Source: Cordylochernes scorpioides
Taxonomy: Eukaryota > Arthropoda > Arachnida > Pseudoscorpiones > Chernetidae
Reading direction: 5' to 3'
Assembly: GCA_030710605.1 (NCBI GenBank)
Contig: CP092870.1
Span: 16,344,684 to 16,408,683 of the forward strand
Length of the DNA: 64,000 bases
A model generated the notes under the pieces. That model did no database searches and was not told the DNA's origin. It was given only the letters and a program-made list of their open reading frames with translations. This document shows positions 1 through 64,000 of this stretch, piece after piece. The translations under genes and the position numbers were made by a program. Position 1 is the first letter of the stretch. Each line of letters starts with the position of its first letter.

Positions 1-147
1 GTTTTGAACTGTTTAATTGTTGTGTTTAATGTGTTTGAACTGTTGAATTATTGTTTTGAACTGGAACTTTGTTCAAGACTTTTTGGAGGTGGTAAGCCTC
101 TAGCATGGGTCCTTGTATCGTCATGCATATGATTCTTTTTTAATTTA

Positions 148-240
148 ATCAATTTTTACTGCCCTTACTGCAATGATAAAATAATGGGAAGGCCTGGTTT
201 ATCAGTGGTGAACATCCGAGCCGTTTCGCAAGTTTAAGTT
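148..240 (+). repeat. SINE-like family B fragment
   Basis: Degenerate copy of the family B core: ACTGCCCTTACTGCAATGA ... GGCCTGGTTTATCAGTGGTGAAC ... CCGTTTCGCAAGTTTAA. The rest of 1-984 shows no exon I can support. Confidence 0.55.
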
Positions 241-494
241 CTCCCTTTTTGGACCGTTGATATTTATTTATCTTTCTGATTTTATTATATGGACATTTTT
301 GAAATACTAAAAAAGACATCTTTGGTTTCATTATAAGAATAATTTTTTTATTTCAATATAATGCCATTTATTTTTTGTTCACATAGATAAAGGTTTTATC
401 CTTCAAGTTTATAGCTACAAGAACCTAATCCAAATAACACTATGTTAACTCTCCCTGGAGGCCTGGTATTTTTACTTAATGGGAAACCTGGTAT

Positions 495-575
495 CAGTGG
501 ATGAGTGTTCTAAACCGTTGGTTTTCAACCGCTATGACCTAGGATCGAATCCTGCCTTGGACTTAATAGGAAACA
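495..575 (+). repeat. SINE family A head fragment
   Basis: Contains CTAAACCGTTGGTTTTCAACC and GGATCGAATCC, matching the tRNA-like head and B box of family A copies at 7376 and 33595. The body is missing. Confidence 0.6.
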
Positions 576-984
576 GTATATAAGGTTGGCCTGGGTTATG
601 TTCATTTATAAGGTGGCGGAGATTGTCCAGAGCAGTTTGGTATCTACAGGTTGACTTATATTAACTTTTGGACATTATCTGTTTTCTGATTAGGCCACTA
701 ATCTTTGAGCTATTGAGATTTCTCCGTTTTATTTTTCCATGGCCAAATAACTAGACTTATTTAGAGAAGCCTACTCTCTTCTGTGTAGAAGTTTTCCCCC
801 AAGAGTGTGTTCGGAGGAACATCCTGTATAGTTTAAAAGCATTCTATCTCATTGTGATCTAGACTTTCATTTAACAAAAGCTCCATGAAACTTCCCCTTT
901 GGATCTAAAGATTAATTATCTTGCCCCAAACCAATCTTCTATGTGCTCCAACTAGCCATTTCAACGTTGCTCCACTTGATGCAG

Positions 985-1149
985 GTGGAGGAGATGAGCC
1001 GGGAGGGTGAAGCCACTACTGCCCTCTGCCAACAGAAAGAGACACAGCTGGTAGCACTGCAGACTGAATCTAAAGACCTTCAGGAGAGCCTGGCAACTCT
1101 GCAGGAAGAGTCGCTGCTCACATTACAGCGAACCCAAGCCCTCCACCAG
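985..1149 (+). CDS. EEA1: EEA1-like gene, coiled-coil exon 1 of window
   Basis: First EEA1-like exon visible in the window; earlier exons lie outside it. It starts in phase 0 after a GATGCAG acceptor and ends in phase 0 before a GTATGAG donor, giving 55 codons. The product (VEEMSREGEATTALCQQKE...) is Glu/Gln/Leu-rich with heptad-like hydrophobic spacing, as expected for the long parallel coiled-coil stalk that separates the N-terminal and C-terminal Rab5-binding and FYVE parts of EEA1. The gene identity comes from the FYVE exons at 24962 and 30410, to which this exon is linked by strand, phase and coiled-coil character. Alone, this exon could belong to any coiled-coil protein. Confidence 0.8.
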
Positions 1150-1916
1150 GTATGAGCATCACCTTTGGATTCTCTGCTGAAGAGGAAGAGCCAAATGAAT
1201 ATATTTAGAAATGCCAGGAAAAATTGCTAATAGGAACAATAATTCTAAATTTACATTCAACCCATTTATTGTAAAGTCTGTTGAGCATATTTATACTTGG
1301 TGTCAAATTAGACAAAGGGATCTTGTAGTCCACTTGGTAAGGAAACCCAAACAGGAATCACTTTGTTCATTCTTTTCAAATTATTTTATTTTCTAGAGAG
1401 GCAGATAAAATAAGTTTGCTCTTCATATATTTAAAACGATTATTTATTTCAAGAAAGCATCAGTTTGTATGACAGAGAGCTAAGTCCTCAGTAAAATTTC
1501 ATCTGAGGAATGGCCCAGAATCCATCTGGCTGGGATGGAGCAGAAAGGTGGGATCATCCTCATACTTGAAAAAGAGTAAATTTTTGTTCTTTGCTACAAA
1601 CTAGTCCAGTCTTTTCAACAAAAGGGGTTTGGTAGCAACAGCATACTCGAGTACATTTGGCCGGTAATATTCTACTATCAAGTTTTTGGGCAAGGTTCTT
1701 CTTTAAAAATTCTAGAGCTTAGCCAAACATTCTTCTTCCAAAACTTGGACACACACAATTCTATATGAACATTAGATATAAGTCTAAGGCTCCTATCTCT
1801 CCAAAGGCTAGGCAACAATCCCGGCTAGAAGGTTCTATTCCCTAGTTACAGAAGTTGGGAGGAGGCTGGCCTGCATGCCATGCCCCCCCTGCCCCCACCC
1901 CCTGCTGTGTGCCCAG

Positions 1917-2045
1917 GAGGAAGTTCAGAAGAAGGAAGAAGAGTGCCATCAGCTCCACACAGAGATGGAGAGGCTCACAAAACAGCTGGAGGAAACTAAT
2001 ATCAACCAGAAGCAGCTTGCAGAAAATCTGGAACATACGGGGCAG
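1917..2045 (+). CDS. EEA1: EEA1-like gene, coiled-coil exon 2 (GC donor)
   Basis: 43 codons (EEVQKKEEECHQLHTEMERL...), phase 0 at both ends. The acceptor is a strong polypyrimidine tract ending GTGCCCAG. The 3' boundary is best placed at CAG|GCAAGT, a GC-AG intron donor; no GT donor keeps phase 0 nearby, and reading on leaves the coiled-coil pattern and soon meets a stop. The sequence continues the heptad-rich stalk. The start of this segment is an intron acceptor, not a translation start. Confidence 0.8.
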
Positions 2046-2267
2046 GCAAGTGAAAATAAAACTATGCTGGAAGCCTGTGGATTGATAGCTCTGATAATTG
2101 TATATCCAGAATTCTCTCAGGGATGATGGATCTATTACATTTGATTCTTAAGTATCCTTACAGCATATTTTGGACAAATTTGGATCTAACTGCTTCCTTA
2201 GCTCAAATGAGATCTGTTTGTTTCTAAGAGTTTTCTCCAATGTTGATGTAGAGCATTTGTATTCCAG

Positions 2268-2357
2268 ATGAATGCTAATCTCAGCCAGAAGTTGATGGAA
2301 TCAGAGGAGGAGCTCGTCAGATTGCAGTCCAACAACAAACTTCTCAGTTCCCAGAAG
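2268..2357 (+). CDS. EEA1: EEA1-like gene, coiled-coil exon 3
   Basis: 30 codons (MNANLSQKLMESEEELVRLQ...), phase 0 to phase 0, with acceptor TATTCCAG and donor GTGGGT. It continues the coiled coil. The internal Met is simply the first codon after splicing, not a start. Confidence 0.8.
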
Positions 2358-3090
2358 GTGGGTTGTCAGCCAGCAAGAATGATCTCCAGGACTCTCCTTC
2401 CTTCTCCTGCCCTCAGTGGGACAGCGGGAAGATTGCATGACAACCATTTTTATTCAATTTCTGGGTCTACCTCTTGAAATATAATGCAAGTTTTATTTGG
2501 ATAAGACTTATTGGGAAATAATGCTTATGATACTGTAGCCATTGATTCTAAGAAAACAAAAATCTCAAAACCAAATAATCGAATTGTTTTGGTAAAAATC
2601 TGGTAAAAATTGTAATTTCACTAACAAGAATCCTAGCTTGTACAATGTCAGAAATGGCTAGGCAACATAAAAGGATTATCTATTTAACAAGGCATCACAT
2701 TTAAAACAATATCCTCTCAAGATACCACTTCCCTTGATAAGCAGGCAGCTTATCAAACTAACAGAAGTAATAAAAGACTTGTTTTAAGTTGCCTTGTTAA
2801 ATAGATTTTCTATGGATTGTAATATTTTCAGAAAATATTTCTTTAAGAATGGTACCCTGCCGTGAGTTTCTCTAAGGGAAGATACTGTATTGCTAAAACA
2901 AATATCAGCTTAAAGAACAGGATATGTGTATACCTCTGCTGCACAAATGTAAGTTTTATTGGTAGGGGATAGCTGGCTTAATAATAATAGTCAGATATCC
3001 AAATTTTTTTATTGCTTCCTGAAATATTTTAATTGAGAAATAGTTGTACAATCAGTGACCTGGGAAGTCACCAGCATGGTGTGGTGCCAG

Positions 3091-3222
3091 GCCAAACTAG
3101 GGGAACAGGCTTCCCAACTGCGTAGCTCCCACAAGGAGCTGGAGCTGCGAGCTTCAGAGCTGGAGAAGGAGCTGGAAGCCATGCGGGCCAGCTGCCAGAA
3201 GGAGCAGCAGAGCTACAGATCT
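3091..3222 (+). CDS. EEA1: EEA1-like gene, coiled-coil exon 4
   Basis: 44 codons (AKLGEQASQLRSSHKELELR...), phase 0 to phase 0. Acceptor GGTGCCAG, donor GTGAGT. Strong heptad pattern (ELELRASELEKELEAM). The following intron (3223-5169) is almost entirely minisatellite and begins within a few bases of the donor. Confidence 0.85.
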
Positions 3223-3225
3223 GTG

Positions 3226-5150
3226 AGTGGTGTCCCACCCCCATGTCTGCTGTCATACCCACATGTCCCAACCATAATCTTCTGTCCCACTCACATGTCT
3301 GCTGTTACATCCACATTTCTGCTGTCCCACCCCCATGTCCCAACCATAATCTGCTGTCCCACTCACATGTCTGCTGTTACATCCACATTTCTGCTGTCCC
3401 ACCCCCATGTCCCAACCATAATCTGCTGTCCCACCCACATGTCCCAACCATAATCTGCTGTCCCACTCACATGTCTGCTGTTACATCCACATTTCTGCTG
3501 TCCCACCCCCATGTCCCAACCATAATCTGCTGTCCCACTCACATGTCTGCTGTCCCACCCCCATGTCCCAACCATAATCTGCTGTCCCACTCACATGTCT
3601 GCTGTTACATCCACATTTCTGCTGTCCCACCCCCATGTCCCAACCATAATCTGCTGTCCCACCCACATGTCCCAACCATAATCTGCTGTCCCACTCACAT
3701 GTCTGCTGTTACATCCACATTTCTGCTGTCCCACCCCCATGTCCCAACCATAATCTGCTGTCCCACTCACATGTCTGCTGTCCCACCCACATGTCCCAAC
3801 CATAATCTGCTGTCCCACTCACATGTCTGCTGTCCCACCCACATGTCCCAACCATAATCTGCTGTCCCACTCACATGTCTGCTGTCCCACCCACATGTCC
3901 CAACCATAATCTGCTGTCCCACTCACATGTCTGCTGTCCCACCCACATGTCCCAACCATAATCTGCTGTCCCACTCACATGTCTGCTGTCCCACCCACAT
4001 GTCCCAACCATAATCTGCTGTCCCACTCACATGTCCCACCCATAATCTGGTGTCCCACTCACATGTCTGCTGTCCCACCCCCATGTCCCACCCATAATCT
4101 CTGCTGTCCCACCCACATGTCCCACCCATAATCTCTGCTGTCCCACCCACATGTCCCACCCATAATCTGGTGTCCCACTCACATGTCTGCTGTCCCACCC
4201 CCATGTCCCACCCATAATCTCTGCTGTCCCACCCACATGTCCCACCCATAATCTCTGCTGTCCCACCCACATGTCCCACCCATAATCTGGTGTCCCACTC
4301 ACATGTCTGCTGTCCCACCCCCATGTCCCACCCATAATCTCTGCTGTCCCACCCACATGTCCCACCCATAATCTGCTGTCCCACTCACATGTCTGCTGTC
4401 CCACCCCCATGTCCCACCCATAATCTCTGCTGTCCCACCCACATGTCCCACCCATAATCTCTGCTGTCCCACCCACATGTCCCAACCATAATCTGCTGTC
4501 CCACTCACATGTCTGCTGTCCCACCCACATGTCCCAACCATAATCTGCTGTCCCACTCACATGTCTGCTGTCCCACCCACATGTCCCAACCATAATCTGC
4601 TGTCCCACTCACATGTCCCACCCATAATCTGGTGTCCCACTCACATGTCTGCTGTCCCACCCCCATGTCCCACCCATAATCTCTGCTGTCCCACCCACAT
4701 GTCCCACCCATAATCTCTGCTGTCCCACCCACATGTCCCACCCATAATCTGGTGTCCCACTCACATGTCTGCTGTCCCACCCCCATGTCCCACCCATAAT
4801 CTCTGCTGTCCCACCCACATGTCCCACCCATAATCTCTGCTGTCCCACCCACATGTCCCACCCATAATCTGGTGTCCCACTCACATGTCTGCTGTCCCAC
4901 CCCCATGTCCCACCCATAATCTCTGCTGTCCCACCCATAATCTGCTGTCCCACTCACATGTCTGCTGTCCCACCCCCATGTCCCACCCATAATCTCTGCT
5001 GTCCCACCCACATGTCCCACCCATAATCTCTGCTGTCCCACCCACATGTCCCACCCATAATCTCTGCTGTCCCACCCACATGTCCCACCCATAATCTCTG
5101 CTGTCACACTCACATTTCTGCTGTCACACCCCCATGTCCCACCCATATGT
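3226..5150. repeat. Intron-filling minisatellite, about 1.9 kb
   Basis: Tandem, higher-order array built from short blocks such as CTGCTGTCCCACCCACATG, TCCCAACCATAAT and TCCCACTCACATGT, in at least two unit variants (CCAACCATAATCTGCTG in the first part, CCACCCATAATCTCTGCTG in the second). Variants alternate in longer super-repeats. It occupies essentially the whole intron between coiled-coil exons 4 and 5. Open frames on both strands across it result from repeat unit lengths and lack of stops and are not genes. Confidence 0.97.
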
Positions 5151-5169
5151 CACTGGTGTGGTGGTGTAG

Positions 5170-5265
5170 GAAATTGCTGACCTCAAGGAGACCAAGAAAC
5201 TTCTCATCAGCCAGAAACATATCCTGCAGAACTCCTTAGAGAAAGTGAAACAGAGGCTAGAGCAG
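5170..5265 (+). CDS. EEA1: EEA1-like gene, coiled-coil exon 5
   Basis: 32 codons (EIADLKETKKLLISQKHILQ...), phase 0 to phase 0. Acceptor TGGTGTAG lies about 20 bases after the minisatellite ends; donor GTGAGC. Coiled-coil composition continues. Confidence 0.82.
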
Positions 5266-5489
5266 GTGAGCACTTGGTAGAATGCTGCTCAACTACAGTT
5301 CACCTATAATATTCCAGGAACATAATCCACCTTCAAGTGATATTCTTTCATCCTCTATAATGTAATCAATATGTAGGTCTGGTTTAATGGCCTGCTGATT
5401 GGTGACCACTGCATGACAAACAATTTTGTATTTCATAAATAAATTCATTATTAACAATAATCATCATCACTTTGGGAAGGTGGATAGAA

Positions 5490-6120
5490 ATTGAGAAAAA
5501 ATGATGTCTAATGAATTAATTAGCATATTTACAAGAAAATAAGACCTAATCCAAATAAATTAATAGTGTGTGACATTTCGGTAACAGTGTTGTTACCATC
5601 ATCAGACTAAAGAATATAGAAAATGTTTTTTTTTTTTTGCTTATCTCTAGTACACGTGGTACAGGCCATGATAATCATGGTGGGTAGTTAGCGACTGTTT
5701 TTTACTGTAAGCGCACCACATGTCTACACATGTGAAAAGCAGTTCGACTTTGCACTTACAAATGTGCCAGAGCCCCGTTTTGTTACTTGCACTCGCTGGT
5801 GGGGTTGGACTTTTGCAAGAATCGGGGGGCCATTGGAGCATTAAAAAAAAATTTTTTTTTTAAACAAAAAAAAGTGTCCAATGTGGGATTCGAACCCGGG
5901 TCGTAGTGGTCGAAAACTAAACAGTTTAACCAGCCTTCCACCGACCCCCCATAGAAAATGTAATGTAGAATAATAATAATAAGAATAAACTTTTTGTATG
6001 ATGATGGTAACAACGCTGTTACCAAAACATAACACACTATTAATTTATTTGGATTGGGTCTTATTTTCTTGTAGCTATAATCTATAATTCAAATTGTGCT
6101 TTATCATAATTAGTATATTA
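5490..6120. mobile_element. Palindromic element (family P1), split by a SINE
   Basis: Two arms in inverted orientation: the left (about 5490-5625) reads ACAAGAAAATAAGACCTAAT ... GGTAACAGTGTTGTTACCAT, the right (about 5961-6120) is its reverse complement with a few changes, ending in CTATAATTCAAATTGTGCTT. A SINE separates the arms. Related copies lie at 10346, 11549, 13036, 16605, 28385 and 61074. The class is uncertain: a non-autonomous DNA transposon or a Penelope-related inverted pair (see ribozyme-like finding). Confidence 0.75.
5626..5950 (-). mobile_element. tRNA-derived SINE (family A), complete, with TSD
   Basis: Minus-strand copy with A-rich tail (poly-T on +) at 5626 and tRNA-like head at about 5885-5950 containing a B-box-like GGTTCGAATCC. 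It is flanked by a 10-bp direct repeat ATAGAAAATG (5616-5625 and 5951-5960), the target-site duplication expected from LINE-driven retrotransposition. Full copies are about 300-325 bp. Confidence 0.88.
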
Positions 6121-6289
6121 TTATATAAGATAATTGCCATAATTGGGCTTTAAATGAAGATTAATTAAAAATCTGTCTCTCTCAAATATATATATATTTT
6201 GTTAAATTTTCTCAGCATCATTCCTACATGTATGTGAGAAAAGTAATATTTACACTTAAAATGAAGTTTATTTTAAACAAACTTATATA

Positions 6290-6625
6290 TATGATGCATT
6301 AGCGCGCCATCTGGTATCAAAATTTGAAACTATTATAGACGCCGTGATTCTTTTTAAAAATAAACAATTTCTACTGTCCTTACTGTAATGGAAAAATTAA
6401 CGGGAGGGCTCTTTGAATGAGTCTAGCATCAGTATCACTATAAAAGTAAGTTCGAAAAATGCAATATAACAGCGGTATGGTAGATTAAACTGGTGAAACC
6501 TCTGGGAGGGTTCACCACTGATGAGCCAGGCCCTCCCATTAATTTTTCCATTGCAGTAAGGACAGTAGAAATTGTTTATTTTTAAAAAGAATCATACGCG
6601 TCTATAATAGTTTCAAACATATATA
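6290..6625. mobile_element. SINE-like family B, fold-back pair
   Basis: A partial + copy (from about 6295, with CTACTGTCCTTACTGTAATG near 6372) is followed by a minus copy (6480-6625) reading GGTAGATTAAACTGGTGAAA then GGGAGGGTTCACCACTGATG. The two form an inverted repeat. Other family B copies: 148-240, 6960-7150, 13420-13610, 17717-17945, 34735-34830, 42690-42920. Its core GGCTCATCAGTGGTGAACCC resembles a pol III A-box region, but I cannot assign a tRNA source. Confidence 0.65.
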
Positions 6626-6959
6626 TCTCAACATTTTTTTGTATTATATATTAACAACCTTGTCTGGACCTTTGGAAAAGGCCGCTGCTTATTATAAAAC
6701 AGCTCGAGGAGCATGAACTCATGGAATTCGTGTAATCTTTACACAAGGGAATAAGAAACAACAACAACAAACTTGTCCAATATAATTCACACACCCTTCC
6801 CGTAGCTTACCTTTTAAGACACCAGCAAGAAAGCTGTTCCTTTAACACCTTATTGTGGTTTCCTCTTAACACATTTCTTCATTATTAATTTTATTATAAA
6901 ATTTTATTGGGCATGCTAAAGAGAGAAACTCCATTTAACACAAACCAATAACATCTATA

Positions 6960-7150
6960 CATATAAAGTAAAAGGATTTAAAGCGCGAATGTTTCTTTTA
7001 TACATAATACAAACTTCTACTGTCCTTACTGCGATGAAAAAAATATATTGGGAGGGCTTGGCTCATCAGTGGTGAACCCTCCCAGCGGTTTCGCCAATTT
7101 AATCTACCAGACAGCTTCTCAGAGCTCTAATACTGTATTGGATCATTCTG
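6960..7150 (+). repeat. SINE-like family B copy
   Basis: Reads CTTCTACTGTCCTTACTGC, then GGGAGGGCTTGGCTCATCAG and CCCTCCCAGCGGTTTCGCCA, followed by the 3' region with ATACTGTATTGGATCATTCTG. Nearly the same as the inverted copies at 13420 and 42690. Confidence 0.7.
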
Positions 7151-7375
7151 CTTTTATATGTTACACTGAAGGATTCTATTTGTACATAATAATTTTCAAG
7201 AAATAATTTTTTTAGATATATTTTATGGAAGAAAACTGATATACTTATGAAATAGCTCTTTAAGGATATTGATATTAAGAAAAAAAGTTTAGTTAAAAAA
7301 AAAATTTGCCTGGATTTGGAAAAAGTTACATTAAAAATACATTATAATTGCCTGCTATTTTCACATTTACCTAGT

Positions 7376-7692
7376 GGGGGGGTCAGTGAAAGGATGGTCT
7401 AACCCGTTGGTTTTCGAACACTATGACCCGGGTTTGATTCCCGCATTGGGCACTTTTTTTCTGATTTAAAAAAAAAATGCTTCAATGGCCCTCGATTCTT
7501 ACAAAAGTCCAACCCCGCCAGCGAGTGCTAGTAATCAAACGGGGCTCTGACACATTTGTATGTGCCAAATCGAACTGCTTTTCACATATGTAGACATGTG
7601 GTGCACTTACAGTAAAAGCAGTCGCTAACTACTCACCATGATTATCATGGCCTGTACCACATGTACTAAGGATAAGTAAAAAAAAAAAAAAA
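7376..7692 (+). mobile_element. SINE family A, complete, with TSD
   Basis: tRNA-like head (about 7376-7450) with B-box GGGTTTGATTCCC, body with GAACTGCTTTTCACATATGTAG and CCATGATTATCATGG, A-rich tail. Imperfect 13-bp direct repeats ACATTTACC(T/A)AGT flank it (7363-7375 and 7693-7705). Confidence 0.85.
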
Positions 7693-8065
7693 ACATTTAC
7701 CAAGTAGAGAAGAACTCTCATTTTAATAGAGACCTCTCTACATAGTCTTAATCTAAAATTACCATTTATATACTAATTAGCTAAAATCTTTTATTTTTGG
7801 CAACTAGGTGTTCCTTAGAGAGCAGTTCTGGTGTATTTATATACAAGTCTGGATCAATGTTTACACTAAAAAATAATATTCAACATGGTTTTTGAATACG
7901 GTTTAAAGAAGTTTATTGTCAAAAACTTCATTATAATCAAGGTCCAAAGTAATGGATTGACATGAAGTAAAATATAATGGCTCCAATTGAATTAAACTGA
8001 CTCTTCTATCTGTAAATGCTAGCATTCTGTTTAGATGGGTGTTGACAAGAACAATATTTCAGTAT

Positions 8066-8364
8066 TTTTATCCTTAGTACATGTGGTACAAGCCATGATA
8101 ATCATGGTAGGTAGAAGTAGGCAACTGCTTTTACTGTAAATGCACCACATCTACACATCTGAAAAGCAGTTCGACTTTTGCACTTACAAATGTGCCAGAG
8201 CCCCGTTTGGTTACTTGCACTTGTTGGGGGGTTGGACTTTTGCAAGAATCGGGGGCCATTGGAACATTTTTTTTTATCAGAAAAAAAGTGCCCAATGAGG
8301 GATCCAATCCCGGGTTGTAGCGGTTGAAAACCAATGGTTTAGACCATCCTTCCACCAACCCCCT
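8066..8364 (-). mobile_element. SINE family A, complete, with TSD
   Basis: Minus-strand copy flanked by a perfect 12-bp direct repeat ATATTTCAGTAT (8054-8065 and 8365-8376). The tail lies at the left, the tRNA-like head at the right (GTTGTAGCGGTTGAAAACCA on +). Confidence 0.87.
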
Positions 8365-8439
8365 ATATTTCAGTATCTAAATATGTAATGTAAGATATAA
8401 CTATCGCAGTGAAGGCCAGGTATCTGATTGGGTGTGTAG

Positions 8440-8529
8440 CTGGTGGCCAAGAGCAACGATCACGTCCTCCTCCTCCAAGGGCAGTGCAACTCTCTTCAGA
8501 AGGAGATAGAAGGCCAGCAGAGGCTCCTG
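8440..8529 (+). CDS. EEA1: EEA1-like gene, coiled-coil exon 6
   Basis: 30 codons (LVAKSNDHVLLLQGQCNSLQ...), phase 0 to phase 0. Acceptor GGGTGTGTAG, donor GTAAGT. Its Gln/Glu/Leu content fits the stalk. The next FYVE-bound exon is 11 kb downstream at 19789; an alternative downstream terminal exon lies at 9351. Confidence 0.8.
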
Positions 8530-8775
8530 GTAAGTTCCCTGGCAGCTAGGCTCTTAGGGCCATAGAGTCAACATTTTTTATTTTGAGAGAAGCAACTAAG
8601 AATGCCTGCCCTTGCCAAAATATAGGTGAAAGAAAATTGACACCCTGATACATTTAGAGAATATCTACCTCAAAATAACAGAAAGTTTTCAAAGTACCTG
8701 TGTCATCTAACCATAGCTACTTCTTAGAAAGCTATCCAGCTTTTTTCTAGCCATAACTATATGTATTAGAAAGCT

Positions 8776-9310
8776 ATGTTTGTTAAGCCAGAGCTCTGTG
8801 TAGAAGCTAAGAGAGTTAGCCAAAACTATGTAGTAGAAGCTAAGGTAGTTATCCAGAGCTTTGTAGTAGAAGTTAAGTCAGAGCTCTGTAGTAGAAGTCA
8901 ATGTAGTTATCCAGAGCTCTGTGTAGAAGCTAAGAGAGTTAGCCAAAACTCTGTAGTAGAAACTAAGGTAGTTATCCAGAGCTTTGTAGTAGAAGTTAAG
9001 TCAGAGCTCTGTAGTAGAAGTTAATGTAGTTATCCAGAGCTCTGTGTATAAACTAAGGTAGTTATCCAGAGCTTTGTAGTAGAAGTTAATGTAGTTATCC
9101 AGAGCTCTGTGTATAAACTAAGGTAGTTATCCAGAGCTTTGTAGTAGAAGTTAATGTAGTTATCCAGAGCTCTGTGTATAAACTAAGGTAGTTATCCAGA
9201 GCTTTGTAGTAGAAGCTAAGGGAGTTAGTCAGAGCGCTGTAGTAGAAGTTAAGGGAGTTATAGTCAGAGCTCTGTAGTAGAAGTTAAGGTAGTTATCCAG
9301 AGCTTTGTAT
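8776..9310. repeat. Tandem repeat, GTAGTTATCCAGAGCT units
   Basis: Diverged array of about 32-38-bp units built from GTAGTTATCCAGAGCTCTGTG, GTAGAAGCTAAG, GTAGTAGAAGTTAAG and similar. Larger super-repeats occur from 9000 to 9190. It lies in the intron after exon 6 and ends just before a candidate terminal exon. The open frame through it is a repeat artefact. Confidence 0.92.
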
Positions 9311-9350
9311 TAGCAAAGCTAAGGGTTTCATCCAGTTATACCTGGTGCAG

Positions 9351-9527
9351 AACCGCACACTACACCAAGACTTAAAGGAACTCATTGCCCTGGCCAGACC
9401 CATGGGATATAGTGAGAGTTCAAAGAAACCAATCTTGGTCTCCCAGCACTACACTGAGACCGATGCTTCTTCCAACAATTTCTCTTTTAGACGCCGTAGT
9501 TCCATCCGCCACTATAATTTGGCCTAG
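9351..9527 (+). CDS. Candidate alternative terminal exon in EEA1 intron
   Basis: After a CTGGTGCAG acceptor an open frame of 58 codons (NRTLHQDLKELIALARPMGY ... RRRSSIRHYNLA) runs to TAG, followed within 70 bases by two AATAAA signals (9549-9554, 9589-9594). It begins in phase 0, compatible with exon 6, so it could end a short EEA1 isoform without the FYVE domain. It could also be the last exon of a nested gene or a relic. I do not recognise the sequence. Codon content is more gene-like than the flanking AT-rich intron. Confidence 0.4.
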   Translation, partial: NRTLHQDLKELIALARPMGYSESSKKPILVSQHYTETDASSNNFSFRRRSSIRHYNLA

Positions 9528-9548
9528 TTAGCTTCTTCTTTCTTTGTA

Positions 9549-9594
9549 AATAAATCGAGTGAGGGAAAATCTCTTCTGCTTAACTTATAATAAA
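9549..9594 (+). promoter_or_regulatory. Poly(A) signals after candidate terminal exon
   Basis: AATAAA at 9549-9554 and again at 9589-9594, 22 and 62 bases after the stop codon of the 9351-9527 exon. Confidence 0.4.
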
Positions 9595-10345
9595 ATGACT
9601 GTATGAACTCTTTTGTGGATTGTATTGTTGTTGTTGTTGAATATATACTTGTTGGTTGTCTGTGTACATTGGATACAAGCAATTCTTATCTATTTAGAAC
9701 CACTTTTTGTACTAAGCTTGGCATTCAACAACTTACTTGATCCAAAAGGAGATTTGTGGTAAGGGTGTGCACTTTTCCTCTTGCCAAGCATTCCACACCA
9801 ACGATTATCAAGCTTTCTTTGCATAGCCATTTATATTGTTGCTGAACAAATCAAATATGGATCTATTGATTACTCTTGTAAGGTAGGCATCAGCAGGTAG
9901 ACATTTCCTGGGATGTGTTGTATGATACCTTTTGTGAAGTTCAGGCTATCTAGGTATTTATTGTTACACACAATTTACAGAACCTTCCTTACTGCAATCA
10001 TCCTACCACAACCACCCAATGAATGCTGAGTAGAATGGTCTCCTTTCTTTGCTCAGGTTTATCAGGCGAAAATTTACACTTTTAGCAGCATTGTAGGGCT
10101 GAGATAACTGTGTTATTTGAGGCACATCATGTGAGTATCATGTGCAGGAAGAAATTAACTGAGTAAATTTACAAACTGATTCTCCACCTGGTTCACTAGT
10201 GCCTTGAAGCCACCTAGCAGAAAGGCAGGCTGGGTTAGTTGGATCTCCTGATAACTCATCCTTACTTTTACACAAACAACCACATTTTCACAGATTGAAA
10301 AAAAACTATATATATACATATATATACAAAACAAACTTTAATTAC

Positions 10346-10578
10346 AAACAAGGTAATAAGACCAAATCCAAATAAATAAATAGTGTGTGACTTTCGGTAA
10401 CAGTGTTGTTACCATCTTCAGACAAAAGTACGGAATGAGAAATTTTACCACAGCATATATTTTGTCTGAAGATGGTAACAACACTGTTACTGAAACGTCG
10501 CACACTATTTATTTATTTATTTGGATTTGGTCTTATTACCTTGTGTTTATAATCTATAATCCAAATTGTGCATTATTA
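10346..10578. mobile_element. Palindromic element (family P1) with ribozyme-like core
   Basis: Inverted arms AAGGTAATAAGACCAAATCC ... GGATTTGGTCTTATTACCTT, each ending inward in TAGTGTGTGAC..GGTAACAGTG. On + the sequence CTGAAGA at 10466-10472, a GTAACA/TGTTAC stem and GAAA at 10492-10495 resemble a hammerhead core; the reverse arm carries the same on -. Confidence 0.7.
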
Positions 10579-10969
10579 AACTTTTATTACATATACTTTT
10601 CAAAATTATTTATTGTAGATAAATATAATAAGACCATATGGGACTTTAGAAAAGTTTTTGACTCTTTACTAAGTACATAAGGAGTACAACCACTACAATG
10701 TATAGCTTCCAGAGTAGAATGTTTGTGAGACAATATACCTGTACTTCCACACACCACTATTGTAATCTATCTAGCCTCTGTGATGGTGTATCTGTCATAG
10801 TCAGTGGACATGTGTTGGCAGGTACATTTGTGCCGTAAAGGTGGCTCATCTTCTTGAATGTTTTGTTGTGGAAGACATTAAGTTTTTACAAGATTTTCCT
10901 CTGAGACTTAGTTGCTTAAAAAGGCTGGAATTTTGGATTTTGAATTTTTTTTAAAACCTAAGTATTTGG

Positions 10970-11205
10970 GGTACAGGCCATGATAATCATGATGGGTAGT
11001 TAGCGATTTATTTTACTGTAAGTGCACCACGTATCTACACATATGACTTTTTCACTTACAAGTCATGACAGAGCCATGTTTGGTTACTTGCACTCACTAG
11101 TGGAGTTGAATTGTTGCAAGAACTGGGGGCCATTTGAAGTAATTTTCACCAGAAAAATGTGTCCAATACAGGATTTGATCCTGGGTTGTCAGAAATTGAT
11201 GGTTT
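10970..11205 (-). repeat. Degenerate SINE family A copy
   Basis: Minus-strand remnant: GGCCATGATAATCATGATGG at the left and GATTTGATCCTGGGTTGTCAG at the right match the tail and head of family A. Confidence 0.65.
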
Positions 11206-11548
11206 AGGGTACTTCTCCTTCAAACCCTTTGATAGGTGGTACTGGCGCCGAATGATCAGAATACCATGAATTAACAGCAATGAAGATGTCTTAAATATGG
11301 TTGAGGAGGGATATGGTCTTCTAGAGATGGAGAGGAGAACCACCATTTTTGTCCAACACAGTATTGCTGGAGGATGTTTGAAAGAAAGGCCAGGAAGTTG
11401 AGAAATTCATGACCATTTTGATATCTAACAAAATACTAGCCATAGGACTGCCATCCATGGATGGTTGAGAAGAAATGAGGCAGTCAATGAACATGGATCT
11501 TAAATGCCCCCATCTCTGTGGCATAGAGATTATAACAGTAGTATACAT

Positions 11549-11700
11549 TTGATAAGCTACAATTTGAATTGTAAATTAGAAACACAAGGTAATCCAATCC
11601 AAATTAATAAATAGTGTGTGACATTTTGGTAACAAATGCTGTTACCAAAATGTCACTCAATTTTTATGGATTTGGTAATATTACCTTGAGTTGATAGTAA
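11549..11700. repeat. Palindromic element (family P1), short copy
   Basis: ACACAAGGTAATCCAATCC ... GTGTGTGACATTTTGG and the inverted TTTTGG/GGTAATATTACCTTGAG arm. The central region is reduced. Confidence 0.6.
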
Positions 11701-11771
11701 ACATTTGTATGATGATTATCTCTGTCAATGTAATCATTCCTGGTACATTGAGGATTCATCTCAAAACTATA

Positions 11772-11951
11772 TACATTAGAACCTCTCTTTAGCGGACACC
11801 CCGCTAGCGGACACCTCTCTATAAAAGACAGTTTTCATTTGCAAATTTACCATTTAAACTATTTAACAACTCTCCAGTAAGAGGACACCTCTCCCTAAAG
11901 GACAGTTTGGCTCTGCAATTAGGTGTCCTTTACAGAGAGGTTCTACTGTAT
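11772..11951. mobile_element. MITE family M1
   Basis: Ends TACATTAGAACCTCTCTTTAG and GAGAGGTTCTACTGTA are inverted copies flanked by TA, with internal inverted segments AGCGGACACC / GGTGTCC. This fits a non-autonomous Tc1/mariner/pogo-type element (TA target). Other copies: 12857, 24365, 25974, 26305. A degenerate, possibly related stretch follows to about 12545. Confidence 0.7.
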
Positions 11952-12856
11952 ATATATATGGTAGAATCTACCTTAGTCGACACAAGTGGCACCTCTAAAC
12001 AACACACAGTTTTTATCCCCAAAATTGCTCTCTCATTGAAAATACATTAGCGCTAGCAGATACCTTCAAACAACAGACACTTTCCCAATCCATTATTTAT
12101 TGATTTTATACATATGATAGACATGTGTGGGAAATTTAGAAATTGAAAGTTGAAAACAAAGAATATATTATTTTCAAAAATAAAAATTTATTTTCAATGT
12201 TTAATGGTATTTAACTAGTTTACTGTAACCATTTACTAAGTGTTAAGCAAGGATATAAAATATGCTATAATAATTAATTAATATAATATGCTCATAAAAA
12301 TATTATTTTTAGTTTTAATATTTAAAAAATAGCAACTTTCTGGTAAGAGGACATCTTTCTGTAAAGAACACTTTGGCTCTGCAACTATGTATTGTCCTTT
12401 ACAGGGAGGTCCTTTAAATGGAAGTTTGTTACACTTTTCTGAAGCTTCTGATATTTTCAATGAAATAGAATATAAAGGAAGGCTCACAACAACACACAAA
12501 CAAAACAAAAACTATATTTCGGGTTCATTTTAGCGACATTTTACTGTATATATAACAATGCATTTATTCTGAATTCTGAACAACAAATGTGCCACAACAT
12601 CGGCAGATCCCAAGAAATGCCAATAGCCAATATACCATGGTTTTGTACTATGGTACAGGTGACATATAACATACATTAAAACAACTAAATCAGCCAAAAA
12701 CGGTGTTTGAGCTAGCCGTGGCGGTAAAACCAAGCTTGGCCCTGTAGGAAAATGGTATTCAAACATGAAAAATTACAAAACTTTTTTTTCCTAATAAATA
12801 CATAAAAATAATGTATTTATTGATGAAAATTGGTTCTAATTTTAAATTTTTGAATA

Positions 12857-13020
12857 TACAATAGAACCTCCCTGTAAAGGACACCTAATTGCAGAGCCAA
12901 AGTGTCCTTTAGGGAGAGGTATCCTCTTACCGGGGAGTTGCTAAATAGTAAAAATGGTAATTTTGCAAATGAAAACTGACCTTTATAGAGAAGTGTCTGT
13001 TAAAGGGAAGTTCTACTGTA
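12857..13020. mobile_element. MITE family M1, inverted copy
   Basis: TACAATAGAACCTCCCTGTA ... GTTCTACTGTA, the reverse orientation of the copy at 11772. Confidence 0.7.
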
Positions 13021-13035
13021 CAGCCATATACAGTA

Positions 13036-13160
13036 TATAACTTCAAGGTTATAAGACCAAATCCAAATAAATAAATAGTGTGTGACTTTTGGTCTGACAG
13101 TGACGATTTGGTCTTATTACCTTGTGTTTATAATCTATAATCCTAATTGTGCCTTATCAG
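13036..13160. repeat. Palindromic element (family P1), deleted copy
   Basis: Arms AAGGTTATAAGACCAAATCC and GGTCTTATTACCTTGTGTTT joined after loss of most of the centre. Confidence 0.6.
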
Positions 13161-13419
13161 TATATAACTTCAATATTTAAACCAGCTAGAATTCAACATC
13201 CACTTTAATTCAACAGTTTTCAAATACAACTATTTTCATTAATTTAACTGACTATAATGCAACACCAAGTTTAATTCAACTAAAAATTCAGATACCTTTG
13301 GGGTGTTAAAGAAGTTTGACTCTAAATAAAGATCGCGGTATAATTTTAATTTTTCGTTTTACAATCATCAGCCGCGTTATATTGTATTCTAAATAAAGAG
13401 CTTATGTCTATAGTTTATT

Positions 13420-13740
13420 AAATACCATTTCTGAGATTCCACTCTTCAGTGTAACATATATAAGCAGAATGATTCAATACAGTATTAGAGCTCTAAAGAA
13501 GAAGGTCTGGTAGATTAAATTGGCAAAACCGCTGGGAGGGTTCACCACTGATGAGCCAAGCCCTCCCAATATTTTTTCATCACAGTAAGGACAGTAGAAG
13601 TTTGATTGATGTATGAAACTGGTGTGGTGCACTTACAGTAAAAGCAGTCGCCTACTTCTATCCACCATGATTATCGTGGACTGTACCACGTGTACTAGGG
13701 ATAAGCCAAAAAAAAGAAAAAAAGAAAAACTTTTTTTTAT
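13420..13740. repeat. Family B SINE (-) joined to family A tail (+)
   Basis: 13420-13610 is an inverted family B copy (ACCGCTGGGAGGGTTCACCA, CAGTAAGGACAGTAGAAG). 13625-13740 is a 3' part of family A (GGTGCACTTACAGTAAAAGC ... CTAGGGATAAGC then A-rich). Confidence 0.65.
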
Positions 13741-14084
13741 TTGAAAGAAGGTCTTCCTTGGAGGTTTTATCTGAGGTATCATCCGTTGAGCAGTTGAAGT
13801 GTAGATATGCAAGCTTGTACTGTATGGCCTTGTAAGTTATTGTTGTTTATTTTTAAACTTCTAGACTCTTAGAGAAGAAGAAAAGAAAAATAATTGAAGC
13901 CATTAAAATATGATCTTGGAAAAGGCTACTCGCAGTGTCATGGGCAGATAAAAGGTCAAATTGTTTCAATCTTAAGTGAAATTAATACGTTAGATCTCTA
14001 GAATCCCACATATGCAAACATAGACTGATCTACTTCAAACATACACTCATGAACAAAACTTAGTCAAAAGGAAGAGGAAAGTCT

Positions 14085-14190
14085 TCTTCTTTCTTATCTC
14101 CACTCAATCATATTAGGGTATCAAGTTGTGACCCTTGATGGTATCTGTTTGACAACCATCATGACTGGGAGCACTACTCAATGGTAGGCC
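14085..14190 (-). repeat. LINE 3' end fragment (L-tail family)
   Basis: CTTCTTTCTTATCTCCACTC followed by AATCATATTAGGGTATCAAG is the reverse complement of the 3' end seen at 22165-22210 and 27570-27612. 5' truncated copy in reverse orientation. Confidence 0.6.
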
Positions 14191-14569
14191 GACTTTGCTC
14201 CAAAAGAAATGGCCGTGTCTGACATGAGGAACAGACGCCATGTGCAGCTGCTCCTAACATGGAGTACAAACGCTGCTCATCCTGTATCCCTGAATTAGGA
14301 GCCCTTACAGGATACTATCAGCCAGGCCAGCTGAACCCAGGTTTTTTAGTGAGCTTGTTACTGCTCCCCCTCCTTTTTCATCCGGGCTTGGGACCGGCAA
14401 AGGTAGAGTTGAGGAAAGTCTTTGATGTTGCCAGTTGTCATTTTCTTTTTTAAGAAGCCAGAGGCCATTTTGTGTATCTTCAATAAAGGTCACTGTATCA
14501 AATATCTTTCAGAGTTATTGTCTGAATCACGATATGTATGCTAAAGGGTACAAATTCCTTCCATGAGTG

Positions 14570-14880
14570 TATAGGTCAGGTCAGGGAAGGTGTGCTGAGC
14601 TGATGAAGTTATGGGGCTACACCAAAGATCCAAATTGTGCCTGCAACGTCCCACAATCAATGTCCCATATACTAGATGACTGCCCGCTGTACAAATTCAA
14701 TGGAGGAATCTCCAATCTCCATTCTGTCACCCCGGAAGCCCTGAACTGGCTGAAGGCCTTGCCTCTCAAACTTTAATGACCGATATGTCCTCACTTCTTT
14801 TTTCTAGATTTAATTCATTTTGTCTCCTCTCTAATTGTAAATACGCTGCTGTATCACCTCATAAGCATAAATAAATAAAT
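14570..14880 (+). repeat. LINE ORF2 C-terminal and 3' UTR fragment
   Basis: Codes GQGRCAELMKLWGYTKDPNC, then a Cys/His motif C-x-C ... H-x4-C (CACNVPQSMSHILDDCPLY) typical of the zinc-knuckle end of Jockey/I-type ORF2 proteins, stops at 14776 and ends in a (TAAA)n tail (ATAAATAAATAAAT) near 14875. 5' truncated, so pseudogenic. Confidence 0.55.
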
Positions 14881-14904
14881 AATGAAAGCAAATGGTTTAG
14901 AAAT

Positions 14905-15065
14905 GATGTTGGGAAAATTGAAGGAAAACCTGCAATGAGCTGGCTAGAAGGGGTCAAGAAAACTACTGAAGGCCACTAGATGCAAGTGATGGTCACTCTC
15001 AGATCAAATTGGAGAATAGTTGTCAATATAGTCACTAAAAGTTGACTTGATGAACACTAACAACA
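14905..15065 (+). repeat. LINE ORF2 C-terminal relic (copy 1)
   Basis: TTGGGAAAATTGAAGGAAAACC ... CAAATTGGAGAATAGTTGTC encodes GKIEGKPAMSWLEGVKK-like residues, resembling the end of ORF2 in RTE/L2-type LINEs. A diverged second copy lies at 17356-17505. Confidence 0.45.
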
Positions 15066-15749
15066 ACAGCAACATTATTAAAATGGTGTTTGATGGCCTC
15101 AGTGTCACTTCTGTGGCCAGATTCCACCACAATAACCATATACAACAAGTTGGCTTTACAATGGGACAACTTCCAATCTACTGAAGAAACATGGCTTGAG
15201 CAGGCCTATTTACCTTTCAGTTGGGCTTTTTTTTTTTTTTTCGTATTGAAAAATAAATGCTTTTTTTTACATCCATGGACAAAACTTGAGGGAGTGGAAA
15301 GGCTTTAAGGTTGCTGTTTCTATCTATTTTTTGAAGGAGAAGAGGCAATTTTGTTCACACTTTGTTATCTTGTGTGTTTTCAATAAAGGTCAATGTTATA
15401 ATGGTTCCAGAACAGTTGTTCTGCTGTCTTGATGTCAGAGGGTTTAGATAGAAGTTGACATAGCTGCTATATTTCTCCAAGCTTGAATTATATTCTGTAT
15501 CAAACTAGAGGAGACTTCTTGAACTGGTGTAACAATGACGGAGATCACCAACTTATTTACATAGTTGAACCATAATATCTTTTCTTGGGTATGTCTCTTT
15601 TTTGTTTACTTATTGATTGATTAATTTTGGAAAGTCTACATAGATATTTGGGGCATGTCTCCTGTTTCAATATTTGATATTTCTTTCCTGGCATAAGTCA
15701 GTAATCTCAACACAACACCTTAAATAGATTCTTGCTGACATATTATGCC

Positions 15750-15985
15750 TAAGAAAAAAAAAAGGCATCTTCCTATTGTGCAACTAAAAGTTGCTGATAG
15801 CTTGCACCATCTATTGGAATAAATATCAACTAAAATTATCAACTAAGTTAGTTGATATTTATTCTGATAGATGGTGCAAGCCATCAGCAACTTTCAGTTG
15901 CACGATGAGGAGATGCCTTTTTTTCTTTCTTAATTTATACACCTTATCCCAGTACAATTTCACATTTGTACTATTTTTTTTGGCC
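15750..15985. mobile_element. Hairpin element (family P2)
   Basis: Inverted arms AAAGTTGCTGATAGCTTGCACCATC ... GATGGTGCAAGCCATCAGCA around a TTAGTTGATA centre, with A/T-run borders AAAGGCATCTTC / GAGATGCCTTT. A second full copy lies at 28675-28930 and a half copy at 21320-21405. Confidence 0.7.
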
Positions 15986-16591
15986 TATTATGCCTAATGA
16001 TTCTATACACCAGACAAATATAGGTAAGAAAACATTTTAGAATGCAGACTTTTGTTTTATATGGTTTTGATAAATCACTTTTTCAAACATACATTTGAAA
16101 TGTTATAACTGCTCTTGAGGAACTCTTCTGACACACCCTTTTGGACATCCTGGGTGGGGAGATGTTATATAGATAGATAGACACTTGGCTATTTCTTGGC
16201 TCTCTTTGAAGCCTCGTTTTGGCTGCCCTACAGGATTGGCTAAGACAGTTTCAAACTGCCGCTGCGTCCATGCCGGTAAGCTGGCAGTTTTCAGGCCTAC
16301 TTCTAATCTTAATACTTGAGGGTGGTGGCCATACAAACTCCACTTACTAAGCTCTTCTCTTTGCTCCATCAACAAACCAGCTTTTTACCAGGGGTAAATG
16401 ACCTCCAAAGAGATACTTTAGAAAATATTTATTTTCTTTAATAATTTTTATTCATTTTTACCATTTTAGTTCTCTAGCTGTTCAAAACTAGACTTGAGAT
16501 ACATATATATAGCTTGAAACATTATCAGTAGGTTGTGTCTATCACAGGACATTGGCCCACACCATCTCACACAGACATGGAGAGAATCAAC

Positions 16592-16766
16592 AGGGTCCTA
16601 ACAGGGATGATAAGGCACAATTTGGATTATAGATTATAAACACAAGGTAATAAGACCAAATCCAAATAGTGTGTGATGTTTCGGTAACAGCGTTGTTACC
16701 GAAACATCACACACTATTTATTTATTTGGATTTGGTCTTATTACCTTGTGTTTAGGGTCCTAACAG
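16592..16766. mobile_element. Palindromic element (family P1) with 13-bp TSD
   Basis: Complete copy between direct repeats AGGGTCCTAACAG (16592-16604 and 16754-16766). It starts GATAAGGCACAATTTGGATT and has a central GGTAACAGCGTTGTTACCGAAAC palindrome. A 13-bp duplication is longer than that made by usual DNA transposases and fits target-primed insertion. Confidence 0.75.
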
Positions 16767-16799
16767 TATTCTATATACAGTTATGAGCGTCATGCGATC

Positions 16800-17095
16800 T
16801 TAATAATTCTTCATCTCTGTCACCGTTTGCTTTTTTTTTTGGAATGACGCTCTCCTATTGGTTGGCTACAATCACGCCACCTTTGCCCCACCCCCCCCAT
16901 CATGCCCCCCACACGCGCTTTTTGGTTTTTGTAACTATTGTGTTGGAGCGGGTCGCTCCTTAAATAATCTATTGTTAACAATACCTCATTATAGGTCCGC
17001 AAATATCGAAAGTATAGGTATGTAGCTTTTGTACGGGTAGATATGCACACGGGTCAATCCTGGGGCGAAGCCCGGGTCACCCGTCTAGTCTTATA
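16800..17095. repeat. Unclassified interspersed repeat
   Basis: Contains C-runs (CACCCCCCCCATC), CCGACGC-type GC patches and a terminal GGGCGAAGCCCGGGTCACCCGTCTAG with a GC-rich hairpin. It looks like the end of a transposon, but I cannot name the family. Confidence 0.3.
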
Positions 17096-17355
17096 TAAAT
17101 AGGAGTAACATAAAGGTAACCCAGGCTCCTGGAGCGTATATTAATAGGATATCCACAGAAAACAATGACTGATATCATAGCCCAGATCTGGTACTTCCCT
17201 CTAACTAGAGAGTTATCTAGTCCTTACATTTGGTTACTTCACAACACACACATCAGTGCAGTATAAATGTTTTTGTCCATATTGTTTTTTCTTCAGTGGT
17301 TGATACAGATGTGATTTGCCAGTGCAGGCCAGTTGAATGCCTGATTTAGAAAATA

Positions 17356-17505
17356 TGTTGATGTTGGGAAAAATTGAAGGAAGACCTGCAATGAGCTGAC
17401 TAAAGGGAGTTAAGGAAGCTACCAGAAGTCACTAGATGGGTCACTAACAGAGCAAATTGGAGAATAGTTGTCCATATAGTCAACTTGATGGACAACAACA
17501 GCAAA
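17356..17505 (+). repeat. LINE ORF2 C-terminal relic (copy 2)
   Basis: Diverged copy of the 14905 relic: TTGGGAAAAATTGAAGGAAG ... GAGAATAGTTGTCCATATAG. Confidence 0.45.
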
Positions 17506-17716
17506 TTTATGCAAAGCTAATGCAATATCTGTTGGGACTAGGGAGAGGATTAAATTGATAAATGGAGATCCATTTCAATTAATACATATGATAGAGTTAT
17601 TGAAAATAACAAATATGTATATTTTTTATAACTTCTGTCTTGTTTTTTCTACTCGGATCAAATATTTGTCATATAATATGGCTATTTAACACACACACAA
17701 CTACAAAACTTTTATT

Positions 17717-17945
17717 ATGATGCATTAGTGCGTCATCTGTTATCAAAATACGAAACTATTTTAGACGCGTATGATTCTTTTAAAAATAAGACAATTTCTA
17801 TTGCCCTTACTGCAATGCAAAAATTAATGGGAGGGCCTGGCTCATCAGTAGTGAACCCTCCCAGCAGTTTCGCCAGTTCAATCTACCATACCGCTGTTAT
17901 ATTGCATTTTTGAAACTTCCTTTTATAGGGATACTGATGATAGAC
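17717..17945 (+). repeat. SINE-like family B copy
   Basis: TATGATGCATTAGTGCGTCATC at the start, core GGGAGGGCCTGGCTCATCAG and CAGCAGTTTCGCCAGTTCAA. Close to the palindromic pair at 6290. Confidence 0.7.
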
Positions 17946-18409
17946 TCTTGGAATGGGTATTTTAGATAAACTATGGACATAAGCTTTGAGGACAGCAGAA
18001 TTACATAGAATTATAAATATATTATACCTTCATAATATATAGGCCAATTACTGTCTCTCATCACACACATTTCTCTTTGTTTTTTTTTTTTAATTTCCAC
18101 TAGACGCCATTTAGGTTCAAGATCTGCAATGACATGAAACTAATTAAAACATTTAAGATATAATTTACAGATGTGCTATATATGTATATGTTATCTACAC
18201 AATTTATCTTGGGTTAAACTACCACACAGTTGGTACCAAGTTCTTTCTAAAATTTCTTCCTTCTACCCCCGATGCCTGAAATTTAGGAGTGTTGATGTGT
18301 AAGAGACAATTAACACAGTTTTATTGACATCAATACAAGGTGCATCGTCCCCACTGGTAATGAGTAATTTACAACGATGATGTGTATATTACAAAAATCA
18401 GATCTATGT

Positions 18410-18735
18410 TTTTTTTTTTTTTTTTGTTTATCCCTAGTACACATGGTACAGGCCATGGTAATCATGGTAGGTAGAAGTAGGCGACTGCTTATACTGTAAG
18501 TGCACCACATGTCTACATATGCGAGAAGCAGTTCGACTTTTGCACTTACAAATGTGCCAGAGCCCCGTTTGATTACTTGAACTCGCTGGTGGGGTTGGAC
18601 TTTTGCAAGAATTGGGGGCCATTGGAACATTTCTTTTTAATCATAAAAAAAGTGCCCAATGCGGGAATCGAACCCGGGTCTTAGTGGTTGAAAACCAATG
18701 GTTTAGACCATCCTTCCACCGACCGAGTATCACTA
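18410..18735 (-). mobile_element. SINE family A, complete
   Basis: Poly-T, CCATGGTAATCATGG, GTGCCAGAGCCCCGTTTGA and tRNA-like head with GGGAATCGAACCCGGGTC (B box on -). The B box is the best preserved in the window. It should not be read as a functional tRNA gene. Confidence 0.85.
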
Positions 18736-18983
18736 GATCTATCATGTACAATGGATATGTATATGGCACTTCTGTCACCACTGTAGAGTTTGATGTAGAT
18801 CACCAGCGATACTACGCATTTCACAATTCACAAAGAAAATGTAGGTGACATGCTTTGCAGCTGAGATGGTAATGGAGAGAGAGAAGTAGACTTTGTTGGT
18901 TCAAAGAAGTAGGGTCAGATGAGAGACTGGTTCCCTTAGTGCACAAAGGGAAACATTTATTTCTTTGTCATTGAATGTGGTTG

Positions 18984-19290
18984 CTAGTATAGATTGGTTT
19001 TTAACCTTAAAGCCGCCAGGGTCACAGCCTGCCTGATGGTTGTGTTACTGTAACACTCTACAAGTAGTGGCTCATTGAAGACTTCCATCCATTGTAAGAT
19101 CATCAGTGTAATTCTTGCATTTTTTAAATGGGTATTTTTTTTTTGGTAAAGTTGCTGATTTGGCAAGATAATCTGCTCTTTTGTTTACTAGTATTCCAAT
19201 ATGGTTTATTGCATCAAGTGAAAGTGGCTGCAAATAATTACAATTTGTACTAATGAGAATTCCACTGCCTGAACCATCAGACAACTGCTA
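18984..19290 (-). pseudogene. LINE RNase H domain relic
   Basis: Minus-strand peptide INHIGILVNKRADYLAKSA matches the end of LINE-encoded RNase H domains (H-x-G-I-x-G-N-x-x-A-D pattern; the usual P-G-N is L-V-N here), followed by diverged downstream residues. Frame-disrupted. Confidence 0.55.
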
Positions 19291-19788
19291 GCCATGTAGA
19301 TAAGGTAGTCTATGCATTGATGTGTTTCTATTGTTTTAAGAGCCTTTTTTTAAAATTAGAGATGGGGGAATTAATGTTTTGGAGAGTCTTGAATTTCAAT
19401 GGTTATTGTAGAAGAGAGTTTGTGTAGATAGCTTGGTTATCCAACCAGGATAGGTGAATGGTAATCAGACATTGTGGTTTGAATGTCTAATAAGCCTTCT
19501 AGGACCAAGAGCTCTTGTCATCAGCAGAGTATGGTGGAACTAGACCTATCACAAACTAAATGATGGGTGAATGGCAGAATTATGTGTCACCATTAAAAAA
19601 AAAAACACTACCAACCTACTGTTGTTTCCATATTAGGGTTGTCAGTTCTCCATGTTGAGAGCGATCACATATGAAGTGGGATTGTCACTGTATGTGCGTT
19701 TCATATTCTTAGAATCAATGGCTAATGGGTACCTATCAAGAAGGCTACTTTGTTGGTTGGCCCTTTGACACCATGTGGATGGGTGCAG

Positions 19789-19972
19789 CAGGAAGAACGT
19801 GAGGCCAGAGCTGCCCTGAAGGAAGAGTGGGTCAGGAAGAACGCCCACCTAGAGGCCCAGCTGAGCATTGCACAGGAGAATGCTGCCACTCTGCGGCAAG
19901 ACTTGGAGGCTGCCACTGTGCGGCGCGACCACCTGGAGAAAACAGTGGATGACCTTGCTGGAGACAAACTGG
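19789..19972 (+). CDS. EEA1: EEA1-like gene, coiled-coil exon 7
   Basis: 184 bp. Starts in phase 0 (QEEREARAALKEEWVRKNAH...) after GGGTGCAG and ends one base into a codon before GTAAGT. The acceptor is a NAGNAG (GCAGCAG), so a one-Gln variant is possible. The 61 complete codons are typical stalk sequence. The leftover G joins the AG of the next exon to make Glu. Confidence 0.85.
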
Positions 19973-20754
19973 GTAAGTTATGCCATCCTCTCTTGTTGGA
20001 TATTTGAGTTAAAAGATGTTTGCATAGCCACCATCTGGGCATGCCACATTTTTAGGTTAATGCAATCTTTTTTCAAAATTTCTTATGATAATAATGGAGA
20101 TTATGATGAATACAATTAGAGCTAAAAGTTGATCCATTGAATACATTTATATAAAAAAGGAGAGATAAGAAGAATAAATAAAAAAAATTATTTAAAAGGT
20201 GTCACATGCATACCATCCTTCCACCCAATGTGTTCTGGCCAGATTAAACAACACATTTAGCCAATTTCATGACTCCTCTCATAGCATGTAATAAATTGTA
20301 GCTGATACTGTACTGAGGAGGCCCAATTGTCTGATTTTTGCCAAAGCTGGTATTGTGGATTATTCACAGATCTGAGTTTTCTGCTCAGAGAAAATCATAT
20401 GAGGCATTGTTTTGAGGCCCTTGATAAAAGTATCGAGCTGAGCCATGAAACAACTCTATAATACTTGAACAATAATCCTTTATTACCAAGCTAAGACTAC
20501 AATAAAAAAAGGCATCCAAAGCAACAAGACTACTCAAATCCTAACTCTGGACTGGACTTCTCAACTTAATCCATACGTCCTATTTATAGCACAAATAAGT
20601 TGAATTAAAACTAAGTAAATTGTGTTACAACAAAGAACAAATATGCAGAGACACAACAAAAAGTATTTTATGTATTTATTAAAAGGGACAGGTGCCTTTT
20701 TGACCACTCTAATAAATATATTGTTGAGGTAGGAAGTCATCTGGAGTAATTAAA

Positions 20755-21115
20755 ATGAGGGTTTTATTTGGTGGTGTCTTGCCCCTCAATGGAAAGGAGG
20801 GTGCCATTGTCCCATTAGTCAGCGACATTTCAGAGTTCCCTGTAGGCCTTCATGGTTACTGTACCGGCTCGGGGCTCACGACACCATACTTCGCCCTACA
20901 GGGCAGTCCCTTACTTGTGCTGCTTCTCCCGCCCGCCACATAGAGAAGGACTTCTGGGCAGGGTTTTATTTGGTGTGGGGTTCATTAGATCCTCGGGTAG
21001 GATCAGGTATATCAGATTGACTTTGGGTTTGTTTCCAGGTCTTGATTCTCTTGGGGAAATCCTAACTTGTCTATTATCTTTTCTCAAAAAAAAAAAAATA
21101 ATAATAATAATTAGT
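20755..21115 (+). repeat. Possible retroelement 3' end
   Basis: A moderately GC-rich stretch with two copies of GGTTTTATTTGGTG (20760 and 20963) ends in an A-run and (ATA)n tail at 21088-21115. No protein similarity I can recognise. Confidence 0.3.
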
Positions 21116-21562
21116 GAAATTAAAAAAAAAAAGGTGACCAAGTAGAGATGTCCATGGTCAAAGTATGCCCATTTTTGTGGTATTATAATAGATTAATAAT
21201 GTGAATGGAATAAAATAAAAAATAGGTAGACAAATGAAACAATGGTTCATGTTCCATGTTATACAACATTTAAAAAAAAATTAAATAAAAAATATATTTT
21301 TTAAATTTGAAAAATAGTACAAAAGTGAAATTGTATTGGGATCAGGTGGATAAATGATGGGTTGTCATCAGCAACTTTTAGTTGTATGATCAGGAGATGC
21401 CTTTTTATTGATTCTCTATATTGTTAATCAACATTTTGAGGAATCGCCAGTGTTTTCATGAATTGATATATTCACTTATTCAGATTTTTTTTCTCTCCTG
21501 CATTATGAATTAAAGAGGTAGTGATGAATGTAGTTGTGGGGTAACCCTCCTGCTGGGTGTAG

Positions 21563-21738
21563 AGCTGGAGGCCAAGTTAGAGAATGCCCTGGATGAGAGG
21601 CGAGCCTTGCTGGACCGCTGTCTGAAGCGGGAGAGTGAGTGCGAGAAGCTGCACACCACCAATATGGAGCTGCGGCGCAAGATGGACGACTCTGTGTCCG
21701 CCCTGCAGGAGCTGGCTCGGGAGAACCAGACTCTTCAG
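21563..21738 (+). CDS. EEA1: EEA1-like gene, coiled-coil exon 8
   Basis: 176 bp. AG completes the codon from exon 7, then 58 codons (LEAKLENALDERRALLDRCL...), ending in phase 0 before GTATGTC. Acceptor GGGTGTAG. It is GC-richer than flanking DNA and has a strong heptad pattern (MELRRKMDDSVSALQELARE). It leads directly into the FYVE exon pair. Confidence 0.87.
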
Positions 21739-21861
21739 GTATGTCTCTGGTTGGATCTACAGAAGTAACCTCATGTACACAACCCGAGGATGTAATACAT
21801 TCTCTCTTATAATAGACAAAACTAACAAATGTACACTCTATCTACAGTAGAACCTCACGTA

Positions 21862-22215
21862 AAATGATGCAATGCCTGCAGGAATGGAATTCTAATGCTG
21901 CACATGACTGGTACAGAGCAGGAGGGACAAGCACTGGTTCTGTCCTCCCAAGAGAACAACCGTCTTTGATTTCCAGACTTAAGTCTGGTCATCTATGGAC
22001 AATGACTTTCCAGAATGGTTGCAAGGTTTTCCCACTATGTACTAAGTGCAATTCTCAACCTGCAACCCCAAAACACATTATTGATTGTATTGACTCATCC
22101 ATTGATGAGCTTTACTCTTCCCCAGCAGACACCATCAAAAGTCTCAAGCTTTACAAACTTGATACCTTAGTGTGATTGAGTGGAGATAAGAAAGAAGAAG
22201 AAGAAGACATAAAAT
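21862..22215 (+). pseudogene. LINE ORF2 C-terminal and 3' tail
   Basis: Reading frame with HDWYRAGG ... RLKSGHLWTMTFQNGCKVFP, then C-x2-C ... H-x4-C zinc motif (LCTKCNSQPATPKHIIDC), stop at about 22175 and a 3' UTR ending GATTGAGTGGAGATAAGAAA(GAA)n. The same end is found at 27260-27612 (+) and in reverse at 14085 and 28455, so one LINE family inserted at least four times. Confidence 0.7.
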
Positions 22216-22317
22216 GATAATGGAGACAACATTGAATATATCACAACTTTCAACTACTGCTCAACCAATTTACATTTCAATGTCAGTGGGCACTTTAAAA
22301 AAAATTATAATTTAAAA

Positions 22318-22460
22318 AAATGCTCCAATGGTTCCCAATTTTTGTAAAAGTTGAACTGCCTTTCACATGTGTAGACATGTGGTGCACTTATAGTAAAAGC
22401 AGTCGCCAACTTCTACCCACCATGATTATCATGGCCTGTACCTCATGTACTAGGGATAAT
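22318..22460 (+). repeat. SINE family A 3' fragment
   Basis: GTTGAACTGCCTTTCACATG, CCATGATTATCATGGCCTGT, CTAGGGATAA. Confidence 0.65.
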
Positions 22461-22518
22461 ATATATATTTCAATATTTAGATTTTTACCTGCAGTAAATT
22501 CTTTAAAGTTCCATTATA

Positions 22519-23965
22519 CACTGGTGTCCAAAAAATAAGAAACTTAACCAATATTGAAATTTCTCAAAAGCTAATTTATTAACAAATATAAAATTTAGTA
22601 TACAAATAGAATTTGAAATTATGAAATATGCAAATTATTATCAACATACCCAAATCTAAGGTTCCAGATCTTAAAGAAATAAGATATCAATAGGGAGTAT
22701 GATCACCTCTAACAGCTATCAAGGTCTCACAGCGAGCCCTCATACTGTTTACCAGGCTTTGGAGGAGGTCCAGGGGTAGTAAACCCCACTCCTCCAATAG
22801 AGCAGTTCTTAGCTCAACGAGGGTTCTGGGAGAGGGGTGACGAGCTCTAATACGCCTCCCTTGAGCATCCCACACATGCTCTATTGGATTCAGGTCCGGA
22901 GATCTGGCTGGCCAATCCATCCTTCGAATATTCTCACTCTGGAGATATTCATTGACTAGCCTAGCCCTATGCGGACAAGCATTATCGTCCATAAAAATTA
23001 AATTGTGACCAATTTGATCTCTATAAGGTCTTAGATAGGACTCAAGGATCTCGTCCCTGTACCTTTGGGCAGTTAAAGTGCCCCCAAAAAAAATGTGGAG
23101 GGGTGTGCGTCTGCTAGAACTGATGCCAGCCCAGACTAAGAGACTGCCCCCTCTAAAACTGTCTATTTCCCTGATGTTACTGGGATGATAGCGGGTTCCA
23201 GGCTCCCTCCAGATTAAAACTCGTCGAGAATCTGTGTTTAAACTAAATCTTGACTCGTCACTGAAGAGAACATTGGCCCACTGATCATGAGTCCAGGCGT
23301 GATGTTCCAAGCACCAATTCAAGCGGGCTCTCCTGTGAGCAGAGGTTAAAGGGATACAGACCATTGGTCATCTTGCATAAAGAGCACCTTCGTGAAGCCT
23401 TCGGTAAACAGTTTGTCTTGAAATTCTCGTTCCAGTAGCACTTGAGAGTTCATTAGAGAGTTGAATAGCTGTCATCTCCCTATGGCGCTTGGCAGTTATG
23501 ACCAGATAACGGTCTTCAGAGGTAGCTGTTTTTCTTTTTCTACCAGAACCTTCTTTTCTTTTGATGGTTCCTGTCTCAATGAACTGTTTCCATATTTTGC
23601 TGACCACAGATTTATTCACATTTAGCCATTTTGCTACTTCAACTTGTGATTGCCCTGCCTCCATTCTTCCAACAGCTCTCCATTTTAAATCATCTGCTAA
23701 AATTTTTCGTAAACTCATAATTAACTAAGGATTAAATAAAATTATAATTGGACAATTCTTAGATGGGGTAAATGACACGCCAAATAGCACACTTATAAAG
23801 ACAAGCAAAAATTTGCATATTTTCAATTTTACCGAATCGAATGGTTGCGATAAATAAATTATACGACTTAAAATACCTAATTAAATTACTTTTTAGCTTT
23901 CAGCGTTGTATATTTTAAAACATATCATTAAAAAACAAAAGTTTCTTATTTTTTGGACACCAGTG
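22519..23965 (-). mobile_element. Tc1-type DNA transposon, complete ends
   Basis: 27-bp terminal inverted repeats (CACTGGTGTCCAAAAAATAA... at 22519-22545, exact reverse complement at 23939-23965), flanked by TA on both sides (22517-22518, 23966-23967), the TA duplication of Tc1/mariner elements. Length 1447 bp. It lies in EEA1 intron DNA between exons 8 and 9, in antisense orientation. Confidence 0.95.
22687..23718 (-). pseudogene. Tc1 transposase with one in-frame stop
   Basis: 343 codons in a single frame from ATG (23718) to the stop at 22687, interrupted only by TGA at 23368-23370. N-terminal helix-turn-helix/paired-like region (LADDLKWRAVGRMEAGQSQV; VNKSVVSKIWKQF), second HTH (TSEDRYLVITAKRHREM), then the catalytic core: D in FSDESRF, D in FMDDNACPHRA and E in SPDLNPIEHVW, the last two 34 residues apart (DD34E, the Tc1 signature). 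All three acidic residues are intact. The flanking codons suggest a CGA-to-TGA change (CpG decay), but this is inference. Confidence 0.93.
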
Positions 23966-24364
23966 TAGTTTTCCAATTTACCTGCCCCAATCTGTTTAAT
24001 CTGACATGTGAATTTCACTTTTCATATCTTATATGGCTGGCTCTTTGTGCATCCCTTGTAATAGAGTTTGTGAGGATAAACTTTTCTAGCATTTGAATCA
24101 CTTGACTCAATTTTCTTCCACCTGTGCCGACACCTTTGTGACAATGTTCAACTAAGTTTTCCCTTACAAATGATTCAGTTCTTCCATAAAGAAGAGTAGA
24201 TATACACTTCTTTACCATTATCTGTTCATTTCTCCACAATTACATATATTTAAACATGGACATTTATATAAATCCATCTTATAGTTGACAACTGTAGAAT
24301 GCCATGGAAGTTCTATTTGAATTATAGGTGAGCTATTGTGGGGAGGTTGTAAACATCTTGCATT

Positions 24365-24514
24365 GTAATGCAGTGGAACTCTCATGAGAGGAAACCTTTC
24401 TAAAAAAAAAATACAATTTTCACTAATTTGCAATTCTTCAGTAAAAGGACACCTCTCCCTAAAAGAAACTTTGGCTCTGAAACTAGATTTCCATTACAGA
24501 GAAGTTCTACTGTA
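24365..24514. repeat. MITE family M1, degraded copy
   Basis: GGACACCTCTCCCTAAAAGA and GAGAAGTTCTACTGTA match the inner and right end of M1. Confidence 0.5.
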
Positions 24515-24575
24515 TTAGCTTGTGTTATAAGTTCTTTAGGCTGTCAATGTGTGTGTGTGTTTTTTTTAACACAAT

Positions 24576-24940
24576 ATGTGGGTAAATATGGTTGGTTTCA
24601 CATTTAAGTTCTCTGATGTGTGTGCAAATATGGTTGGTTTCACATTCAAGTTCTCTGATGTGTGTGCAAATATGGTTGGTTTCACATTCAAGTTCTCTGA
24701 TGTGTGTGCAAATATGGTTGGTTTCACATTCAAGTCCTCTGATGTGTGTGCAAATATGGTTGGTTTCACATTCAAGTCCTCTGATGTGTGTGAAAATTTG
24801 GTTGGTTTCACATATTCAAGTCCTTTGATGTGTGTGAAAATTTGGTTGGTTTCACATTCAAGTCCTTTGATGTGTGTGCAAATATGGTTGGTTTCACATT
24901 CAAGTCCTTTGATGTGTGTGAAAATTTGGTTCTGTAACAA
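24576..24940. repeat. 45-bp minisatellite upstream of FYVE exon
   Basis: About eight units of AAATATGGTTGGTTTCACAT + TCAAGTTCTCTGATGTGTGTGC, with variants (AAAATTTGG; CCTTTGATG). The array ends about 20 bases before the acceptor of the first FYVE exon. Long open frames on both strands are repeat artefacts. Confidence 0.95.
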
Positions 24941-24961
24941 AATGCTGTGATGTCTGTGCAG

Positions 24962-25060
24962 ATGGAGCTGAGCAAACTCCTTAACAGGAAGTGGACGGAT
25001 GACTCCATGGTCCATAACTGTACCCAGTGCAGCAAGCCTTTCTCCGTCACTGTGCGCAAG
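24962..25060 (+). CDS. EEA1: EEA1-like gene, exon 9: FYVE domain, first half
   Basis: 33 codons, phase 0 to phase 0; acceptor TGTGCAG, donor GTACTA. Encodes MELSKLLNRKWTDDSMVHNC then TQCSKPFSVTVRK. It contains the FYVE-defining W-x-x-D motif (WTDD) and the first zinc cysteine pair (NC-TQ-C), and ends in the basic residues that begin the R(R/K)HHCR motif. The W-x-x-D and basic motif contact phosphatidylinositol 3-phosphate on early endosomes. Closest family by order and spacing: EEA1 C-terminus, where the FYVE domain directly follows the coiled coil at the end of the protein. Confidence 0.92.
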
Positions 25061-25119
25061 GTACTATATATATGTCTTATGTTAGATCTTCTAATTAATC
25101 AATCAATATAGAGATATGC

Positions 25120-25300
25120 TACAGTTAAACCTGTCTATAGCGCCCCCTCTTTGGACTCACCAAAATAGGGTAATATAGAGAGGGCGTGTTATAGACAGGT
25201 CACTTTTAATGTAAAATGTTTACATTCTAATGTTTAAAATCGGGCGCTATAGAGAGGAAGGCGCTATTTAGAGGGGGTGCTATAGACAGGTTTAACTGTA
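25120..25300. mobile_element. MITE family M2
   Basis: TACAGTTAAACCTGTCTATAG and CTATAGACAGGTTTAACTGTA are perfect inverted ends flanked by TA, with internal GCGCCCCCTC / GAGGGGGTGC repeats. Second copy at 29203-29309. TA flanks suggest a Tc1/mariner/pogo-mobilised element. Confidence 0.72.
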
Positions 25301-25973
25301 TTAAGTTGCTGGAGGATGATATTCTTGTATACCAAACATGGCATCTCTCCCTTTAAAATGTATTTGGTTTATGACTAGTACAAAATGTAATGGTGAGGAC
25401 AAAGATTGAGCCATAACACCATCCTAATCTATATACTAGGGTTTCCGGCTATAACCCTCATCAGTAAAGGGGCGACTTCCATTTCATAACATCCTATGAG
25501 AGGAAATTGGTTGAATTTACCAAAAAGGTGTTTAAGCTAGTGGTTATTATGTTATATTATGGCGTAAAAATCGACCCTGCCACTTCACCAGTTTTTTTCA
25601 GCCAGCCACATATTTGTTTTGGTCTGCTGGCCCTCGTTGGCATGATGCAAGCTATACCTCAATGACCAAAAGAGCTGTTCCAAGAGGCTTCCTGAGAAAT
25701 CCTTAGTTGATATTTATTCTGCTAGATGGTGCTCTGCCATCTTAGACTAATGATCATAATTTATATCACTACCTGAACTTATTTTTTTCTTGCTCTGAAC
25801 AAACACTAAAACAGCGCCATCTATTGACTGTCTGCGTAAACTAGAAGACATAGGACAAAGCATTGATGGAAGAGATGACCTTTATTTTATACATCAATAT
25901 CTTCCCAGCAAAATTTCAATCTATATATACATATTAAAAATTAAAATGGCATATCTTGATCTTTTTTCACATA

Positions 25974-26150
25974 TACAGTAGAACCTCCCTTTAGCGGACC
26001 CCCTGCTAGCGGACACCTCTCTACAAAGGACAGTTTTCTTTTGCAAAATTGCCATTTTTACTATTTAGCAACTCACCGGTAAGAGGACATCTCTCCTTAA
26101 AGGAGACTTAGGCTCTGCAATTAGGTGTCCTTTACAGGAAGGTTACTACT
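25974..26150. mobile_element. MITE family M1 copy
   Basis: TACAGTAGAACCTCCCTTTAG ... GGTGTCCTTTACAGGAAGG; same design as 11772. Immediately followed by M3 and another M1 copy. Confidence 0.7.
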
Positions 26151-26295
26151 AAAACCTGGGATATAGCAAACCTTCCCTTATAACAAACCTGATATTATCA
26201 CAATTTTTATTTTTTATAATACAGGGAATCATGACTATAGTGAACCAGAGGTTCAGTCCCATTATGGGGTTCGCTCTATAGAGAGGTTTTACTGA
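26150..26295. mobile_element. MITE family M3
   Basis: AAAACCTGGGATATAGCAAACC ... GAGAGGTTTTACTGA, with internal CTATAGTGAACC segments. Second copy at 30191-30369. Confidence 0.6.
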
Positions 26296-26304
26296 ATATA
26301 TATA

Positions 26305-26482
26305 TACAGTAGAAATACCTGTAAAGGACACCTAATTGCAGAGCCAAAGTGTCCTTTAGGGAGAGGTGACCTCTTACTGGAGAGTTGTTAAATAGTAAAA
26401 ATGATAATTTTGCAAATAAAAACTGTCCTTTATAGAGAGGTGTCCTCTAGTGTGAGTGTCCTCCCATGGAGGTTCTACTGTA
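26305..26482. mobile_element. MITE family M1, inverted copy
   Basis: TACAGTAGAAATACCTGTAAAGG ... GGAGGTTCTACTGTA, reverse of the copy at 25974. Confidence 0.68.
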
Positions 26483-26559
26483 TATATATATATTTGTTCC
26501 TTATTCATTTCCTCAATATTTGACCAATTTGCCTGAGATTTTAACCAGAGTTATATCTG

Positions 26560-27615
26560 GAAAGGATATTTGCCATATTTTATTAGTATTTGGGTTCCAA
26601 ATCGAAGACTGAAATGCCCCACTCCTCTCAACATGGCTCACAACTATAATCTTTTAGACATCCCAATTAATCCCAAACACAGAGCTTCCTATCCCTCACA
26701 CAGAACTCACAACAAACTCACCTGTATATCCTTCATCTACCAGCTAATCCCCACAAACAAGAAACTTGGCCAGAATTACTTAAAGCTCTTGGCCTCCAAA
26801 TAATTGTGGAAAATAATTCCCTCTTCGACATCACAATTTACACTGATGGTAGCCAACTTGAAACTGGACTGTCTGGCAGTGGATTTGCTATCTACAAAGA
26901 TCCTGGAAAAAAATCTTCTTTTCCCACTCTAGACACCTTTCAGTTTCTAAATCAGAATTCTGAAATAGATACAGCTCTAAAAACATCAACATATCACCAA
27001 TAAAAATAATAATCTACTCTGACTCAAGAGCAGCCATTTATACCCTTCAAACCTGCTTCTCTAACCAAGAACCTCTTTTCAAGAGCATCGCTAAATCTGT
27101 AAACCGACTCCCAGCCAACAGCTCTGTCACAGTGCAATGGCTTTCAGTTCATATTGGAACTCCTGGAAATGAGCTAGCTGACTCTCTGGCAAAGCCTGGA
27201 GCTCTTGTGGCCACCCTGAGGCCAGGAAATCTACCACCCAACTAGACAAAAGAGACCTCCTCCATACCATCAAGACCCAATGCCTGCAAGAATAGAAATC
27301 TACTGCTGCACATGACTGGTACAGAGCAGGAGGAACAAGCATCAATTCTGTCCTCCCAAGGGAACAACAGTCTTTGATTTCCAGACTTAAGTTTGGTCAT
27401 CTACGAACAATGACTTTACAGAATGGTTACAAGGTTTTCCCATTATTTACTAAATGCATTTCTCAACCTGCAACCCCAAACCACATTATTGACTGTATTG
27501 GCTCATCTATGATGAGCTCTATTCATCCCCAGCAGACACCATAAATAGTCTCAAGCTCTACAAGCTTGATATCTTAATATGATTGAGTGAAGATATAAGA
27601 AAGAAGAAGAAGACT
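26560..27615 (+). pseudogene. LINE relic: RNase H and C-terminal region
   Basis: Fragments in several frames: an RNase H start (IYTDGSQLETGLSGSGFAIY at about 26835), middle (YSDSRAAIYTLQT) and end (VQWLSVHIGTPGNELADSLA at about 27140), then the same C-terminal zinc region and 3' end as at 21862 with a (GAA)n tail at 27598-27612. The D-E-D-D/H order of RNase H is visible in part, but frameshifts and stops kill the ORF. Order RNase H then zinc knuckle fits I/Jockey-superfamily LINEs. Confidence 0.72.
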
Positions 27616-28384
27616 TTCAATATTAAATATTACTTTGAGACATTCAAAACGACATCCTATAATTGTGCACATAGTTTGACCAATATAATTATGGATTATA
27701 TAGAATCTAGCATAATGAAATTTGATTTTAAATTTATGAACAGAGGATCGCCTTCTGAAGAATGTTGATATTGAAAAATAACAAAATGACACATTCCAAA
27801 GTTTCTTTCCACAAAGTTTATTCCAAAAAATTTTCAACCTAATTTTTATTACACAGTTTATTAGAAATCATGGTAACTTTGAAAGCTATATGTCCAATAT
27901 TTCCAGATTACAAACTTTAAAATGGAATAATAGAATCTGACCTCAGCAGACTTATATCCAGCAAAGACACACCTATATAGAGTTCAATTCTTTTTTTTTG
28001 TAAAATTTCTTACAAATCAGTTGATATTTCTCAGTGATTCTTCTACCTGATGTATATGTGTTTATCTAAATCTACTCTATTTATTGTCTTGTAAATATTT
28101 TACTACTTTCATATAATAAATTTTCATTGGCCAAATTAGAGATAAAATAGTCTCTAAACTCACCTAACTCTGACAAGACTATGCAACTTGTGTTTATTCT
28201 ACTAGGGGCAAATGTACATCTTGATGTTGTTTACGCTCCAGGAACCTGGGTTACCTTTATGTTACTACTACTCTTGATGTTGAAATAAATCTGTCACCCA
28301 TACGACAGCACATTTTAAGAATAAAATTGAACAATAAGATGTGTTGACCTTTAAACGCTGCTAAAATTTCTAATATATGAAAAC

Positions 28385-28450
28385 TACAGGTAAAAAGACC
28401 AAATCCAAATAAATTTGGTCTTGTTAACTTGTATTACTATCTATATTCCA
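28385..28450. repeat. Palindromic element (family P1), remnant
   Basis: AAAAAGACCAAATCCAAATAAATTTGGTCTTGTTAACTTG: arms fused with the centre lost. Confidence 0.45.
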
Positions 28451-28454
28451 AATT

Positions 28455-28675
28455 GTACCTCTCTTCTTCTTTCTTATCTCCACTCAATCATATTTGGGTA
28501 TCAAGCTTGTAGATCTTGTTGATGGTGTCTGCTTGGTAGGAGTAGAGCTCATCAATGGATGAGTCAATAATGTGGTTTGGAGTTACAGGCTTAGAATTGC
28601 ACTTAGTACATAGTGAGAAAACCTTGCAACCATTCTGGAAAGTCATTGTCTGTAGATGACCAGACTCACTTTATG
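28455..28675 (-). repeat. LINE 3' fragment (L-tail family)
   Basis: Reverse-strand copy of the C-terminus and 3' UTR seen at 21862-22215: CTTCTTTCTTATCTCCACTC at the left, ACCATTCTGGAAAGTCATTG at the right. Confidence 0.65.
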
Positions 28676-28935
28676 TGAAAAAAATAATACAAATGTGATA
28701 TTGTACTGGAATAAGGGGCATAAATTAAGAAAGAAAAAAGGGCATCTCCTTATCGTGAAACTGAAAGTTGTTGATGGCATGCGTCTTCTATCGGATTAAT
28801 CAAGAATGAGTATTTGGCCAATTCTGGAATAATTAAAAATCAACGAATAGTTTATATTTAATCTGATAGATGGCGCAAGCCATCAGCAACTTTCAGTTGC
28901 ATGATAAGGAGAGATGCCCCTTTTTTCTTTCAAAA
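28675..28935. mobile_element. Hairpin element (family P2)
   Basis: GGGCATCTCCTTATCGTGAAAC and GTTTCAGTTGCATGATAAGG-type arms plus GATGGCGCAAGCCATCAGC; left border ATTGTACTGGAATAAGG matches the reverse complement of the right border at 15950. Confidence 0.65.
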
Positions 28936-29202
28936 TATTTAGCCTACAAAATATCCCAAATGTTAATGGAACAGATTCTTGCAAAGATTGCATTCTATCT
29001 ACCAATATATTATAGCCACATTGTGTTTATTCAGGTAATTTGGTTCTAAATGCTTTTTATTTTAATTTTGCTGGTGAAGTCACCTCTTGTGTTATTTCAA
29101 TCTGCTGCAAGGAAAGCTAAGACTATAAATGTATAGGAAGTCATGTAAAAGATTAAGATATTCTTCTTTTGGTTGTTGAGATATCTGCAATAAAAAAACT
29201 AA

Positions 29203-29309
29203 TACAGTTGAACCTGTCTATAGTGCCCCCTCGAAATAACGCCTTCCTATCTATAGCACCCTATTTTGGTGATTCCCAAGAGGGGGCGCTATAGACAGGT
29301 TTAATTGTA
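29203..29309. mobile_element. MITE family M2, short copy
   Basis: TACAGTTGAACCTGTCTATAG ... CTATAGACAGGTTTAATTGTA. Confidence 0.65.
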
Positions 29310-29510
29310 TAAGGTTGTCCCAAAAGTTCGTATTTTTCTTAAAACGTTTTTCTTATTACTTGGCAAATAATATTATTACGGCGAATACATAATATAATTA
29401 CTTTATACCTAATGCAAATACATTATATATAACGGCAATGATATAATGGCGAATAATATTGGTATTTCAATTTTTTGCAAGTGTTTACAAACTTTTCGGA
29501 CAACCTTGTA
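29309..29510. mobile_element. Mariner-type MITE
   Basis: Ends TAAGGTTGTCCCAAAAGTT and AACTTTTCGGACAACCTTGTA are imperfect inverted repeats of the mariner type, with an AT-rich non-coding centre. It abuts the M2 copy. Confidence 0.6.
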
Positions 29511-30190
29511 TTTAGGCCAATAGACCCATTATAGGGGGAAGATAATGTTTTATAAACTCTAACTTCTCCATCAATATGCCCTCTGTATTGATTGATAATT
29601 GGCATGTGTATAAAAATGCTTGACCTATTTATTAGAAAGATGATCTATAATATTGTTGTTGATATATAGATTTACAATTTTGTTCATTTTTAGACTTTCC
29701 CTCTGTTGCTTCACATGGATTGTTGTGTAGAGAGTCTCTCTATTTGTATAGGGATCCTTTCTATCTACTCGCTATTCTACCTTCTTAAGGTGATTTTTAA
29801 CTGGAGAAAAATAACAACATAATTTGATTAAAATACCTTATTTAATAATACCTGTCAAATGACCATAATTAGGTATAGGAGATACCAAGACCTATAAATA
29901 CAGCATTTCACACACAAACCTGGTTTAACCTGGGTAATTCAGTGATTTCCCTTTGAGTATAGTGGTTTTATGACAATATTTACTGTAAAGCCTTCCTTTT
30001 GGGGTCTCTCTCCTCTCTAACAACTTTGTGCACCATTACCTCTTTTTAATAAGAGTAGCCTGGAAGTCTCGCTGTTTGATCCCAAGCATTTTTCTCACTC
30101 ATATCTTCCCAATGTTTATCCAGGCACTACTGTATTCCAGGCCTTCAACTTTTTTTTTTAATAATCCAAGGTTGATTTTATTGGGTCATA

Positions 30191-30369
30191 TATACAGCAT
30201 AACCCCACTGAAACTAACCTGGGATATAGCGAATCTTCCCTTATAATGAACCAGAAATAATCCCTACTTTTATTTTATAATGCAGTAAACTATGGCTATA
30301 ACAAACCATGGCTATAGTGAACCATAGGTTCAGTCCCATTAAGGTTTGCTATAGAAGGGTTTTACTGTA
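30191..30369. repeat. MITE family M3 copy
   Basis: AACCTGGGATATAGCGAATC ... GAAGGGTTTTACTGTA, just upstream of the last EEA1 exon. Confidence 0.55.
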
Positions 30370-30409
30370 TTTGTTGTGATTGATATTAAATAGGAAGAGT
30401 GTGTTGCAG

Positions 30410-30535
30410 CATCACTGTCGCAACTGTGGCAACATCTTCTGCAAGGAGTGCTCCTCCAAGACAGCCATCGTGGCCTCCTCCAAGTCTCCGGTGCGAGTAT
30501 GTGACCCGTGTTTCACAGAGCTCCACCACACCTAG
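30410..30535 (+). CDS. EEA1: EEA1-like gene, exon 10: FYVE second half and stop
   Basis: 41 codons plus TAG. Starts in phase 0 at [11 protein letters not shown] after the acceptor GTGTTGCAG; joined to exon 9 this gives R-K-HHCR-N-CG, then FCKEC, then RVC-DP-C, completing eight zinc ligands and the RVC motif. The protein ends five residues after the last Cys pair (FTELHHT), as in EEA1, where the FYVE domain is C-terminal. Function known for the family: tethers early endosomes by binding PI3P and Rab5-GTP. An earlier AG at 30393 was rejected because it would add codons in the wrong frame. Confidence 0.94.
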
Positions 30536-30557
30536 CAGAGCATGTATAGAGTTTTAC

Positions 30558-30563
30558 AATAAA
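30558..30563 (+). terminator. EEA1 poly(A) signal
   Basis: AATAAA 22 bases after the EEA1 stop codon, followed by an AT-rich and T/G-rich stretch. The 3' UTR therefore appears very short. Confidence 0.75.
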
Positions 30564-30631
30564 GAAGATTTATAAATCCATGTAGCATTGTGTGGTGAAG
30601 GAAGACAAACTACAGACCGGGGAAAGCTGTA

Positions 30632-30637
30632 TTTATT
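30632..30637 (-). terminator. Candidate MDM1 poly(A) signal(s)
   Basis: AATAAA on the minus strand (TTTATT on +); another lies at 30942-30947. Either would end the MDM1 3' UTR (from the stop at 31380) within 70-400 bases of the EEA1 poly(A) signal, so the two genes converge with little space between. Confidence 0.4.
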
Positions 30638-31379
30638 TGTCTGCAGCTACACGTGGTGATATGTGGCCCCAGGGGCCTGCTGACAATAGGAAGGTCTCTG
30701 GGCTTTAAAAAAATACCATGGTACAACAGAGGTGCACTACACGGGGGGCGAGGTGTACAAAACTTCTAGGGAGCTAGCACATTGGGGGACAGAATTGTTG
30801 CATAGTAGAGGAAGGAGTATAGAAAAATCAAGCCATATCATGGGTGTGTACAAATAGAATGCTGTAAACACTTATAGATGAGGTTTTTTTTCTTTGTTAT
30901 GCACATTCATACATTCACATTGGATTCTCTAATTGGTAGTATTTATTTGTTTTCCCATAGGGTGTCTACATAAAAAAGGCACCAGAACAAATTAAGATTC
31001 TGTTGTATTTTTGTTTCCTTGTATTAGACTTCTTTATACTAAAATATTAAGGGAGGGAGGAGGGGCATACATTTTTTACATTTGTCGCTGCCTTTTGATT
31101 TCATCGAAGCTCTACAACCAGTTGAAGCCAGCCCTCAAAGAGAAAGACAAACTTTGAAGCCTAACATCATTTAATAGCCAAGATCCACACTTAGGGGGAA
31201 GACAGCCTGGAGTGGATGCTCCACACACAGCTATTTACATTGTATCAGCATTTCCAAGATATGAGCATTGAAGACCATCCACCCAATCATCCTGTAGAGA
31301 ACTCTCAAAGAAGATGTCACGACCGTTGAAGAGGAGGAGGAGGAGACTAAAGAATATGCTGAGGCAGTGACTGTTTCCG

Positions 31380-31414
31380 TTAGGAACATCTGCTAGTACT
31401 TCTGGAAGACGATC
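31380..31414 (-). CDS. MDM1: MDM1-like gene, last coding exon
   Basis: Two bases complete a Gly codon from the previous exon, then SSSRSTSRCS and TAA (31380-31382). Acceptor TTTATTGTAG on the minus strand. Assigned because the phase and frame match the 32243-32308 exon exactly. The serine-rich end is not itself diagnostic. The following 31379 to about 30600 would be 3' UTR. Confidence 0.5.
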
Positions 31415-32242
31415 CTACAATAAATTCAGAAAGTTGCCTACTGGGTTAGATAATCAAGAGACATTATATATATATATTTATAGTAAATAATACCAGAGCC
31501 CTTACTTTGTGGGTACCCGTCGTTAACCACCTAGAGTTATAGAGAAGAGGCTTCGTTCATAAAAGTTTGATTTTGATGGGAGAGGGGGAACTGGTCTCAC
31601 TAAACATGTCTCAACAGAACAAGAGAAGGGGTAACAAGAACAGTGAACAAAACCAACTGGCAGTGGCTGCCAACAGAAACTCTGATGCCAGCAGAATCTA
31701 GTCTCGTGTCAGGTTGGACAATTAAACAGCAATGAAAATCCCCTATCTGTGCATGGCAGAGCCAGCAAGTTGTCGCAGAAACTTTGGTTGCGTAGAGGCA
31801 ATGAGAACAAAATCCTCTTGTGTCTTAAGCACCTACACGTGGTTGAGGAGCCCTTATTCGGAAATGCAATGAGAAACAAGTTGCTCAGCTGTGGCAGCTT
31901 GTTTCCCAAGAGGTAGAGTGGGAGAAAGGAATTTTGGCACCGAGGGAAGTTCCTTTCCCCGCACTCGGGCCTGAGTCCATCTTGAACCTAGGCTGTGATG
32001 CCGCTAGAGGGCCACGCTGTCTATGCTGCCTGAGCCCCCTGCACACACATGGCACCAAAAATGTGGTGGATATACATAAAAGTAGAATCTGGTATATATA
32101 ATTTTTGTATATTCAAATATAAAAACTTAAAAAAAAAGTTATTAAAAAAAAAATTATAGTTACCCCCCCCCCCAATTTATATACACAAAAAGATGTGATT
32201 AGTATTGTAATTCTTTCAAATTACAGAAAGGAGGAGATTTAC
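31415..32242. other. MDM1 intron; no clear gene
   Basis: Between the last two MDM1-like exons. Contains a GC-richer patch (31900-32060) with GCCGCTAGAGGGCCACGC, which looks like an old transposon or LTR piece, a poly-C run (32163-32173) and AT-rich DNA. Short minus-strand ORFs (31709-31909) have no recognisable motif. Confidence 0.4.
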
Positions 32243-32308
32243 CTGCTAGAGAGGAAACGATAGTCTTGGTCTGAGGCAGCATGGGAGGACTCTTGGCACG
32301 TGTGCCAT
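32243..32308 (-). CDS. MDM1: MDM1-like gene, penultimate exon
   Basis: 66 bp, phase 1 to phase 1: DGTRAKSPPMLPQTKTIVSS then LAG. Acceptor GTTACAG, donor GTAAAT. It joins the preceding exon (38652-38813) without frame change. Low complexity and Ser/Pro/Lys-rich, as in the unstructured C-terminal part of MDM1 proteins. Confidence 0.6.
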
Positions 32309-33132
32309 CTGTAACACAGAGATCATGGACAACATCTGGGGAGGCTACCACCATTCTATTGGTGTAATCTCTCTCTGCTCATTCTGTTTTACCTCACTCT
32401 TTGTTCCAGGAATATGATCCCAGTAATTTTGAATGTGGTGAATTAATTGAGGTCTGTTACATTTTTGTAGTTAGCTCTTGTCATATGTTATCTGGAGGAT
32501 TTGAGCTCACATTTCACTACTAACATACATATAGCTTAGTTATCCATGTTTCCTAAATTACAAGCATCGTTAAAAGTAAGATCTTGGCTTGTTGAAAAAG
32601 TGGAAAGTTAAATAATGGAATTTTTTTTTCGATATTACATTTTTTTTTCCAACTCACTTGTGGATATTGAGTTACCAACTTTTGGAATTCTACAGGAAAA
32701 AGTTTCCAATTTAGTAAATCAGAAATTACATAGGTAAGGTAAGTCTTTCATTTTATACAAAATGTAATATACCTTGACAAATGTTGGCATTTAGCTAACT
32801 GAAATATTGGAAAATACATCTTTTTATTCAATACAATATATGCATTTTTATTATCTAAGAAGTTGTGTTCTGCACTGCCTGGAGCATAGGAGCTCTATCT
32901 ATGCTTCCTTCCTTTGGTGAATCTGTATAAGACCGGTGGTCGTAATAAGGCTGTATGTGTGTTTGTATGTGTATTATCTAATATAATTCTGTAAGGAGAA
33001 TTTTAAGCCCAATTTATCAACTATTTTTTCTTGGTCTGGTAAGCCATGTGTGGTGCCATTCACTGTTGACTTGCTTAGACTTCAGTGAGCATGTGACTGC
33101 AGCTCCAACAATTGAACTGCTGCCCTCCTCAG

Positions 33133-33292
33133 GGAACCATTACCGTCGTCTGACGCCTATAAACGAGTATCTCCAGTAGTGAGCAGATTGTATAACTTCT
33201 TTAACTGCATCACCCCATACTGGAACCTCTTGGGCCACCGTGAGATCCGAGCCTTCACCAAAAAAGTCAAGAAAAGAGCAGTGAACTTATAG
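33133..33292 (+). CDS. Unidentified terminal exon on + strand
   Basis: Strong acceptor CTGCCCTCCTCAG, one base completing a codon, then 52 codons (EPLPSSDAYKRVSPVVSRLY ... TPYWNLLGHREIRAFTKKVK...) to TAG, with AATAAA at 33327-33332. The aromatic and basic composition is gene-like and unlike the flanks. No family recognised, and I found no upstream exon with a matching phase, so it may be an orphan of a rearranged gene, a LINE end, or part of a nested gene in the MDM1 intron. Confidence 0.4.
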
Positions 33293-33326
33293 CTCGTACG
33301 AAGCTATAAGTGGGAACTTATGCGTC

Positions 33327-33332
33327 AATAAA
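33327..33332 (+). terminator. Poly(A) signal after unidentified terminal exon
   Basis: AATAAA 35 bases after the TAG at 33290-33292. Confidence 0.4.
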
Positions 33333-33390
33333 ATCATAACCATATTAGAATTTAATAGTTATTATAAAACATTAATATATTTGAATATTA

Positions 33391-33560
33391 TATTGCGATA
33401 ATATAAAAGAACAAAAAGGAGCTTCTTGTGTAGAACACGTTTATTCCGCTAGCTTTCAAACGACATTGTTCTTCAATGATGCCGTTTGAAAGCTAGCGGA
33501 ATAAACGTGTTCTATACAAGAAACTCCTTTTTGTTCTTTTATATTATCGCAATATAGTCA
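33391..33560. mobile_element. Long hairpin element (family P3)
   Basis: ATTGCGATAATATAAAAGAAC + GAGCTTCTTGTGTAGAACACG + GGAATAAACGTGTTCTATAC form a near-perfect inverted repeat around a 20-nt centre (ACATTGTTCTTCAATGATG). No coding capacity. Confidence 0.75.
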
Positions 33561-33594
33561 CGATAATCAATTATGTTCTCTACATATTTGAATG

Positions 33595-33907
33595 GGGGTT
33601 GGTGGAAGGATGGTCTAAACCGTTGGTTTTCGACCGCTACGACCCGGGTTCGATATCCGTATTGAGCACTTTTTCTGATTTATAAAAAAATGATCCAATG
33701 GCCCCCAATTCTTGCAAAAGTCCAACCCCACCAGCGAGTGCAAGTAACCAAACGGGGCTCTGGCACATTTGTAAGTGCAAAGTCGAACTGCTTTTCACAT
33801 GTGTAGACATGTGGTGCACTTACAGTAAAAACAGTCGCCTTCTTCTAACCACCATGATTATCATGGCCTGTACCACGTGTACTAGGGGTAAGCAAAAAAA
33901 AAAAAAT
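33595..33907 (+). mobile_element. SINE family A, complete
   Basis: tRNA-like head with GACCCGGGTTCGATATCC, body identical in layout to 7376, tail GGGGTAAGC(A)n. Possible short TSD TTGAAT. Confidence 0.85.
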
Positions 33908-34289
33908 TGAATATTACATGATATGTATATATACTTTAATTTGTGTGCTCTTGATGACTAATTTATTCACGCAAATATATACTGTGGGATTCAAGATTAA
34001 CTATACACAACAAAATATTTAAATTTAAAAAAATCAACAACCTATACTTCTCTAAAATGTTTCAACATAAAATGCTTACAAACATCCCTTTTTAAATGTA
34101 TATCGGTTTCCTATTGTTGAGTAAATAACTTAAATAATAAAGGTTTACACCCCCATATAATTACTACAATATGTGGCAGGTGTTCACAGGTATAATATTA
34201 ATTTCAATGTCGCCAGAGAAAACTGATTGCTATTAAATCGCTTTGACATTTTACATTTTTTGCCTGATTTTGTAACTTTTTTGTCATTC

Positions 34290-34490
34290 AAGTACACGTG
34301 GTACGGGTCATAGGCGACTGCTTCACTTATAAATGTGCCAGAGCCCCGCTGGGTTACTTGCAATCACTGTTGGGGTTGGACTTCCGCAAGAAACCGAGGT
34401 CATTAGAGCAATAATTTCATCAGAAAATAGCGCCCAAAAATACGATACCGGGTCGTAGCTGTCGAAACACTACAGTTTATTCCACTCCTC
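34290..34490 (-). repeat. SINE family A, degraded
   Basis: GTACACGTGGTACGGGTC, GTGCCAGAGCCCCGCTGGG and a decayed head (ACGATACCGGGTCGTAGCTG). Confidence 0.6.
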
Positions 34491-34734
34491 CTCTCTATAA
34501 ATGTATCTGAACTAAAATAATAACCTTGTTGATGATTTATCGGCTCAGTTTTTTATCTTTCAAATATCGTGTTTTACATACTTCCCTAATTTCCTATTTA
34601 AATACACGTGGGGTACTTAAGATAAATGTAGATATCAATTTACTTGATTTGAAACGATAAACAATCTTTAAATTAGAAATGATACAAACGAATTTTAAAA
34701 CTATAAATGCGAAATTATCTTTTATCATAATTAA

Positions 34735-34830
34735 ACAACCTTCTACTGTCCTTTCTGATATGGGAAAATTATTGAGAAAACCTGGCTCATCAGTGATTAA
34801 TCCACATAGCGGATTTGCCAGTTTAACAAT
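34735..34830 (+). repeat. SINE-like family B fragment
   Basis: TTCTACTGTCCTTTCTGATATG ... CTGGCTCATCAGTGATTAA ... GCGGATTTGCCAGTTTAAC. It abuts the left edge of the minisatellite. Confidence 0.6.
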
Positions 34831-34911
34831 GGTACCCAGAGTATCAGCCTATTTCTATATTCTCTCCTGTAACAACGTAACAAAGGTACCCAGGGTGTCA
34901 GCCTATCTCTA

Positions 34912-36175
34912 CAGAGGGTGTTCACACTTATAGGAAACAAGTTTTATTATAAAATATTAAAAACTAACACCATATTTGAAATTTTTCAAATGTTCTATTT
35001 GAAAGCCTTTTTGTTTATTTACAGAACGGCACCTGATTTTCCACGATAGCAGACACCTTCTGATCATGGTCATACTCAAAAGATCCCATTCTTCCTTTAC
35101 CACTTTCCAAAGACCTTCAATTGCCCTAGGGTGTCTCTTTCCAAGTGCTCTTTTAAGGCATCCAAAAATGCAAAAATCCATCGGGGCTAAATCAGGAGAT
35201 TTTACAGGGGTTCTGTTCTTTGGAATAGTTTTGATTCCTGTTTTTGCCTTAGATCTTCCAAATAAGCTTGGGTTGACTTTGTTGCTCTGTTTTCCATAGA
35301 TAGAGGGAATATCATTTAAAAATATAGGTTCTAAAATGTTGTTTTGATAGTACTCCGAGTTTATTTTGGCATTTCTTTCAACTTTTCTTATTTTTAATTT
35401 TCCTTCATATGATATACCGTATGCCACCATAAATCCTTTGGGGTAACTTTCGGCACATTCCTTCAACCAAATTGGCGTATATTTTCCCACCCTTTTTTGA
35501 TAGTATATAGCTCTTTTTCTTTCGCAATCGGTTAAATATACCAATGCTTCGTCATATGTAACAATAAATTTCCATCTATCAGCAGCCAAGAAATTTTAAT
35601 AAAAATATCTGCTGATGGTATGTCGCTGACGAATATGGCTCTGAAACAATTTGTGAACCGCATGTTTTTTTGTAGCTTTTAGGCCTAAATCTTTATTTAT
35701 TATTTTATTTATTGTTGACACTGATGTTCCTATTAATTTGGCTATATCTCTTTGTGGCATAGAATTTTCTTTTGTAATATATTGTTTCACTTTTTTGACA
35801 GTTGCAGGAGTTCTCACAGATATAGGGTGATAATCTTTTGTCCATTTCTCCGTAGGTGCTTTGAATAAAAACTTGATATTTTTGTCGTGAATAATATTAT
35901 AAATACCTTTTTTAGAAATGTTGATATCAACTTGTTTGCATATTTTAATTATGTCCAAATAGGTAAGATTAGCTCTGGAAAGTGGTAAAGGAAGAATGGG
36001 ATCTTTTGAGTATGACCATGATCAGAAGGTGTCTGCTATCGTGGAAAATCAGGTGCCGTTCTGTAAATAAACAAAAAGGCTTTCAAATAGAACATTTGAA
36101 AAATTTCAAATGTGGTTTTTTAATTTTTAATATTTTATAATAAAACTTGTTTCCTATAAGTGTGAACACCCTCTG
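34912..36175 (-). mobile_element. Tc1/mariner-type transposon with long inverted ends
   Basis: 1264 bp between TA dinucleotides (34910-34911, 36176-36177). Starts CAGAGGGTGTTCACACTTAT and ends with its reverse complement; the inverted identity runs about 200 bp (34912-35109 and 35976-36175). The left arm contains the C-terminal coding part of the transposase, so the right arm is an inverted duplicate of the coding end, not a normal 5' end. Confidence 0.85.
34957..35958 (-). pseudogene. Tc1/mariner-type transposase relic
   Basis: Two ORFs on the minus strand. N-terminal (35596-35958): HTH-like segment MPQRDIAKLIGTSVSTINKI. C-terminal (34957-35589): WKFIVTYDEALVYLTDCERK carrying the first catalytic Asp, and SPDLAPMDFCIFGCLKRALG carrying the last acidic motif. 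The middle motif with the second catalytic Asp is missing (the sequence goes from a GRSKAKTGIK stretch straight to KSPD), which implies an internal deletion. Motif style resembles the maT/DDxD branch. Non-functional. Confidence 0.8.
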
Positions 36176-38651
36176 TATATTCTTCCCTGTAGCAACGTGA
36201 CAAAGGTAGTCAGGGTGTCAGCCTATCTCTATATTCTCTCCTGTAACAACGGTGCCCAGGGTGTCAGCCTATCTCTATATTCTCTCTTGTAACAATGGTG
36301 CCCAGGGTGTCAGCCTATCTCTATATTCTCTCCTGTAACAACGGTGCCCAGGGTGTCAGCCTATCTCTATATTCTCTCTTGTAACAACGGTGCCCAGGGT
36401 GTCAGCCTATCTCTATATTCTCTCCTGTAACTACGGTGCCCAGGATGTCAGCCTATCTCTATATTCTCTCCTGTAACAACGGTGCCCAGGGTGTCAGCCT
36501 ATCTCTATATTCTCTCCTGTAACAACGGTGCCCAGGGTGTCAGCCTATCTCTATATTCTCTCCTGTAACAACGGTGCCCAGGGTGTCAGCCTATCTCTAT
36601 ATTCTCTCTTGTAACAACGGTGCCCAGGGTGTCAGCCTATCTCTATATTCTCTCCTGTAACAACGGTGCCCAGGGTGTCAGCCTATCTCTATATTCTCTC
36701 CTGTAACAACGGTGCCCAGGGTGTCAGCCTATCTCTATATTCTCTCTTGTAACAACGGTGCCCAGGGTGTCAGCCTATCTCTATATTCTCTCCTGTAACA
36801 ACGGTGCCCAGGGTGTCAGCCTATCTCTATATTCTCTCTTGTAACAACGGTGCCCAGGGTGTCAGCCTATCTCTATATTCTCTCTTGTAACAATGGTGCC
36901 CAGGGTGTCAGCCTATCTCTATATTCTCTCCTGTAACAACGGTGCCCAGGGTGTCAGCCTATCTCTATATTCTCTCTTGTAACAACGGTGCCCAGGGTGT
37001 CAGCCTATCTCTATATTCTCTCCTGTAACTACGGTGCCCAGGATGTCAGCCTATCTCTATATTCTCTCCTGTAACAACGGTGCCCAGGGTGTCAGCCTAT
37101 CTCTATATTCTCTCCTGTAACAACGGTGCCCAGGGTGTCAGCCTATCTCTATATTCTCTCTTGTAACAACGGTGCCCAGGGTGTCAGCCTATCTCTATAT
37201 TCTCTCCCGTAACAATGTAAAAATGGTACCCAGGGTGTCAGCCTATCTCTATATTCTCTCCCGTAACAACGTAACAATGATACACAGGGTGTCAGCATAT
37301 CTCTATATTCTCTCCTGTAACAACGCAACAATGACACACAGGGTGTCAGCCTATCTCTATATTCTCTCCCGTAACAACGTAACAATGATACACAGGGTGT
37401 CAGCATATCTCAATATTCTCTCCTGTAACAACGCAACAATGACACACAGGGTGTCAGCATATCTCTATATTCTCTCCTGTAACAACGTAACAATGATACA
37501 CAGGGTGTCAGTTCATCTCTATATTCTCTTCTGTAACAATGTAAAAATGGTACCCAGGCTGTCAGCCTATCTCTATATTCTCTCCCGTAACAATGTAAAA
37601 ATCGTACCCAGGGTGTCAGCCTATCTCTATATTCTCTCCCGTAACAATGTAAAAATCGTACCCAGGGTGTCAGCCTATCTCTATATTCTCTCCCGTAACA
37701 ATGTAAAAATCGTACCCAGGGTGTCAGCCTATCTCTATATTCTCTCCCGTAACAATGTAAAAATCGTACCCAGGGTGTCAGCCTATCTCTATATTCTCTC
37801 CCGTAACAATGTAAAAATGGTTCCCAGGGTGTCAGCCTATCTCTATATTCTCTCCCGTAACAATGTAAAAATGGTTCCCAGGGTGTCAGCCTATCTCTAT
37901 ATTCATTTCCGTAACAACGTAACAATGGTACCCAGAGTGTCAGCCTATCTATATTCTCTCCTGTAACAACGGTACCCAGGGTGTCAGCCTATCTCTATAT
38001 TCTCTCCCGTAACAATGTAAAAATGGTTCCCAGGGTGTCAGCCTATCTCTATATTCTCTCGTAACAGCGGAACAAAGGTACCCAGGGTGTCAGCCTATCT
38101 CTATATTCTCTCCCGTAACAATGTAAAAATGGTACCCAGGGTGTCAGCCTATCTCGATATTATCTCCTGTAACAACGTAACAAAGGTACCCAGGGTGTCA
38201 GCCTATCTCGATATTATCTCCTGTAACAACGTAACAAAGGTAGCCAGGGTGTCAGCCCTCCTATCTCTATATTTTCTCCTGTAACAACGTAAAAAGTGAC
38301 CGGAATGTCACACTCTAACTATATTTTGTAAATCAGTCAGTATCGCCTTATTCTGTACTCCCCTATCCAAGCACTAGGAGACTGCGATATCCAGTACCGT
38401 AGTCATCATTTAACCCGGTAACCTCAATACAGTGCGTTTTAGATAGTAGTGTTTATCAATTAAATATCTTGAACCTTTCTCATAAGCTAATATGAGTATT
38501 GCACTTGAACCACCTAGCATCTTTAGTTCAATTAAGACCCCGCATATTTTGATGTAGGTGAGTTAATGTATTATAAAACCTCAATATATTTTGAATTACA
38601 ACTAGTGATAAGATAGGAAGCCAACACGCTGCAAATGGTGTGTTTCCTCAC

Positions 38652-38813
38652 CTGGAGTTTTGCCGTCGAGCCAATGGAGCCCCCGGCTAGTCTCCAGGGG
38701 CACGGTCCAAGTGGCGGGGTCAGGAGACCGCACGCCGGTCACCTCCTCGGGGCTCTTCACCGTAGTGAGGGGCACAGGCCGGGGGAATGGCTTGGGTAGG
38801 GACGGCGGGGGAC
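38652..38813 (-). CDS. MDM1: MDM1-like gene, exon with SPDPxxWTVPL motif
   Basis: 162 bp, phase 1 to phase 1. Encodes a Pro-rich start (PPPSLPKPFPRPVPLTTVKS) then PEEVTGVRSPDPATWTVPLE then TSRGLHWLDGKTPG. The S-P-(D/E)-P-x-x-W-T-V-P-L motif recurs in MDM1 proteins, which bind microtubules and restrain centriole duplication. Acceptor GGCTCGCAG, donor GTGAGG. GC content is far above the flanking repeat DNA. Confidence 0.75.
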
Positions 38814-38864
38814 CTGCGAGCCGCGGTCACCGAGCAGTCTAGGGACAGGAGACGGTAGACTTAC

Positions 38865-39065
38865 TCGGGGTAACTTTGGTCGGCTTTTCGTTCTCTTCAG
38901 GGGCCAGTTGGCCGTTAGTCACGACCGAATCTGGCCGCGGTGGTGTTTCGGGGGTTTGCCCTGGTCGTAGCCAAACTTTTCCGCCTTCGCCGGGACGCGG
39001 CACGGGGCGGGGCTCGGGACTCTGGCCTTTGGCTCCTGTCACAGCCATCTCGTCCGTTTGCTGAA
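38865..39065 (-). CDS. MDM1: MDM1-like gene, Pro-rich exon
   Basis: 201 bp, phase 1 to phase 1: VQQTDEMAVTGAKGQSPEPR ... TNGQLAPEENEKPTKVTP. Acceptor ATCACAG, donor GTAAGT. Disordered, rich in Pro, Arg and Glu. Identity rests on joining in frame with the recognisable exon at 38652. Confidence 0.68.
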
Positions 39066-39352
39066 CTGTGATGGAGGACACTTATTTTATCTGGAGGAAA
39101 GAGCTTTGATCGGAATGAAAGGTAGGCTGAAGGAGTCAGTAAGTATGTCCTAATTTCTTGCAATTGCAACGGGCCAATTAAAAAGTTAATTCTTCGAACA
39201 GAGTCGTAAGATGACAATGGATTTTAGATTGATTGTGTCATGATGAGAAAGGAAGATTACAAAAAGAAGTGTGGGGCTATTTTAGACTCTCAAATTGAAA
39301 CTCTTTTATTTGCTTGGTTAAAGGAAGCTTTCTCGGGCAAGCCTTTCTTAAG

Positions 39353-39620
39353 CTAACTAAAACGTCGGGTAGCCGGGGTGACGGCCTTCTTCATATACTC
39401 CCATGAGCCTGTTTTTTCGTAACCACGGAGCAATGCAACAAAGCTAGCTAGCTTGTCTCTAACATCCTCTCCTGCAACAACAGGCTGCCAGCTACTAAAA
39501 TGTAAGAATTTTATGGCAGATCTTCTAGACAGTCGAGGGCGTGTCCTGCCAATTCCTAGCCTTCCTGTCGCGCGGCGAAAAAATATATTGATTCTCACAC
39601 AACGACACTTTTAACGAGGA
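39353..39620. other. Unassigned conserved-looking stretch
   Basis: Minus-strand ORF 39353-39598 contains LASFVALLRGYEKTGSWEYM; the underlying DNA (CTAACATCCTCTCCTGCAAC) resembles the minisatellite unit at 36-38 kb. It may be a diverged source copy of that repeat. A poly-G run follows at 39640. Confidence 0.3.
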
Positions 39621-39911
39621 CTAATTGTCTGAGGAAGGGGAGGGGGGGGGGGGGGGTTGTACTTGCTAGCTTCAAATAGGAATAATATAAAGGTTGGTAT
39701 TGGTAGGTCATAGCACGGCATACAAGAGAACCGGACGGGGGCACAAGACACGAGTTGACGCATTCAATCTGTCGTTCTCTCGAGGGAAGGGGGGGCAGGC
39801 AGGAATGGAGTCTTGGAGGACAGTGAGGGGGGCGCGCTACATTCTCAACTGGTCCACTCTGCTACCCTGTGCTAGTGCTAGGGGAGCATGCCACACGCAT
39901 GTTCCTTCTAC

Positions 39912-40037
39912 CTGCGGGCTTCTTCCGCGATCCACTAGGGGGCGTGGTGGAGGCCCGAGGCCGGTGTCGGGCTCGACCCTGGGCCGGTTCGGCCGAGCGA
40001 GGGCGCGCTGGACGGATCGAGAAACCGGGACTTCTTC
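39912..40037 (-). CDS. MDM1: MDM1-like gene, basic exon (possibly alternative)
   Basis: 126 bp, phase 1 to phase 1: RSPGFSIRPARPRSAEPAQG ... TPPSGSRKKPAG. Very good acceptor (CTCCCTCCCTGTCTAG), donor GTAGAA. It lies only 29 bases after the 40067-40107 exon. Either that gap is an ultra-short intron or the two exons are used alternatively; both routes keep phase with the 39065 exon. Arg/Pro-rich and disordered, consistent with microtubule-binding linkers. Confidence 0.5.
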
Positions 40038-40066
40038 CTAGACAGGGAGGGAGAAGGTGTACTCAC

Positions 40067-40107
40067 CAGCGTGGGGGCGGCGACGCTCCTGGCCGCTCCG
40101 GGGCCGC
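40067..40107 (-). CDS. MDM1: MDM1-like gene, 41-bp micro-exon
   Basis: One base completes Arg from the 53255 exon, then RPRSGQERRRPHA and one base left over. Acceptor GTGGTTGCAG, donor GTGAGT. Small and strongly basic. Supported by exact phase fit on both sides, strong splice signals and local GC content. Confidence 0.5.
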
Positions 40108-40140
40108 CTGCAACCACGAGGAGGTCGTTGGCACACGCCA

Positions 40141-41666
40141 TAAAATCCTAATTGCATATCAGTCAGTTGTATCCCATTAAAATTACCTCTATTTTTTCTA
40201 TTGCCATCTTGGGCTGCGTTGAAGCTAACCTTTTATAATAAAAATGTTTAACAAAACCCTCAACACAGAATAAAACTTGGTAGATTGCAGCGTAGCATAA
40301 ACGTCAATTTTAACAAGAGGAATTTATATCTTTGATAGAATTAATTGCATATCAAGATTTAGATAGGCTCTATACTTAGATACTCTTAACGCTACATCAT
40401 ATATGTTTTAACAACAAACTTCGGCAAAAGGCCATATAAATAGGATACACGGTGACGTGGAAGTTGAGTGGCGCTACGTGGTAGATAGAAATACCTCTCT
40501 GTATGTATGCAAGAGACTGCTTTTGTAAAAGGCGAGCAATCGAAATAATAAATTCATTCTTTGTGGTGATTATTGAACATTCACGCTTTGAAATCTTTTC
40601 AGTTAAGTTGAAATTTTACTTTGAATTAATTGAGTTTGAATAACTCTTCTCCCGTGTCGGGATTTAGGTGACTTTGATCATTTTTCAGGAAGATTGAATA
40701 TTAATAAATCTTTTTATCTCCACCAAACAAACAAACAAAAAGAAAACTGCATTTTTTTCTTATAATATGATATAAATAAAGAGATATCTCGCCTTTTCGG
40801 ATAATTAGATATTAGATAAATTCTAGAGGGGTTACCTTTGGACGTTTGGTGAATGAATATTTAGGAAATGTACAATATATACGCATATTGTGAGTATTCG
40901 TATAATACATTCAGAATATACCCATTGATTACACTAATGTTTTTTTCTTTAAAATGTTTCTCGATAGTGGGAATTGTTCAACCGACTTTTTTTCTTTTGC
41001 CCATTCTCCATTGCATCTAAACTATCGAAAAATCGAATACACAGACTTATCTCTTCCGCTTATCTTTCGTTAGGCTATGGTGGCTATTTGTGAATAAACT
41101 ATTTTTAATGGACATGTAATTTTATTTTATAATATTATATACTGTTGTTTTTTATTATTTGGACGCCTCTATTTCTCGAATTAAAGAGTTTAGTCGTTTG
41201 CGTTTAGGTTACTCGCGAACGCACACATGCTGCACCTGACTAAGTGTTTAGTAAAATTATTCTCTTTCATCTGTATCATCATTATTTCCTTGACTTACCT
41301 TTTTTTTTAAAAAAATGAACACAAATTACTGTTTCAATATATACAAGCCAAATAGTTGCTCAACTAATTCTTCGATAGCATATTGTAACCACCGACGATA
41401 TTTCGCTAATCCACCATTTGGGATAATTTTTTCAATTTTCTTAGTCCCACAAATCAATATATTATTTTAAAAATTTAGCTTGTCACATTCGAATATTTTC
41501 TTAAATATTACAAAGTATTAATATCATTTTATAAAGCCAGGTGTCAAGAGAGAATGAACGAAATGTGAAAATGTATCCCAAGTCTTTCAGGATTGTTTCC
41601 CTCCCATCTTAAGTAGAAAGTTGACGTCTTCAGTACAGTTTAACTGGCATTTCCTTATCTCTGCAG
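40141..41666. other. AT-rich intron without recognised features
   Basis: Between MDM1-like exons. No ORF, transposon end or repeat family recognised over about 1.5 kb. Confidence 0.5.
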
Positions 41667-41740
41667 GAAGGTTCTTACTCCTTCTTGTGAACCGGCGAGG
41701 ATCCGACTTTGGGTTTGTCCCGGCTCAGCATCTCGTCGTG
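41667..41740 (+). CDS. Orphan SH3-like exon on + strand
   Basis: 74 bp between acceptor TTATCTCTGCAG and donor GTGAGT. Two bases complete a codon, then 24 codons RFLLLLVNRRGSDFGFVPAQ then HLVV. The N-R-R-G-x-x-F-G-F-V-P-A-x-x-L pattern resembles the end of an SH3 domain (Gly-hydrophobic-Val-Pro motif). No neighbouring exon found, so it could be an isolated relic of a translocated gene or an exon of a gene whose other parts lie beyond the repeats. Confidence 0.35.
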
Positions 41741-41929
41741 GTGAGTTGTCCTGCACATTGTCAGCTTTGTCACACATCAATGTTCATGGTACACACATTT
41801 ATTGACACTTAGAATATTATATTTGGGAATAAAATTCATTTTAGCTGATTTTCTATATGGAGAGACATTGGTAATCATGGTGATAACAATTGGAAACATA
41901 ATTTTTGGACGAAATTATTTTTATTTGTT

Positions 41930-42155
41930 TATTAAGCAAAAATATCAGGCTTTCAGGGAAAAGTTTCTTTTCGAAATCTTTAATATCTAACTCTCGGGCA
42001 CAAACGACCGTCTACAGGAGAAAACAATAATTGTATACAATTGTTATATTGTATCGGGTTTTCTCCCGTAGATGGGCGTTTGTGCCCGAGAGTTAGATAT
42101 TAAAGATTTCGAAAAGAAACTTTCCCCTGGAAGCCTGATATATTTGCTTAATATT
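41930..42155. mobile_element. Long palindrome (family P4)
   Basis: GAAACTTTCCC-type ends and GGGCACAAACGACCGTCTACAGG / CCCGTAGATGGGCGTTTGTGCC arms; the two 90-100-bp arms are near-perfect reverse complements around a TAATTGTATACAATTGTTATA centre. Confidence 0.75.
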
Positions 42156-42284
42156 GATAAAAGGGATTATTATGTTGATCTGGTTCAAATTCACATAAAT
42201 AGGTACCGCTCAGCAAGAGCAACCTAGTTCATGATAATTGAACAGTGAATAATATGTGAAGCACATATTAAACAAATTTTAACG

Positions 42285-42350
42285 CGGGATTCAATCCCGG
42301 TTCATGACTGTCGGGAACCGAGGGTGTTACCCACTCGTCCACCGGCTTTT
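42285..42350 (-). repeat. tRNA-like SINE head
   Basis: GCGGGATTCAATCCCGG (B-box-like on -) and GTTACCCACTCGTCCACCGGC. It looks like a SINE head of a third type. The tRNA fold is incomplete, so it is not called as a tRNA gene. Confidence 0.45.
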
Positions 42351-42423
42351 TTTTATTATATTGAATTATTTATATTAGTTTATGTGTAAATATTGAGGCT
42401 GCCTGGCCGGCATTCATATTTCT

Positions 42424-42570
42424 TGAAAAATGAAGATACTTCGGCCAGTAAATCTTTTTATTACCTCGACGTTTCGACAAAAATCTTTTGTCCTCGTCAG
42501 GACGTTTTTTGTCGAAACGTCGAGGTAATAAAAAGATTTACTGGCCGAAGTATCTTCATTTTCAATAAAT
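42424..42570. mobile_element. Hairpin element (family P5), hammerhead-like core
   Basis: Arms GAAGATACTTCGGCCAGTAA ... TTACTGGCCGAAGTATCTTC. On the minus strand CTGACGA (42494-42500 on +) and GAAA (42472-42475) flank a GACAAAA/TTTTGTC stem, and GAAAC is followed by GTC: the layout of a hammerhead ribozyme core with a minimal stem III. Confidence 0.6.
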
Positions 42571-42689
42571 AGTTTATGTGTGTGTATGCCTAACTGGCCT
42601 TGTTCTTGTTGTTTACGGAAGAGAATTTCTCGATACAAATTATACACATAGTCTATACATAATTCAACTGTCCTAAAAGCTTATATCCA

Positions 42690-42920
42690 TACTTTGCTTA
42701 AATACCATTTCCGATATTCCACTCTTAAGTGCAGCATATATAAGCAGAATCGTTTAATACAGTATTAGATCTCTAGAGGAAGCGGTCTGGTAGGTTAAAT
42801 TGGCGAAACCGCTGGGAGGGTTCACCACTGATGATCCAAGCCCTCCCAATATTTTACCATCGCAGTAAGGATGGTAGAAGTTTGTTTTATGTATAAAAGA
42901 AGCATTCGTGCTTTTAATGT
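42690..42920 (-). repeat. SINE-like family B copy
   Basis: ACTCTTAAGTGCAGCATATA ... ACCGCTGGGAGGGTTCACCA ... GTAAGGATGGTAGAAG; inverted relative to 6960. Confidence 0.7.
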
Positions 42921-43149
42921 CTTTATTTCCTGTCACGTAATACTCAGTGGTGGCCTACCCGGCGATCAGTCAGGTAACGTCAGCACTTGATTTATAAATA
43001 TTTAGTTTACATTTATCTCTCAGATAAGACAAACATTGGCTTATGGAATTCTTCCTGCAGAGGTAAATTTTATAGAGAATTATAGAGAAGCAGAATGAAA
43101 ATGACGAAATCCAATTTCAAATAAACAAAAAAATTATAATTTAAGGAAC

Positions 43150-45840
43150 AAGAGAGGTTAAAACAAATTTAGATCAAGTATGCTGATTTGTTCTCACCGA
43201 GGTTAGGCAGGACCAATTTGGCAAAACATCGGATTCATACAGAAAATGCAAAACCGATAAAGCACAAGCCTTATAGGGTAAGCTCTAAGGAACAAACCAT
43301 TATAAAAGATCAAATTGACGAGATGCTTGAAGAAGGAATAATTAGACCATCTTCAAGTCCCTGGTCCTTTCCCGTTATATTGGTCAAAAAACGAGATGGC
43401 AAATACAGATTTTGTGTAGATTACAGGAAATTAAATGAAGTAACAGTGAAGGATGTTTATCCAATCCCAAGAATTGATGATGTAATGGATACTCTCCAAG
43501 GATCCAAGTACTTCTCAGCAATATATCTCAAATCGGGATATTGGAAAGTCGAAATTGAAGGGAGAGACAAAGAGAAGACGGCTTTCACCACGGCATATGG
43601 GTTATATGAATTCAACGTAATGTCCTTCGGTCTATGCAACGCCCCTGCTACTTTTGAGAGGAACATGGACAATGTCCTTGGAAATCCGAGAGACGTGATT
43701 ATATACAGCTCGGACTTTCCTACCCACCTTAAAAGACTTGAAGCTGTCTTCAAATGCTTCAGCGAATCTAATTTAAAACTGAACGCCAAGAAATGCAGAT
43801 TTGCTTTTGAGGAATTTGAGATTCTTGGTCATAAAACTAACCAAGAAGGTATAAAACTGCCGAATATAATATCAATATCAAAGCCGTTAGGGATTTTCCT
43901 CAACCCAAGAAGATCAAAGAAGTGTAATCATTCCTAGGAGTGTGCTCATATTGTAGAAAATTCATTAAAAATTTATCATTAATCGCTGATCCTTTGACCA
44001 GCCTCATTAGAAAAAACGTGCAATTTATCTGGACAGGAAAACAGGAAGAAGCGTTCCAAAACCTTAAAAAAAGCCCTTATAATTCCGCCAATTTTGGGTC
44101 ACTTTGATCCAAATGCAGCCACCTGCATTCACACAGATGCCTCTAACATCGGCTTAGGCACAACACTAATTAAAGATATCGATGGCGAAGAGAAGGTAAT
44201 ATCATATTTGAGCCGAACCCTAAGTAAACCTGAGCAAAATTATTCAACCACCGAAAAGGAATGTTTAGCTGTGCTGTGGTCGATATCAAAATTACGACCC
44301 TACCTATATGGAATACACTTCAAGATAATAACAGACCATCACGCTTTATGCTGGCTCAAAAATCTAAAAGATCCGACAGGTAGACCTGCGAGATGGGCAC
44401 TGAAGATTCAGGAGTACGATTTTGACATAATACACAAATCGGGTAAAAAACATTTAGATGCTGATCGTTTATCTAGAGGACCCCTACCTGAAACGGATTA
44501 GGTCGAAGATTATGAACGACTATTTTTGAATCATATAATAAAGGAAGAGGATGACTTTATAGAAAATGCTATGAAAAGCCTTAAAGGAAGCAAGCGATCA
44601 ATTACCCAGAATTATAAAGAGGAAAATGGGTGTCTATATAAGAAAAACCCAAATCCTGAAGGCAGAGCATGGTTGTTGGTGGTCCCAAAGAAAAGAAGGA
44701 AAGAGATTATGATGGAATATCATAACCACATGCTGAGTGGCCATCTGGGTGTCGCCAGAACCACACATCGAATAAGGAAAAAATATTATTGGCTCGCAAT
44801 GCTAAAAGATGTTTCTGAATTTTTTAAGACCTGTCATCTTTGTCAAAGTAGAAAAGGTTCAAGTCAGTTGCTGCCTGAGCTACTACAACCTATTCCCCCA
44901 GCTAATTACCCTTTTGAAAGAATCGGAATTGACTTTGTTGGCCCCTTGCCATCAACTAAAAGAAGAAGGAAATGGATAATTGTGTTGACGGATTATTATG
45001 CCAAGTATGCTGAAACAAAGGCAGTATCAGAAGCAACAGTGAAAGAAGTCTCTACATTTTTAATCGAAAACATATTTTTTTTTACGTCACGGGGCTCCAA
45101 GATTTCTTATTAGTGACAGAGGTTTACAATTCACCAGCAATTTTATGAAGGAAATAATGAAAATGTGCAATGTTAAACACTGCTTCACAACGAGCTACCA
45201 CCCCCAGACTAATAGACTAACGGAACGGCTAAATAGAACTTTAATCAATATGATCAGCATGTATGTGAACACGGATCAGAAGAACTGGGAGGAAATCCTC
45301 CCCTTTATCACCCACGCGTATAATACCACGATTCAAGAAACCACAGGCTACTCTCCATTTTCCCTGTTATTTGGGAGGGAACCCATGTCCCTCTTAGACG
45401 ACAGTAATGTCTCGATAGACAGTAACATGGGCGATTACGACGAAAACATTGAAAATTACTTAGAAAAAATTGAAAGGACGAGAGAAGTAGTCGTTAACAA
45501 CACAGAGAAGACCAAAGAGAGAATGAAAAGAAATTATGACAACAAGACTAACAAGAATCTATGAACCGGGACATTTAGTTTGGACACCAGTTAGAAAAAT
45601 AGGAAAATTTGAAAAAACTACCGAGAAAATACTTTGGCCCATATCGAATATTGGAGAAGTTGTCTGACGTGAATTACTTGATAGAACCGAAGGATAACCC
45701 TGGCCAAAAATGGCCCTATTTTGAAAGAATTGATGAGGTCACTCACGAGGACGTGACGACCTCTGGAGAGGGGGAAGTGTTGCATCATGGTTAATGCGCC
45801 TATTTTTTGAATTGTTTATAATATTATTTTTCATATATAT
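43150..45840 (+). mobile_element. Decayed Ty3/gypsy element, 5' truncated
   Basis: Pol fragments in at least four frames: RT (43188-43937), RNase H (44094-44501), integrase zinc and core (44526-45113), integrase core end (45145-45564), C-terminus (45609-45794). A purine-rich tract (AGAGGGGGAAG) then TGTTGCATCATGG at 45778 probably marks the PPT and 3' LTR start, cut after 63 bases by a mariner. No 5' LTR found. Confidence 0.85.
43188..45794 (+). pseudogene. Ty3/gypsy pol pseudogene
   Basis: RT: SSPWSFPVILVKKRDGKYRF and CVDYRKLNEV are preserved, but the first catalytic Asp region reads FSAIYLKSGYW (Asp replaced by Tyr) and the YxDD box is deleted (NPRDVIIYSS). RNase [13 protein letters not shown]. 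Integrase: zinc ligands in YHNHMLSGHLG and CHLCQ; core D in IGIDFVGP, D in DRGLQF and E in RLTERLN, the last pair 35 residues apart. Frame changes near 43937, 44501, 45110 and 45564 rule out a functional polyprotein. Confidence 0.9.
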
Positions 45841-45841
45841 A

Positions 45842-47146
45842 CAAGGTATGTCCCATAAGTTCCCGGACTGGGTCCATAAAAAAAATAAATAAATAAAAAA
45901 TGTAAATGAATTTGACTGTTTATTATAGAAATAATATCTGGCTACACGGTGGTACCAATATCGAGGCGGTACGTGCACGCGCCCCAAAGTTATTCTAATT
46001 TATTTAAAGGTTACACATAGCGCTGCGGCGATTTTACGATGGAACGAAAATTGAAGCAGAGGATTTGCATAGAATTTTGTGTGAAACTTCAAATATCAGC
46101 AACCGAAACTTTTTAAATGCTTAATAAAGCATTCCCCAAAGAGAACAATTGTTTTTGAATGGCATTCTAGATTTAAAGCTGGCAGAATTTCCATTAAAGA
46201 TGATCTTCGTCAAGGACGCCCAAAAATTTCAAAGGACTGATGAAAATGTGCAAAAAATCACCGATTTGATAAAAGAAAATCCTCGAACCACTTTGCTGGA
46301 GCTAGAGCAAGACACAGGCATCTCTAAAACAACGATTGGAAGGATCGTAACCAAATCAAAAAGACTCCTGCAAAATTCATCCCAAGATTCCTCACTAATG
46401 AGCAAAAACTGTGTCGGCTTGCAACCTGTGAGGACATGTTGGAAATGACAAGAACGGATCCGGAATGGAAAGACAAGATAATCACAGGCTACGAGACATG
46501 GGTCTATGGCTATGATACTGAAACCAAGCATCAATCTGCCGAGTGGAGATGTCAGGGTGAGCTTAGACCCAAAAAATCCAGAATATTGAAATCCAGAAAC
46601 AAGGTGTTGCTGGTCGCTTTTTTTGGATAAAAAGGGCATTTTTCATCACGAGTATCTTCCTGCAGGCCAAACAGTTATCAAGGATATGTATTTGGGCATT
46701 CTTCGCCGTCTAAGGGAAGCGATTCGAAAAAAAAGGCCAGAAAAATGGACTAATGGTGGCTAGATCCTACACCATGACAATGCTCGCCCTCACACAGCGC
46801 ACTTGATGACTAGCTTTTTGGCGAAAAACGGGACACAAATCCTACTTCAACCACCCTATTTCCCAGACATCGCACCAAATGACTTTTTCCTGTTCCCCAA
46901 ACTTAAAGCAGTTCTAAAAGGAAGACATTTTGACACCAGGGATGACATAATAGAAAAATCGCCGTTAGCATTGAAGAGCATTCCAAAAGAGGCTTATAAA
47001 AACTGTTTCGACAATTGGGAGAAACGATGGCGCTGGTGCGTTGAAGCAAGGGGGGATTACTTTGAAAAGTTTTAATAAAAAAATTTAAAAAAAATCTCAC
47101 CTTTTTTTTTATGGACCCAGTCCGGGAACTTATGGGACATACCTTG
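45842..47146 (+). mobile_element. mariner transposon, complete ends
   Basis: About 43-bp inverted ends CAAGGTATGTCCCATAAGTT ... CCCGGACTGGGTCCATAAAA and reverse complement, flanked by TA (45840-45841, 47147-47148). 1305 bp, the standard mariner size. Inserted in the 3' LTR of the gypsy relic. Confidence 0.93.
46039..47075 (+). pseudogene. mariner transposase, frame-broken
   Basis: N-terminal MERKLKQRICIEFCVKLQIS, HTH (LLELEQDTGISKTTIGRIV), then the core: TGYETWVYGYDTETK, HHDNARPHTAHL and PPYFPDIAPNDFFLFPKLK. The second and third catalytic Asp are 34 residues apart (DD34D). The first catalytic Asp of the G-D-E-T-W motif is Tyr here, so the enzyme would be dead even without the several frameshifts and stops. 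Confidence 0.9.
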
Positions 47147-47148
47147 TA

Positions 47149-47179
<31 letters not shown>

Positions 47180-47265
47180 TAAACTTAAATTTTATATTTA
47201 TTTATTTTATAAAACAGATTATTATTATAAAATATGATGTATTATAAAATCATTTGTATTTTGAT

Positions 47266-47281
47266 ACACACACACACACAC
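47266..47281. repeat. (AC)8 microsatellite, left target flank
   Basis: Sixteen bases of AC immediately before the 5' end of the LINE. The matching tract lies at 52606-52628. Confidence 0.95.
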
Positions 47282-47460
47282 TCAGGCGTGCGGCCACGCT
47301 TTCGCGAGCTCCGCCGTTTTCGCCTTTTGAGTGCGTGTAAAGGGCGCTTAGTCTGGCAAGTGTGATATTGGCAGAAAGCCCAGGATGTGCTGAAAAAGTG
47401 TCTGAAAGGCCCAGCATCCTGCTACCAACAGGCGAGGAATTATCGCCAAAAGACATAAAC

Positions 47461-49005
47461 ATGAAGAAAATAATTGAAATTTCTTCTGAAAATCAAAAGT
47501 ATGCAAATTCGCCGGCAGGCGACTTGCATGTAAATCCGGCCGCCGCGCGTGGTGACGTCACGGCTCCGAAGACTGCTGCTACGACCAGCGCAACTCTAGC
47601 CAGCCCGGCCTCGCTCAACTGGGCCGACAGCGAGATGGCGGAGGCGGACGCTGACGAAGGCTACACCGTCGTGAAGAGAAAGAAAAGGCGCCTTGTTTCA
47701 CCGTCACCTGACCACGCCGCTAAGCAGCCAAGCAGGCCTGCTGAGAAGCGCGGCTCCCAGCAGCAGAAGCGACCTACAGGGCCGAGGTCAATGCCGCCCC
47801 AGGAAATCAAGGCGACGCGCGCCAACATCGCCGACGCCAAGGCGAGGCAGAACTCTACCAACCACGAGAACTACATCTTCGTGGAGCTGTGCCCTGACAT
47901 CCCGGACTACTACTACCTCCAGGCAATAGGCAACCTGGTCGGAGGGCCAAGGAAAATAACCCAATTCAACAGGATGAACGGCCACTACGTCGTGGGCCTC
48001 GCGGGCAAGGACCTTGCGAGCCGTCTGGTGGAGGTGGGCCTGGACATCGAGGGCACCCACCTGAAGGTCTTCCCCTACCGAAAAAGGGCAGAGCGCATCA
48101 TCATCGCTAATCTGCCCGGCTTTGTCGAGGACAGCGCCATCGTGGAGCCCCTGCGCAACTTCGGCACCGTGACCTCCATCGCCCCCATCATGATCAAGAT
48201 GGGGGAATACACCTTCAACGACGGCCGCCGGGAGGCGTTCATCCTGCTCCGCGAGGGCGTGAGGCTGGAGTCGCTGCCCACCCGTCTGACCATTAAGTCC
48301 AAGGGAGACACCCTGTCAGCCTTCCTCTCCTTTGGCATCAAGTGTTCCAAGTGCGGCAAGCACGGCCACCGCAGAGCCAACTGCCCAGCGCTCGCCAGGC
48401 AAGGGAACGGCAGCCCCAGGCAAGCAGCGTCTCCCACCGACGCAAGGCCTCGCCCCCCTCCTCCTCCTCCTCAGCAACCAAGGAAGCCGGCACCTGCGCC
48501 CGCAACACCGGCGTCCCCTGTCCAACCGGCGAAGTCTTCAACTGAGGCTCCAGTGACCCCCTCGGCACACCATCCTGCCGAACCGAGGGATCTTGCCCAG
48601 CCCGCCCCTGTCGCCCTCCCTGCTCCTCTGACTGCCCCGCGGCCCCCCGAGCCCGAGACCTTTCCGCTCGACATTGAGATGTCGGAGGAGGAGCTAACCT
48701 CAACTCCCTCCGCGTCTCCCAGGGGAAAACCCGCATTCGTCCAGCTGCAGGAGCACCTCAAGCAGTTCCCCAACCTCTCCATCGACTGGGACGGGCTGCC
48801 CGGTATAGACCGCGAGGACGCACAGCGGCTACTCACCTCTAAAGGAAAAATGGAGAAGCGAGCGCCCTCGCTGTCAAAAGCACAGGTCGCCGCCCTCGAC
48901 CAGGTGGCCGAAACCATCAAGGCCTCGATCCCAGACTCCAACCACACCATCCGCAAGACCCTCCAGAAGACCAAGGGGGCGATGCATAAGGGACGGCAAC
49001 AATGA
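47461..49005 (+). CDS. LINE ORF1 (gag-like, CCHC zinc knuckle)
   Basis: Start taken at the first ATG (MKKIIEISSENQ); an upstream GTG frame extends to 47362. About 514 residues: acidic/Ser-rich N-terminus, a Lys/Arg patch (TVVKRKKRRL), a central globular region (ENYIFVELCPDIPDYYYLQA ... LPGFVEDSAIVEPLRNFGTV) of the type found in Tx1/R1 ORF1 proteins, one CCHC knuckle (CSKCGKHGHRRANC, C-x2-C-x4-H-x4-C), a long Pro/Ala-rich linker and a C-terminal conserved-looking block. Known role: RNA-binding chaperone of the LINE RNP. The stop overlaps the ORF2 start (ATGA at 49002-49005). Confidence 0.88.
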   Translation: MKKIIEISSENQKYANSPAGDLHVNPAAARGDVTAPKTAATTSATLASPASLNWADSEMAEADADEGYTVVKRKKRRLVSPSPDHAAKQPSRPAEKRGSQQQKRPTGPRSMPPQEIKATRANIADAKARQNSTNHENYIFVELCPDIPDYYYLQAIGNLVGGPRKITQFNRMNGHYVVGLAGKDLASRLVEVGLDIEGTHLKVFPYRKRAERIIIANLPGFVEDSAIVEPLRNFGTVTSIAPIMIKMGEYTFNDGRREAFILLREGVRLESLPTRLTIKSKGDTLSAFLSFGIKCSKCGKHGHRRANCPALARQGNGSPRQAASPTDARPRPPPPPPQQPRKPAPAPATPASPVQPAKSSTEAPVTPSAHHPAEPRDLAQPAPVALPAPLTAPRPPEPETFPLDIEMSEEELTSTPSASPRGKPAFVQLQEHLKQFPNLSIDWDGLPGIDREDAQRLLTSKGKMEKRAPSLSKAQVAALDQVAETIKASIPDSNHTIRKTLQKTKGAMHKGRQQ

Positions 49006-52000
49006 GCTACCGTCTCGCCAGCATCAACGCGCGAGGGCTCGCCACTCGGGGGAGGAGCCTTGCCCTTTGTCATCTCCTCAGACAACATCACGTGGACATC
49101 GCGTTTGTCCAGGAGACAAACGCCTTTCATCTCGGCAGCGGCCAAGACCTCTGCCTCGGCTACAGCGCTGTTATATTGGCCCATCCCGTAGCCATCTCGG
49201 GATCCGGACTCGCCTGCGTCTTCGGACCAGGCGTCGCCGTGCTACAACAGCGTATCCTGTGGCCGGGCCACATCGCCTTGGCAACAATAGATGTCCGCGG
49301 CGAGGAGATGACGGCCATCGCCGTTCATCTGGCGCATGAACCCCGGGAGAGAAACCGGCAACTGGAGCTCCTGGCGGCGACAGCGGCACAGGAAGAGGAG
49401 GGGGCCTGCTGGATCATCGGCGACTTTAACATCAGGGATCGGGGCCCCTCATCATCATCATCATCATCGGATGCCCTCGCCGCTCTTCTGGACCTGGCCG
49501 CGCTGGTCGACGTGGCCACCCAGTTCGACGCCGCCCACCTGCCCACCAGAGTCTCCATGCACGGCGACCAAGTAGAATCCAACCGCCTGGACCGGATCTT
49601 CGTCCCTGCTGGAGTCCTGGATCGCGTGTCCATCTACGCGACCAGCCACTACCACCTCTCGGACCACCGCCTCGTGCTGCTCCAGGTGGGCCCGCCCACC
49701 ACCGCCGTCTCCTCCCCCACCCAGCCTCGCTTGGCCGCGATGCTCCGCTCGGGCCTTGCTCTCGAACATCTGGCTGGCTACATCCGGGAGTTGGAGGAAG
49801 ACACAGCGCACGATGACGACGACGGGACCTTCTGGGATAGGTGGACCTCCATCAAGGCGGGGCTGCTGGCGGAGGCCAGATCCCTGCACGACCCACGCCA
49901 CGCTGCCAACGACAGCTACGTCTACAGGGCGAGACGTTACATCGCGGCGCAGCTCGAGGCCTCCTCCATCCGGGCCGACTACCCAACGCTGCCGGACCTA
50001 GCACGCGCCATCCGCCTCCGACGCCCGGTCAGCGTCATCAGGGACGAGCAGGATAACATCATCGAGGGCCCCGAGCTTCGGCGGAGGGCGTTCGCGACCT
50101 TCCAGCCCCGCTTCGCCCGTCCCACCAGCGATACAGCTGCGGGAGCTGCCTTCATCGCCAGCAGCGCGTCCACCACCACCCGCGAGCTGAGTGAGGAGGA
50201 CCCGCTCCACCGGCCGGACATCAGCCCCAGCGAGATCGCCAACGCTATCGAGCACCTCCCTCGCGGAAAGGCCCCCGGCTGGGATGGCTTGCCGTGCGAG
50301 CTCCTCGTCGCCTTCAGCGAGGACTTCTTCGCGGAAGCTCTAGCCCGGGTGTTCGCGGCATCACGGCTCCGCGGTGCCCTGCCTCCGTCGACGCGGCGCA
50401 GCTCCATCTGCCTCGTGCCCAAGGCCCGCGGAGGTCGCGGCCTTGACTGCTACAGGCCCGTCGCGCTGCCCTCGGCCGACTACAGGGTCCTGGCCGCCAT
50501 CCTTCACCGGCGACTCAAGCCCCACCTGCGGACCCTTGTGCCGGAATGCCAGACTTACGCCGTCCCCGGGAGGTCCCCGTCATGGAACATCGCCATGGTG
50601 ACGGACGCCGTCGAGGAGGCCAACGCCCTGGGCTCGCCGCTGGCCGTCATGGGCGTAGACCTGGAGTCCGCCTTTGACTCACTAGACCGCGGCTTCTTGG
50701 AGTCCCTGCTAACGTCCCTCCGCCTCCCGCCGGCCTTCAGGGCCTGGATTAACATCCTCTACGCCGGGGCGGACGCCACCATCCGGGCCGGAGGCTTCTA
50801 CACCACCGCCTTCCCCCTCCTCAACGGCCTAAGACAGGGTTGCGCCGTGAGTGCCGCACTCTTCAGCATCGCCACGGGGCCGCTACTACGTCGCCTGGAG
50901 TTGACCCTCGGCGTGGGCAATGTCACCGCCTACGCCGACGACATCGTCCTCCTGTTCCATCGCGACGAAGACTTCGAGCGGGTGGCGACTGTCTTCGAAG
51001 ACTATAAGCAGGCCTCCGGAGTTGGCGTGAACCTCCGGAAGAGCGCTGGCCTCTGGTGCGGCGCCTGGCGCAACCGCGGCGACTCCCCTCTCGGCGCCTC
51101 CTGGTCGACCACCTCCATCAGGGTCCTCGGGCTCGACATCGCCCCCAGGAGCACCGTCGCCCACCGGGAGCAGCATCTCCTGGCCCTCCTGGAGAATGCA
51201 TGCCGCAAATGGACGCCCTTCACCCGCGGCCTCTCCCTCGTCGGGCGAGCAAGAGCGGCGAACACGCTGGTGGGCTCTGTCATCCAGCACCACCTGCATG
51301 GCTACCTACCATCACCCCCAACCATCGCCAAGCTGCAGGCCCGACTGGCGAGATTCGTCTGGGGACAGGACCACACGGCGTGGCTTCCCGCCGATGTCAT
51401 GGCGAGGCCAGTTGCCATCGGAGGCCTCGGCCTCCTCGACCTCGCGACCCAGCTCCAGCTCGCCTGCCTCAAGGGGGTGCAGGTCGCGCTCCGCGGGGGC
51501 AGAAATGCCTTCAGCTGGCTGGTAGAAAGCGGTGAGGCCTGGATCCACCCTCCACCGGACGGCACCCGTCTCCAGCCCCGCCGTCTCCGGCTGCTGAAGC
51601 TGTGGGAGGAGGCCTCCAACATCCTGGGCCTCAACCATCGGGCGGTCCCCACGGCTCAGCTACTGGACCTCAACATCATCGGCGGCTGCCGGTTCCTCCG
51701 CCCTCCCGACCTCCTGGCCCCTGCCCGCTGGCGCGGAGCCCGAGTCCGGGACCTTCTTGCGGAGGGCCACCTCACCGCCCGACCTACGCGCTCGGCCCTG
51801 GCTGACGCCGCGGCCCTGGGCGCCTTCTGTCGGAGGCTGACCTCCGAGAACGCCGTGGGCTTCGGGGCGGAGTCTGCACCCTCATCTAGCTCTTTAGCTG
51901 CGGCCGTGGTGCTGCGAGGGACGGCTACGCCGTTCCTCAACTGCCTCACGACCCGCTCGGCCCGACGGGCCCTGGATCGCCCGCGCCTCGCCGCCACGCC

Positions 52001-52478
52001 CATCTCAAGGTTCACCTCGAGATGGTTGCCCACCATCGGTCCACTTCCATCTAGGATCGACTGGGCCTCGCTGCGGCGCTGCGCCTACTCGGGCCACGAG
52101 GCCGACGCGGCCCTCAAGTTGGCCCTCCACGCCCTGCCCCATCCGGCCCATCCTGCCTCGGTCGGCCCCTCCTGTCCTGCCTGCGGGTCCATCGACCGCT
52201 CCCTCGGCCACCGTTACTGGTGCTGCCGTTCCATCAGGCCTCTCATCAGAGAGGCCTTCAACATCATAGGGCGGCCCCCTGACCTGCAGGCTTGGATCTT
52301 CGGCGGGTCCGGCCTTGAGGACGACGCCCTTTCCATCTTGGCGTCGGCAAAGTTGCGAATTTATCGCTACTTTGTACAGGTTGGGCTCGGAGAAGCAGTG
52401 GAAGACCCGCTCATCGCCTGGTCCAGGACCCTCCAGCGCCGAGGTTTTCTTCCTCCATCTCCCATCACCATCTTGTAA
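49002..52478 (+). CDS. LINE ORF2 (APE endonuclease + reverse transcriptase)
   Basis: 1158 codons, intact. Residues 1-225: apurinic-type endonuclease with N9 (INARGL), E38 (QETN), D141/N143 (IGDFN), D197 (NRLDRIF) and S220-D221-H222. A TCA microsatellite encodes Ser 150-156. Residues about 410-720: RT with GKAPGWDGLP, YRPVAL, VPGRS (521-525), D553 (MGVDLESAFD), RQGCAVS (611) and YADD at 644-647. C-terminal zinc-like CPACGSIDRSLGHRYWCC near residue 1060. All catalytic residues are present. Function: nicks the target and copies the LINE RNA by target-primed reverse transcription. Confidence 0.93.
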   Translation: MSYRLASINARGLATRGRSLALCHLLRQHHVDIAFVQETNAFHLGSGQDLCLGYSAVILAHPVAISGSGLACVFGPGVAVLQQRILWPGHIALATIDVRGEEMTAIAVHLAHEPRERNRQLELLAATAAQEEEGACWIIGDFNIRDRGPSSSSSSSDALAALLDLAALVDVATQFDAAHLPTRVSMHGDQVESNRLDRIFVPAGVLDRVSIYATSHYHLSDHRLVLLQVGPPTTAVSSPTQPRLAAMLRSGLALEHLAGYIRELEEDTAHDDDDGTFWDRWTSIKAGLLAEARSLHDPRHAANDSYVYRARRYIAAQLEASSIRADYPTLPDLARAIRLRRPVSVIRDEQDNIIEGPELRRRAFATFQPRFARPTSDTAAGAAFIASSASTTTRELSEEDPLHRPDISPSEIANAIEHLPRGKAPGWDGLPCELLVAFSEDFFAEALARVFAASRLRGALPPSTRRSSICLVPKARGGRGLDCYRPVALPSADYRVLAAILHRRLKPHLRTLVPECQTYAVPGRSPSWNIAMVTDAVEEANALGSPLAVMGVDLESAFDSLDRGFLESLLTSLRLPPAFRAWINILYAGADATIRAGGFYTTAFPLLNGLRQGCAVSAALFSIATGPLLRRLELTLGVGNVTAYADDIVLLFHRDEDFERVATVFEDYKQASGVGVNLRKSAGLWCGAWRNRGDSPLGASWSTTSIRVLGLDIAPRSTVAHREQHLLALLENACRKWTPFTRGLSLVGRARAANTLVGSVIQHHLHGYLPSPPTIAKLQARLARFVWGQDHTAWLPADVMARPVAIGGLGLLDLATQLQLACLKGVQVALRGGRNAFSWLVESGEAWIHPPPDGTRLQPRRLRLLKLWEEASNILGLNHRAVPTAQLLDLNIIGGCRFLRPPDLLAPARWRGARVRDLLAEGHLTARPTRSALADAAALGAFCRRLTSENAVGFGAESAPSSSSLAAAVVLRGTATPFLNCLTTRSARRALDRPRLAATPISRFTSRWLPTIGPLPSRIDWASLRRCAYSGHEADAALKLALHALPHPAHPASVGPSCPACGSIDRSLGHRYWCCRSIRPLIREAFNIIGRPPDLQAWIFGGSGLEDDALSILASAKLRIYRYFVQVGLGEAVEDPLIAWSRTLQRRGFLPPSPITIL

Positions 52479-52605
52479 AATTTGTTTCATATATGTATAT
52501 ATTTTCTCTTCTCTTCTCTCTTCTTATTTTCTTTTTCTCTCCCTATGATTGAAAATATGTAATATTGTCTAAGATGACAATAATTTTTTTTTAATTGTCA
52601 ATTGT

Positions 52606-52628
52606 CACACACACACACACACACACAC
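52606..52628. repeat. (CA)n microsatellite, right target flank
   Basis: 23 bases of CA directly after the LINE 3' UTR, then unique DNA (TAAATACCCCACC). Confidence 0.95.
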
Positions 52629-53254
52629 TAAATACCCCACCTGCTTTAAACTTTGATGTAATAAAGAAAGAGATATTCCAGGTGCTATCTAAAATACAGT
52701 TGCCTTATTATTGACTTGTCTAAACTTGTAGAATGGTCGAAACACGCTCTAAAAAGTTACAGAACATGTCTGAGCAGAAGATAAAGGTTGATGAACCTAC
52801 CAGACCACAACCCGGTGCAACAATATGGACCAATCGAATGTTTACGTAAGCCAGCCTCCCATGACGGTGCAACAATATGGTTGAATTTTGTGAAGAACGG
52901 AATATTACTTCCCCCAAGAGAAAATTATTTAATTGAAATAAATAATACAAAAACATTAAAGAACATTTTTTAAAAGCTGAAGAACAAGATAATGATAATA
53001 TTTCATTATATCTTTTAAATTGAAGAGACGCTCCCTTTAATAATATGCCATCAGTTTATTATACTAGGAGAATTCTGGGATTCCTAGAAAATCTACTCAA
53101 TATAATTACACACTCATATAAATGATGAACAGGATCACCCTGTAATTAAAAAGGCATATATTGGATCATAATATGACTTTTCAATTAAAGATCTATTTAT
53201 GGATTACTCTATTAAGAACATATAATGTGTTGTGATATATAGTGGCAGAGATAC
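52629..53254. other. Intron DNA without recognised gene
   Basis: About 0.6 kb between LINE and MDM1-like exon. A short direct repeat GGTGCAACAATATGG occurs at 52814 and 52865. No coding support. Confidence 0.4.
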
Positions 53255-53427
53255 CTGGGGGAGGAGGCGAGGGACAGCACCAAGTGTTCACGCCGCCACA
53301 GGTCCAGCGGGTTGAAGTCTCCCTGGTCCCCGCCGAGGACTGGACTTCCCTGAGACCGCCACCGGTTCTGGTCGGCCTTCTGGAGCCGCTCTACCACCTC
53401 GTTGTACCAGGGCGGGCCGCTCTGAAA
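53255..53427 (-). CDS. MDM1: MDM1-like gene, WYNEVVE exon
   Basis: 173 bp: starts in phase 0 (FQSGPPWYNEVVERLQKADQ ... GDFNPLDLWRREHLVLSLAS) and ends two bases into a codon. W-Y-x-E-V-(V/I)-E-(L/R) followed by a basic helix and a later R-E-H-L is the conserved block that follows the (S/T)EY-x-A-K-F repeat in MDM1. Acceptor ACGGGCAG, donor GTATCT. Flanked by the LINE and by the intact gypsy element. Confidence 0.8.
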
Positions 53428-53556
53428 CTGCCCGTGTTGGTCTCACCTCAATTTGTCGCAGCTCAGATAGAACATTTTCGCATTGTTGGGAGAGAAACGC
53501 TAAAAAACAATGGCTTTAGTTTTGATTCCACATTTCTCTGTATCAGAGATACATAT

Positions 53557-53779
53557 TGATACGTGCTGTAAATATCTCAAAATTATTATTCTCATATTTA
53601 ACTTTTCATAGAACTTTATTTCAATAATCATCATCACTTAACATTGTTTACACGAGGACTTTGTAAAAATGGCAGACGTTGGTTAAAAATAAAAAACTAA
53701 CGAGACATACATTCTTGATTATTTATTTCCTTTACATTAAAAATAGCTAAAAAAGAAAAACTTACATGCATCCGCAACA
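53557..53779 (+). repeat. 5' LTR of Ty3/gypsy element
   Basis: 223 bp, TGATACGTGCTGTAAATATC ... CATCCGCAACA. Confidence 0.93.
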
Positions 53780-53783
53780 TACT

Positions 53784-53800
53784 TGGCGCAGTCGAAAAGG
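53784..53800 (+). promoter_or_regulatory. Primer binding site
   Basis: TGGCGCAGTCGAAAAGG, four bases after the 5' LTR; TGG pairs with the CCA end of a tRNA primer. I did not assign which tRNA. Confidence 0.6.
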
Positions 53801-53892
53801 ATACGAAAGAAAATTAAAAAGGTAAATTTTTAATCAAAAGATTATATATTTCAAATTTAAATAACTCATTTAGAAACATCTTTATTTTTATA

Positions 53893-56800
53893 ATGGCAAA
53901 TATACATAGATTTGAAAAATATTCTGGCAGTAAGAATAATATAAAAATTGAAAGTTGGATTAAGTTGTATGAAGTAGAAAATTTAAAAGCAAACGATGAA
54001 GAAAAAATACACAATCTTATCTACTATTTAGCAGATGAAGCCTTAGAATTTTTTGCTGATGAAATTCTTACAAATGCACATATAAAAAAATGGGAAACTG
54101 TAAAAGATAAACTCATTGCCAGATTAAAGCCTTGCACATATAGTCCCATTGTATTAGCATCTAGCAGAAAGCTCCTTGCAAGTGAAACTGTGGAGACTTA
54201 TTTTAAAGAAAAAATGGACTTACTGAATCAAACATCCTTGAAAAAGGAAGAGAAAATACAGCTACTAACAGATGGGCTACCTTTGAATTGGAGGGATGTG
54301 TTTGCAGCAGCACAACCTGCAGATCCAACCAAATGGATACAAGTTGCACTTTCTGTTGAGCATAACAAGCAACAAAGTAAGCTAAGAAATTTGTTTAAAC
54401 CCAAAGTATGCACTCTATCTCAACAGGAAAGATCAGCTTCAAATTGCCCATTTTTCTGCCCAATTTGCATGAAGAAAAGAATTAAAGTGAAACATTGGTT
54501 GAATGAATGTCCTGATTATGACCCAAATTATAAAACAGAAAGATCATCTAAAAATACACAACCAAAACAATTCATTACAACAGTCACTGAATCAACCACA
54601 AGTAATGAAACAAACAAAGTAACTTGCTTATCAACTAACAATCCTCCTAATAAATTGATAGACTTTAAAATTTTTGTCAACAAACATCCTTTACAAGCCT
54701 TCATGGACACAGGTGCTACCATATCTTTAATAAGTCAAAATTTAATAAAAAGTTTGAATTTACATCCTTTAATAGATTCTCCCATGCAAATTCAACAAGC
54801 TAACTCATTAACCAAAACTTTGGGATATGTTCATGTAAATTTGCAAATTCATAATAAAACTAGAAAGGTCAAACTTCATGTAATGCCTAATTTAAAATTC
54901 CAGCTACTCATTGGCTTGGATATTGCAGAAGACTTTGAACTTATTGTTGACACTAAAGATAAAACAGTCTACACTAAGCAATCAGCAGAAATGGCACTTG
55001 TTTGCACAACCTTTAATCATTTGCAAAAACCTAACCAGGATGAATTGAATACATTATTACAGCAAAATGAGCAAATTTTCAGTCAACATCAAACAGATAT
55101 AGGAAGAATCTCCATTCAGCACAATATAGTCACCAAAGAACATTTGCCTATAAGTTTAAGACCATATAGAAGACCCATCTCTGAATATGAGAAAATTTCC
55201 GAACAAGTCAAAGAAATGATTAAGAAAGGATTAATTAAAGAGTCATCCTCCCCATGGTCTTTTCCAGTTGTTTTAGTGCAAAAAAAAGATGGGACCAATA
55301 GACTTTGTGTAGACTACAGGGAACTCAATAAAATTACAATTGATGATAAACAACCCTTACCACTTTTGCAAGATATTTTTGATAGACTTCATGGAGCAAA
55401 GTATTTCACAACACTAGATGTGGCTTGGGGATACTGGCATGTTCAAATGCATCCTGAGTCAGTTCCCAAAACAGCCTTTGTCACCAATGATGGACATTAT
55501 GAATTTTTGGTTATGCCCTTTGGACTCAAAAATGCAGCATCAACATTTCACAAAATCATCCAGCAAGTGATAGGAACTCTTTTATGGAAAGGAGTATGTG
55601 TTTTCCAAGATGATATCATCATTTATTCCTCATCCTTTTCCCAGCATATGAACCTGATAAAGCAGGTATTTGAAAAATTGCTTGAATACAACATCAAGCT
55701 TAAGTTCAACAAATGCTCATTTGCACAGTCAGAGGTCAAATACTTAGGCCATATCATTGGTCACAATAAAGTAAATCCTGATCCTGATAAAATCAAAGCT
55801 GTTCAAGACTTTCCGCAACCAACAACAGTTAAAGGAATCAGAAGATTCATTGGCTTGGCAAATTTCTACCGGAAATTCATTCCAAGATTTGCAGAGATTG
55901 CCACCCCTCTTACAAACCTGACACAGAAAAATAAATTATTCTCGTGGACACCTCAAGTTGATAAATCCTTTATAGAATTAAAAGCAGCTTTAACATCAGA
56001 ACCAATTCTTACCACTTACAACCCAGAAGTACCTTGCAAACTATATACAGACGCATCAGCAATTGGAATAGCAGGAATACTAAGTCAAGAAATTGATTCA
56101 ACAGAACATGTAATATCATACTATTCCAAAAAGCTTCTTAAACACCAACAGAACTACTCAGCTTATGAACTGGAATGCTATGCTGTCATCCAAGCAATAG
56201 ATTATTTTGAGGTGTATCTGGAAAACAAGCCCTTCCAAGTTATTACGGATCACTCAGCCTTACAGTGGCTACTCAATCTCAAAAATCCAAAATCTAAATT
56301 TTTCAGGTGGCTAGTCAATTTATCAACTAAAACCTTTACAATCACACACAGATCTGGAAACAAACTGACTCATGTAGATGCATTATCAAGAGCCCCAGTA
56401 CTAAATGTTTCCATTTTCGAGCTACAACAACATCAAAGACAGGCAGATCTCAGCTTCATTGAAGACCCTCAAGATCATCAAAACACAGTGATGGTCAAGA
56501 AGAGAGGACTACTCAGGGCTGTGGTGCCTGCTTCTTTTAAAGAACATGTTCTGAAGGAATATCATGATAACATGAGTCACCCATCCATGAACAAGACAGT
56601 CAAATTAATAGTTCCTTTATTTTGGTGGTCAGACATGGTACAGGAAATTAAATCTTATGTGAGATCATGCAAGACATGTCAACTGACTAAATCATCTAAC
56701 CAACCAACTCTAGGACAACTAATAATTCCAGACACAGAATTACAACCAGCTCAAGTAATAAGTGCAGATACAATAGTTATGGGAACATCAGCTGAAAAGA

Positions 56801-57567
56801 CAAAGCACAAGTACATCCAAGTGTTCATTGATCATCTTACAAGATATGTTTGGGCATTTCCCACTATCAAAAACACAGCTCAAGCAACGCTACAATGTTT
56901 CAACAGAATCCTTCAAGTCTCGCTACCCATAAAACATATTATCACTGACAATGGAAAGAACTTTAATTCCAAGGAATTCAAAAGGTGTTTGAAAGTTCAT
57001 AACATCAAACAAACTTTCACCACACCATACCACCCCCAGAGTAATGGAATGTGCGAAAAGGTTAACGGAACAATCATGACCAAATTAAGAACGGCCTTGC
57101 TTGATAAACCGAAAGTGAAATGGAGCACACTTTTGCCCAAGGTCATTACTGACTACAACAACACCCCTCATGACGTAACAGGTTTTCCGCCATCTTTTCT
57201 ACTTTTTGGTTACAATGTGCAGCCACAATTTGCTGATAACCCCTCAACCTCGGTAGAAGATGCTAGAAAACTGGCTATAAAAAGAACTCAACATCATCGT
57301 GATATTTCCAAAAGAAGACATGATTCAAGGCATCCCGACATTGAATTTAAAGTTGGAGATCTCGTTCTTAAAAGAATTCCCTACAATGATCCGAGGCTAA
57401 TTAAAACAGCTCCCAAATACGAAGGACCATTCCAAGTTTTGAGAAGATTGTCTAAAGTGACTTACGAACTCTCTACAACGGATCAAGACAACCCACCAAG
57501 AAATCCCACAGGAGATCCTATAAAGGCTCACATCTCTCAATTAAAGTCATTTATTCTCCGTGAATAA
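53893..57567 (+). CDS. Ty3/gypsy Gag-Pol polyprotein, intact
   Basis: 1224 residues in one frame. Gag 1-210 ending in a zinc-like C189-x2-C192 ... H201-x4-C206; aspartic protease with D272-T-G-A; RT at about 450-620 with SSPWSFPVVLVQKKDG, TTLDVAWGYW (catalytic Asp) and FQDD at 571-574 in place of the usual YxDD; RNase H at about 715-830 (LYTDASAIGIAGIL, ITDHSALQWL); integrase zinc (HVLKEYHDNMSHPS; CKTCQ), core D in ISADTIV, D in ITDNGKNF and E in CEKVNG with 35 residues between the last two; C-terminal chromatin-binding-type tail. No Gag/Pol frameshift or stop. Confidence 0.95.
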   Translation: MANIHRFEKYSGSKNNIKIESWIKLYEVENLKANDEEKIHNLIYYLADEALEFFADEILTNAHIKKWETVKDKLIARLKPCTYSPIVLASSRKLLASETVETYFKEKMDLLNQTSLKKEEKIQLLTDGLPLNWRDVFAAAQPADPTKWIQVALSVEHNKQQSKLRNLFKPKVCTLSQQERSASNCPFFCPICMKKRIKVKHWLNECPDYDPNYKTERSSKNTQPKQFITTVTESTTSNETNKVTCLSTNNPPNKLIDFKIFVNKHPLQAFMDTGATISLISQNLIKSLNLHPLIDSPMQIQQANSLTKTLGYVHVNLQIHNKTRKVKLHVMPNLKFQLLIGLDIAEDFELIVDTKDKTVYTKQSAEMALVCTTFNHLQKPNQDELNTLLQQNEQIFSQHQTDIGRISIQHNIVTKEHLPISLRPYRRPISEYEKISEQVKEMIKKGLIKESSSPWSFPVVLVQKKDGTNRLCVDYRELNKITIDDKQPLPLLQDIFDRLHGAKYFTTLDVAWGYWHVQMHPESVPKTAFVTNDGHYEFLVMPFGLKNAASTFHKIIQQVIGTLLWKGVCVFQDDIIIYSSSFSQHMNLIKQVFEKLLEYNIKLKFNKCSFAQSEVKYLGHIIGHNKVNPDPDKIKAVQDFPQPTTVKGIRRFIGLANFYRKFIPRFAEIATPLTNLTQKNKLFSWTPQVDKSFIELKAALTSEPILTTYNPEVPCKLYTDASAIGIAGILSQEIDSTEHVISYYSKKLLKHQQNYSAYELECYAVIQAIDYFEVYLENKPFQVITDHSALQWLLNLKNPKSKFFRWLVNLSTKTFTITHRSGNKLTHVDALSRAPVLNVSIFELQQHQRQADLSFIEDPQDHQNTVMVKKRGLLRAVVPASFKEHVLKEYHDNMSHPSMNKTVKLIVPLFWWSDMVQEIKSYVRSCKTCQLTKSSNQPTLGQLIIPDTELQPAQVISADTIVMGTSAEKTKHKYIQVFIDHLTRYVWAFPTIKNTAQATLQCFNRILQVSLPIKHIITDNGKNFNSKEFKRCLKVHNIKQTFTTPYHPQSNGMCEKVNGTIMTKLRTALLDKPKVKWSTLLPKVITDYNNTPHDVTGFPPSFLLFGYNVQPQFADNPSTSVEDARKLAIKRTQHHRDISKRRHDSRHPDIEFKVGDLVLKRIPYNDPRLIKTAPKYEGPFQVLRRLSKVTYELSTTDQDNPPRNPTGDPIKAHISQLKSFILRE

Positions 57568-57574
57568 ATGCATC

Positions 57575-57588
57575 AAAGCGGGGGTAAA
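57575..57588 (+). promoter_or_regulatory. Polypurine tract
   Basis: AAAGCGGGGGTAAA immediately before the 3' LTR; primes plus-strand DNA synthesis. Confidence 0.65.
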
Positions 57589-57812
57589 TGATACGTGCTG
57601 TAAATATCTCAAAATTATTATTCTCATATTTAACTTTTCATAGAACTTTATTCCAATAATCATCATCACTTAGCATTGTTTACACGAGGACTTTGTAAAA
57701 ATGGCAGACGTTGGTTAAAAATAAAAAAACTAACGAGACATACATTCTTGATTATTTATTTCCTTTACATTAAAAATAGCTAAAAAAGAAAAACTTACAT
57801 ACATCCGCAACA
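57589..57812 (+). repeat. 3' LTR of Ty3/gypsy element
   Basis: 224 bp, same start and end as the 5' LTR; differs by T/C, A/G, one extra A and G/A. Confidence 0.93.
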
Positions 57813-58231
57813 ATATATTGGCTTTACACAAAGAAATATATGTATTTCTCTTCCTCGCTTTCGGACACAACAGGAGCAAAACACAGAAAAATGAGAAATC
57901 AAGCAATGCATCGCTAATGTAATAACCAAACGCAATGCCTAGCTATGCCCAAAAGCACTATAAGGTCCATGGGCTGGAGATATCTGAACAGAGCGACAAT
58001 TCCAAGCTCCCGTGTTCCTGACAAGCTGGTAGACATCCCTGTTGCTGGAGTCTGTAGTGCAGGGGGGGCATTCTGAAGACAATTCCTTCCAAGTGGCACA
58101 TATTTTATGTATTAGTTCAGAGAGTCGTGACATATGTTCCAAATGAAGGATTATAAAAATCAAAACCTCGCACACACAAAGTCTCCAAGGTTAAAAAACT
58201 CTGTGAGTCGAGAGCCCCTGAAGAGTGGTAC

Positions 58232-58334
58232 CTGTTCGCTGGTCTCGCCCGGTGGCTTCTTCCAGCCGCCGTCGACGTAAACGTAGGAGGAGAACGGCTC
58301 GAACTTGGCTTTGTACTCCGTCTTCTTCAGGACC
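58232..58334 (-). CDS. MDM1: MDM1-like gene, TEYKAKF exon
   Basis: 103 bp. One base completes Arg from the upstream exon, then VLKKTEYKAKFEPFSSYVYV and DGGWKKPPGETSEQ, ending in phase 0. (S/T)-E-Y-x-x-(K/N)-F followed by P-x-x-Y-x-Y-x-x-G-x-W is the repeat hallmark of MDM1 proteins. Acceptor CTCTCCTGCAG, donor GTACCA. This is the strongest single MDM1 identifier in the window. Confidence 0.82.
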
Positions 58335-58387
58335 CTGCAGGAGAGACACAGAGTGGCGGTGGTCGCGAGCCGAGGGTCGAGTCTTAC

Positions 58388-58484
58388 CTGGGCTCTCCCT
58401 CGGCGGCCGGGGCGTGCGTCTCCTTCAGGCGCAGGGTACGGGGCTCCGCGGGCCGCAACCGGACTGCCGCCACACCTCTGTTGG
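58388..58484 (-). CDS. MDM1: MDM1-like gene, first exon in window
   Basis: 97 bp ending AG before GTAAGA, separated from the next exon by only 53 bases. In the frame fixed by that junction it reads NRGVAAVRLRPAEPRTLRLK then ETHAPAAEGEP. The 5' boundary (CCCGAAG) is a weak acceptor and may be wrong. Earlier MDM1 exons must lie beyond the right end of the window. Confidence 0.5.
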
Positions 58485-58559
58485 CTTCGGGAAGTCACGT
58501 GTTAATGGAGGGATTATTGCTTAGATTCTATCTACCCACATATTTATTTAATATTCACC

Positions 58560-58800
58560 GTTTTTATTTATTACTAACATTTGCTGGATATTTGATGCGC
58601 GGATCAGCAGGAGAGACATTGCTGACAGTGTTGGAGGGAAAGCTCCGGGGGAAGAGATCGAGTGGAAGGAGACGACAGGGATACACAGACGATCTAAAAC
58701 AATGGACTGGACGACACGAGGAGATGAAGAGGATGGCGGAGGAAGTATGGAGAGACCATGTGGCCCACCCTAAGTAGAGGAAGGCATTGAAGGAGGATGA
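58560..58800 (+). pseudogene. LINE ORF2 C-terminal relic (RTE/L2-type)
   Basis: Encodes LRGSAGETLLTVLEGKLRGK then RSSGRRRQGYTDDLKQWTGR and VWRDHVAHPK before a stop. The G-K-x-x-G-(K/R)-R-x-x-G-R-x-R ... W...W-R-x-x-V pattern is the usual C-terminal end of RTE/L2-like LINE ORF2. 5' truncated. Confidence 0.65.
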
Positions 58801-60308
58801 GATAAATACTTAGATACAATGCTATATAACATAAATTTGCGGCAAGATGACATTCATGTACCAAAGGTGGCATCCTCCCGCAACTTATGTTGTAACTTGG
58901 CCTGGAAATCTGCCTTGCCACGTCACCAGCTTAAATACATCTTAAACAAATACGACCGATTTGATGAGGGTCAAAGCCCGATACCGTGGCATGCAGGTTG
59001 GCTTTTGTCTGAATTTGCCTACACTGGTGTTGTGGCTTATTCGTTATCATAACTTTATGCACTTCTTTATTGCATATTTACAGAGAGAATAGCTAATTTT
59101 GGAACATATATAATGTCCTATATATTATAATTACCTGAACAGAGAGTTTATACTATGTCAGTTTTGTACTTCGAGATTGCTTCAGTAGCTCATGTATTCT
59201 CAGCCCGTCATTTGAAAGTATGTAAAACTTTCTTTTGTAACAGAATATATTTGGACACTCTGCCTATTATCATACTCTTAGTTAGAAACCATGATGTTTA
59301 CTCAACTTCAATTACTGTCTGTAGATAAACTCAGTAAATAATCACTAAGTAGTATATATAAAGAGCAACTGCTCATTTTTATCTTTCAGCTCACAAGTGT
59401 CGACGAGGATAATTTCAAGACTTTAAGGTGCCATTTTTTCTTCAACTAAAAGGCTTAGTCTTGATTTTTGTTTTGTTCACGTTACACGCACTGCGTTCTA
59501 ATAATCAAAAATCTAATTTAAAGTTTAATACACGATTTTTTTGTTATTTGTTCACTTCAAAACAAATGGACGCGAATCAATTCAAGGAATTCATGCTCGG
59601 TTTCCAAAATCAACAGCAGCAATTCCCTCAAACAATATTATCTACGCAGAAAATGTATTCGTCATCACAAAGGACCGATATTTCTATCCTGAGTCAGAAT
59701 ACTGTAAACTATGTTTTACTTCAAACTTTTGAAAAATTTGCTCCCGAAAAAGGAATCTTTCAAATTTTATCACCAGAGATTTGAAACATTTCTCGAACTG
59801 AAAAATCTAATTTTCAATAAAAAAGTATGCCCAAATTTTAAATTCAATAAGTGTATCCAATTGCAATATGTTAGCAGCTCTGGTTTCACCTAAAACACCC
59901 TATCAACTAACCTATGAGGAAATCATCAACGCTTTATATGTTCATTTGTGACCAAAGAAGAATGTATAGTTACACAACATCAATACTTTCAACTTATCAA
60001 TCTGGAAACCAAAGTATTTCCGACTTCTTTGCTAAACTTTAGACGCAATATAATGGATTGTGAACATGTCTCACTATGTGATTGCGAAGTATCGATTGCA
60101 GATATATTTTTGAATGCCCAATTTGTACTACGTTCGTGAACAAATATTACAAATAAATTTGATCATTTTCAACAAAATTACAAAATGAGCGCTAGCACTT
60201 GAAGCATCAAAAATCGATATAATCAGTAACTTTCCAAAAAAAAAAAGCTTCAATATATGTAATTCAAAGGGTGAGATCAATATAATATCAATGTTTCGCT
60301 CAAAGTTC

Positions 60309-60323
60309 GCGCGCGCGCGCGCG
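60309..60323. repeat. (CG)n simple repeat
   Basis: CGCGCGCGCGCGCGC, unusual in this CpG-poor region and able to form Z-DNA. Confidence 0.8.
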
Positions 60324-61073
60324 ATCGCAAAAACATGACATCGAATTATCAAGCAGACAAACATCTAGCAATAAGTAAAATTCAAGACCAAAATTGATTT
60401 TGAAAAACTCTGGTTAAAATATCTGTCTCCGCTGTTGGCGACCGAGATAATCATATTTCAAAATATTGAAGATCTTAGCATGAAACAATAAAATGTACCG
60501 CATGCAAGAAAACTGAACATATCAAAAAGGCATATCCAAACATTCCTGAGAGAAAAACTCGTTTAACAAGAAATTCAGCAAATAAAATATCACATGATGA
60601 TTTGGAATTATGAATATAATATGAATTTATGGCATAAATAAAATTTTTGACATATATCAAAATAAGCAAGATTGATCAAAAGTCCTTGCCAAATATTACG
60701 TCTATGTAAACATCGAAGGTAAAAAGGAAAAATTCGAAGTGGACTCTGGTGCAGGATTTATCTTTATGCCCCGTGATAGGTTCTCTCGACTTAACATTAC
60801 CACAGAATCGCTAGTTGATACACGGGGGATCATTGATTGGATGGGAAGGAGAGATTTCTCTAACAGCCATAACATAGCATTCATTTTAAACTTCTATATT
60901 ACATTTAGAATAAAGTTCAATTTTAGATAAGCATCCATTTTACCGGCTATATTTGGGGAGCTTATGGAAGGTTGGTTGAGTGCTTCAGAGAGGTCGCGTG
61001 TGTGAGAGATAAATTCAGTAATAAAATAAGCAAAGTGTGATCAAAAAGATAAGTAATTTATATTTAATGATAA

Positions 61074-61222
61074 AGCACAATTTGGATTATAGATTATAGC
61101 TACAAGAAAATAAGATCTAATTCAAATAAATTAATTGTGTGTGACGCTTCGGTAGCAACGTTGTTACTGAAACGTCACACACTATTCATTTATTGGGATT
61201 AGGTCTTATTTTCTTGTAGCTA
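61074..61222. mobile_element. Palindromic element (family P1) inside gypsy relic
   Basis: GCACAATTTGGATTATAGAT ... GGTAGCAACGTTGTTACTGAAACGTC ... TTATTTTCTTGTAGCTA. Complete copy inserted in the decayed gypsy. Confidence 0.7.
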
Positions 61223-62629
61223 GTTTATATTTATATGAAATAGGTGAAAAACAAGACATTTGTAATATGAATCATTTTATAATTTAAAGATTAAGACAAA
61301 AATCGTTTAATGGGCGAATAAGACAGTGGAATCTTAGGAGTAGTGAATAGCATATGCATGTGAGAAGAGAATAATTTTAGCACGATCTTTATTTCTTATT
61401 CTGGCATGACACGCGCTCCTGTCCATGACCAACCGGCACAACGCTATGTCTTTATACCTAGGAAATTTGTCTCGAAAGTGAGTCACATGTGTGATAATCA
61501 TACAACTAGTTGAAAAAAAAAAAGACTGCCAGGTTTAGAACCTGGAATCTACTGATTCGTAGTCAAAAACGCTAGCCACATTGCGCGTCATATCAAATTA
61601 AACTTTCAGGAAAAACATTCCTACTGGTCATTTCCTTGCACCTACGCTTAGAACTGCTAAAAGGCCTACATGATGCGTCTACAGCAGCCCATTTAGAATT
61701 ATCGCAGATCTGTGAGAGTGTTAGAAACAAAATAATTTTTGACAGGACTTCATAGATATACGAAAGTTTGTTGCACACCAGTGAAGAGTGCCAGAAAATA
61801 AGAAAAACCGCCCATATTACTTGAACAATTTCTTTCTGCATAACCTCTCCTTTTCAAAGAGTTTAAATGAAACTTCCTCGGAGATTTTCCTAAGCCTGAT
61901 AGCGGCAATAAGGGGATAGCAGTCTGTAAGGACTATTTAAGCCTAATAACTTTTACTAAGGCTTTGACCACAAGGGAAACAAAAGAAGTAACCAAATTCT
62001 TGATTGAATATATTGTTTTCAAACATGGAGACCCCCTAATAAATAATATAGGACGAGTATTTCAAACGGAGATGATAATAAAGCTTCTTAACCAGTGCTC
62101 TTCCATTGTTAGAACATAGCTTTCCTCCAAAAATTATCTAAAGGAGAGGCTGAAAAATACGAGGAAGACCAAACTGTCGACCACCACAGACCTACCACCT
62201 TCATAGGTTCCAAACAGCCACCCTCCTAGGAATGAGTATATTTACTCCTGAAGACCTACAGAACATTCCCAAGTACAAATTAACCAGGCGACATCTTATA
62301 AACTGGATGTCCACCATTAGACGTTAAGTCTAAAGACCAACCCGGCGACTTTAGTACGCTCCAGGAATCCGGGTTACATCAAGAGAGAGATGAAAATATA
62401 TTAGCGCTTATATTCTATCTGATAGCAGTATAATGTTCTAATAAACTTTCTCCAAAATAAATATTAATATGTTATCCTACCTTAGGTTACATTTACCCTC
62501 AACACGGCAGAGAAGGACACGACAGGCTCGCCCTATTTAAACAGGTGCATGGATATGAAGCTGATATAACTGTAGACACTCTAGTCCCAAATACAAATAA
62601 AGACCTCTAAGAGGAAAACAGTCAGAAGA

Positions 62630-64000
62630 TTGTAACAGGAATTAAAGAAGCTAGGCAAAAGACCCAATCGGAAACTTTGAAAACCCTAGAAATAAATATA
62701 AATAGATCAAGCACGAAGCAACAGATCACAATGATGATCCCGGCAGCATATCTTATTTCCATACCTAAACGAAAAGTCGGCCTCTCAGAAAAACTCAGTA
62801 ACTTCGGATCATACATGGTGACACGGGCACTATCCGACGAAGGACCCATCAGTCCGCCGGTAAAACAACCACGTGCTGAACGTGATACTGTACCAGGTGG
62901 AGCTGTCTAGGTAACTCGGCACAGTAAGATGATATTTGCTTAAAGAGACGGTACACAATGTCAGTGGATGTAACACACTCTCATATCACACTCTCTCTGG
63001 ATTAAATTAACTCGCTGCTTACTGTACCTGTTAATAGATCCTTATGGTAAATAGATTTGGCATTTATCAATAACTATTTGTCTTTTCGTCCTCCTACCGT
63101 GATAATATAACCATACTTAGAGAAACTATACTTGACATTCAATTGTTGATTACACTGGCCAATACCTTTTGTTGCTGGGGATTTTAGATTTGTTTCTTCG
63201 TGAATTATATAATCCAGAAATGTTATCCGTTTATCCCTATCAGCTTGATTTGGAGATAATATTCTACCTAGAATTAATGAGTCATCTAAAATGAGTGGTA
63301 ATTTCTTTAATAAATATTTTAATTGGATTTCGCTTCCATATTGATAAAAGATTGGCCTTCATTTTGGTTGATTGGCGATTAGGATTGACTTTGGACCACT
63401 GGATAGAAAAATGATTAAAGAAGATAAAACGTCTTCATCATATAAGATGGAAACATTCATTGACCTTGAAAATGGTAGGTGATAGAAAGAAAAGGTTTGT
63501 AGGTTTGGAATCGGCATACCCTAAACCCCTAGAACCGCCGTTACTTTGCCGGCCAGTTTTTTTGACCAGGGTTATTTCTGGTCACTTAAAAAATACATTT
63601 AAGATAACAATAGATATGAAAAAAATAATTTATAGCAAATTCCCTAAAAAAAACCCTGCAATGTTCATAAAGGTCACATCGAGAGATTTGATGGAGCCGA
63701 TCATTCTTACCTTAAATATAAAACAAGGGACGGGCGAGAGAGATGTTGGTGGCTATCAATCTCGCGGCAGAAGATCTCGTCAAGGACAGTGGCAGCAGAC
63801 GACCATCGCCGGAGACAGAAGAAGCCCTGGACGACCGCCAGATGCCCGGGTATCGAGCTGAGATTGGAGTCTTTGTCCTCCGAGATTACTCATCTTGGAA
63901 TTTCCATCTCTTCTGTTCCCTCTTATTGATTTAATATGGCAATAAGCACTCATCGTTCCCGGAGGTGGATACATTTCTCTCCTACGGGGAAATCCATGTT
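62630..64000. other. Right end: mostly unexplained
   Basis: A + strand ORF (62677-62910; MKTLEININRSSTKQQITMM...) and a GC-richer stretch with two overlapping + frames (63720-63870; e.g. AAEDLVKDSGSRRPSPETEE) have no recognised family or splice context. The rest is AT-rich with no feature I can support. Confidence 0.3.

Follow-up and report, generated by a model that had tools for sequence, protein, structure and literature searches.

A young, probably active L1/Tx1-group LINE of Cordylochernes scorpioides that probably carries AC repeats at both ends and inserts at short AC-rich sites

The window, i.e., the whole stretch of 64,000 nucleotides of Cordylochernes scorpioides DNA that was analyzed, contains an intact, GC-rich LINE of the APE type with two ORFs on the forward strand. 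By direct reading, the element starts with TCAGGCG at 47282 and finishes with AATTGTC at 52606, between a 5' AC tract of 16 nt, (AC)8 (47266 to 47281), and a 3' AC tract of 22 nt, (AC)11 (52607 to 52628). Immediately before the 3' tract, this copy has no poly(A) tail. The original prediction of a two-ORF LINE placed exactly between AC runs and devoid of poly(A) was thus confirmed. The 5' untranslated region (UTR; 47282 to 47460) begins with TCAGGCGTGCGGCCACGC, and related families begin similarly (TCGGGCG, TCGAGCG, and TCGGCCG). ORF1 (47461 to 49005, counted from the first ATG at approximately 47461, in a frame that is open from 47341) encodes a proline-rich stretch and one CCHC zinc knuckle, CSKCGKHGHRRANC, which was below the cut-off in Pfam. 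ORF2 (49002 to 52478; 1,158 amino acids) overlaps ORF1 by ATGA and encodes an APE-type endonuclease (Exo_endo_phos, about amino acids 7 to 222; 3.4e-10), a reverse transcriptase (RT; RVT_1, amino acids 481 to 712; 7e-29), and a C-terminal Cys/His motif, CPACGSIDRSLGHRYWCC, which was named by eye. Both ORFs are unbroken in the window copy, in line with the prediction, and its ORF2 translation contains QET, GDFN, SDH, and YADD, which we take to be the catalytic residues of the APE and RT domains. The endonuclease alone gave no match against the PDB up to an E value of 1, and the structure predictions for the endonuclease and for the middle of ORF1 were too poor for use (mean pLDDT of 33 and 38, respectively).

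The 3' UTR (52479 to 52606) ends with a 6-bp hairpin (ATTGTC-loop-GACAAT), an AATAA stretch, and AATTGTC(A)nTTGTC, in which the A run is variable. Across 10 tails, 98.3% of the 60 hairpin cells were paired, with one compensatory pair, found in two related tails. In a shuffle test, 6 of 500 shuffles reached the observed score for pairing and covariation together; because 178 of 500 reached the number of covarying pairs, the case that these tail sequences make for a conserved 3' hairpin structure is modest. The A run between AATTGTC and TTGTC ranged from 1 to 15 (15 in L010 and 2 in the window), and there was no second unit in the tail of L112. The A run before the 3' AC tract may be a poly(A) remnant or a slippage tract.

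The element interrupts an interspersed repeat, the left part of which extends up to 47265 and the right part of which (52629 to 52829, forward strand) continues from the 3' AC tract with TAAATACCCC. By eye, the 3' part of a mariner-like transposase gene (46800 to 47100) lies just upstream of this repeat, and a 1,249-amino-acid open frame (53818 to 57567), parts of which resemble protease, RT, RNase H, and integrase, suggests a Gypsy-like LTR retrotransposon. Two large minisatellite arrays, with TCTGCTGTCCCACCCACA-type units and a 46-bp unit, occupy positions 3231 to 5147 and 36211 to 38296.

The APE domain lies N-terminal to the RT within ORF2, as in APE-type LINEs of the L1 group. Against the PDB, the RT scored 117 bits with human L1 ORF2p over approximately 480 residues and 53 bits with R2 proteins, while a jockey-like family of the same genome (L049 to L068; GVPQGS type) had no preference (61 bits with L1 versus 58 bits with R2). 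In an RT tree of four taxa, the element joined L1, apart from R2 and the jockey-like RT, with 91% bootstrap support. Since its RT matches L1 best and pairs with L1 in the tree, the element most likely belongs to the L1/Tx1 group. Its nearness to the L1 group rather than to the jockey-like RT, both in PDB bit scores and in this tree, is in line with the original prediction that the RT motifs favor Tx1 over R1. A VPGR motif is a sign of Tx1. ORF2 reads LRQGC and groups apart from the jockey-like family of the same genome, which speaks indirectly against an RT of the R1/jockey/I type. The R1 clade (Mino/Waldo-like), which the AC flanks had suggested, was rejected on RT affinity as judged via the jockey-like family rather than an R1 reference; a 28S pattern meant to locate rDNA and R1/R2 anchors gave 0 matches. 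The NeSL clade (Togen-like) was likewise rejected, as an APE domain is present where that clade needs a restriction-like endonuclease instead. The jockey-like LINE itself, recognized by eye, is abundant: its RT search gave 118,061 first-look candidates in the genome, and L049 to L068 had open frames of up to 891 amino acids and were 95 to 99% identical to L049.

The exact 25-base 5' end of the element, TCRRGCGTGCGGCCACGCTTTCGCG, occurred 518 times in the 2.62-Gb genome that carries the window (253 plus 265; control, 0), which puts the number of copies of this end at 518 or more. When the first 535 bases were used as the query, 2,185 first-look candidates were found, and all 40 that were scored were 98 to 100% identical. 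Apart from the window copy, 9 of the 20 fetched copies had both ORFs unbroken over the window length, 14 of the 20 had an unbroken ORF1, and one further copy (L018) had an ORF2 that matched as far as residue 1150. The original prediction that the element could be active was strengthened accordingly: with 9 of 20 other copies unbroken in both ORFs, recent activity is likely. The median dN/dS of ORF2 was 0.16, at a median dS of 0.094, among 45 pairs from the nine intact ORF2s and that of the window, a set picked for intactness and 5'-end similarity. This value reflects purifying selection in the source lineages and is consistent with recent activity, and judging from these sequences the LINE is probably young and still active. 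Neighboring elements within the same arrays matched the window copy at 83 to 99%; some were more diverged, with starts such as TCGGCCG, and some shared the tail AATTGTC(A)nTTGTC. No relatives were found in collections of genome contigs and viral contigs, and neither these nor the PDB yielded a Tx1 sequence. Six contig ends of this genome, read over 400 bases each, showed no telomere-like array, with no more than a single unit of TTAGG, TTAGGG, or TCAGG in a run. One copy (L022, 4858 to 5646) was broken in ORF1 by an insert of approximately 790 bases beside a TATATATA stretch.

An AC tract preceded all 40 of the 5' ends that were read, which were the 40 scored in the 5'-end search (the window, L009 to L028, and L103 to L121). 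At least 4 nt of AC adjoined 39 of 40 3' ends (the window, 19 of L009 to L028, and L029 to L048; L023 was left out, with its 3' end outside the locus), the exception being L035, which continues into ACAAACACATACGC-type DNA. The comparison of flanks therefore bore out the expectation that other copies are AC flanked too. Beyond the two tracts of the LINE, the 64-kb window held only one other (AC)6 run (mean of 0.00 in shuffles), so the placement of AC at the element ends is not due to chance. Such flanks would be expected of a microsatellite-specific LINE that cuts inside a pre-existing (AC)n array, the two tracts being the split halves of that array, and AC/TG-specific LINEs do exist, as the available portions of two reports describe for Mino (PMC3124438) and Togen (PMC4640811). 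The lengths of the tracts speak differently, as random splitting would be expected to leave 5' tracts of less uniform length. Among the isolated copies (24 of the 40 5' ends; the other 16 lay directly after the 3' end of another copy or related family), the 5' tract had a median length of 18 nt, with an interquartile range of 16 to 20 nt and a range of 12 to 30 nt. The 3' tract at isolated ends (n = 28) had a median length of 18.5 nt and a range of 1 to 149 nt, a much wider spread (Fligner P = 2e-4, with the 24 5' values). Single deviations at the 5' end were one substitution within the AC tract in L111 and the loss of the first two element bases in L106. In the first 100 listed copies of the 25-base 5' end, a comparison that does not select on AC, the AC tract reached at least 12 nt in 80 and at least 24 nt in 10, and the remaining 20 had no pure 12-nt tract. 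The corresponding whole-genome totals were 436 (at least 12 nt) and 96 (at least 24 nt); as shorter patterns were used for these counts, neither is a strict fraction of 518.

Downstream of the elements, 12 of 40 3' ends lay directly before another element. Eight of the 40 3' flanks went on into AC-rich or interrupted AC DNA, as the split-array explanation would have it: the 3' ends of L029, L030, L035, and L036 entered a degenerate AC-rich array within 1 to 9 nt, and those of L019, L031, L037, and L040 entered an interrupted AC tract. This DNA is probably target DNA, and in L103 the 5' tract, too, is preceded by AC-rich DNA. AC-rich arrays thus do serve as targets, in addition to short sites. 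Because adjoining copies differed from one another, many arrays did not arise by simple duplication of a single copy; insertion into AC tracts left behind by earlier copies would explain them.

The right flank of the window element gave 1,798 first-look candidates, of which 40 were scored, and 27 of the 39 other matches listed for this target repeat were fetched. All 27 were unoccupied paralogues that read GATACAC|TGAATAC, GATACAC|TAAATAC, or close variants, and none held a microsatellite. In the 26 of these sites scored by script, the longest AC run was 4 to 6 nt; the empty site of L093, GAAACAC|TGAATAC, was read by eye and was not anchored by the script. The most distant variants were those of L077 and L079, with GATACACAGCTAGC, that of L081, and that of L084, with GAAATAC, and the empty sites of L097, L101, and L102 also had the TAAATACCCC of the window's right side. 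In five of the seven longer paralogous loci (L076, L077, L079, L080, and L082), the left flank of the window copy, over at least 82 nt, was contiguous with the right flank, and these five are true empty sites; only 34 nt of the left flank was in place in L078 and none in L081. The first four nucleotides of the window's 5' AC tract (ACAC) match the empty target, and the rest of the tract most likely came with the insertion.

A second target repeat behaved similarly. In the occupied copies (L027, L108, L113, and L118), the AC on the 5' side measured 15 to 18 nt, and all six empty copies that were fetched read GACACACATAC, with a 7-nt AC run. The tracts of L027 and L118 start CAGAC|CACAC, in a phase other than that of the target, although these two insertions may be one event that was duplicated. 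For a third target repeat (L015 and L116), one empty relative inside L020 read ACAGACAAACAGACAGACAGACATTC, with no AC array, and for a fourth, one empty relative in L081 already had a 10-nt AC run, the maximum among all empty sites seen. The insertions lie at AC-rich sites, as might be expected of a Tx1-clade LINE with a specific, repeated target, but a short ACAC suffices. In addition, insertions in L027, L044, L048, L037, L046, L047, and L020 recurred at AC/ACAG-rich repeat ends that continue ACATTCA(A/T)TTTTATATATATAGA, and such repeats look like favored targets.

These empty sites do not support one claim of the original prediction, namely, that the element had inserted into a pre-existing (AC)n microsatellite. 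For the window copy and the second target, all 27 and all 6 fetched sites, respectively, held just 4 to 7 nt of AC, and it is therefore most likely that the microsatellite belongs to the inserted DNA. A rare expanded AC allele may have been present at each target, against the 27 and 6 empty copies that were seen. Overall, we consider it unlikely that the flanking tracts are the split halves of an older array.

Given the short AC runs at the empty sites and the narrow length range of the 5' tract, the AC tracts are most likely carried along by the element. Alternatively, they could be absent from the RNA and be made at integration, when the GTGT primer and the second-strand primer slip on AC microhomology, or afterward, as an ACAC seed expands. 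In favor of this route, ACAC seeds are present at the target sites and the length of the 3' tract is highly variable. Against it, the 5' tract has a uniform length, and the tracts of L027 and L118 are not in phase with the seed; later expansion, moreover, would hardly yield 12 to 23 nt so regularly in copies that are 98 to 100% alike at the 5' end. Formation of the tracts in one of these ways therefore appears rather unlikely. A truncated copy bears on the same question. Four copies were probed for 5' truncation, of which two extended to about window position 47,770 and a third had an internal deletion, with no match at the farthest probe. The copy of L044 was 5' truncated near window position 49,900, and its junction, ...AAAGATCAT|TGCCAGCGACAGC, is without AC. 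This sole truncated copy whose 5' junction was read (in locus L159; n = 1) would conform to the prediction for a 5' tract borne by the RNA, although the sequence to its left is not the flank expected from the target repeat, and it may therefore be rearranged.

On balance, we think it probable that the element is a young member of the L1/Tx1 group of APE-type LINEs, that AC repeats form part of it at either end, and that it inserts at short AC-rich sites. The proposed model draws directly on the AC tracts at both ends, the short AC-rich empty sites of two recurrent targets, the narrow 5' tract, the arrays, and the intact, constrained ORFs. At a short AC-rich site, for example ACAC, the endonuclease would nick the GT strand, and the ...GTGT 3' end thus freed would pair with the (AC)n stretch in which the element RNA ends. 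Reverse transcription would start at this GTGT/(AC)n pairing, as target-primed reverse transcription, and slippage during it would give the variable 3' AC tract. The RNA itself presumably starts with approximately eight AC units, so that a full-length cDNA would end in (GT)n; pairing of this end with the target's ACAC on the opposite strand could then seal the 5' junction. Two new AC tracts would result from each insertion and would act as further targets, giving rise to head-to-tail arrays. The wider reading, in which an RNA with target-like dinucleotide repeats at both ends needs no more than an ACAC seed and each insertion plants a pair of AC microsatellites, so that the element spreads its own landing sites and would drive both the birth of microsatellites and the growth of head-to-tail LINE arrays, is put forward tentatively, with a chance that we place somewhat short of even.

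A LINE between simple repeats is easily labeled microsatellite specific from its flanks alone, as in the original prediction. Here the empty-site test points the opposite way: the microsatellite seems to be a product of the element. If this is true, one source of AC microsatellites is directly visible, and other LINEs labeled microsatellite specific merit the same empty-site test. The system is testable, with many copies, several of them intact, recurrent target repeats, and precise junctions.

Among known LINEs, Keno, Mutsu, and Dewa belong to the Tx1 clade, and Kibi and Koshi are microsatellite specific. LINEs of the Tx1 clade (Keno, Mutsu, Dewa, and Tx1-1_ACar) target repeated sequences; from what the available sources describe, these are RNA genes, a tRNA spacer, or telomeres, and they include telomeric short tandem repeats. 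Tx1-1_ACar is telomeric (PMC10088271). The APE-type LINEs with target specificity are assigned to the Tx1 and R1 clades in the available text of PMC4640811. In the literature searched, from which subscription journals mostly fell outside, we recognized, among the papers listed, no account of an L1/Tx1-group LINE with AC at both ends. Mino shares insertion into AC repeats with the window LINE, but it is described as an R1-clade LINE in the accessible part of PMC3124438, whereas the RT of the window LINE groups with L1, away from the jockey-like GVPQGS-type RT. Togen, a fish LINE specific for (TG)n microsatellites, is related to NeSL, and elements of that clade encode a restriction-like endonuclease, according to the portion available of PMC4640811, whereas the window LINE has an APE domain before its RT. 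Dong elements, of the R2 group, also insert into microsatellites, as stated in the available section of PMC3636483. The fungal FoTeR/MoTeR LINEs resemble the window LINE in having target-like repeats at both junctions, with a telomeric motif at the 5' junction and 3 to 7 telomeric units at the 3' end; as far as the accessible text of PMC12857005 describes them, they are telomeric and encode a restriction-like endonuclease, whereas the window LINE combines an APE domain with AC repeats at dispersed sites.
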